From IMG/VR virus record IMGVR_UViG_3300022868_000067, positions 1 through 32,022 of that record: a DNA stretch of 32,022 nucleotides; one strand, written 5' to 3'. This DNA comes from a virus. Made by a program: the position numbers and the translations under genes. The first letter of the stretch is position 1. Every line of letters begins with the position of its first letter. Positions 1-32,022 of the stretch are shown piece after piece. The notes beneath the pieces are model-generated. The model did no database searches. It saw only the letters and a list, made by a program, of their open reading frames with translations, and had not been told where the DNA came from.

Positions 1-51
1 GTAACTATCTTCTGTTTGTACCCCTATTGTCGCTAATTTACTTCTATACAT
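1..51 (-). CDS. 5' end of a tail gene, truncated by the window edge
   Basis: Only the first 17 codons are present (MYRSKLATIGVQTEDSY), running off the left edge. The ATG follows a clear GGAGGTG ribosome site. Its place directly downstream of a tail-completion candidate fits the major tail (tube) protein of siphophages, but that is inferred from gene order alone. A possible 14-codon ORF (53-97) lies between it and the upstream gene and is too short to call. Confidence 0.5.
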   Translation of the reverse strand, partial: MYRSKLATIGVQTEDSY

Positions 52-106
52 TTTATTCACCTCCATGTTTTAGATTTATATTTCTTTTATTATCCATGTT
101 ATTCTC

Positions 107-565
107 CTATGTCCGCGTTTTATATTTGGTTCTTAGTCTGCACAACATTGTTATATCCACTGTTCGGATTGGGTATGATGTATAATCGAAATTTGTATCT
201 GGGAATTGAATTGTCATCACTTCACCGCTTAAATATATATCACCTCCAAAAGTCTTTTTAATATCTTCGCATATATCTAAAACCCCCTTATGTCTTGTAT
301 CTCCAACTATCTGTTTATCCTTATCAAACATCTTTATTATCCCTGTTACTGTTATTCCAAAATACAATTCCGATTCTTCTTCAAAAAACGGGATAGTCTC
401 TTTTATATCAGCAGGCTCTAAGATAATACAAGGAATCTGACTATCAGGTATATTGTCGCGCCATCCCTCAAATACTTTTCTAACATAAGATAAGTTACTG
501 CCTGATTTCTGCGCGGCTTTTAACACATTAACTGCATTAGTAAATACTGTTTCTGGTCTCGACAT
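107..565 (-). CDS. Putative tail completion / head-tail joining protein
   Basis: A 152-residue protein starting MSRPETVF, immediately downstream of the HK97 gp10-like gene (start at 565, previous stop at 566). Size and position match the tail-completion or tail-terminator protein that follows gp10 in HK97-type phages. The sequence is a mixed alpha/beta small domain with no catalytic motif I can see. No membrane segment or signal peptide is visible. The function is inferred from gene order rather than from a recognised motif. Confidence 0.6.
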   Translation of the reverse strand: MSRPETVFTNAVNVLKAAQKSGSNLSYVRKVFEGWRDNIPDSQIPCIILEPADIKETIPFFEEESELYFGITVTGIIKMFDKDKQIVGDTRHKGVLDICEDIKKTFGGDIYLSGEVMTIQFPDTNFDYTSYPIRTVDITMLCRLRTKYKTRT

Positions 566-1051
566 TTATGCTACCCTCCAAATCTTCTCAACATATTTCT
601 GCACATCTTCTGAAAAGAATCTTATAATATCACTTGATTTTTCTTGTAAACTTGGTTTCATATATGGTCTTTTCGGCATTTTAACTTGTTTGGTAGTTAC
701 CCATGTATTTCCTATTTTAAATTTAAGTGCTTTCTTAGTCTTTGGCTTTATAACACCTCCATATTCATGTATTTTGGCGTAAATCACGTTAGTACCTACC
801 GTTCCTGATATTCCATCACTTGTTACATTTATTCTATTGCCTGCGCTCTTTTGAATACTACCCCTCAATCTATTCGTTCTTACATTCAATACCTGTCCAT
901 GTAATTTATGTTCTGCAATATGATTAGTTAATCTAATCATGCTTCTTCTCATTGCAAACTTCATGCCCTGATTTACCGCTTTGTTCGCATCTACACCAAG
1001 CATCTTAGTTATCTTCTCTGGGTTCTTTATAAATACATTAATCTCAATCAT
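566..1051 (-). CDS. HK97 gp10-like head-tail/minor structural protein
   Basis: Begins MIEINVFIKNPEKITKMLG. The middle carries the typical gp10 signature: a basic helix (MRRSMIRLTNHI), then YAKIHEYGG followed by a proline/lysine stretch and a C-terminal MPKRPYMKPSL. This family joins the head to the tail (head closure or tail-terminator role). A GTG at 1063 would extend the ORF by four codons, but the GAGGAT ribosome site is well spaced for the ATG at 1051, so I choose that start. It overlaps the end of the upstream FkbM gene by a few bases, so the sugar-modification genes and this structural gene share one transcript. Confidence 0.8.
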   Translation of the reverse strand: MIEINVFIKNPEKITKMLGVDANKAVNQGMKFAMRRSMIRLTNHIAEHKLHGQVLNVRTNRLRGSIQKSAGNRINVTSDGISGTVGTNVIYAKIHEYGGVIKPKTKKALKFKIGNTWVTTKQVKMPKRPYMKPSLQEKSSDIIRFFSEDVQKYVEKIWRVA

Positions 1052-1871
1052 TAATATCCTCACTGCCTATTCTATCTAATATTCTTTTTGGCAAGCCCTT
1101 TATATCCCTAACACAAAACAAATTCATCCATTTACAATTACCATAATATCCCTCATAACACCGCTTTGAAAACCTATCTATATCTGTAATTTTCCTCAAC
1201 ATCCGGCTGTGCACGTTCCTCTGCCATCTGTCTATCTCAAATATATTAAAGCCATACTTAGTAAGTAATTTTAAACATTCTTTAGGATCTCCCAATACTT
1301 CTAACTCCGGCTGTGAATACTCTATAATCATTTTAATGTCTTTGTTGTCTCGCAATGTTCTCTCCATCCCTTTTAAAGCCAATCCCTCCGCGCCCTGAAT
1401 ATCCATCTTTAAAAAATCAACTCTACAAGATTTACTAAAACAAGTATCTAGCCGAACAGTTTTAACATTAACAACCCCTTTCGGTTTCCAATATGTAGGC
1501 TTGCCTAAAGTGTGCATTCCTAAATTACCATCATGTATATATAATTTCATTTCTCCGTCTGTGTCTGATACTGCCATATATGCTAATTTTGTATTCTTGT
1601 ATCCGTTTATATTGATATTCTTTTTTAATACCTTGTAATTCTCTATCTCCGGCTCAAAAGCAAACACCCTGCCTTTATCTCCAACTAGCTTTGCAAACAC
1701 TAAAGTATAACAGCCTATCATTGCGCCTATATCTATTGCTGTATCGCCTTTTTTAACAACCTGCCTTACTATCTCTGTCTCAAATGGCTCATATATCTTT
1801 CTATCTCTCAATTTCAGAGTATTTAATTTATCTAAGTACATTGGATCGCCGAACATATTTTTAACCACCAT
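1044..1871 (-). CDS. FkbM-family SAM-dependent methyltransferase
   Basis: A 275-residue class I methyltransferase. SAM-binding motif I is at about residues 45-55 (DTAIDIGAMIGCY). The motif II acidic region is GRVFAFEPE, and the later VDFLKMDIQGAEG segment is characteristic of the FkbM family, whose studied members O-methylate sugars or related hydroxyls. It overlaps the upstream GT4 gene by 11 bases and has a GAAGGAG site 6-7 bases before its ATG. Its place at the end of a run of glycosyltransferases suggests it methylates a glycan added by them. The acceptor cannot be read from sequence. Confidence 0.85.
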   Translation of the reverse strand: MVVKNMFGDPMYLDKLNTLKLRDRKIYEPFETEIVRQVVKKGDTAIDIGAMIGCYTLVFAKLVGDKGRVFAFEPEIENYKVLKKNININGYKNTKLAYMAVSDTDGEMKLYIHDGNLGMHTLGKPTYWKPKGVVNVKTVRLDTCFSKSCRVDFLKMDIQGAEGLALKGMERTLRDNKDIKMIIEYSQPELEVLGDPKECLKLLTKYGFNIFEIDRWQRNVHSRMLRKITDIDRFSKRCYEGYYGNCKWMNLFCVRDIKGLPKRILDRIGSEDIND

Positions 1872-2967
1872 GTATCACTCCTTCAAGCGCATCAATCCAA
1901 CTATCTCTTTGTTTATCCCAGCCCATAGCCTCCATTCTAGCCCTTGCATTTTCGCTATCATCTCCTATGTCTCTATCGGCTATTAGGTTTATTGTATCAG
2001 TCAAATCCTTTTCTTTTAGATCCGCAAACCTAACTCCTTGATGTATGAACTCACCTCTTGACTTATCAAATCGTTTCTTTCCAATCGTTACAAATTCCGT
2101 CTTGACAAGATAAGGATTAAAACCCCAACAACTCATTGGCTCTGCATCTGTTGTAATTGCCGGAATACCACACATCATAGGCTCTATTATATTAAGTCCA
2201 TAACCCTCAATCCTACTTGGTTGTATTGATACATCTATGTTCTCGTCATACAGTTCATAATTTTCGCCCGTCTTATTACCTATTTCTAGTATAATTCTAT
2301 CGTCGTTTAATTCTTCTGCTATGTCTGTCAATTTCCTGCTCTTAGAATGAAACATCTGCGAATAAGCACAATCATCTAACTGCGCCCTTACAATCAATGT
2401 TCCAAATGCTTTACTTTGAGCGAAAGCCCTCATTGTTAGTTCCGTATTCTTTCTACCCCAGAATCCACCATATCCAGCTACATGTAACCAAACTTTTGGC
2501 TTGCCCGTTCTTTTCTTGAATTTAAATTTATGAATCTCTGTCGGGAGTGTTAAATCTAACGTCTTATATCCCATTACTTTTTCTAGGTGTTCTCTCTCCC
2601 AATCAAACTTACTTACATGATAATCAAATTCCTTTAACAATCTATCATCTGCACCCTCCCACATAGCCACATTCACTGTCTTAATACCTCGTTTCTTACA
2701 CTCTTCTCCGAGATACGGTGTATAAGGTGTCTCTACTACTAAAACAAGCTCTGGCCGTGTCTTATCAAGCCAATCAGTTATAACTGCTCTTGGGAATACA
2801 GGTACACTTAGCAAAGTCCAATCTCTACCTTTTACCCAATCTAATCTAAAGCCTTTGTCTCTATTTGGAATTAAAGCTATATGTTGAATGCCAAGCCCAT
2901 CAATTATATTCTTTCCTACATAACCAACCCCGCTTTGATTTAAACAACCCCAAAATCCCAGCTTCAT
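1861..2967 (-). CDS. GT4-type (GT-B fold) glycosyltransferase
   Basis: A 368-residue protein starting MKLGFWGCLNQSGVGY. The C-terminal half carries the retaining GT-B donor-site signature IQPSRIEGYGLNIIEPMMCG with the conserved E-x7-E arrangement, followed by IPAITTDAEPM. The N-terminal half (NQSGVGYVGKNIIDGL) is the usual acceptor-side Rossmann domain. No membrane helix is present, so the acceptor should be cytosolic, such as a virion protein or a soluble precursor. The start overlaps the upstream stop by ATGA, giving translational coupling to the methyltransferase-glycosyltransferase fusion. Confidence 0.85.
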   Translation of the reverse strand: MKLGFWGCLNQSGVGYVGKNIIDGLGIQHIALIPNRDKGFRLDWVKGRDWTLLSVPVFPRAVITDWLDKTRPELVLVVETPYTPYLGEECKKRGIKTVNVAMWEGADDRLLKEFDYHVSKFDWEREHLEKVMGYKTLDLTLPTEIHKFKFKKRTGKPKVWLHVAGYGGFWGRKNTELTMRAFAQSKAFGTLIVRAQLDDCAYSQMFHSKSRKLTDIAEELNDDRIILEIGNKTGENYELYDENIDVSIQPSRIEGYGLNIIEPMMCGIPAITTDAEPMSCWGFNPYLVKTEFVTIGKKRFDKSRGEFIHQGVRFADLKEKDLTDTINLIADRDIGDDSENARARMEAMGWDKQRDSWIDALEGVIHGG

Positions 2968-4706
2968 ATGTTCACTCCTCTTTGTCTTAGTTCATTAACT
3001 AAACATCTAACCCTATCTACATATTTATATTTCTTATGCGCTAAATCATATCCAGCTTTTGCAATTTTTTCTCTATATGTATTGCGTCTTGAGTAATAAT
3101 TAACCTTATCAACCATCTCATCCATACTCTTTACCCATACAATATGCTTTCCATTCTCAAATTCTTCTTCTAATCCCTCAATATAAGGTGTTAAATAAAA
3201 TCCTCCACTACCTAATATCTGATATATTCTATTGCTCCAGTAATGTTCTGCACCACCTTTAAAATCTGCGCTCATCTCAAACTTATCGCCAAGAATTATC
3301 TTTGTCTCTCCACATACCTGACGCATTTTTACTCTGTCTATTGCCGGGTACATTTTAATAACCTTGCTCCAATCGCCCATTCTTGCATAGTCCTGACTAT
3401 ATATATCTATTCCGTCTATTCTTTTTGCTAGTGTTTCTAAATAATCCCTTCTTTCTTCACTTCTCAAGTTACCAATAAATGCAACTTTGTTTATTTTTTT
3501 ATGATCCTCTTTGTAATTCTCCCAATTCACACCCTGTCTAATACATATATTCTTTTCTTTACTGCCATATTCTGCATTTTGTTGAGTGGTAACTACATAA
3601 TCAACCAGCTTTGCTACTTCTCCAAAATGTTTATCTCTATCTCTTATTGCCTGATAGTCATTTGTAACCACAACTATACACTCGCATTTATCTCTAATTC
3701 TTCTCAGTACCTCAATATTAAATCTACATTCCCAGACAAAACATACCTTAATTTTTCTATTCTCTACGAGTTTTAAAAACTTGTCTACGCTACCCATTAC
3801 CTCCCAATCCGCAACATATATCCCATCACTTAATAAATTGCCTTTTTTTGTATATCCTCCTTCTTCTATTTCGCATTTAACCGTTGATACCCTCTTTCCT
3901 AATACCTCACACAATCCACCAAGCCAATACACACAATCACTTAAATATGCCATGCCCATATTAGCCCATCTCTTACCAGCTATTGTTATTAAGCCAACAT
4001 CTATATCTCTACCCCTCTTAATTCCTTCCATATAGAAATTACCCTGTCTCTTTCCATTCTTCGCTAGATTGCTTTTCTTAATTACATCTACACCCAATTT
4101 ATTTAATTCTCTTTCCATCATATTCATAGTCCAACCACAACCATGATAATTCCCCTTATAATCCTGTCCGCCAAAAGTTCTACGTTCTGACCATTCCTCG
4201 CTCTCGCTAAGATCACTCCATATTTCTTTTATGTCTGGGCATTGTATAATTATCTTTCCACCACCATCTAACCAACTAACTAACTTGCTTAATATTTCTC
4301 TACTTTCTCTACGTCCAAAATGCTCTAATATATCTCTTGCCTCAATTACATCTAATCCCCCAAATGCAATAGTTCTTATATCGACTGTAAAATCCACACC
4401 AGTCAATTTCCTTATATCCAAATTAAACCATCTCTCGTTTTCGTCAGACTTTTTAATCTTCTCACCACAACCCACATTGAGACAAACCTTAACTCCAGTT
4501 TCTTCTCTCTCATTACTCTTGACCATCTGACTACCTTTTTTCATATACTTACTATCAATAATCTCTGGAATAATTACAGTCTCACTTTTACTTTCAGAAA
4601 CATTTATCCCTAATTTCTTCAACATAGCCTCATCAGTAATAACCTCGCCCTTTTTAATCAATAGCTTTCCACCACTCCAATAATTACTCATTGCTTTATA
4701 TTTCAT
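2964..4706 (-). CDS. Methyltransferase-glycosyltransferase fusion protein
   Basis: A 580-residue, two-enzyme protein. Residues 1-70 form a short N-terminal domain of unknown role (KLLIKKGEVITDEAMLKKLG). Residues about 72-230 are a class I SAM methyltransferase: VCLNVGCGEK is motif I, NLDIR the acidic loop, then EARDILEHFG and IIIQCPDIKEIW. From about residue 235 to the end lies a GT-B-like glycosyltransferase resembling the CgeB / spore-maturation type, with KVAFIGNLRSEERRDYLETL and a terminal donor region (YWSNRIYQILGSGGFYLTPY). Fusion implies that glycosyl transfer and methylation act on the same product. It begins by ATGA overlap with the connector gene. Donor and acceptor are unknown. Confidence 0.8.
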   Translation of the reverse strand: MKYKAMSNYWSGGKLLIKKGEVITDEAMLKKLGINVSESKSETVIIPEIIDSKYMKKGSQMVKSNEREETGVKVCLNVGCGEKIKKSDENERWFNLDIRKLTGVDFTVDIRTIAFGGLDVIEARDILEHFGRRESREILSKLVSWLDGGGKIIIQCPDIKEIWSDLSESEEWSERRTFGGQDYKGNYHGCGWTMNMMERELNKLGVDVIKKSNLAKNGKRQGNFYMEGIKRGRDIDVGLITIAGKRWANMGMAYLSDCVYWLGGLCEVLGKRVSTVKCEIEEGGYTKKGNLLSDGIYVADWEVMGSVDKFLKLVENRKIKVCFVWECRFNIEVLRRIRDKCECIVVVTNDYQAIRDRDKHFGEVAKLVDYVVTTQQNAEYGSKEKNICIRQGVNWENYKEDHKKINKVAFIGNLRSEERRDYLETLAKRIDGIDIYSQDYARMGDWSKVIKMYPAIDRVKMRQVCGETKIILGDKFEMSADFKGGAEHYWSNRIYQILGSGGFYLTPYIEGLEEEFENGKHIVWVKSMDEMVDKVNYYSRRNTYREKIAKAGYDLAHKKYKYVDRVRCLVNELRQRGVNI

Positions 4707-5245
4707 ACTGCTATACCTTTATATATATCTAGTGTTTTATATGCTGAATCCTCAAGTGCTGTCTTTCTATCTCCTGCCTTGTCTGATTCTACTTCATGCA
4801 CTAATACTTTATGAAAGATATACTGCGCACAAACTAAGTCTATACAAGCGTCCTGTAAGTCCTTTGGAATATCTGCCGTAGCATATCCAGCCTTGTATTG
4901 TACCTTGATGCTCTTATTGCCACCTATGAACTCCACACCACCTAACAAGTCTATAATCCCTCTTTCTTTCTGAATATAATAATATGTACTATTGAATACG
5001 GCTGTGGCGCTTGTTGTTACTTTCCACATACCGGTAAACGTTGTTACAGGATAGTTCTTCAAGTTAAGGCTATCCAATCCAGCTTCCATATTATAATATT
5101 CAGTGTATTCAGTCTCTGCTATTGCTCTGCCAATATAATTTTCCATTAATGCTTGCTTTCTAGCAATCATTCTGTCTATTGTGGGATTGTCTATCTCTGG
5201 ATTGCCCAGCACTTCACGAACTTCCTCTGCGGTAACTAAGCTCAT
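4703..5245 (-). CDS. Head-tail connector (HK97 gp6-like)
   Basis: A 180-residue mostly helical protein beginning MSLVTAEEVREVLGNPE. The pattern of an N-terminal helix pair, a TIDRMIARKQALMENYIGR helix, a central beta segment and then YKAGYATADIPKDLQDACIDLV is typical of the DNA-packaging or head-tail connector family of HK97-type phages. It forms the ring under the portal. Its start overlaps the stop of the small basic gene by ATGA, and its stop overlaps the next glycan gene in the same way, so a structural gene sits embedded between two glycosylation genes. Confidence 0.8.
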   Translation of the reverse strand: MSLVTAEEVREVLGNPEIDNPTIDRMIARKQALMENYIGRAIAETEYTEYYNMEAGLDSLNLKNYPVTTFTGMWKVTTSATAVFNSTYYYIQKERGIIDLLGGVEFIGGNKSIKVQYKAGYATADIPKDLQDACIDLVCAQYIFHKVLVHEVESDKAGDRKTALEDSAYKTLDIYKGIAV

Positions 5246-5376
5246 TTCTTTGCCCTCTTTTTATATTTCTTAGTTTCAATTTTACTACTATCCTTTTTAT
5301 TCTTCCTCATCATCTTGTCTTTCTGTCTTTTGTTTTCCTTTCTTTCTTCTCTATCTGAACCCCAATCATCATACAT
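5242..5376 (-). CDS. Small lysine/arginine-rich protein, 44 aa
   Basis: Begins MYDDWGSDREERKENKR and ends KKYKKRAKK. It is almost entirely charged, with an acidic first ten residues and a strongly basic remainder. A GAGGAATTAAAA ribosome site precedes the ATG. The gene overlaps the GT2 stop upstream and the connector start downstream by ATGA. I recognise no family. A nucleic-acid-binding or virion-internal role is possible from charge alone. Confidence 0.6.
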   Translation of the reverse strand: MYDDWGSDREERKENKRQKDKMMRKNKKDSSKIETKKYKKRAKK

Positions 5377-6043
5377 TTTTAATTCCTCTTTTTTCTCTTA
5401 TAATTTCAGCCCAACTACCGTCAGACTGCTTATTCATGCCATCTTTTCTTAAATAGACTATAAATAGCTTCTCCTCTACATAACCTGCCTTTAAACCCTG
5501 CTCTATGGCTTCTAAATACATATCCCAATCCTGTAACTTCTCTACCGTATTATCCATTGCAACAAGTTTATCCCTATGCCACATACTCATTATGCTAATA
5601 TAATTATGCTTACATAATCTGTGTGCATCAAAGCTACCGCAAATATGAACACCTGTCTTGATATGTTTGCCCAGCTTTTCAATTACGCTAAAATCACAAT
5701 AAGCAAAGTCAAATCCCTTGTTGATCTTGTTTCTTAATTTCAATAAACAACCCTCACCTAATATACTATCTGCGTCTGCGATAAAAATATATTTACCTCT
5801 CGCTACTTGTAGCCCTATATTCCTTGCGATATTTGCATTGTACCTGCGGTCTGTCCTTATATACTTAATCCGTCTATCCTTTTTGAATCCTTGCATAACC
5901 TCCTGCGTATTATCATTACTACCTACATCAACAACAATCATTTCCCAATCTACCTTCTGCAATCTTGTGCTTTCTATTAATGGTTGCAGATATTCTCCAC
6001 ATTGATAAGCTGGTATTATTATGCTGATTAATGACTTGCTCAT
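5369..6043 (-). CDS. Glycosyltransferase family 2 (GT-A fold)
   Basis: A 224-residue protein opening with the classic GT2 start SLISIIIPAYQCGEYLQPLI, then EMIVVDVGSNDNTQEVM and ARNIGLQVARGKYIFIADADS. The DAD triad is the metal- and nucleotide-sugar-binding DxD motif. The protein is shorter than many GT2 enzymes and lacks membrane helices, so it should be soluble. It lies directly downstream of the major capsid gene after a hairpin, with a strong AAGGAG site. The location suggests that it glycosylates capsid or another virion protein; this is inference from context. Confidence 0.85.
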   Translation of the reverse strand: MSKSLISIIIPAYQCGEYLQPLIESTRLQKVDWEMIVVDVGSNDNTQEVMQGFKKDRRIKYIRTDRRYNANIARNIGLQVARGKYIFIADADSILGEGCLLKLRNKINKGFDFAYCDFSVIEKLGKHIKTGVHICGSFDAHRLCKHNYISIMSMWHRDKLVAMDNTVEKLQDWDMYLEAIEQGLKAGYVEEKLFIVYLRKDGMNKQSDGSWAEIIREKRGIKNV

Positions 6044-6059
6044 TCTTTCTCCTTAGCGG

Positions 6060-6080
6060 AAAAGGGCGATTTCTCGCCCC
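6060..6080 (-). terminator. Hairpin with T-run after the major capsid gene
   Basis: On the minus strand GGGCGA-GAAA-TCGCCC forms a 6-bp GC-rich stem with a stable GAAA tetraloop followed by TTTT. It lies between the capsid stop and the GT2 ribosome site, so it probably acts as a partial terminator or as an mRNA 3' stabiliser. Either would give much more capsid than GT2 product. Confidence 0.65.
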
Positions 6081-6093
6081 TCACCAATTACGT

Positions 6094-7185
6094 CTATGAT
6101 GCAGCTGTTATTCCATATGCAAATGCCCCCGGCACTGCAACCTGCATGTCCAGTCTTTCAACTATTCTGATTGCCTGCATGTCCTGCGTAATCAAGTTGG
6201 TAGTTCCAATCATACCCTGCTTGAATATGTCCACAGTCATACCTCTTCTATCACCAAGTAAAACGTATTTCAAATCACCAAATACGAGAAACTTAGTACT
6301 TACTGCATCGTCCTTAGCTCCCGGCAATACAGCTATCTTTTCGTACGGATATCCCCATATTGTTCCCGGCGCGCCTGCTGAAGGAGCCTGAAAAATATAC
6401 TGATCATTTTTATCTTTCAGCTTTCTGATTATGTTTAAAACTGTTCTATTTAAATAGAACTTACCGCCTTTCTCCGAGAAGTCATCCACTGCGCTAGTCA
6501 TATCCAATAAATCGTCTGCTGTTATCTCTGTTATGCTATCACCAGTCAATTCAACAGAATTAACTCCTGATTTCTCGAATATGCCTGTTATTGGAGAACC
6601 AGTACCCGTAAACAACTGAGTATCTTCTTCTTTAGCAAATGCCTCTGCAAACAACTCAACAAGCAAGTTATATACATCAATAGCTGAATCCTCTAAAAGC
6701 TCTTCAGTTGTTGGGCATATACCAGCAAGTTTCTTTGCTGTCAATGTAACTAATCCAAAACTAGGTGTGCTTTGGTGTTTTACACCCTTCTCGTCTGTCC
6801 AGTAGGTAGTAACCCCTGCTGTCAGAGATGGGATAGTCTTAGACTTTGCAATCATTGGGATTTTACGGCAACTCTTTCTTGCTACTCCATAAGTCGGAAT
6901 AACCCTGATGACCTCTGCCTGAAACTCCGTTGGAACAAGATTTGCAGCAGTTCCACCTTCACTCAAATCCTTTGCCTCTGCCATATCTCCATTTACGATT
7001 GCTCTGAAAAATTTAACAGTTCTTTCTACGTGAGCAAGATCCTTATCATTGCCCAGCTTACTAAGTTTGTTCTCATCCAACTTACCCAATCTCGCTGTAA
7101 TATCCGCCATTAACGGATTCATCTTATCAGTTATTACAGTCGCAATCTCTGTACTAACTAATTCTTTCAATTCTTTCTCTTCCAT
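6094..7185 (-). CDS. Major capsid protein, HK97 fold
   Basis: A 363-residue protein. Residues 1-80 are a helical, charged N-terminal arm resembling the delta/scaffold domain (MEEKELKELVSTEIATVITDK). From about residue 82 the HK97 capsid core begins (NLVPTEFQAEVIRVI, SCRKIPMI, PTTEELLEDSAIDVYNLL), ending with the usual QAIRIVERLDMQVAVPGAF. The protease gene lies immediately upstream, as in HK97, and probably removes the N-terminal arm during maturation. The gene has a strong AAGGAG site, and a hairpin after its stop limits readthrough. Confidence 0.92.
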   Translation of the reverse strand: MEEKELKELVSTEIATVITDKMNPLMADITARLGKLDENKLSKLGNDKDLAHVERTVKFFRAIVNGDMAEAKDLSEGGTAANLVPTEFQAEVIRVIPTYGVARKSCRKIPMIAKSKTIPSLTAGVTTYWTDEKGVKHQSTPSFGLVTLTAKKLAGICPTTEELLEDSAIDVYNLLVELFAEAFAKEEDTQLFTGTGSPITGIFEKSGVNSVELTGDSITEITADDLLDMTSAVDDFSEKGGKFYLNRTVLNIIRKLKDKNDQYIFQAPSAGAPGTIWGYPYEKIAVLPGAKDDAVSTKFLVFGDLKYVLLGDRRGMTVDIFKQGMIGTTNLITQDMQAIRIVERLDMQVAVPGAFAYGITAAS

Positions 7186-7198
7186 AATTATCTCCTTT

Positions 7199-8455
7199 TT
7201 ATACTTTGCCTAATATGCTTGTTCTGATTTCTCCGACCCATTTGTCTAGACACTCTCCAGCTTGTGCATGAATAATAGCCTTAATGTCTTGGACTTTCTT
7301 GTCTGAAACCTCTTTCTCGTTTTTAACCTCTTCTTTAGGAGGCTTAACCTCTTCTTTTTTTACTTCTTTTTTCTTTTCGTTTATAGCCTTGATCGCCTCA
7401 AGAATATCCTCAAGACTTACTGCCTTGTCATCTTCTGCTGTGTTTATCTCTGCTACATCCAATATGCTTTGAATGTTCTCTCTTGCTATAACCAACTTTG
7501 CTTTGTTATTCTTACTTAATACCGCACCAACCTTTTCCATTACATCAGTCATTGCTTTCTCTATTCTCGCCAATATTTCTTTTCTATCTATCTTGCCCTC
7601 TTCAAATTCCAATAGTGAATCGCTAATCTTGACTAGGTTTTTTGATTCATCTACTTCTTTATCTCCTTTGTCATCTTCTACTTCCTCTCCGGGACCGGGA
7701 CGATCTGCCCTGCGCATAGTTCCGCCACATTTCTCGCATTTAATATCTTTACAATGTCCCTCTGTCTCTGTTTCCCATCCGCAATCTATACAACTACATT
7801 TATACGTTTCTTTAACTTCTGGCTTGTCTTTTTTCTTGTCAACTACATCAATAGATTTCTCTTTGTCTTTATCTATAACAGGCTCATCTACTTTCTCTGC
7901 TGGTGTCTCTTCTGCTTTTATCTTTTTCTGTTCTATAATCTGTTTCTTTAACATCTTTTTCAAATTCACATCCTTAACCATTTTAACCGCCTCAAGTAAA
8001 GCGTCAGGATTCGCCGGTACTGGCACTGCACTAAACTCCAACATCTCTTGCTTTGTATATTCTCTACTAATCTCGCTATCTGTCTCTCCATCTATCCATT
8101 TCTTTGGTATAAATCCTACACTCCAAGCACTTAAAAATCCCTCTTCATATAATTGCTTTATCTCTTGTGCGAATTGTGTGCTTGCAAATTTAACCTTTGC
8201 TTTTAGTTTGTCACCTACTGTCTTTACCCACAGAGCTTTACCTATTGGAGGCGAACTATAATCATGCGCCCATAATACAACCGGATTCTTTCTATAATTA
8301 CCAAGTTCAAACCCACTTGCCCTTAATACCTCATTATCCCTGTCAGGTGTTTCGGTACTAACAGCAACAACAAATGTCCCCTCGTCAGGGAGCTTATCTT
8401 CTACTGTTCCAAGATAATCCTTTATTGGATAATTTCTTTTCTCTTCTTTGCTCAT
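7199..8455 (-). CDS. HK97-type prohead protease with C-terminal zinc ribbon and scaffold-like tail
   Basis: A 418-residue protein. Residues 1-165 are the U35/HK97 prohead protease: VVAVSTETPDRDNEVL, the histidine in VVLWAHDYSSPPIG, the serine in GFLSAWSVGFIPKKW, and LEFSAVPVPANPDALL. Beyond residue 180 the protein is lysine/glutamate-rich and likely coiled, which fits an attached scaffolding region. Near residue 220 sits a four-cysteine zinc ribbon (CIDCGWETE...CEKCGG) that is not usual for this family. The C-terminal part (EEVKPPKEEVKNEKEV) is low-complexity. The gene sits behind a leader with a putative promoter, micro-ORF and terminator. Confidence 0.88.
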   Translation of the reverse strand: MSKEEKRNYPIKDYLGTVEDKLPDEGTFVVAVSTETPDRDNEVLRASGFELGNYRKNPVVLWAHDYSSPPIGKALWVKTVGDKLKAKVKFASTQFAQEIKQLYEEGFLSAWSVGFIPKKWIDGETDSEISREYTKQEMLEFSAVPVPANPDALLEAVKMVKDVNLKKMLKKQIIEQKKIKAEETPAEKVDEPVIDKDKEKSIDVVDKKKDKPEVKETYKCSCIDCGWETETEGHCKDIKCEKCGGTMRRADRPGPGEEVEDDKGDKEVDESKNLVKISDSLLEFEEGKIDRKEILARIEKAMTDVMEKVGAVLSKNNKAKLVIARENIQSILDVAEINTAEDDKAVSLEDILEAIKAINEKKKEVKKEEVKPPKEEVKNEKEVSDKKVQDIKAIIHAQAGECLDKWVGEIRTSILGKV

Positions 8456-8481
8456 TTTGTTTCCTCCTTATTTATACAATA

Positions 8482-8526
8482 GAAAAAGGGATAGACACTT
8501 CGATTTTACTCGAAACATCTATCCCT
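8482..8526 (-). terminator. Terminator/attenuator hairpin in the prohead protease leader
   Basis: On the minus strand an outer 9-bp stem (AGGGATAGA with TCTATCCCT) is separated by a symmetric 3x3 internal loop from an inner 5-bp stem (TTCGA with TCGAA). It is followed at once by TTTTTCTATT, a standard intrinsic terminator layout. It lies about 30 bases before the protease start codon, so it would control entry into the head-gene transcript unless antiterminated. Confidence 0.75.
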
Positions 8527-8556
8527 ATCCTCTTAGATTTAGGTTAAATTATTAGG

Positions 8557-8568
8557 CTAATATCTCAT
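8557..8568 (-). other. Possible three-codon leader ORF (M-R-Y-stop)
   Basis: A perfect GGAGGG (minus strand, 8579-8574) lies five bases before ATG AGA TAT TAG, upstream of the terminator hairpin. Minigenes with strong ribosome sites can hold a ribosome on the leader. A 20-codon ORF in another frame (8552-8614) also spans this point but has no good ribosome site. Function is speculative. Confidence 0.3.
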
Positions 8569-8622
8569 ATATTCCCTCCAGTATTAACGATTTTCTGTTT
8601 GATATTGTAATCATATAATCTA

Positions 8623-8650
8623 ATTATACACCTTTCTTAAATGATTGCAA
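8623..8650 (-). promoter_or_regulatory. Candidate sigma-70-type promoter for the head genes
   Basis: Minus strand: TTGCAA (8650-8645), a 16-bp spacer, then a perfect TATAAT (8628-8623). It overlaps the end of the 56-aa gene and would start transcription about 160 bases before the protease gene, so the micro-ORF and terminator would lie in the leader. Confidence 0.45.
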
Positions 8651-8794
8651 GGGTTTTTCTATATCCACATCTGTAATTGTTTTACTATATTGTTTTCGTA
8701 GTCCATTATTTGTAATAACTATCTCACATCTGCCCCAGCCATGCTTTATAACTTCATTTACATTGTCTAATAACTTCTTTTCCCATTCAGTCAT
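8624..8794 (-). CDS. Small hypothetical protein, 56 aa
   Basis: Begins MTEWEKKLLDNVNEVIKHG, then RCEIVITNNGLRKQYSKTIT. It appears to be a small helix-plus-beta protein with no recognised motif. It starts by ATGA overlap with the membrane micropeptide upstream and has an AAGGG site. The last codons overlap the putative head-gene promoter. This kind of short acidic/basic protein is common between portal and protease genes in uncultured siphophages, but I cannot name it. Confidence 0.55.
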   Translation of the reverse strand: MTEWEKKLLDNVNEVIKHGWGRCEIVITNNGLRKQYSKTITDVDIEKPLQSFKKGV

Positions 8795-8895
8795 AACCAT
8801 CCCTTTTTAAACATCCAACGAAATAAAAAATATTGTCCTATGCTCGATACAACCATTCCTATTCCTGCGCCTATTGAGAACCAAAATATACTCAT
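8791..8895 (-). CDS. Single-pass membrane micropeptide, 34 aa
   Basis: MSIFWFSIGAGIGMVVSSIG followed by QYFLFRWMFKKGWL. A hydrophobic helix with a GAGIG small-residue motif ends in an aromatic/basic anchor. It overlaps both neighbours by ATGA. No family recognised. Confidence 0.5.
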   Translation of the reverse strand: MSIFWFSIGAGIGMVVSSIGQYFLFRWMFKKGWL

Positions 8896-9218
8896 GTAGC
8901 CAGCTCCGCAATTACTTCTATCTCTATACGCCTTGTTGTTTGTATATCAGCACCATCTGTCATCTGTAAAGCCCCTAAATAGTTATTTACTGCGTCAAAG
9001 TTCGTTGTTGCTACTGTATAAGAGCAAGTGCCAGCTACCGCGCTCACTATCGCACAAACACCTACAAACTTTTCAGTGAGAGTGACTTTCTCAGCTACCT
9101 GAAATGATATTGCCTTGCCTGTTAAATTAACAACCTCACCATCAGCATCCTTGACTGTAAAGTTCAGCTTATATCCTTTGTCGTTCTGTGTTACTTGTAT
9201 TATGGTTATATCACTCAT
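8892..9218 (-). CDS. Putative virion adaptor/decoration protein (BppU N-terminal-like beta domain)
   Basis: 108 residues: MSDITIIQVTQNDKGYKLNF, VKDADGEVVNLTGKAISFQV and a C-terminal RRIEIEVIAELAT. The pattern of short beta strands with a D-x-DG-x-VNLTG turn resembles the N-terminal immunoglobulin-like domain of baseplate upper (BppU-type) and related fibre proteins. Here it is a stand-alone domain among head genes, so a head decoration or fibre-attachment role is possible. Such a surface domain would be a plausible acceptor for the neighbouring glycosyltransferases, but nothing in the sequence proves this. Confidence 0.5.
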   Translation of the reverse strand: MSDITIIQVTQNDKGYKLNFTVKDADGEVVNLTGKAISFQVAEKVTLTEKFVGVCAIVSAVAGTCSYTVATTNFDAVNNYLGALQMTDGADIQTTRRIEIEVIAELAT

Positions 9219-9235
9219 GTTATCTCCTTAATCCA

Positions 9236-9280
9236 TTTTCTTTTTTTCTTCTTTTCTGCTTTTTTTTCTTTTTTCTTTTC
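9236..9280 (-). repeat. Polypurine tract (polypyrimidine on plus strand)
   Basis: On the minus strand nearly every base is A or G over about 45 bases, with one C. It lies between the broken GT8 copy and the 108-aa gene. One frame reads as a lysine-rich tail; a 20-codon ORF at 9220-9282 in another frame lacks a ribosome site. It is prone to slippage and may mark the breakpoint of the GT8 duplication. Confidence 0.6.
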
Positions 9281-9294
9281 ATCAAGTTTAAATG

Positions 9295-9477
9295 CTAGTT
9301 CATACTCTGAAATTTCACATATTCTCTACAACCTAATCCGGGTATAACTACGCTATTTACATTCACAAAATCAGCTTTAATCTTGCGTGCATAATTAGCC
9401 ATTGTATCTGTGGTAGTCTGTCCAAGACAATCCCACTTGCGAGATACACTCATAGTTACTACTGCGTTTCTACTCAT
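9295..9477 (-). pseudogene. Truncated paralogue of the GT8-like glycosyltransferase
   Basis: A 60-codon ORF whose start, MSRNAVVTMSVSRKWDCLGQ, matches MSRNAIVTVNVGQLWRGLGN of the full gene at 9781-10458. The match continues through ADFVNVNSVV (versus ADFVNINNLV) and YVKFQ (versus YEKFQ). The copy stops right after that point, before the region that carries the DxD donor site, so it cannot be an active transferase. A purine-rich tract follows. It may be the remnant of a tandem duplication, or a translated truncated domain. It overlaps the preceding ORF by eight bases. Confidence 0.65.
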
Positions 9478-9784
9478 TGTATTCCTTTAAGAATTTTTTA
9501 ATCTTTTTTACTTCAACCCCATGTGCAGTAAAACCTATATTAACCCCAACCTCATTTAATATAAAACGTTTTTCTATCTCATAGCTCTGCATTGATGGCA
9601 TCTTCTTTATAAAAAGCTCTAAATCACGTTGTGGTTGTCCTGTTGTTAGATAATCTAGTATTGGACTTAAATTCGTATGTTCAGATTCTAGTAAATAGCC
9701 ATTAAATTCCCAATGTTTTTCAATATCACTATTGAAGTAATGAGTTCTAATAATATAATATTTATTTAACGAAATATCTTTCAT
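9470..9784 (-). CDS. Hypothetical protein between the GT8 gene and its broken copy, 104 aa
   Basis: Begins MKDISLNKYYIIRTHYFNSD and ends KKFLKEYNE. It starts by ATGA overlap with the GT8 stop, so it is translationally coupled to that enzyme. The sequence is polar with alternating aromatic residues and looks like a small soluble alpha/beta domain. I do not recognise a family. Its position between the two GT8-like units suggests that it was part of the duplicated segment or is an accessory to the transferase. Confidence 0.6.
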   Translation of the reverse strand: MKDISLNKYYIIRTHYFNSDIEKHWEFNGYLLESEHTNLSPILDYLTTGQPQRDLELFIKKMPSMQSYEIEKRFILNEVGVNIGFTAHGVEVKKIKKFLKEYNE

Positions 9785-10458
9785 AACAAATCCTTATACT
9801 TACCATTAATATCCCCTATTATACAATCTACCTTTTTTTGTATTGCTTCCTGTCCACCTCTACCACCACCAGCCCAGTGTATAATAAAAGGATTCTCTAT
9901 CTCTTTGTCTACTCTTGGGATGTAATGCTCTTGAGATGTAAGAAAATGAATGGGTGTCCTATGAGCATATATGCGGTAGGTAATAGTATTCTGCTCTGCT
10001 AAAAAGCCAGATGTCAGCACTTTAGCACTGCGATAATTAAATAACTCTCGCTGTTGGCTAGATACTATAATTAACCCACTATTATAATAATGGACACCCC
10101 ACTCAATCTTTCCTAATTGCTTTTCAATTCTATCCTTAAATTTATCTATACTGCTTTTACTAATCTTAATACCTATCTTATTCTCCGGCACTAATCTAAA
10201 CATATCAGGACAGTTCTTTGTTATAACCGCATCATAATCAACCAGCATGATCCTGTCATACATTCCTAACAAGTCATAGATTTGAAACTTCTCATATCTA
10301 ATATCAAACTGTGTAATTGGATGTACTACTAAATTATTTATGTTTACAAAGTCCGCACCTATTCTATGAGCATATTTAATCATTGTGTTGGCTGTGATAT
10401 TGCCTAATCCTCGCCATAGCTGTCCGACATTTACTGTTACTATTGCATTTCTGCTCAT
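9781..10458 (-). CDS. GT8/glycogenin-like glycosyltransferase
   Basis: A 225-residue GT-A enzyme if started at MSRNAIVTVNVGQLWRGLGN. Key features are ADFVNINNLVV, KFQIYDLLGMYDRIMLVDYD with the DxD-type DYDA donor/metal site, then HYYNSGLIIVSS and FIIHWAGGGRGG, all in the order of GT8 family members. An upstream in-frame ATG at 10512 would add 18 residues, but the start at 10458 makes the usual ATGA overlap with the upstream gene and matches the start of the truncated copy. No membrane segments, so a soluble enzyme. Located between portal and protease genes. Confidence 0.8.
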   Translation of the reverse strand: MSRNAIVTVNVGQLWRGLGNITANTMIKYAHRIGADFVNINNLVVHPITQFDIRYEKFQIYDLLGMYDRIMLVDYDAVITKNCPDMFRLVPENKIGIKISKSSIDKFKDRIEKQLGKIEWGVHYYNSGLIIVSSQQRELFNYRSAKVLTSGFLAEQNTITYRIYAHRTPIHFLTSQEHYIPRVDKEIENPFIIHWAGGGRGGQEAIQKKVDCIIGDINGKYKDLL

Positions 10459-10571
10459 CTTCTTTTCCTTATTATAAACCCCACTATCAACGCAAAAAAT
10501 ATAATACAACAAAGATGTTTAATATCTACCAATTTAAGTAATATTTCTTCTAGTAATTCTGTTTCAAGCAT
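10455..10571 (-). CDS. Single-pass membrane micropeptide, 38 aa
   Basis: MLETELLEEILLKLVDIKHL, then a hydrophobic helix CCIIFFALIVGFII and a basic tail RKRR. A GAGGAG site lies four bases before the ATG, and the stop overlaps the GT8 start. The short acidic amphipathic segment plus one membrane helix is reminiscent of small phage membrane proteins. No function assigned. Confidence 0.55.
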   Translation of the reverse strand: MLETELLEEILLKLVDIKHLCCIIFFALIVGFIIRKRR

Positions 10572-10734
10572 ATAACTCCTCATGTCCTTTCTTCTGCCAC
10601 TTACATTTTACTAATAAATATGGGCAATCTGTTGGCTTAACTTCTCTTGACTTAATCCTAACCACACAATATCTCTCTTTGCACTGATAGCATCTATATG
10701 TAATATATCCAAACTCGTCTTTATCTACTGGCAT
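10564..10734 (-). CDS. Cysteine-containing small protein, 56 aa (possible zinc finger)
   Basis: Starts MPVDKDEFGYITYRCYQCKE and continues YCVVRIKSREVKPTDCPYLLVKC. Cysteines at about residues 15, 18, 23, 37 and 44 could bind a zinc ion. An AAGGA site precedes the ATG by six bases. It overlaps both neighbours. No family recognised. Confidence 0.55.
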   Translation of the reverse strand: MPVDKDEFGYITYRCYQCKERYCVVRIKSREVKPTDCPYLLVKCKWQKKGHEELYA

Positions 10735-10852
10735 TTAATTCCTTACCATTCCAATCGTAAAATATTATATCCGTATGTCCATCGGGATAGGAATAAGTAA
10801 TTGAATACCCACTCCCATTAGTTATACCATAAAAATCTATTTCTCTATCCAT
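10721..10852 (-). CDS. Hypothetical protein, 43 aa
   Basis: MDREIDFYGITNGSGYSITY, followed by SYPDGHTDIIFYDWNGKEL. It looks like a small beta-hairpin protein rich in tyrosine and glycine. A GGAG site lies seven bases before the ATG. The 3' end overlaps the next gene by 14 bases. Confidence 0.5.
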   Translation of the reverse strand: MDREIDFYGITNGSGYSITYSYPDGHTDIIFYDWNGKELNASR

Positions 10853-10853
10853 A

Positions 10854-10973
10854 TCAACTCTCCAATATAACTTCTATGTTTCTATTTGGTAATTCAACAT
10901 CTATATTGTGTGTCTCTTTTATTATCTCTATGTTTCTATTTGGTATTGTTACTTCTATATCTATATTACTCAT
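10854..10973 (-). CDS. Hypothetical protein with an internal tandem repeat, 39 aa
   Basis: Residues 4-17 (IDIEVTIPNRNIEI) and 24-36 (IDVELPNRNIEVI) are two copies of one unit, so almost the whole protein is a duplication of about 18 residues. It has a GAGGAG site. The extended, alternating hydrophobic pattern predicts beta strands; a fibrous or strand-exchange role in the virion is possible. It overlaps the upstream gene by ATGA. Confidence 0.55.
   Translation of the reverse strand: MSNIDIEVTIPNRNIEIIKETHNIDVELPNRNIEVILES
10873..10945 (-). repeat. 19-bp direct repeat, two copies 54 bp apart
   Basis: TCTATGTTTCTATTTGGTA occurs exactly at 10873-10891 and 10927-10945 on the plus strand. The 54-bp offset is 18 codons and underlies the peptide repeat in the 39-aa gene. 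Exact identity over 19 bases suggests a recent duplication. Confidence 0.9.
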
Positions 10974-11266
10974 TTTCTCCTCTTAAAAGTTATCCTATTT
11001 CCAATATTTGTAATTCCTATTCTCTTTAATATAGAACGGACAAACCAAGTCGTATTAATTGTAATTTCATACTTTGGAATTGCCTCTCCACTTTTTAGCT
11101 TATCAAATTTAGAAGATATTGCTGTGTATTTAACCACACCAGATTGGGAAAGTTGATTATCAGCTTCAATAACAATTACCATGCCCATTACCTCTCTAGC
11201 TGAATTTGGATACTGTTCTATTATTGCCTGCGTTATGCCAAAACTTCCTATTCGCATATCTTTCAT
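10970..11266 (-). CDS. Hypothetical protein downstream of portal, 98 aa
   Basis: Begins MKDMRIGSFGITQAIIEQYP and ends NIGNRITFKRRK. The open frame extends upstream to 11299, but the start at 11266 sits directly on the portal stop (TAATG) and has a GGAG site, so I choose it. The centre (REVMGMVIVIEADNQLSQSG) looks like a small beta-rich fold. No recognised family. As the first gene after the portal-MuF fusion, a minor head role is plausible. Confidence 0.6.
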   Translation of the reverse strand: MKDMRIGSFGITQAIIEQYPNSAREVMGMVIVIEADNQLSQSGVVKYTAISSKFDKLKSGEAIPKYEITINTTWFVRSILKRIGITNIGNRITFKRRK

Positions 11267-13320
11267 TAATCCATCTCCGCAATTATGGAGCAAACACAAT
11301 TTGGGTGTAAAGGCGGATGCTGCGTTACGTTATTAAAAGCATTATCACCAAAACTATCGCCTATACCCACAATCTCACCATCTAATGCTGCGCAATCATT
11401 ACAAGCTCCGGGTTCGACAAGCCATCTAACCTTAGTAATACCTCCCTCTTTATACGCTTTCATTATGCCTTCTTCCATGCTCTCAGCCGTCTCAGTCCTA
11501 GCTATCCTCAAGCTCCTATACTTCTCATTGCTGTCATAATACTCATTAACCCTATCACCTAGCTTAGTTATGCTCTCTCCTGCGTCTATACCCTCTTTCA
11601 ATGTTCTTGCTAGTTTCTTTGCTGTCTCTTCGTTTACTTCTTTGACATACTTAGCTAATCTAGCCTCTATCCATTTTGAGTTTTGTGTAACGATTAATTC
11701 AGGACTGACCGTCAAGCCAGCTTCTGCAACTGCTAATACTGCACCCTCTCTTAATGCCATTGTCAGTTCAGGTCTGCTTAGTTTGGTTAGTTTAATACCC
11801 TCTTCGTCCATGTCAAATAAGATATTCTCTACCGCATCCTTCATTTCATGGTCTAAATTACTCAATACCTCTTTTCGTTCTTCGTTAAAATACACCTTTA
11901 ATTTTCTAATAAAATGCTTCTCTACATTCTCTTCCTTTGACATCCACATCTTGAAATATGTATCATCTCGATTTTTAACTGACTTGCCATCTTCTGTCGG
12001 TTCTGATGCACTACTACCAGCCTGTTGTAAGTTGAACGGCATCCATGGCTTATCGCCCCAATCTACCGTGTCTAATCCTATCTTCTGTCGTTCCTCATTG
12101 ATTGATGTAACATACATCTTTAAATTAGTCTCTCTCTCTTTAATCTCAAAGTCTTTGTCCTTTGGAATAGGATTGTCAAATTGCACAAATAAGTTATCGT
12201 CATATTTTGGCATGATCCTTTCATTCTGCTTTTCCTGTATCCGGATTAACTTCGGCTGGATTGTTGATTTATTAAACACATAGTCAAGTGTATCGCTTGT
12301 AGCCCTGTTAGTCAGCTCTCCAAACCCTAGCTGTACCAATGACACACCATAAATACATAGTATCTCTTTGGCTGTCTCTTTCCTGCCGTCTATGTGGCTT
12401 AATTCTTGTGGGCTTAATCCTATCTTATTAGCTTTTAATCCGCTATCTAATACTGCCGTGTTTCCAGCACCGCCTTTCTTGAACTTCTTCCAGAAAGACA
12501 TCAACCTTTTATATGCATCATCTCCAAGCTTTTTGTCTGTCTCCAATACTGTTCCCGGCATTGCTCCATTTTTAAACAGATTAATTTCAAACTCTTTTTG
12601 GTACTTGTCTGAATCAATACTATATGCCCCACCTTGAAGAGGCGAAAAGCCATAATACAAGTCACTAAGATTCGGATACTTATATTGTATAACTTCCTCA
12701 TAAGCCAGTTTAATCATAGTTTGTTTCGGTTGGTATATATAACCAGCTACTAGGCTCGTTGCATCTGGGATGACCTTGACATATTGTCCTTGCAATACCC
12801 ATATCTCTCCGGGCAATCCTGCGCCATTTGGTCTTAAATACCAATAACAATTACCTATAATATCAAGATATAGACTTGTCAATTCCCACAATTCAAAGCC
12901 ATTCATCATAGGATTAACCGCCTTAATTAGTTCCAAATATGGATGTTCGTTTACTTCTTCTACCTCATACCCCTTTTGCACCCATAACTTGACTAGATTG
13001 CCCTCATATGTTTTGTCTTTAACTAGCTCTTTGATTTGCTTACTTAACTTCGGTGATCCTTTTACTGCTTTCTTCTTATATAATCTCAATGGTACTCTTG
13101 CTACACTTCTTGCTATTACTCCTGCCGCCGCATATTGCCAGCTCCTGTAATTCTCAATCATTGCCTGATAATCGCCTGATTGTAGCTTACCCCTACTATT
13201 ATCGCCTACACCTATTGAACTTGCTACTACTGGGTTAACCTCACTCTTTATTACACTTACTGGGTCAATCTTGCCATTCATTATACCTACTGCCGTTTTA
13301 AATCTATCTTTTATATTCAT
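11266..13320 (-). CDS. HK97-family portal protein fused to a MuF-like head morphogenesis domain
   Basis: A 684-residue protein. Residues about 1-430 are an HK97-type portal: YRSWQYAAAGVIARSVARVP, DIIGNCYWYLRPNG, YGFSPLQGG and ATSDTLDYVFNKSTIQP. From about residue 560 it continues into a MuF/SPP1 gp7-like minor head domain: IARTETAESMEEGIMKAY, CNDCAALDGEIVGIG and a C-terminal HPPLHPNCVCSIIAE, the zinc-binding-like signature of that family. Portal and MuF proteins are normally separate genes; no second MuF gene appears here. The portal dodecamer forms the DNA entry vertex. The start overlaps a zinc-ribbon gene by ATGA. Confidence 0.9.
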   Translation of the reverse strand: MNIKDRFKTAVGIMNGKIDPVSVIKSEVNPVVASSIGVGDNSRGKLQSGDYQAMIENYRSWQYAAAGVIARSVARVPLRLYKKKAVKGSPKLSKQIKELVKDKTYEGNLVKLWVQKGYEVEEVNEHPYLELIKAVNPMMNGFELWELTSLYLDIIGNCYWYLRPNGAGLPGEIWVLQGQYVKVIPDATSLVAGYIYQPKQTMIKLAYEEVIQYKYPNLSDLYYGFSPLQGGAYSIDSDKYQKEFEINLFKNGAMPGTVLETDKKLGDDAYKRLMSFWKKFKKGGAGNTAVLDSGLKANKIGLSPQELSHIDGRKETAKEILCIYGVSLVQLGFGELTNRATSDTLDYVFNKSTIQPKLIRIQEKQNERIMPKYDDNLFVQFDNPIPKDKDFEIKERETNLKMYVTSINEERQKIGLDTVDWGDKPWMPFNLQQAGSSASEPTEDGKSVKNRDDTYFKMWMSKEENVEKHFIRKLKVYFNEERKEVLSNLDHEMKDAVENILFDMDEEGIKLTKLSRPELTMALREGAVLAVAEAGLTVSPELIVTQNSKWIEARLAKYVKEVNEETAKKLARTLKEGIDAGESITKLGDRVNEYYDSNEKYRSLRIARTETAESMEEGIMKAYKEGGITKVRWLVEPGACNDCAALDGEIVGIGDSFGDNAFNNVTQHPPLHPNCVCSIIAEMD

Positions 13321-13436
13321 AATTCAACCTCGCAATGTTCCACATCTTGTTTATGCCCACACTTGGGACATATAAATTTACCCTGCCCATTCTCAATCTT
13401 GAATTCTAGCATAGTATTGCATTTTTTACAAATCAT
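13317..13436 (-). CDS. Zinc-ribbon microprotein, 39 aa
   Basis: Four cysteines in two CxxC knuckles: MICKKCNTMLEF at the start and FICPKCGHKQ, separated by 15 or so residues. This is a minimal Com-like zinc ribbon. Mu Com is a small zinc protein that regulates translation, but similarity is limited to the knuckles. It lies directly after the 120-aa gene and overlaps the portal start by ATGA. Confidence 0.7.
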   Translation of the reverse strand: MICKKCNTMLEFKIENGQGKFICPKCGHKQDVEHCEVEL

Positions 13437-13799
13437 CTAATATCTCTCACTCCCCATAGTTCTGCAAGAATCGCATATATTTACATTATCCATCTCGCTC
13501 TCTGGCTTTTCTTTATGACAAACGATACACTTAACTTGTTTCTCTTTATTCTTAACATCACGCTTTAATTGTAGCTTTGCTTCTGCTATACAATCTCTAA
13601 TATCAGCTTTAACCTGCCTGATAGCCTCATTTGTCTTAGTTATCTTAGCATATAGGTTGAGCATTGTTTTAATATCCTTCTTGTCTTTATTTATGCGTTC
13701 TCGAAGTTTATCAGCATTTGGCAATTCAAGAATAGATATAAGCTCTTTGTTAAATTCTATTATTTCTTGCTCTAAGTATTTAATATATTCTCTATCCAT
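13437..13799 (-). CDS. Coiled-coil protein with C-terminal zinc knuckles, 120 aa
   Basis: Residues 1-85 are helical and highly charged (MDREYIKYLEQEIIEFNKEL, then RQVKADIRDCIAEAKLQLKR), predicting a coiled coil. Residues about 88-115 hold CIVCHKEKPESEMDNVNICDSC, two CxxC pairs 15 residues apart that would bind zinc. It is located between the large terminase and the portal, so it may assist packaging, but no family is recognised. It starts four bases after the terminase stop. Confidence 0.65.
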   Translation of the reverse strand: MDREYIKYLEQEIIEFNKELISILELPNADKLRERINKDKKDIKTMLNLYAKITKTNEAIRQVKADIRDCIAEAKLQLKRDVKNKEKQVKCIVCHKEKPESEMDNVNICDSCRTMGSERY

Positions 13800-13803
13800 T
13801 ATC

Positions 13804-14991
13804 CTAAATCAAACGTATTGAGGGTTCATTATCTTCGCCATGCCCTAAGTAATATCTTATAGCGTCCATGCTGTGATCTCTAAACGGTACTGGCTCATCC
13901 AATACATGCCCATGCCTGTCCTCTTTCCATTTATAACCCTTAATCTCTTTTATGATATTAACACTCCTCTTTGTAATATGGAGCTTCTTTCTTTTTACTC
14001 TGTCTATACCTATCTTAACACTTCCTTTGCCCTTAATGCAAGGAAAAACATTATAACCCGCATTATCTATCTCTTCTATGCGCTGTGGCTCTGCGCAATC
14101 AGCTATTATTTCGTCATTTTTATTCTTAATTAAGTCATTCATTCTTGTTATTAAATCTGTATTTGTCAATCCGCTTTCGTATAGTGTCTCGTCAATATAT
14201 ATCTCTTGATCTCTCTCTCCAATCTTTACAAGCGCTGTCGCATTATTAAATCCAAAATCCAATCCATAACCAACCTTATCACATTCAGGAAACTCATCTA
14301 CTATATCCCAATTCTTATATATAATATTCTCCGGTGATGCCCATGTTCCCTGTCCGTATATCTTCCAATAGGTTAAATCCTGTGTTTTCAGGCTCTCAAT
14401 GTATTCTCTGTTATCAGCGTCAAGGAAAGGATTATCCTTGTATGTGCTGTGCTGTACTGCTGTGTTATCAGGAGGATTGTCTGTAATAGCTTTCAGGAAA
14501 CTTAATTCATCAACAGGATTGAAACTAAAATATAACTGATTCTTTCCGTTCTTGTTCTCACCCCTACATCTTAATCCTAGCTGTAAAAAATCATCCCATG
14601 TATTCTCTGTAAACTCCTCTCCCCATATATAATTTATCTTCTCGAATGATTTTAGCTTTTCAGGGTCATCAAGTGGAACGAAGAACATCTGATTATTGCC
14701 TACTGTCAATGTTAAATCTGATTTATTTGGTACACATCCGGGCAGATCATATTTCTTGATAAGATCATTCATTAATAACCAAGCCGCTTTCTTCAATGCA
14801 GGTCTGGTTTTCATTGTTATGAGCATGCGTATGTCTTGCTCTTTGTACATCTTCTCTAATAAAAGGAATTGTGCTATCGACCAACTCTTAGAACTCCCTG
14901 CCCCGCCATATAAAAGATTGACGCGCTTCTTTGTCTCTAATAGGAATCTATAACAATGCTCTGCGTGTTCTACCTCAATCTGTCTTGTCAT
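13804..14991 (-). CDS. terL: Terminase large subunit (PBSX/Terminase_3 type)
   Basis: A 395-residue packaging motor. Near residue 28 is the Walker A loop (LLYGGAGSSKSWSIAQ); the Walker B segment is INYIWGEEFTE. The C-terminal RNase H-like nuclease starts at VGYGLDFGFNNATALVKIG, with the second acidic residue in EIIADCAEPQRIEEI and the last in FRDHSMDAIRYYLGH. It translocates and cuts DNA at the portal. The length is typical of the compact PBSX-type subgroup. It follows the small subunit by 13 bases. Confidence 0.93.
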   Translation of the reverse strand: MTRQIEVEHAEHCYRFLLETKKRVNLLYGGAGSSKSWSIAQFLLLEKMYKEQDIRMLITMKTRPALKKAAWLLMNDLIKKYDLPGCVPNKSDLTLTVGNNQMFFVPLDDPEKLKSFEKINYIWGEEFTENTWDDFLQLGLRCRGENKNGKNQLYFSFNPVDELSFLKAITDNPPDNTAVQHSTYKDNPFLDADNREYIESLKTQDLTYWKIYGQGTWASPENIIYKNWDIVDEFPECDKVGYGLDFGFNNATALVKIGERDQEIYIDETLYESGLTNTDLITRMNDLIKNKNDEIIADCAEPQRIEEIDNAGYNVFPCIKGKGSVKIGIDRVKRKKLHITKRSVNIIKEIKGYKWKEDRHGHVLDEPVPFRDHSMDAIRYYLGHGEDNEPSIRLI

Positions 14992-15004
14992 CTTTACTCT
15001 CTAC

Positions 15005-15436
15005 TTATGGGTTACTTGTAGGCTTACTTGTGGGGTCATCTTTACTATTTCTATATATATGTATTATCTCTATACCGCCCTCATGCTGTACTCTGCTGTC
15101 TATCTTCTCACTCCAGTCCAAGAAGTATTGTAGCCATAGCTTGATGTCTGATGTCTTGCCCTCTGTCATGGTTGTCTTGTAGAATTTAGCTATAACATTG
15201 GCTGTTTTTGTTCGTCCAAAATGATTCCACTCTTGCTCTACTATTTTCCAAAATTCTGGCTTTTTCTTCCAGTCGCTAAGCGTGTCCTGATGCACTCCGA
15301 ACTTCTTTGCAAATTCTCCCTGTGTCTTTATCTCTCTCATTGGTTCAGGTAAAGCCATCCACATTGCAAACTCATTAAATATAAGTGGTTTGACCAATGC
15401 CTTTGTTTTCGGATTTTTAGGATTGTTTTTACTCAT
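15005..15436 (-). CDS. terS: Terminase small subunit-like DNA-binding protein
   Basis: A 143-residue protein with a helix-turn-helix at about residues 40-70: TQGEFAKKFGVHQDTLSDWKKK followed by PEFWKIVEQEW. This resembles the phBC6A51-type helix-turn-helix found in phage terminase small subunits. The C-terminal third (TTMTEGKTSDIKLWLQYFLD) is a helical oligomerisation-like region. Position just upstream of terL supports the assignment. It would recognise the packaging site. ATGA overlap with the ParB-like gene upstream. Confidence 0.78.
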   Translation of the reverse strand: MSKNNPKNPKTKALVKPLIFNEFAMWMALPEPMREIKTQGEFAKKFGVHQDTLSDWKKKPEFWKIVEQEWNHFGRTKTANVIAKFYKTTMTEGKTSDIKLWLQYFLDWSEKIDSRVQHEGGIEIIHIYRNSKDDPTSKPTSNP

Positions 15437-15933
15437 GTTATTTTCTCTGCTTTCTTGTCGCTATTTTTCCACTTATAACCACACTTCGGACATATATTTT
15501 CTTTCTCTATTTCCTCTCCAAGTTGCACGTCTTCAATCTCGTCATTTAGTCCAAACATTTCTTCTACATTAAATCCAATATCCTTTAATAACTCATCATC
15601 CATATTCGCCAAAAGGTCTATATCCCAACCCCCTTGATTGAAATTAGCCCGGAGCATATACTCTCTATGTTCTTCTTCTGTCAGCTTTCTATTTGGGACC
15701 CTGACATCAATCTTTTCTTCTCCTCTGCCTAGTGTTTTTAATATAGTAATGCGCTGGTGACCGGAAATGATTCGAGAATCTGTGTTTATTGCCGGTATAT
15801 CTACAAGATTGAATTTCTTAAGTGATTTTTCTAAGTCTGTTGCTTGCTTCTTTGTTAATTGTCTAGGATTCCCCTCGGTGGGAATTAATTTCTTGATTTG
15901 TCTCTGCTCTGTGTGCCAAATTAGTTTTTCCAT
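15433..15933 (-). CDS. ParB-like nuclease-domain protein with zinc ribbon
   Basis: 166 residues. The ParB N-terminal-type domain covers residues about 10-95: KKLIPTEGNPRQLTKKQATD, VDIPAINTDSRIISGHQRIT with the conserved GHQR motif, and NRKLTEEEHREYMLRANF. The C-terminus has a single CPKCGYKW knuckle. Stand-alone ParB-like domains next to DNA methyltransferases and terminases are common in phages, where they have been linked to nuclease or CTP-dependent activities. It is followed by the terminase genes and preceded by a methyltransferase two bases away, all in one operon. Confidence 0.82.
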   Translation of the reverse strand: MEKLIWHTEQRQIKKLIPTEGNPRQLTKKQATDLEKSLKKFNLVDIPAINTDSRIISGHQRITILKTLGRGEEKIDVRVPNRKLTEEEHREYMLRANFNQGGWDIDLLANMDDELLKDIGFNVEEMFGLNDEIEDVQLGEEIEKENICPKCGYKWKNSDKKAEKIT

Positions 15934-15934
15934 T

Positions 15935-16645
15935 CTATTTATTCCCTACGGTCACTATGCAAGCATTGACATTCGTTCCGCTCTCTTTGAATGACTTTTC
16001 TGGTAACTCTATAAATTCTCCACCTAATCCTTTTATCATTGCCCTAAAGTTTACTGTCTTTTTATTAGTTCTGAATAGTACGGAACTTGACATCACCGAA
16101 ACAACCCTATTTGATAGCCCAAGCATATGTTCTACATGTAGAATGTCTTGTTGTTTCGAGAATGGAGGATTTGCCACTATAACATCATATTCTTTTTTAC
16201 AATCTAAGAAATCTATTCCTCTTAAATTAAAGTCATTTTCTATTAGATATGCTCTATTTTCTTGGTTTAGCTCTATACAATCACATTTCATATGTTTTGC
16301 TATTGCTCCCTTACCTGCGCTTGGCTCAAGAACTTTCTCTCCCTCTTGTATGTTAGCCATCTCAATGAGTTGTAAAGCGACATTCTCCGGTGTTTCAAAG
16401 AATTGATATTCCTTCTTCTGGTCAGCGTATTCTCCTGTGAGTAAAATCTCATCAAGGATTTCTAACGGTGATCCACTAAAAACATGCGCTTTTTCTTTTC
16501 TATTCCACTTACCATGTATTGCCTCAAGAACTTTATTCACCGCTAAATATAGTTTCCTATCAAGCTGTCCTTCCGGCAAGTAAAGCCTGTTTTCGTCTAT
16601 CGTTGAGTTTCCCAATGTGTTTGCTACTTCATTCTCTATTTTCAT
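15935..16645 (-). CDS. Class I SAM-dependent methyltransferase, probable N6-adenine DNA methylase
   Basis: 236 residues. Motif I is VLEPSAGKGAIAKHM at about residue 105; the catalytic motif IV is VIVANPPFSKQ, the NPPF form used by N6-adenine methylases (gamma-like order, motif I before motif IV). The N-terminal 80 residues (LYLPEGQLDRKLYLAVNKVL, KWNRKEKAHVF) are a separate helical domain seen in phage methylases of this group. It would protect phage DNA or mark packaging or replication sites. It is the first gene behind a strong promoter. Confidence 0.82.
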   Translation of the reverse strand: MKIENEVANTLGNSTIDENRLYLPEGQLDRKLYLAVNKVLEAIHGKWNRKEKAHVFSGSPLEILDEILLTGEYADQKKEYQFFETPENVALQLIEMANIQEGEKVLEPSAGKGAIAKHMKCDCIELNQENRAYLIENDFNLRGIDFLDCKKEYDVIVANPPFSKQQDILHVEHMLGLSNRVVSVMSSSVLFRTNKKTVNFRAMIKGLGGEFIELPEKSFKESGTNVNACIVTVGNK

Positions 16646-16661
16646 ATTATCTCCTTACTCC

Positions 16662-16690
16662 CTTATAGCATATTGATTTATTAATGTCAA
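16662..16690 (-). promoter_or_regulatory. Strong sigma-70-type promoter upstream of the methyltransferase-ParB-terminase operon
   Basis: Minus strand: perfect TTGACA (16690-16685), 17-bp spacer ending TGC, and TATAAG (16667-16662), giving an extended -10. The predicted start site lies about ten bases before the ATG at 16645, leaving only the AAGGAG ribosome site in the leader. It is one of the two best promoters in the window. Confidence 0.7.
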
Positions 16691-16696
16691 ATTATG

Positions 16697-16858
16697 TTAT
16701 TTCTTCTTCCTACTTACCAACTCAGTTTTCGCTTCCGTTGTTTTTAAATCTACATCAAGAAAACCCAATATCTTTTGTTGCATTTCCCATAGTTTCTCAT
16801 ATCGTTTATCTATAAGAGTTACATACCTTAACACTTCAATCTTCTCTTTATTAAACAT
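16697..16858 (-). CDS. Hypothetical protein, 53 aa
   Basis: MFNKEKIEVLRYVTLIDKRY, then EKLWEMQQKILGFLDVDLKT and a basic tail VSRKKK. Predicted helical throughout. AAGGAG lies seven bases upstream of the ATG. Its end lies seven bases before the promoter of the late operon, so it may be the last gene of the upstream unit. Confidence 0.6.
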   Translation of the reverse strand: MFNKEKIEVLRYVTLIDKRYEKLWEMQQKILGFLDVDLKTTEAKTELVSRKKK

Positions 16859-16875
16859 GTCTATTTCTCCTTTTG

Positions 16876-17076
16876 TTATTTTATAATACCTATAACTAAA
16901 GTTACAATTAGAACCACTAAAAATATAACAATCACAAGTGCTGTGCTAATCCATAGCGGTGATAATACCCACCACCAAGACCAAGTGATTTTACCTATCA
17001 ACTTTAAGACTATAAATACAATAGTCAATAGTCCTGTAAATCCAATTCCACTGCTTGAACTCTTTGATTCGCTCAT
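16876..17076 (-). CDS. Two-helix membrane protein, 66 aa
   Basis: After a serine-rich start (MSESKSSSSGIGF) come two hydrophobic helices, LLTIVFIVLKLIG and ALVIVIFLVVLIVTLVIGII, split by a tryptophan-rich loop (WSWWWVLSPLW). The frame extends upstream to 17118, but GAGG with ideal spacing and the ATGA overlap favour 17076. A holin-like shape is visible, but nothing else supports lysis here. Confidence 0.6.
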   Translation of the reverse strand: MSESKSSSSGIGFTGLLTIVFIVLKLIGKITWSWWWVLSPLWISTALVIVIFLVVLIVTLVIGIIK

Positions 17077-17186
17077 ATATTCCTCACCCCCTCCACAACC
17101 ATAACAACCAAACCACATAATAACATAGGTATTGCTAGTATTAGTAATATATATGCTGTTAGGGTTAGTTTAATTTTGGTTATCAT
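17073..17186 (-). CDS. Single-pass membrane micropeptide, 37 aa
   Basis: MITKIKLTLTAYILLILAIP, then MLLCGLVVMVVEGVRNI. Almost entirely hydrophobic. It overlaps the end of the 61-aa gene and ends by ATGA on the two-helix membrane protein. No clear ribosome site, so translation probably depends on coupling. Confidence 0.4.
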   Translation of the reverse strand: MITKIKLTLTAYILLILAIPMLLCGLVVMVVEGVRNI

Positions 17187-17355
17187 TTTTTTTGTTGAGT
17201 TGAACTAAAAAATTTTCCCACTCAGCTATCTCATCATTGGCTAATTTAATCAATTCCTTACGATTCATGCGTGGCTTTATTCTTCTACCCATTCGCTTTC
17301 TTACTTTTGTTTGATCTTCTGCTCGCTGTGTATCTGTAAAGATTATGTCGCTCAT
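17170..17355 (-). CDS. Basic hypothetical protein, 61 aa
   Basis: MSDIIFTDTQRAEDQTKVRK leads into RMGRRIKPRMNRKELIKLAN and a C-terminal amphipathic helix (DEIAEWENFLVQLNKK). The arginine/lysine-rich centre suggests nucleic-acid contact, but no family is recognised. It starts by ATGA overlap with the DUF5662 gene. Confidence 0.6.
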   Translation of the reverse strand: MSDIIFTDTQRAEDQTKVRKRMGRRIKPRMNRKELIKLANDEIAEWENFLVQLNKKNDNQN

Positions 17356-17849
17356 GGTTGTTTCCTATGTTTTAATCGTCTATTAATAAATTCTATAGTA
17401 TTAGGATGTAATTGCATCTTGTCTCTATTTTTTAAATACCACTCTTCTGTGTTGTTTTTTCCCGATATAGCCATACCCGCTCCATCCCAATCGCATATCA
17501 TTTCTTTTGTGTATTTATTTGTTATTTCGAAAATTTTAGTATCTCCGTCATCTTCTCTTAAAATCCAATATTGCCAATGATGTTTATTTCTTTTTTGGTG
17601 TAATAACCAAGCGAAATCAAAATCGTTTTTAACCTTCATTACAGTACGAGAAAGCCACTTAGCAGGACACTTATTATTTATTCCATAATCACCGTAAAAA
17701 TATTTCGCATAAGGTATAAACTCAGAAGGCAAAAACTTGCTTAAATCATGCGTAATACCTCTCCAATACACTCCCATTTTAAAACATTCAATACCTACAT
17801 ACCATTTATGTCTAATGATATACTTTAAATATAAAATATATTTACTCAT
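17352..17849 (-). CDS. DUF5662-family protein
   Basis: 165 residues. The N-terminal YLKYIIRHKWYVGIECFKMG, followed by THDLSKFLPSEFIPYAKYF and HQKRNKHHWQYWIL, matches the histidine/aspartate-rich pattern of the DUF5662 family common in phages of Firmicutes. The HD and NKHHWQYW segments look like a metal-binding site of an HD-like or related enzyme, but no activity is established to my knowledge. It lies between RusA-like and small genes, coupled by ATGA on both sides. Confidence 0.78.
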   Translation of the reverse strand: MSKYILYLKYIIRHKWYVGIECFKMGVYWRGITHDLSKFLPSEFIPYAKYFYGDYGINNKCPAKWLSRTVMKVKNDFDFAWLLHQKRNKHHWQYWILREDDGDTKIFEITNKYTKEMICDWDGAGMAISGKNNTEEWYLKNRDKMQLHPNTIEFINRRLKHRKQP

Positions 17850-18313
17850 CCCATTACTCTCCTTTTAAATTTTCTTTTTGTATGTGGTAGGTTATTATGT
17901 TCATCTCTCCATATTGCTGGCTTGGTTTCCCAGCATACATAATCCGAATCTGTTATCTCTACCTCTGTTCGTGGGCTTTCCTTAGAATACGATACCCTAG
18001 ATCCGTCCGTACTTACAACTATTTTGCAATTATCATCCTCTATCACTTTCCAATGTACCAATACATCATGTAGAGCTGAATGTAAGTTTGTAATATCTAC
18101 TACTCTACGGGTCGGCATATAATAAATAGCCTTAATGTTTATTGGTCTAGTGATTGTGTAATTTGATGGCATATACCATGCGCAACTTTCTTGATAATCT
18201 TTAAATCTTTTACTCGACACGATAAATGGCACTAACTTTGTACCTATTTTCTTTTTAAATATTCTCTGTGAGTTTTTCTTCGTGGCTGGTGGAAGTGATA
18301 TCTCAAATTCCAT
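17846..18313 (-). CDS. rusA: RusA-like Holliday junction resolvase
   Basis: 155 residues. The RusA signature is clear: an N-terminal beta strand with PPATKKNSQRI, then MPTRRVVDITNLHSALHDVL and HWKVIEDDNCKIVVS. The D-x2-N-x3-A-x2-D series and the later IEDDN provide the acidic metal-binding residues. RusA dimers cut Holliday junctions symmetrically and help resolve branched replication and recombination intermediates before packaging. The gene is 53 bases from the methyltransferase stop and overlaps the DUF5662 gene. Confidence 0.88.
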   Translation of the reverse strand: MEFEISLPPATKKNSQRIFKKKIGTKLVPFIVSSKRFKDYQESCAWYMPSNYTITRPINIKAIYYMPTRRVVDITNLHSALHDVLVHWKVIEDDNCKIVVSTDGSRVSYSKESPRTEVEITDSDYVCWETKPAIWRDEHNNLPHTKRKFKRRVMG

Positions 18314-18326
18314 TACTCTCCCCTCT

Positions 18327-18356
18327 ATTAATCTTCTTTTAATTTTGGTTTGTCAA
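18327..18356 (-). promoter_or_regulatory. Weak promoter candidate before the RusA-like gene
   Basis: A perfect TTGACA (minus strand, 18356-18351) is followed at 18 bp by ATTAAT, only a fair -10. It lies in the 52-bp gap before the RusA-like gene. It may be a weak or regulated start. Confidence 0.3.
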
Positions 18357-18365
18357 GTAGTTTGT

Positions 18366-19883
18366 TTATATTCCCAATACTCCTTGTTCCGCTTCCTTTT
18401 TCCATGCTTTTATTCTAGCCTCTGCGATTTTTACATATTCACTGTCTTTTTCTATGCCTATAAAATTAAATCCCTCTAATTTACAAGCTACTCCTGTTGA
18501 ACCTGAACCTGTAAAGCAATCTAATACTGTCCCATCTTTGGGAGTTATTAGTCTGCATAGATAACGCATAAGGGATATTGGCTTTACTGTGGGGTGTGAA
18601 TTACTTTGTGGTGTGTTTATTCCAGTTCTACCTTCTGACTTTTTAATTGAGCCATATTCTGTCATTGGTTTTTCCTCAAACCCCTCTAATCCTTTATTCC
18701 TCTCACTCTTTGATGCTTTAGCACAATAGAAGAAGCGTGATGCAGAACCACCATTATCTGATAATTTACAAGGCATACGTTTAAATCCCCAACCCATATT
18801 CTGTGTGTCTAACTTGCCACCATCTCCCCCATGAGGTTTAGTTGGCTTCGTATCAGGAAACAACCCCACTACTTCTTCACTTCCATCGTGGATTAGGTTT
18901 GCTGGGAATCTGCCTTGAGTGTGTGGTTTTAGTGCAGAGCCTTTTATATCTGTGTTGCCAAATGGTTTTACTCCTTTAAATTCTTTACTACTTTTGGCTT
19001 CTAACATTTTATTATCTTCTTCACTCATTCCAACTCTACACCCATCTATATTTATTCCACCTGTGCCATGTTTTAATACATTTTGGGCTACGGTGGATTC
19101 GCTTAATGGCTTGCGTGCTAAAGTCCATAGTTCCATAGCAGGTTTTAGGGCTGTTCCCCAGCCTTCGTATTTTTTAGCTTCTTCTGTTGTAGGGATAGTT
19201 ATATCAATTTCTTTATTTCTATGTTCTTCTATAAATTCTGCGTTTCTTTCTCCAGCACAAACTGTTCCTCCTATTGAACTTTTCTTTTTTCCTATTACTT
19301 CACGCTCTGCTTCTGCCCAGTCTATTAAATAATCAAAGCTATCATCCAATATTAAAATATCTTTAAGAATTTCATACTTTTCTTTTGTTGGATATTCAAT
19401 CTGTGAATTATTACCAGTATAGTGCTGACTAAATATTCCACTACCATTCCCAATTTTATTATCTATTTGTTCACAAGTAAGTTTAGACCTCTCTTTGCCT
19501 TCTTTTAAAAAGGTTTTAAATTCTTCTGTTGGTTGTGGTTTACCATTTATCTTATCTATTGCCTTTCCTATGTTATGAGATTTAGGGAAACCACTGCCAT
19601 AAACCCAAGCAACTATATCTCTTATTTCAAATCCTGCATCTTCTATATTTACTGTCATTCTATGCTGTGTTCTAGTTCCACAAGCACACAAGATAAATCC
19701 ACCCGGCTTTAATACCCTCAAACACTCTTGCCATATCTCAACACTTGGCACATTATAATCCCACTTCTTACCCATAAAGCTCCAGCCATAAGGTGGGTCT
19801 GTAACAATGCTATCCACGCTATTATCTTCCATGCCTCGCATAACTTCAAGACAATCCCCACATATCACAGTATTAAGTTTCAC
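18366..19883 (-). CDS. Site-specific DNA methyltransferase, beta-class N4-cytosine/N6-adenine type
   Basis: 505 residues. Catalytic motif IV comes first (VTDPPYGWSFMGKKWDY, about residue 31) and the SAM-binding motif I comes last (VLDCFTGSGSTGVACKLEG near residue 465, then FIGIEKD), the beta-class order. A long insert between them contains the probable target-recognition region plus conserved phage-type blocks (ELWTLARKPLSESTVAQNVL, RFPANLIHDG, SASRFFYCAKASKSER). TVKPISLMRYLCRLITPKDG precedes motif I. No cognate restriction enzyme is visible, so it probably protects phage DNA. Its target site cannot be read from sequence. Confidence 0.9.
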   Translation of the reverse strand: MKLNTVICGDCLEVMRGMEDNSVDSIVTDPPYGWSFMGKKWDYNVPSVEIWQECLRVLKPGGFILCACGTRTQHRMTVNIEDAGFEIRDIVAWVYGSGFPKSHNIGKAIDKINGKPQPTEEFKTFLKEGKERSKLTCEQIDNKIGNGSGIFSQHYTGNNSQIEYPTKEKYEILKDILILDDSFDYLIDWAEAEREVIGKKKSSIGGTVCAGERNAEFIEEHRNKEIDITIPTTEEAKKYEGWGTALKPAMELWTLARKPLSESTVAQNVLKHGTGGINIDGCRVGMSEEDNKMLEAKSSKEFKGVKPFGNTDIKGSALKPHTQGRFPANLIHDGSEEVVGLFPDTKPTKPHGGDGGKLDTQNMGWGFKRMPCKLSDNGGSASRFFYCAKASKSERNKGLEGFEEKPMTEYGSIKKSEGRTGINTPQSNSHPTVKPISLMRYLCRLITPKDGTVLDCFTGSGSTGVACKLEGFNFIGIEKDSEYVKIAEARIKAWKKEAEQGVLGI

Positions 19884-20407
19884 GACCTCACCTTTCTCAA
19901 TAATTTCTTTGTATTATATGGCAAAATACTATCAAGCATTATGTTCTGGCTATTATTCTCTGTGGGATCCTTGAAGTATTCAAACAATTCCTCAATCTTC
20001 TGTGTTTTAAATAATATAATTTTCTCTGGTTGCTCTACTGTGTAAAACGTGCCTTTCTTGATGACTTTCTTTCTTAGTACATAGAAACTACCATTGATAG
20101 CATTAACTTTTGATTCTGTGGCTTTCTGATGCGGTAAAAGAGGGTTATTCCCATACTTTGCCTCTATCAAATAATTACCATGAGGAGTTATCAAAATGTC
20201 ATCACACGGGCGTTTATGGGCTACAATTTTATTCCCCTTTGCGTGTATGAAGTCGGGTATGGCTATTAAAGCACAATTATACAATGGTGCGATTGAACGC
20301 AACGAATCTCGGAATATTGTTTCGGGCTTATTATTCTTCCTCTCTGGCTTAGGCTCTGTAAAATTAGCTCTCGCTCTACATGTTCTCTGCGTTATCATTG
20401 AATCCAT
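19880..20407 (-). CDS. PD-(D/E)XK-like nuclease (VRR-NUC/resolvase-like)
   Basis: 175 residues with a compact nuclease core: PETIFRDSLRSIAPLYNCAL, then PCDDILITPHGNYLIEAKYG, in which the aspartates and the E-x-K form the metal-binding PD-(D/E)XK site, and NPLLPHQKATESKVNAING. This layout matches archaeal Holliday-resolvase-like and VRR-NUC-like phage nucleases used in recombination or repair. With RusA nearby the phage would carry two junction or flap nucleases. It overlaps the methyltransferase by ATGA. Confidence 0.75.
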   Translation of the reverse strand: MDSMITQRTCRARANFTEPKPERKNNKPETIFRDSLRSIAPLYNCALIAIPDFIHAKGNKIVAHKRPCDDILITPHGNYLIEAKYGNNPLLPHQKATESKVNAINGSFYVLRKKVIKKGTFYTVEQPEKIILFKTQKIEELFEYFKDPTENNSQNIMLDSILPYNTKKLLRKVRS

Positions 20408-20613
20408 TATTTCTTCCCTCCACGTGGTCGTAATATAAACCGCTTAATACGCTTACTTATTCTCTCTACCCGCTTATTTATCTTATCATAACAGTCTTTG
20501 CATATCCAAATGCATATTCCAATGTCTTTGTACTCTATTAGCTGTAATATATCTTCCCTGTGGCAATGCTCACATTTTGCTTTAGTGTGTGTTTTTAGTA
20601 TTTTAGGTTTCAT
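20407..20613 (-). CDS. Small zinc-finger protein, 68 aa
   Basis: Two knuckles, CEHCHRED at residues 14-17 and WICKDCYDK, are followed by a strongly basic C-terminus (RVERISKRIKRFILRPRGGK). The geometry fits one zinc-bound finger plus a nucleic-acid-binding tail. The stop overlaps the nuclease start. Confidence 0.65.
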   Translation of the reverse strand: MKPKILKTHTKAKCEHCHREDILQLIEYKDIGICIWICKDCYDKINKRVERISKRIKRFILRPRGGKK

Positions 20614-20815
20614 AATTTCTCCTATATTTTTTACTAATTCTAGTCAATACAGCTAAATCCTTAATCAATCTTATCTTACCAACAAACACACCCAAAGCAC
20701 ATATCTTCTCCTCTTCTGTTTTGTCTTGTACTGTGTAACGCAAGTGTTCTGCGTACACATCAATTATATTATATTTGATTAGTTGTGTGTTGTGATATGT
20801 TGTGTAATTATTCAT
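20603..20815 (-). CDS. Hypothetical protein, 70 aa
   Basis: Begins MNNYTTYHNTQLIKYNIIDV and ends LTRISKKYRRNYET. The frame is open to 20890, but that would overlap the upstream gene by 79 bases; the ATG at 20815 makes the usual ATGA overlap and is chosen. The helical pattern (TEEEKICALGVFVGKIRLIK) suggests a small alpha-helical protein. No family known. Confidence 0.6.
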   Translation of the reverse strand: MNNYTTYHNTQLIKYNIIDVYAEHLRYTVQDKTEEEKICALGVFVGKIRLIKDLAVLTRISKKYRRNYET

Positions 20816-21051
20816 ATATATTCTGCCTCTAGTTGCTTTTTCTCTATTAAGTAAATTAGTTTTTCTGCTAGTTCGTCTGCTGTAAAACAATTAACATTAT
20901 CAGGACAATAATCAGGTTCATCCCACATTTGCACATCTTCTGAAGTGGTACATTCTCTATAAAACCTACTTGGAAAAATTACTCCCAACTCATGTATTTT
21001 GTTGCTTAGCTTCATTGATGTAACAACTTGGTATTTTAATTCTTTCTTCAT
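20812..21051 (-). CDS. Hypothetical protein, 79 aa, related to the 130-aa protein upstream
   Basis: MKKELKYQVVTSMKLSNKIH, then ELGVIFPSRFYRE and CFTADELAEKLIYLIEKKQL. The pattern of a conserved V-T/C-S start, a helix ending in LGV, an aromatic stretch and a T-x-x-EL-E/G-x-L helix is shared with the gene at 22425-22817. This layout recurs in many phage proteins of unknown function. It is located downstream of the helicase. Confidence 0.65.
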   Translation of the reverse strand: MKKELKYQVVTSMKLSNKIHELGVIFPSRFYRECTTSEDVQMWDEPDYCPDNVNCFTADELAEKLIYLIEKKQLEAEYI

Positions 21052-21060
21052 AACACCCTC

Positions 21061-22329
21061 CTATGTTTCATAATCTGGTACATTATTATCCTCTAGGTTT
21101 GAATATTTGAAGTATTCAGGTTGCCATTTAACTTCACAATATCCCGTAGCCCCATTAAAATTCTTCCCGACAATTAGCTTTGATATATTCTTATCTACGC
21201 TATTATCTGATTTCCACTTCCACCAGATCATAACACAAATTTGGCTGTTATTTTCTATATCGCCAGATTCCTTAAATCTCGATAATGTTGGCTCTTTAGG
21301 CTCTCCCACTCTACTCAACTGTGATAAAAGTATAGTAGGTACTTTGTTCTCTCTTGCTATTTGCTTTACCTGTCTGCTTAGTTCTCCAATAATCGCCGCT
21401 TTGCTTTTACCTATTGTATCTTGTGCTTGTAATTGCTGTAAATAGTCTATAACAACCATGTCTGGAGAGTATTTTATAATGCCCTCTTGCACCTGTCTTA
21501 AATTAGAAACATCAATTATGGTTATATCTTTCTTTTGTAATATTGGAATAGTACTTGTTGCGCTTTGCCAATCAATATTATTTAAATTTCCCAATGTGAT
21601 TTTATTTGAGTTTATCTTACCAACCATTGAAATCATACGTTCTATTATTTCCTCTTTGCTTAATTCTGTACTACAATATAACACCTTTTTATTTTGGTTC
21701 ATGGCTATATTAAGAGCAAGGGAACTTTTACCAAAACTACTCTCTGCGCCAATGGTCATTACATCCCCTCGCTTAATTCTAATAATTCTATCTAACATCA
21801 TAAGCCCTGTTGGAAACTCTGCTGGTTTACCATTTTTTTCACTTATTCTCTCTAATACCTTAACCGATTCCTTGCCTAAATCCCAAGCCTCATTTGTAAT
21901 CCCTTTCTGTAACAACTCACTACTACTCTCTCTTATCTTACCCAATAATCCGAATATATCATCTGTTTTATATGCTAGGTCAAGTGTTCTTGTTTGCAGT
22001 ACAATAACATCCCTAGCAACCGCTTTATCTTTAACAATCTGTATATAATGTTCAATATTTGCACTTGTTGCTGTGTCTGATATAAGCCCTGATATAATAT
22101 GTGCGCCAACTTTACCTGTCAATTTCTCACTAAGCGTTATAATATCTGGCTCTATGTTATTATCATCAAGCTGTAATATAGCCTCAAATATTATACTGTT
22201 CTGCTCTAGGTAAAAATCCTGCTTGCGTAAAAGGTTTCTGCTCTTATGTAGGGCTATCTTGTCTAAGAGCATTGAGCCGAGTACACTTATCTCTGCGTCT
22301 AGGTTTTGTGGTAACATTTTTGGTGTCAT
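21061..22329 (-). CDS. dnaB: Replicative DNA helicase, DnaB-like
   Basis: 422 residues. The N-terminal domain (LPQNLDAEISVLGSMLLDKI) is the DnaB helical domain. The RecA-like ATPase follows, with Walker A near residue 197 (MTIGAESSFGKSSLALNIA), Walker B at DMVVIDYLQQLQA and QVKQIARENKVPTILLSQLS with the sensor glutamine. SRFKESGDIENNSQICVMIW near the end is the typical arginine-finger and hairpin region. It unwinds DNA at the fork and should be loaded by the initiator encoded upstream. The start overlaps a 30-codon ORF by ATGA. Confidence 0.92.
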   Translation of the reverse strand: MTPKMLPQNLDAEISVLGSMLLDKIALHKSRNLLRKQDFYLEQNSIIFEAILQLDDNNIEPDIITLSEKLTGKVGAHIISGLISDTATSANIEHYIQIVKDKAVARDVIVLQTRTLDLAYKTDDIFGLLGKIRESSSELLQKGITNEAWDLGKESVKVLERISEKNGKPAEFPTGLMMLDRIIRIKRGDVMTIGAESSFGKSSLALNIAMNQNKKVLYCSTELSKEEIIERMISMVGKINSNKITLGNLNNIDWQSATSTIPILQKKDITIIDVSNLRQVQEGIIKYSPDMVVIDYLQQLQAQDTIGKSKAAIIGELSRQVKQIARENKVPTILLSQLSRVGEPKEPTLSRFKESGDIENNSQICVMIWWKWKSDNSVDKNISKLIVGKNFNGATGYCEVKWQPEYFKYSNLEDNNVPDYET

Positions 22330-22418
22330 ATTTTATCCTTATAACGTAGAGGGCTTTTCCTAAGCTTCCCACCATTTTCCCTTTCTAACCCATCGCTTAT
22401 TCCAAGCCCTCTATTCAT
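22326..22418 (-). CDS. Possible leader micropeptide before the helicase, 30 aa
   Basis: MNRGLGISDGLERENGGKLR then KSPLRYKDKI, ending by ATGA on the helicase start. AAAGGA lies ten bases upstream. A perfect 10-bp inverted repeat lies inside it, so either the peptide or an RNA fold could be the functional element. Confidence 0.4.
   Translation of the reverse strand: MNRGLGISDGLERENGGKLRKSPLRYKDKI
22347..22413 (-). repeat. 10-bp inverted repeat upstream of the helicase gene
   Basis: TAGAGGGCTT (22347-22356) and AAGCCCTCTA (22404-22413) are perfect inverted copies around a 47-base loop. The RNA stem would close just before the helicase ribosome site (AAGGA) and may tune helicase translation. 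Confidence 0.6.
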
Positions 22419-22424
22419 TTCTAA

Positions 22425-22817
22425 CTATCCTTTTATTAATTTATTTCTTAGTAAGTAAATTAGCATTAAAGCTCTTGCATCTGCTTCCGTTACTCCAACC
22501 ATGCTAATATCTGCTCTGATGCAACCAGCACGATAATTTATATACCAATCATTATCTATTTTAGACATATCTAAATAAATGGAACAGTTTTTATTTAATA
22601 CGTTTTCTAGCAAAAGTTCTCCAAGTTCTGCTACTGTGTAGGCTGAATATTCTACATCTCTGTAATAGCCCTTATCACCTACGGTATTATATATATATGC
22701 TGATTGACCTGCTCCTATATTCATAATAGCCCAAATCCACTCACTTTCCTGTTTTACTCCCAGCTCTTTAAGCTTCTTTGCGTGTTCTAAACTACAAATC
22801 TGTTTTTCTAATTTCAT
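22425..22817 (-). CDS. Hypothetical phage protein, 130 aa
   Basis: MKLEKQICSLEHAKKLKELG and VKQESEWIWAI open the protein; YSAYTVAELGELLLENVL and EADARALMLIYLLRNKLIKG close it. The first half follows the same pattern as the 79-aa gene at 20812-21051, so the two are probably distant paralogues flanking the helicase. No catalytic motif is seen. The domain recurs in phage early regions with no assigned function that I know of. Confidence 0.65.
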   Translation of the reverse strand: MKLEKQICSLEHAKKLKELGVKQESEWIWAIMNIGAGQSAYIYNTVGDKGYYRDVEYSAYTVAELGELLLENVLNKNCSIYLDMSKIDNDWYINYRAGCIRADISMVGVTEADARALMLIYLLRNKLIKG

Positions 22818-22822
22818 AGCAC

Positions 22823-23011
22823 TTACTCCTTTTCGTATTTTTTACGATTTATTTCCCACTCTATTTCATCAACCGCCGTGTCTAAGGAAACACCACCATC
22901 TCCCTCAAATAAATCATCTTCGTCAATTCTTAAAAATTTAGTACCGTCTTTTTCTGTGTTTCCGTATTTACCCATTAGGTATTTTAATGCTTGTCTTATT
23001 CTAGTTCTCAT
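22823..23011 (-). CDS. Hypothetical protein, 62 aa
   Basis: MRTRIRQALKYLMGKYGNTE, then FLRIDEDDLFEGDGGVSLDT and a charged C-terminal helix. The basic N-terminus and acidic middle are visible. No recognised family. It lies 12 bases after the initiator stop. Confidence 0.6.
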   Translation of the reverse strand: MRTRIRQALKYLMGKYGNTEKDGTKFLRIDEDDLFEGDGGVSLDTAVDEIEWEINRKKYEKE

Positions 23012-23023
23012 ATCCTATCTCCT

Positions 23024-23767
23024 TTAAGTTATTCGGTTATCAAGGTAATCAGGTCTCTGTTCTTTCTGGCTATTGCTGGGCTTGTTATTCATTTTTATTT
23101 CTAGGCTATCTATTTGTTTGCGTAATTTATCCGTAGAAAGTATATTCACGCACCAGAAGTCATCCTCTTGACACCAACGAATAACCTTTTCAATCTCCTG
23201 CGGAGTTCTCTTGTCTATATGCAAAAGCCTGTCTATATGTAAAGCCCATTTCTGTATGTCTGGATGTTTAAAGTTAGCCTTTCTTTTTTGTATTAAGTTA
23301 AATAATAAATTAGAAAGTCGGACTTCTTTAGAAGTTTGACTATATAGTTTCTTTACATTCTTTACATTCTTGTTTATAGTTGTGCTTTCATTGTGCTTTG
23401 ATTGTGCTTTCATTGTGCTTTCTGTTGTGCTTTTGTAATTATCTAGTGTTTGGAACTTGTTATATTTCAACACTTTAACAGTAATTCCTCTTGTGCTTTT
23501 GGTTGTGCTCAACATTCCACTTTTCTTAAAGTATGTCATTGAGTGCCTTATCTGGTCATAACTTATATCTCGACCTATTTGCTTTAGTTCTTGAGTGAAG
23601 TTAAAGAATCCCTCACCTCTATTAAAATGCTTATTATTATCATGGTTTACTTTGCCTAATATATATATCCAAATTATTTTCCATGATGACGGCTTTTCAA
23701 GCCAAAGCTGGCTATTAAATAATTGCCTTGCTATTTGAAAAGCACCCTCTTTGATTTTATTATCCAT
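23024..23767 (-). CDS. Replication initiator / replisome organiser (winged-helix, DnaD-like layout)
   Basis: 247 residues. The N-terminal half (GAFQIARQLFNSQLWLEKPS, then WKIIWIYILGKVNH and IGRDISYDQIRHSMTYFKKS) is a winged-helix DNA-binding domain of the type seen in phage replisome organisers. A serine/threonine/asparagine-rich linker (residues about 115-145) follows. The C-terminal part (RTPQEIEKVIRWCQEDDFWC) resembles the DnaD-like or helicase-loading domain. It should bind the origin and load the downstream DnaB-like helicase. The linker is encoded by DNA with 11-bp iterons, the probable origin. It overlaps the radical SAM stop by eight bases. Confidence 0.8.
   Translation of the reverse strand: MDNKIKEGAFQIARQLFNSQLWLEKPSSWKIIWIYILGKVNHDNNKHFNRGEGFFNFTQELKQIGRDISYDQIRHSMTYFKKSGMLSTTKSTRGITVKVLKYNKFQTLDNYKSTTESTMKAQSKHNESTTINKNVKNVKKLYSQTSKEVRLSNLLFNLIQKRKANFKHPDIQKWALHIDRLLHIDKRTPQEIEKVIRWCQEDDFWCVNILSTDKLRKQIDSLEIKMNNKPSNSQKEQRPDYLDNRIT
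23282..23341. other. AT-rich stretch and 26-bp imperfect palindrome beside the iterons
   Basis: Positions 23282-23315 are nearly all A/T. Next comes a palindrome at 23316-23341: AGTC-gg-ACTTC-ttta-GAAGT-tt-GACT. Together they resemble a DNA-unwinding element and a hairpin of a theta origin placed next to the iterons. Confidence 0.55.
23381..23509. repeat. Origin-like iterons (TGTGCTTTCAT) inside the initiator gene
   Basis: TGTGCTTT starts at 23381, 23392, 23403, 23414 and 23426 (11, 11, 11 and 12 bp apart), and TGTGCT again at 23492 and 23504. Two TTTACATTC copies lie just before at 23352-23370. The 11-bp period is not a multiple of three, so the repeat is not caused by a peptide repeat. Iterons in the middle of an initiator gene are known from lambda O and many Firmicute phages. 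Confidence 0.8.
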
Positions 23768-24725
23768 TATTAAATTCTTCGACCTTATTATTATAGTCTA
23801 CACAAACATCTAAACAGTTTTTTACACATATTTTATCTTTATGAGTATTGTGTTTTTTGAACCAATCTTCTCTTTCTTGTCTAAAATTTTCTCCCATTTC
23901 TCCAATAGGCGATCCACCCTCTCTCATATATATTATACATGGAAAGTGATGTTTTCCAGCAACAGCAACATCATCTCTAACTAAATAACATTTATTGGTA
24001 TCGGATTTTTTAATACCCCTAACATTCCTTTTCTTTTTAAAATTATTAACTCTATATTTAAGGATAGGGTGTCTATTTAAAATATCTTCAGGTAGTTTAA
24101 TTAGCGATTCTAACGCCTCATTATACTGCGCCGCTGATATTACCCTTATATCTGAAGGGTTTAAGCTATCTACATATTTAACCGCTTCAATAGCTTTCTT
24201 TACATTAGTTTCCGTAAAAACCATACCCACTGTTACATAAGTGTACCAAGATAGGTACTCAATATTTTTAGAAACTCTATCAAAAGTGTTTATTCCGCCG
24301 GTCATTTTATTGCTTACACTACAACAACCTCCATCTAAAGATAAAGAAAAATCATTTATTCCTAAATCAACAAGCTCTTTATAAAAATCAAGTGATTGTG
24401 TTCCATTTGTAGATATAGCAATTCTTTTAACATTTGAATTTCTGCAACCTTTTATTAGTTGTTTTAAAAATGGATATATAGAAGGCTCTCCACCACTAAA
24501 TCTTACATTTTGCAATCCATTATCTATCCATAATCCTAAAACATATTGAGCATAAGGCAGTGACATTTCTCCCTGTAATTCTTTTTTAAGTCCCCTACAA
24601 TAAGGGCATTTTAAATTACATCTATCTGTAAGTATAATCTCACAACGCATTAAATTACTACTACTAGAGCTTGTTTTTGCTCTATTATCTGATAGCGTAT
24701 AAAAACCAATATCATCTAATCTCAT
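23760..24725 (-). CDS. Radical SAM enzyme with C-terminal SPASM/twitch-like cysteines
   Basis: 321 residues. The radical SAM cluster motif CNLKCPYC (C36, C40, C43) binds the 4Fe-4S cluster and SAM; GGEP at 78-81 contacts SAM, and STNGT and SLDGG follow in order. The C-terminal region has C246, C263, C300, C304 and C308 (CVKNCLDVC), resembling an auxiliary-cluster SPASM or twitch domain of peptide- or carbohydrate-modifying enzymes. Substrate unknown. No obvious cofactor pathway is nearby. It has a strong GGGAGG site and a structured leader RNA with its own promoter. The neighbours on the other side are zinc-ribbon microproteins. Confidence 0.88.
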   Translation of the reverse strand: MRLDDIGFYTLSDNRAKTSSSSSNLMRCEIILTDRCNLKCPYCRGLKKELQGEMSLPYAQYVLGLWIDNGLQNVRFSGGEPSIYPFLKQLIKGCRNSNVKRIAISTNGTQSLDFYKELVDLGINDFSLSLDGGCCSVSNKMTGGINTFDRVSKNIEYLSWYTYVTVGMVFTETNVKKAIEAVKYVDSLNPSDIRVISAAQYNEALESLIKLPEDILNRHPILKYRVNNFKKKRNVRGIKKSDTNKCYLVRDDVAVAGKHHFPCIIYMREGGSPIGEMGENFRQEREDWFKKHNTHKDKICVKNCLDVCVDYNNKVEEFNNG

Positions 24726-24728
24726 AAT

Positions 24729-24890
24729 CTACCTCCCAAAAGTAAAGCTTCCCCAGCTGGTAAAGATTTCCCGATTGCGGGAGAAATTGACAGAGCTATC
24801 CATTTCTGGAGGTATCTGTCGCTGGAGAAGCCTTTTATTAAACTCTATAATCTTTACCATACTCATATGTATATCACACATAATATTCAT
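24729..24890 (-). CDS. Alternative reading of the leader: 53-codon ORF
   Basis: Open frame MNIMCDIHMSMVKIIEFNKR ... TSWGSFTFGR, ending three bases before the radical SAM start. AGAAAGGA lies seven bases before the first ATG. If translated it would be a possible peptide substrate for the neighbouring enzyme. However, the same bases fold into a well-paired RNA and the promoter -35 box overlaps its ribosome site, so I favour the RNA. Confidence 0.25.
   Translation of the reverse strand: MNIMCDIHMSMVKIIEFNKRLLQRQIPPEMDSSVNFSRNREIFTSWGSFTFGR
24747..24831 (-). ncRNA. Structured 5' leader RNA (three-way junction), candidate riboswitch
   Basis: Minus-strand RNA of 85 nt. P1 is an 11-bp stem: GCTTCTCCAGC (24831-24821) with GCTGGGGAAGC (24757-24747), one G-U pair. 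P2 is GACAGA/TCTGTC (24820-24815 with 24794-24789), stacked directly on P1, then a 4x4 internal loop, then TCCA-GAAA-TGGA with a GNRA tetraloop. P3 is TCCCG-CAAT-CGGGA (24782-24769). The G-U pair and GAAA loop exist only on the minus strand, fixing orientation. It is GC-richer than its surroundings. I cannot match it to a named riboswitch class. Confidence 0.7.
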
Positions 24891-24896
24891 TGTCAA
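24868..24896 (-). promoter_or_regulatory. Extended -10 promoter for the radical SAM leader
   Basis: Minus strand: perfect TTGACA (24896-24891), 17-bp spacer ending TGA, and TATACA (24873-24868), an extended -10. The predicted start is about 30 bases upstream of the structured RNA, giving a leader of about 135 nt. Confidence 0.6.
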
Positions 24897-24950
24897 ATCC
24901 TTTCTAATATCTCATCATTTATATTGTGTAATGACCCGATTTTAGAGTGT

Positions 24951-25070
24951 CTATCCTCCGGCATGATACAGATCCCCACACCTATGACACTTAGTGCCTA
25001 ATTCAGGCTGTTGTGGTATTATATCGCACGTTATATGATGTGGATAATCTTTAGTTATGGTTGTTACCAT
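24951..25070 (-). CDS. Small protein with one CxxC knuckle, 39 aa
   Basis: MVTTITKDYPHHITCDIIPQ, then QPELGTKCHRCGDLYHAGG. One CHRC knuckle plus several histidines could form a zinc site. It overlaps the zinc-ribbon gene upstream by seven bases. It is the last of the zinc-ribbon series before the radical SAM leader. Confidence 0.5.
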   Translation of the reverse strand: MVTTITKDYPHHITCDIIPQQPELGTKCHRCGDLYHAGG

Positions 25071-25249
25071 TGTTTATTCTCCCATGTACCGTATTTTATC
25101 ATTTCTTTATTATACGGATAATTATAGCTATATATTACTGGATCATAAATATGTATTTTCTTGCAAGCTGGACATCTACGGAGGAATCTGCTTCCACTCC
25201 ACCACCATTTATCACAGCCTGTACATTTTACTCTTATTAGCTTTCTCAT
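25064..25249 (-). CDS. Zinc-ribbon microprotein, 61 aa
   Basis: VKCTGCDKWWWSGSRFLRRC and PACKKIHIYD give two CxxC pairs about 15 residues apart, with a tryptophan-rich beta hairpin between them. AGGAG lies upstream. It fits a rubredoxin-like knuckle fold. Function unknown. Confidence 0.7.
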   Translation of the reverse strand: MRKLIRVKCTGCDKWWWSGSRFLRRCPACKKIHIYDPVIYSYNYPYNKEMIKYGTWENKQW

Positions 25250-25328
25250 TTTGTTCTCCTATGTTAATCATTGCAAACATGTGTTTACCAAACAAGCCAT
25301 ATAGATACCATTGTTGTTGGTTAATCAT
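25212..25328 (-). CDS. Possible micropeptide, 38 aa
   Basis: MINQQQWYLYGLFGKHMFAM, then INIGEQNEKANKSKMYRL. It starts by ATGA overlap with the 60-aa zinc-ribbon gene and overlaps the next gene by 38 bases, more than usual here. Ribosome site weak (GGGA). Otherwise the stretch is only a spacer. Confidence 0.35.
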   Translation of the reverse strand: MINQQQWYLYGLFGKHMFAMINIGEQNEKANKSKMYRL

Positions 25329-25507
25329 TTTATTATCCCATAACGAGGCTCTAATTCTCCGTCTTTCAGAATATTTCCTGTCCATCTACCTATTCTAGCA
25401 CCACATATAGTGCAATGATATTCACTTATACCATCATAATGTTCTTTACTATCCCATGAGTATTCCTGACTCATTAAATCCTTACTTCCGCATTTTGGAC
25501 ACTTCAT
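25325..25507 (-). CDS. Zinc-ribbon microprotein, 60 aa
   Basis: MKCPKCGSKDLMSQEYSWDS, then YHCTICGARIGRWTGNI. Two CxxC pairs about 30 residues apart form a classic transcription-factor-like zinc ribbon. ATGA overlap with the gene upstream. Many phages carry such proteins without known roles. Confidence 0.72.
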   Translation of the reverse strand: MKCPKCGSKDLMSQEYSWDSKEHYDGISEYHCTICGARIGRWTGNILKDGELEPRYGIIK

Positions 25508-25659
25508 TTCTTTTCTCCCCTGTCATTCATACCAAATATCTCCTTAAACGCTTTAGGCAAATCAGTGCTATCTTGACAATCAGGACACTTACCATATTTT
25601 AATGGGCTATCCTTACCGCAAACCACACATTTTCCCGTGGTATATTCTTCGCTATTCAT
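25504..25659 (-). CDS. Zinc-ribbon microprotein, 51 aa
   Basis: MNSEEYTTGKCVVCGKDSPL, then KYGKCPDCQDSTDLPKAFKE and IFGMNDRGEKK. Its CxxCGK-x4-L-K-x2-KCxxC core matches that of the next gene upstream, so the two are tandem paralogues. GGAGG precedes the start; ATGA overlaps on both sides. Confidence 0.7.
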   Translation of the reverse strand: MNSEEYTTGKCVVCGKDSPLKYGKCPDCQDSTDLPKAFKEIFGMNDRGEKK

Positions 25660-25871
25660 TTTCCACCTCCTAGTAATTTATCATTATCAAACTCTTCTTG
25701 GCTCATATTTCTATGTCTTTCTTGTTCTACGAAACCCATAAACCATCTCTTAAATATCTTAAATACAACAACCTCATGGCATTGTGTACACTTCCTATTT
25801 TTTAGTAGCCCATTCTTGCCACAAACTGTGCATTTTTTATTAGTGTGTTCTTCTTTTATATATCCTCTCAT
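25656..25871 (-). CDS. Zinc-ribbon microprotein, 71 aa
   Basis: MRGYIKEEHTNKKCTVCGKN, then GLLKNRKCTQCHEVVVFKIF. Paralogous to the 51-aa gene downstream but with a longer C-terminus (RWFMGFVEQERHRNMSQEEF). AAAGGAGGAG ribosome site. First gene after the 193-bp regulatory-looking gap. Confidence 0.72.
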   Translation of the reverse strand: MRGYIKEEHTNKKCTVCGKNGLLKNRKCTQCHEVVVFKIFKRWFMGFVEQERHRNMSQEEFDNDKLLGGGK

Positions 25872-25880
25872 ATCTCCTCC

Positions 25881-25915
25881 TTTATCCGTAGTTTAACTGT
25901 AGTTTTATCCGTAGT
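25881..25915 (-). repeat. 12-bp direct repeat just upstream of the zinc-ribbon genes
   Basis: TTTATCCGTAGT occurs at 25881-25892 and 25904-25915, 23 bp apart. On the minus strand the second unit runs into the AAAGGAGGAG ribosome site. Possibly an operator or an RNA-protein target. Confidence 0.6.
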
Positions 25916-25938
25916 ATGTAACCACACAGATACATTAT

Positions 25939-25973
25939 GTTCACATTATTACATTGTTCACTATTTTGTGAAC
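25939..25973. promoter_or_regulatory. Operator-like cluster of GTTCAC half-sites
   Basis: GTTCAC at 25939-25944, and an inverted pair GTTCAC (25956-25961) with GTGAAC (25968-25973) around a 6-bp spacer. This lies in the 193-bp stretch 25872-26064 that has no well-supported gene. A palindrome of this kind is typical of a dimeric repressor site. Confidence 0.45.
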
Positions 25974-26064
25974 TAAACACTAGGTTTATTCTAACCTTTA
26001 GTTTATATTTTGTAGTGTAATGTTTGTGTCTACATTGTATATACTTGTGCATAAGTGTGTACAT

Positions 26065-27150
26065 TTACTCCGCTCCCTTGAGATCAACCGGATACACGAA
26101 AGACAAAGCTCGCCTATTACTACATCCGTGAATCAACTGAACAGGGTCTGCCGTCTTAGCCATTTTCTCCGACAAATCATCCCAACCAGTTACACAACCA
26201 TTCCTCAATCTTCTCGCACCATAGAAGTCTGTAATACCAAAATGATGATAATGACCATACACAATCACATTAAAGCTATGTATATTCTCCCAACCTAAGA
26301 ACTTAGCTCTACCTGCTGCCGTATCATCCTGTTCAGGCGCAATATGTCTTATATGATAATTCCAACCCCTTATCTTGAAATTCATATAATCTAAATCAGA
26401 AAAATCTAGCGTAACATTTGGGAACGATAGAACTGCATGTCTTAGCCATAAATACAACATAGTATCCCAATTATTCTCTGGGCTTTCTAATTTAAGTCCT
26501 CGCCCATGATTGCCACGAACAGCATAAATAGCAACGGGAAGTCCTCTATCAACCAAACTTTCTACAAGAGCCATAATCAATCCCTGACACAATACAACCT
26601 GTCTTGGTGGTGCAATGTATTGATTATATTGCTGTGTTGGATAGATATTAGAGCCATCTGCCATATCGCCTATAAGAAGTATAACCACCTCTGTTATCTT
26701 AGTTGCTTTTTTAATGCGATTATCTAATAGGCTTAATATCTCTGGAAATAACTTGTCTAGTATTCTATGTTTTAATATTTCCTCATTAAATATTGTCTTG
26801 CCTTTCTCATCTTTTATTTCTTTACCTGCGTGCCAATCTCCCAACGATATAATAAGTGTCTCTCCTGTTGGATTTGCTTTGAGTTTGGTTTTTATATCGT
26901 ATTTTTCATATCTTAGTGCTTTGATAAAACTCCTCACATCTTCTTTTATATCTACTATTCCATAAAACTTACACCACCGTCTAATACTGCCCTCATCCAC
27001 TCCATAAACCCTCGATACTGCAACCTTAGTCTTTAACTCACCCAACATAGACCGTAACATAGCTTCACTTGGCCTATTCGTTGACTTATCTTTGTTTAAT
27101 AACTCCGTTCTTAGTCTGCTATTTTCGTCTGCTAATTGGTCTATATTCAT
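26065..27150 (-). CDS. Calcineurin-like metallophosphoesterase with N-terminal helix-turn-helix
   Basis: 361 residues. Residues 1-75 include a coiled start and a helix-turn-helix (TKVAVSRVYGVDEGSIRRWC). The phosphoesterase motifs follow in canonical order: SLGDWHAGKE (GDxH), LIGDMADGSN (GDxxD), VRGNHGRGL (GNH), YHIRHIAPEQ and VYGHYHHFG (GHxH). These bind two metals. The DNA-binding domain suggests a nuclease or phosphatase acting on nucleic acids, in keeping with neighbours that are an HNH protein, OB-fold protein and exonuclease. The exact substrate is unknown. Confidence 0.85.
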   Translation of the reverse strand: MNIDQLADENSRLRTELLNKDKSTNRPSEAMLRSMLGELKTKVAVSRVYGVDEGSIRRWCKFYGIVDIKEDVRSFIKALRYEKYDIKTKLKANPTGETLIISLGDWHAGKEIKDEKGKTIFNEEILKHRILDKLFPEILSLLDNRIKKATKITEVVILLIGDMADGSNIYPTQQYNQYIAPPRQVVLCQGLIMALVESLVDRGLPVAIYAVRGNHGRGLKLESPENNWDTMLYLWLRHAVLSFPNVTLDFSDLDYMNFKIRGWNYHIRHIAPEQDDTAAGRAKFLGWENIHSFNVIVYGHYHHFGITDFYGARRLRNGCVTGWDDLSEKMAKTADPVQLIHGCSNRRALSFVYPVDLKGAE

Positions 27151-27152
27151 TT

Positions 27153-27476
27153 TTATTCCTCTCTAAAGGAAAATCCTTCTTCCCTTAGTTCTTTCAATAT
27201 TATAAGACTACCTAATCTTTTCTCCTCATCCAATAGGTTCTCAATTATCCCGTCTATATCCTCCTCAACCTTATACATATCTTCTATATCTTTTGGATTA
27301 TACTTCGCAAGTCCCTTAATTCTCTCTACGTACTTACCTTTCTTGCTTTCTATATCCTCTATTTCTACATCAAAATCAATGTTATTTATATTTTCGCCAT
27401 TATTTCCCTTGTAATGATATGACCTGCCGAAAGTTATCTCTATTTTTCCTTTTCTTGCAACTAAGTTTACGCTCAT
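27153..27476 (-). CDS. Hypothetical protein, 107 aa
   Basis: MSVNLVARKGKIEITFGRSY, then a highly charged helical remainder (DVEIEDIESKKGKYVERIKG, NLLDEEKRLGSLIILKELRE). The first 25 residues look like a short beta hairpin. Acidic overall. It sits between the HNH protein and the phosphoesterase with two-base gaps, so it is part of that operon. No family recognised. Confidence 0.65.
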   Translation of the reverse strand: MSVNLVARKGKIEITFGRSYHYKGNNGENINNIDFDVEIEDIESKKGKYVERIKGLAKYNPKDIEDMYKVEEDIDGIIENLLDEEKRLGSLIILKELREEGFSFREE

Positions 27477-27477
27477 A

Positions 27478-27813
27478 TTACCCCCTCTCTATTTTTTCAT
27501 ATATTATACCTGAAAACGGCATGTCTGTCATAAATCTTTCTAACCATTCTTCAAAAGCACTACATAAAGCGTCTGTAATGTTCCATTGTGCGTAATGTTC
27601 GTGATGCCAACGACAACAACCCTTGCAATTAAAAATAGATGGTATAAACAAAGGATAGAGCTTATTATTAATTTTTGAATTTGGCTTGCAATGATGAAAA
27701 TCCACTATTTTACCGTAACAATCTCTTTCGGCACACTTTCCATGCTGTGCATCCATGACGGCAAGTTTAACATGCTCTGGAAATGGTTTTGCAATGTATT
27801 TTGGTTTCTTCAT
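27478..27813 (-). CDS. HNH-like endonuclease
   Basis: 111 residues. AVMDAQHGKCAERDCYGKIV, then DFHHCKPNSKINNKLYPLFI and NCKGCCRWHHEHYAQW form an HNH / beta-beta-alpha metal fold: cysteine pairs for structural zinc, a DFHH pair, the asparagine, and a final HHEH. This resembles phage recombination nucleases of the NinG or HNH type that process branched DNA, but could also be a homing-like nuclease. It overlaps the OB-fold gene by ATGA. Confidence 0.75.
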   Translation of the reverse strand: MKKPKYIAKPFPEHVKLAVMDAQHGKCAERDCYGKIVDFHHCKPNSKINNKLYPLFIPSIFNCKGCCRWHHEHYAQWNITDALCSAFEEWLERFMTDMPFSGIIYEKIERG

Positions 27814-28577
27814 ACCAAATCCTCTCCCACTTCCTGCTCACTACCAACTCCGGGTGCGCCTGATATTTTAACCTTTTCTTGTTGTTTATATCCCTCAACA
27901 ATTTTATCTGACTTTTCTTTTATGTCTTTAAATATTACTTCTTGTGTGGGTGTTCTTGAATTGTCTGGATCTTTTATGGGAAAATCTAATCCTTGATATA
28001 CAGAAGATACAAGGATATTTGATGTTTTAATTACTTCTGCGATGGCTTCATCTAGTGAACCTTTAAAATACTTACAGATAAGTGTTGTGGCATGTAGGTT
28101 ACTATTCTCTCTAGCAATGCGCAGGTCTTTTTCAGCCCAAATATCAGATTCTTCTTTCTTTGCCATTGATGCTTTCTTTGGATTTTCTAGTTCCGCTTGT
28201 GTGGATTCCTCTTTGACAATCGTTGTCTTTGGTAATTCTGGGTGTGCAGGGTCAGCAATAGTTATCTCTGAAGAAAATTCATTTGCCCTTAAACTGCGTT
28301 GAGTAGCTCCTTGTTTATTTTGATATTCATTTATACTACAAGATATACAAGTAATTGTTTTATCTTTTGCTTTCTGTAATTCTGCGTCTTTATCTATGAA
28401 CTGAACATAAATATCTCCCGTGTCGTCTTCTAGCTTTATTGATGTAGACACAAAGCTATAATCCTTGCCATTCTTATTGCCAGATATTGTTTTGCCCTCA
28501 TATACCGCAACTACCTTACCCGTTACTGTGAATCCCTTCAGTCCTGCTTCAGCTTGTTTTATTTCTGCGATTTTCAT
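27810..28577 (-). CDS. OB-fold single-stranded DNA-binding-like protein
   Basis: 255 residues. Residues 1-110 form an OB-fold of the RPA/tRNA-anti type: GLKGFTVTGKVVAVYEGKTI, SFVSTSIKLEDDTGDIYVQF and CSINEYQNKQGATQRSLRAN. The centre is charged and helical, and the C-terminus is acidic (GSEQEVGEDLV), as in SSB proteins that recruit partners through an acidic tip. It should coat single-stranded DNA during replication. The start is 12 bases from the preceding gene. Confidence 0.72.
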   Translation of the reverse strand: MKIAEIKQAEAGLKGFTVTGKVVAVYEGKTISGNKNGKDYSFVSTSIKLEDDTGDIYVQFIDKDAELQKAKDKTITCISCSINEYQNKQGATQRSLRANEFSSEITIADPAHPELPKTTIVKEESTQAELENPKKASMAKKEESDIWAEKDLRIARENSNLHATTLICKYFKGSLDEAIAEVIKTSNILVSSVYQGLDFPIKDPDNSRTPTQEVIFKDIKEKSDKIVEGYKQQEKVKISGAPGVGSEQEVGEDLV

Positions 28578-28589
28578 GCTTTCTCTCCT

Positions 28590-29039
28590 CTATTTGCAAT
28601 CGGTTTTAAATCTAGTTACTGTTTCTTCATACTTAGTTATCTTGCATTTTCCGGGGTCGGTATTTGCTATCTTGACCTTTTCTTGATACCACCCCTCTCT
28701 GTCTTTTCTTTCTGCTATTCCAGACCAAGTAAAAGTTCCATCACTAACATCGAAATCCCTATCTGCTTTATGATAGCGTTTTGAAAGGTAACTCCTAGCC
28801 ATAACAGTATCTTTAGCCGGAGCATCGTTGGGTAGGTCGATAATAGCAGTTATATAATCATATCCATTATCCATCATAAAAATAGTAGCGGATATTTCTT
28901 TTGGAAATGTTTTCATTACTTCGCTGTGCAACCTTTCAAGTCTTGCGATTGCCAGCATTGCTTTACGTTCCATAGTTACAGCCTCTTTGGTTCTCCTACG
29001 CTTAGTTTCTGCCCATGTACTACTATAATCTTTTAACAT
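28590..29039 (-). CDS. Hypothetical protein, 149 aa
   Basis: MLKDYSSTWAETKRRRTKEA opens with a basic helical segment and is followed by LERLHSEVMKTFPKEISATI and IIDLPNDAPAKDTVMARSYL. The C-terminal half is beta-like (DVSDGTFTWSGIAERKDREG). No catalytic motif stands out. Its place between the exonuclease and the OB-fold protein suggests a replication or recombination accessory role, but it is unassigned. Confidence 0.65.
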   Translation of the reverse strand: MLKDYSSTWAETKRRRTKEAVTMERKAMLAIARLERLHSEVMKTFPKEISATIFMMDNGYDYITAIIDLPNDAPAKDTVMARSYLSKRYHKADRDFDVSDGTFTWSGIAERKDREGWYQEKVKIANTDPGKCKITKYEETVTRFKTDCK

Positions 29040-29042
29040 TTC

Positions 29043-29654
29043 TTATTCCCCCTTTTTCATTGCGTTATTAAGTTTGTTATATAATTCATAAGTACATTGA
29101 ACATCAGATTTGCACGCTTTGACTACTTGCTCTATGGGATACTGTGATAAATCGCTTTTGTCCATACCCTCATCCCATTTTGGTGGCTCAATGCCGAAAA
29201 CCCTTGCCCAATACTTTAGGTCTCCCACTCCAAACTTATCTGTTAGCTGATATCTAACGTCTATGTAATGCTCACTCCACTGCTTTATGTTAAAAGGCAT
29301 TGTTGTGTGTAGTCCATTGATAACCCCTCGCAACTTTAATAATTTAAGGTCAAAGCTATTTCCGTTGAATGTTATGATATGGTCTTGATGAACTAATCTC
29401 TCAAATACATCATAAATTAATACTTGTTCATTATCCCCATAATAAGCCTCAATCTCTTCCTCATCGTCTTTCTTAACGCAACAACAGAGTATCTTTGATA
29501 GTTCAAATTTCCCTATTGCGCCTTGACCATATTTCTCGCCATCTATTATCTTGCCTGACCGCTTGTTTTCGCTTTTCTTTATTAAGTATTCTTTGTTCTC
29601 TTTCGGAATTTCCGATATTTTTATCGGACAAGTCTCAATGTCTATACAGATCAT
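29043..29654 (-). CDS. PolB-type 3'-5' exonuclease (DEDD, RNase H-like)
   Basis: 203 residues. ICIDIETCP carries the first D-x-E pair (Exo I), IITFNGNSFDLKLLKLRGV is Exo II with its aspartate, and KACKSDVQCTYELYNKL holds the final Exo III residues. The middle (HYIDVRYQLTDKFGVGDLKY) matches stand-alone exonucleases related to the proofreading domain of family B polymerases. No polymerase gene is visible here. It probably degrades or trims DNA ends. ATGA overlap with the 44-aa gene upstream. Confidence 0.82.
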   Translation of the reverse strand: MICIDIETCPIKISEIPKENKEYLIKKSENKRSGKIIDGEKYGQGAIGKFELSKILCCCVKKDDEEEIEAYYGDNEQVLIYDVFERLVHQDHIITFNGNSFDLKLLKLRGVINGLHTTMPFNIKQWSEHYIDVRYQLTDKFGVGDLKYWARVFGIEPPKWDEGMDKSDLSQYPIEQVVKACKSDVQCTYELYNKLNNAMKKGE

Positions 29655-29785
29655 AATGCCCCCTTTTTGTTATTATTGATCTCTACCTCATTACCTCTTT
29701 CTATTGCTATCTCATTATTTATTTCTTTGGTTCTTTGTTTGTCTAGTTTTTTTGCTTGTCTAAACCAATCTTTTTTTCTTTGCAT
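29651..29785 (-). CDS. Small charged protein, 44 aa
   Basis: MQRKKDWFRQAKKLDKQRTK, then EINNEIAIERGNEVEINNNK. Strongly basic first half, single predicted helix. It has a GAGGAGGAG ribosome site and overlaps both neighbours by a base or more. No recognised family. Confidence 0.6.
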   Translation of the reverse strand: MQRKKDWFRQAKKLDKQRTKEINNEIAIERGNEVEINNNKKGAL

Positions 29786-30081
29786 TATTTCTCCTCCTCC
29801 TTTATACGTTTCATTACATACGCTAACCTAGCCAACTGATCCTTTGTGCATATAGCTTTTAACTCCCTAAACATATCAATTGCTTTAAACTCATCTTCTA
29901 CTAGCTGAAATTTCTCCGCTTTCAATTCCTCAACCAAGCTCTCCAACACCTTAATCTTATCTACAAGCGTCTTTATGTATGGGTCAAGTTTCTTTTTACT
30001 TATGCTGTCTATGTCTGCAAAGAACTTATTAACGACTTTGTCTGTGTCTTTGAATAGTGCGTCTAGTGGTTTTTTTCCCAT
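29785..30081 (-). CDS. Coiled-coil protein, 98 aa
   Basis: MGKKPLDALFKDTDKVVNKF leads into a long heptad-like helix (KIKVLESLVEELKAEKFQLV) and FRELKAICTKDQLARLAYVM. Almost wholly alpha-helical and charged, predicting a dimeric or trimeric coiled coil. No family or catalytic residues are recognised. Its position among early genes suggests a regulatory or host-takeover role, but only by location. Confidence 0.62.
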   Translation of the reverse strand: MGKKPLDALFKDTDKVVNKFFADIDSISKKKLDPYIKTLVDKIKVLESLVEELKAEKFQLVEDEFKAIDMFRELKAICTKDQLARLAYVMKRIKEEEK

Positions 30082-30096
30082 CTCATTCTCCTTTTG

Positions 30097-30468
30097 TTAT
30101 TGTTGTTTTAGTAATTCTTTATTTTCATGGATGTTGCCGATTATTTCACCATCATCAGACAATCCTTCTTGATATAGTTCGGGAATTGATATAATTCGCA
30201 AAACGGAATGTTTGTCCCCTGCCTCTATTTGTAAATAATCTGCTGAATTATCTGTTACTGTGCATTTAATAATATCCCCTTCATAAATCTCATTACCTTT
30301 ACAATCTTTTAGCCCTGTATATTGCATAGGGATAAATTCATTTCTATTAAATAATTCAAAATATCCTCCAAATAAATTCATTGATGTATTCCTTTTTATT
30401 TGCTCCCAAGATAAAAACTCATTCTTTCTTTTATCCCACGCCCTAAACTTAATCTCTCTCATCATCAC
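30097..30468 (-). CDS. yopX: YopX-family phage protein
   Basis: 123 residues. The start MMMREIKFRAWDKRKNEFLS and the later PMQYTGLKDCKGNEIYEGDI with IIKCTVTD are the hallmark blocks of the YopX family. This family is widespread in phages of Firmicutes and Bacteroidetes. Its biochemical role is not established; the fold is a decameric beta-rich ring in the solved SPbeta-type member as far as I recall. The gene overlaps its upstream neighbour by ATGA. An internal Met could serve as start, but all are within three codons. Confidence 0.88.
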   Translation of the reverse strand: MMMREIKFRAWDKRKNEFLSWEQIKRNTSMNLFGGYFELFNRNEFIPMQYTGLKDCKGNEIYEGDIIKCTVTDNSADYLQIEAGDKHSVLRIISIPELYQEGLSDDGEIIGNIHENKELLKQQ

Positions 30469-30671
30469 TCCCCCTCATATAATTTTTCAACTTCACTCTC
30501 TAACCGATACAGCACCAATCCTCTATCATCTTTTACTACTCTATACGCCAGATTCCCTAATTGCTCAATAGAATCCTCAAGTAGATGCCATTCTTTCTTC
30601 GGAAACGGGTCCGTTATTGGTACAAATCCCTGTTCTTCGGCTTTCTTCTTAGTTATTGGAATCACTATCAT
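30465..30671 (-). CDS. Hypothetical protein, 68 aa
   Basis: MIVIPITKKKAEEQGFVPIT, then PFPKKEWHLLEDSIEQLGNL and YRVVKDDRGLVLYRLESEVE. Small alpha/beta protein without recognised motif. It overlaps the coiled-coil gene upstream by 23 bases and the YopX gene downstream by ATGA. Confidence 0.6.
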   Translation of the reverse strand: MIVIPITKKKAEEQGFVPITDPFPKKEWHLLEDSIEQLGNLAYRVVKDDRGLVLYRLESEVEKLYEGE

Positions 30672-31077
30672 GGTCTATTTCTCCTTTCTTTTTATTGACA
30701 TAATCATTAAACTCTTTATCGTTAAATTCTGCGTCCACTTCTTTGCCGCCGCAATTATCGAACACCTGTCCGAATTTCCTTAATTGCGCCTTTTGTAATT
30801 TATTCTCTCTCTTTAATTCCTCTATCAATTCTCCGGCCTTAGATAACGATTTTTTTAGAGTAGCATTATCTTTCTTAATTTTATCAATATATCCGTCTGA
30901 AGAAGAATTGGCTATGTGAATCCCCTCACTTACAATTTTTAAAATCGAGCCCTGATTACAACCCTCAATCGCTTTATCTGCTGGCTTTTTACCTGCTTCT
31001 ATTCCTGCGGATATGTTTGCAAATATATTAGGTATTATTTTGCCTGCTTCTGCAACCTTTTCGTATTTGTTTGGCAT
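30649..31077 (-). CDS. Coiled-coil protein, 142 aa
   Basis: An alanine/glycine-rich N-terminal half (AEAGKIIPNIFANISAGIEA) is followed by a strong coiled coil (DKIKKDNATLKKSLSKAGEL, IEELKRENKLQKAQLRKFGQ). The C-terminal tail is acidic. No membrane segment. No recognised function. It starts on the stop of the cysteine-rich gene upstream (TAATG). Confidence 0.62.
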   Translation of the reverse strand: MPNKYEKVAEAGKIIPNIFANISAGIEAGKKPADKAIEGCNQGSILKIVSEGIHIANSSSDGYIDKIKKDNATLKKSLSKAGELIEELKRENKLQKAQLRKFGQVFDNCGGKEVDAEFNDKEFNDYVNKKKGEIDHDSDSNN

Positions 31078-31253
31078 TATTTGGTCTCCTTTATTTTATC
31101 GTCTTTTACATAACCAGTGCATGTATGCCAATAACAAAAACTATCTTCTATAAAATGTTTTTTCTTTCTAGCTTTATTCTTACAACCCACAAATATTCTA
31201 TGTGCCTGTGTTGTTTCTTTCCTATACTTACAAGTTATACATGGTAAATTCAT
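31077..31253 (-). CDS. Cysteine-rich small protein, 58 aa
   Basis: MNLPCITCKYRKETTQAHRI, then FVGCKNKARKKKHF and FCYWHTCTGYVK. Cysteines at 5, 8, 24, 40 and 45 plus histidines could bind zinc or an iron-sulfur cluster. GGAGGATGA ribosome site. No family recognised. Confidence 0.6.
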   Translation of the reverse strand: MNLPCITCKYRKETTQAHRIFVGCKNKARKKKHFIEDSFCYWHTCTGYVKDDKIKETK

Positions 31254-31262
31254 CTCATCCTC

Positions 31263-31394
31263 CTAGTAATTAATAACTATTAGAAACAACCCAAAAGCCA
31301 CAACAGCAAGCCCATAATGTTTCTTTGTTACTAGCCTGCCAGATACCAACAAAAGCCCCAGCCCTACTGCAAATTCAGCCCATGTCATAAACAT
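31263..31394 (-). CDS. Two-helix membrane micropeptide, 43 aa
   Basis: MFMTWAEFAVGLGLLLVSGR, then LVTKKHYGLAVVAFGLFLIV. Two hydrophobic helices joined by a basic turn form a helical hairpin. TAATG overlap with the 92-aa gene. Unassigned. Confidence 0.55.
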   Translation of the reverse strand: MFMTWAEFAVGLGLLLVSGRLVTKKHYGLAVVAFGLFLIVINY

Positions 31395-31672
31395 TATTTG
31401 GTCTCCTTATGGTTAATTTTAAGTCCATATTTAAGCCAATTATTCATAATATCCATAGAGCCCCAACAATTAGATGGAGCTTCATTATAGAAATATGATG
31501 TAAATGCTGGTATGTTCTTTATGTTCTCGTCATCTGCACACATAACAGCCATTTTTAGGTCATTACAGATAACGCCAGTCAAGAAACTTCCGGGATGTAT
31601 TTGCTTGTCAATGTAGTTTCTAATAGCATCCATCATCTGGTCTCTGATATAAAACTCTCTAAACTTATACAT
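31394..31672 (-). CDS. Conserved-looking phage protein, 92 aa
   Basis: MYKFREFYIRDQMMDAIRNY, then HPGSFLTGVICNDLKMAVMC and YFYNEAPSNCWGSMDIMNNW. The arrangement of an N-terminal helix, LTxVICNDL and YFYNEAPSxCWG is one I associate with a common phage protein of unknown function. Two cysteines and a tryptophan sit in the C-terminal half. Overlaps with small membrane genes on both sides place it in the same early operon. Confidence 0.68.
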   Translation of the reverse strand: MYKFREFYIRDQMMDAIRNYIDKQIHPGSFLTGVICNDLKMAVMCADDENIKNIPAFTSYFYNEAPSNCWGSMDIMNNWLKYGLKINHKETK

Positions 31673-31758
31673 TATTTTCTCCTCATTTTTATTAGTTCAC
31701 TAACAATCAAACACGCTGGCACTCCAAAGAATATAAGCCATAATAATAAATACCCCAT
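31672..31758 (-). CDS. Single-pass membrane micropeptide, 28 aa
   Basis: MGYLLLWLIFFGVPACLIVS then ELIKMRRK: one hydrophobic helix and a basic C-terminus. GGGGAG site eight bases upstream. TAATG overlap with the 92-aa gene. Confidence 0.5.
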   Translation of the reverse strand: MGYLLLWLIFFGVPACLIVSELIKMRRK

Positions 31759-31760
31759 AA

Positions 31761-31853
31761 TTATCTCCCCCCATATTTAAAATACATAAACACCACTATT
31801 AATAAATTTAAGGCAAATATACCGACTATTACTTTGAGCAATATTATCCTCAT
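31761..31853 (-). CDS. Single-pass membrane micropeptide, 30 aa
   Basis: MRIILLKVIVGIFALNLLIV then VFMYFKYGGR. One membrane helix. GGAG lies upstream, and the start overlaps the previous stop by one base. Confidence 0.5.
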   Translation of the reverse strand: MRIILLKVIVGIFALNLLIVVFMYFKYGGR

Positions 31854-32022
31854 TACCATATCTCCATTTCCTGTGCCTTTTTAAGTGCCCTCCTTAAATC
31901 TCTCAAAACCCTGTCATCAGGTCTAGAAATATCCATTCTTCTATATCGCACAATAGTTACGTAGTGTCTATGTGCCTTCTTGCCTATGGCTTTATATGTC
32001 ATGCCCTTATTGTATAGTTCTT
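31853..32022 (-). CDS. 3' part of a small helix-turn-helix-like protein, cut by the window edge
   Basis: The last 55 codons are present: ELYNKGMTYKAIGKKAHRHY then VTIVRYRRMDISRPDDRVLR and a basic helix ending EIW. The KGMTYKAIGKKAHRHYVTI segment reads as a helix-turn-helix, so a small DNA-binding regulator at the head of the early operon is likely. The N-terminus lies beyond the window. Confidence 0.55.
   Translation of the reverse strand, partial: ELYNKGMTYKAIGKKAHRHYVTIVRYRRMDISRPDDRVLRDLRRALKKAQEMEIW

Follow-up and report, generated by a model that had tools for sequence, protein, structure and literature searches.

A predicted pseudoknot leader with a terminator-like stem at the start of a phage replication operon

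What is the role of an unusually stable RNA fold lying between a phage promoter and its first gene, and to which gene does it belong? The question is raised by the minus strand at 24747-24831 of the window, the whole 32,022-nt stretch of viral DNA analysed here (IMG/VR record IMGVR_UViG_3300022868_000067), where a preliminary description had proposed a three-way-junction leader RNA of no known class in front of a radical SAM gene. The proposed fold coincides with the predicted minimum-free-energy structure. At -37.3 kcal/mol (energies are simple helix sums), none of 200 shuffles of the 85-nt segment is as stable (-19.3 ± 3.1 kcal/mol; z = -5.7), and the segment ranks first in a GC-corrected stability scan of all 85-mers of the window on both strands. 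The closing stem, originally called P1 and here S2, pairs 24831-24821 with 24757-24747 over 11 bp; within it lie P2 (24820-24789), a 6-bp stem leading to a GAAA-capped 4-bp hairpin, and the GC hairpin P3 (24782-24769). The strand assignment also stands: pairing is complete on the minus strand, whereas the plus strand is mismatched in P1 at the minus-strand U-G.

While the hairpins and the closing stem are confirmed, a simple junction is not supported, as a fourth helix had been overlooked that turns the element into a pseudoknot. An inverted-repeat search reveals that the 11-nt junction strand J3/1, AAUCUUUACCA (24768-24758), perfectly complements UGGUAAAGAUU at 24859-24849; when the 110 nt upstream are dinucleotide-shuffled 100,000 times, chance yields a perfect 11-nt complement in 17 cases. 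The 3' strand of this helix, S1b, abuts P3 and the closing stem at its two ends without a gap, and the element order S1a - L1 - S2a - P2 - P3 - S1b - S2b is that of a predicted H-type pseudoknot with two hairpins within its second loop. S1a begins ∼8 nt downstream of a promoter comprising TTGACA (24896-24891), a 17-nt spacer and TATACA (24873-24868) preceded by TGa. The extended -10 element had been correctly recognised, as had the start codon (ATG at 24725, 22 nt past P1). The transcription start predicted from promoter spacing, at about A24860, lies one nucleotide ahead of S1a, which would place the RNA 5' end at the pseudoknot. The parts of the locus are as follows.

24868-24896, minus strand: sigma70-type promoter with extended -10 TGa-TATACA (promoter score 10.5)
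24860-24861, minus strand: predicted transcription start (A24860), from promoter spacing
24849-24859, minus strand: S1a, 5' strand of pseudoknot helix S1, UGGUAAAGAUU (complementarity, covariation, shuffles)
24832-24848, minus strand: L1 linker, 17 nt
24821-24831, minus strand: S2a, 5' strand of the original P1, GCUUCUCCAGC (fold, covariation)
24789-24820, minus strand: P2 hairpin, 6 bp, 4x4 internal loop and GAAA-capped 4 bp (apical part not conserved in L136)
24769-24782, minus strand: P3 hairpin UCCCG-CAAU-CGGGA (three compensatory pairs)
24758-24768, minus strand: S1b, 3' strand of S1, AAUCUUUACCA, flush between P3 and S2b (complementarity, covariation)
24747-24757, minus strand: S2b, 3' strand of P1, GCUGGGGAAGC (fold, covariation)
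24738-24746, minus strand: U-rich, terminator-like tract UUUACUUUU after S2 (conserved in L136)
24732-24737, minus strand: Shine-Dalgarno sequence GGGAGG of the first gene
23760-24725, minus strand: radical SAM gene, 321 aa, between the leader and the dnaD-like gene
23024-23767, minus strand: DnaD-like helicase loader, which directly carries the leader in the relative L136

The search for relatives of the element yielded one full homologue, in phage contig L136, and in L137 a truncated copy with the same sequence. All four helices are kept in L136. The alignment of these two sequences comprises 33 bp with 98.5% of cells paired and seven two-sided compensatory changes (two in S1, one in S2, one in P2, three in P3), against 0 to 1 in slid controls, and every helix of the originally proposed junction (P1, P2 and P3) has its compensatory changes. 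The promoter and the U-tract (tail UUUA[CU]UUU) are conserved as well; the GAAA cap is not, the loop being ACUA in L136 and GUAA in L138. The competing possibility of a coding frame of 53 codons fares poorly, as it shows no codon conservation: a 1-nt indel disrupts the +1 AUG frame past codon 9, and a search for protein homologues returned none. A leader peptide or coding ORF is unsupported on these two grounds. The ATG of the frame (24889) falls within the promoter spacer. Covariance model R1, run over 1.1 Mb of viral loci, matches only the window, L136 and the truncated L137 copies, so that the further members described below are topological rather than demonstrated sequence homologues. The motif GATACCNNNNGAAANNNNATAGC has 65 matches in IMG/VR, at chance level and none with flanking stems; a longer gapped motif recovers only the L136 contig, and querying phage and plasmid DNA with the leader yields short chance matches only.

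Genomic context does not support the proposed link to the radical SAM gene. A protein search with the DnaD-like loader, the second gene of the operon in the window (PHROG 2514), leads to the L136 loader (62% identical), which has the homologous leader and promoter directly upstream in a 23-kb contig devoid of any radical SAM gene. Conversely, the leader is absent at the homologous radical SAM genes of L001 (65%), L067 (50%) and L068, and a radical SAM-associated riboswitch is supported on neither count. The position in L136 indicates that the leader belongs to the replication operon. In the window, the radical SAM gene sits between the U-tract and the loader, whose start it overlaps by 8 nt, and was inserted behind the leader. 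Close relatives of this gene (23760-24725, minus strand) occur in a 127-kb contig (L001, 65%) and in uncultured phages of 485-735 kb (50-52%). Known phages whose DnaD-like genes form part of an operon (phiAT3, Lucielle, Cellulophaga phi18:3) do not have the leader, and no relatives were found through the exonuclease gene.

As to function, we see about an even chance that the first ∼123 nt of the phage replication operon transcript (24860-24738, minus strand) form a cis-acting attenuator-type leader. A strong stem followed by a U-tract lies between promoter and gene in the window and is conserved in L136, and in neither locus is the stretch from S2 to the gene long enough to hold another promoter. 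Prefix folding places S1 ahead of S2 during transcription. These features, together with the ribosome-binding-site complementarities of relatives described below, favour the attenuator-type reading, whereas a C breaks up the U-tract and, for an intrinsic terminator, the 63-nt loop of S2 is large. As to a mutually exclusive antiterminator fold, the nested folds of the window stand at -39.9 (S1 only) versus -42.3 kcal/mol (S2). On this model, P2 and P3 would fold first, followed by S1, from the 5' end and the junction strand, and then by S2, whose 3' strand, flush with S1, runs into the U-tract. S2 and the U-tract would most likely act as a promoter-proximal intrinsic terminator inside the pseudoknot: some transcripts would stop at the U-tract, giving a short, stable RNA whose 5' end is sealed, while the remainder would read through into the genes for the radical SAM protein, the DnaD-like loader and DnaB. 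S1, pinned at the 5' end, would be the likely control element, stabilising or hindering S2, and in some relatives it may swap partners with the ribosome-binding site.

The short RNA could instead be the main product, with trans-acting effects on targets such as RNA or protein of the host or of a superinfecting phage, and with downstream expression as incidental read-through. Its 5' end sealed at the predicted start, its terminator-like 3' end and the precedents of RCd22-abiF and type III toxin-antitoxin systems fit this alternative, which we nevertheless consider unlikely: the gene lies 5-25 nt downstream in most members, neither the window nor L136 can accommodate a second promoter, and no conserved loop sequence points to one target. 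Both this alternative and the autogenous operator discussed below are ranked beneath the attenuator-type leader.

Beyond L136, the same topology recurs in phages of unrelated leader sequence. In the loader relatives L272 and L273 (53%), the leaders keep the helix order but show no sequence similarity. A strict scan for flush crossing helices followed by a U-tract, over 1.18 Mb of AT-rich viral loci, returned six matches at -34 or below (the window, L136, two in L272 and a spurious L071 repeat, one match being a duplicate), against none at -24 or below in one shuffled set; a second shuffled set, from a larger set of loci, gave two at -24 and none at -27. The L071 repeat and apparent pseudoknots in GC-rich loci were rejected as background. 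A promoter-anchored scan, made without the U-tract requirement and with expectations from shifted control positions, found 17 pseudoknots at -24 or below (about 10 distinct, some phages being present twice) versus 1.1 expected among 1,345 strong viral promoters, and 10 versus 0.27 at -30; as the viral loci were partly picked as loader or HNH relatives, these counts show association with promoters and not prevalence, and as helix lengths and cut-offs were set after the first members had been seen, the member counts are approximate. The tails of these matches are mostly U-rich. No pseudoknot at -22 or below was found at 357 promoters of bacterial loci.

Members precede DnaD-like or replication genes (the window operon, L136, L272, L273, L170), HNH endonucleases (L272, L273, L300, L301, L380, L324), a gene judged tyrosine integrase-like on visual inspection of its sequence (L138), as well as genes for small or HTH-like proteins (L288 twice, L152). 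At least four such leaders occur in phage G003. The adjacency of replication genes in the window, L136, L272, L273 and L170 would suit a DNA-level element, such as an origin or single-strand initiation hairpins. This is most improbable, given that the S1/S2 G-U pairs work only on the gene strand, that S1 holds a fixed position at the predicted transcription start, and that the same design also stands upstream of HNH and integrase genes. A 5'-end protector or processive antiterminator of the put/EAR type, stabilising the mRNA or modifying RNA polymerase for the long replication operon, would match a structure at the extreme predicted 5' end of the operon whose topology is kept without its sequence; put and EAR, however, have conserved sequence, and a U-tract right after S2 is unexpected for either, making this alternative very unlikely. 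S1b is also significantly complementary to the ribosome-binding region in L288, L324, L273 and L170 (p 0 to 0.03), as is an S2 strand in L138 and L272 (p 0.02 and 0.05), while the S1 alternatives at the ribosome-binding site of the window are not significant (p 0.28). The loops of a few members are so short that S1 and S2 may exclude each other sterically instead of forming together, and a shared topology may therefore not imply a shared mechanism.

Separately, L169 (4691-4776) and L171 (4135-4212) contain homologous candidate pseudoknot leaders after Bacteroidetes-type TAnnTTTG promoters and share AAGNAAGTTATTA and GACGTGAGA. L170, the phage with a replication leader pseudoknot, also has a borderline Pistol ribozyme match at 9918-9961, minus strand (36.4 bits; gathering score 34.5).

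The HNH leaders of L301, L300 and L380 constitute a second, independent family, in which the loop of a 5' hairpin kisses the terminator loop. All 30 pairs of this family are intact, and 11 of them show two-sided changes, including two in the kissing helix. In the same leaders (L300 2380-2483, L301 2381-2485, L380 10715-10825, minus strand), the stretch between the -10 box and the first hairpin complements the SD-AUG region, with compensating changes.

The claim that the leader belongs to no known class is borne out as far as Rfam goes: Rfam 15 has no match at the window leader, also when the leader region is searched to E 5, and at the curated gathering score there is nothing at the leaders of L136 and the other member loci. 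The closest precedent in layout is the RCd22-abiF leader of a C. difficile prophage (Rfam RF03085), in which promoter, structured RNA, terminator and gene follow one another and transcripts are mostly terminated with some read-through (PMC12373285). It is likewise phage-borne, with a sigmaA promoter, an 88-132 nt structured leader, a terminator and a gene expressed by read-through (PMC12373285), and indicates that such a layout can act by termination with read-through. Unlike the window leader, abiF has two conserved motifs and neutralises a toxin, while the window class has a long pseudoknot, no abiF match in Rfam, and replication, HNH or integrase genes downstream.

In T4 gene 32, a 5'-terminal mRNA pseudoknot is recognised by the cooperative single-stranded-DNA-binding replication protein (PMC535899). 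The T4/RB69 operator thus resembles the window leader in joining a 5'-terminal mRNA pseudoknot to a phage DNA-replication protein; it differs in having a pseudoknot of ∼28 nt followed by an unstructured operator, with neither terminator-like stem nor inner hairpins (PMC535899). By analogy, the DnaD-like loader or another operon protein might bind the 5' pseudoknot and repress its own mRNA, and the downstream genes of the class do mostly encode DNA-acting proteins. Such an autogenous operator is quite unlikely, in that the pseudoknot of T4 lacks an attached terminator-like stem and the leader sequence varies freely among related loaders.

Other comparisons are more distant. Like the H-type pseudoknot riboswitches (preQ1, SAM-II, fluoride, ZTP), the window leader is a 5' pseudoknot coupled to an expression platform; unlike them, it has no Rfam match and no unpaired core conserved across relatives. 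A ligand-binding riboswitch is unsupported, the recurrence of the topology with unrelated sequence arguing against a conserved aptamer. The PeSL cassettes of T4-like phages are small intergenic units of a strong sigma70 promoter and a stem-loop terminator, and are not known to have been described as pseudoknots. The window leader shares with this description a promoter and a terminator-like stem. PeSL identity is not supported by the PeSL phage RB49: the 50 kb of it that were scanned contain no such pseudoknot after a strong promoter, only one weak score-9 match with no gene behind it.

A literature search for the pseudoknot-leader design found no description of it. More tentatively, at somewhat less than an even chance, phages of several hosts may share an undescribed class of promoter-anchored regulatory RNA defined by topology and not by sequence, in which the transcript 5' end is knotted into the terminator loop, S1 would be a strand-swap switch between terminator and ribosome-binding site, and the genes served act on DNA (replication initiators, HNH homing endonucleases, integrase). 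An RNA class of fixed topology and freely drifting sequence is out of reach of sequence-based covariance searches, and pseudoknots are not represented in covariance models. Should the class be real, a layer of regulation right at the beginning of phage operons has gone unnoticed so far, and the members of the class can be found by a simple scan for a strong promoter, S1 at the start site and a flush S2 with a U-tract. It would also offer a direct handle on how phages dose replication initiators, integrases and homing endonucleases.

Other features of the window lie on the same strand. A second long imperfect stem (GAGGGCUU-GGAA-UAAGC ... GCUUA-GGAAA-AGCCCUC) directly precedes the dnaB start at 22347-22413 (-24 kcal/mol with flanks). 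A strong intrinsic-terminator hairpin (GGGATAGATGTTTCGA...TCGAAGTGTCTATCCC-TTTTTC, 8487-8526) is found just upstream of the head-protease gene at 8455. Finally, two adjacent small zinc-ribbon proteins (25504-25871) have similar CxVCGK...CxxC motifs and are apparent tandem paralogues.
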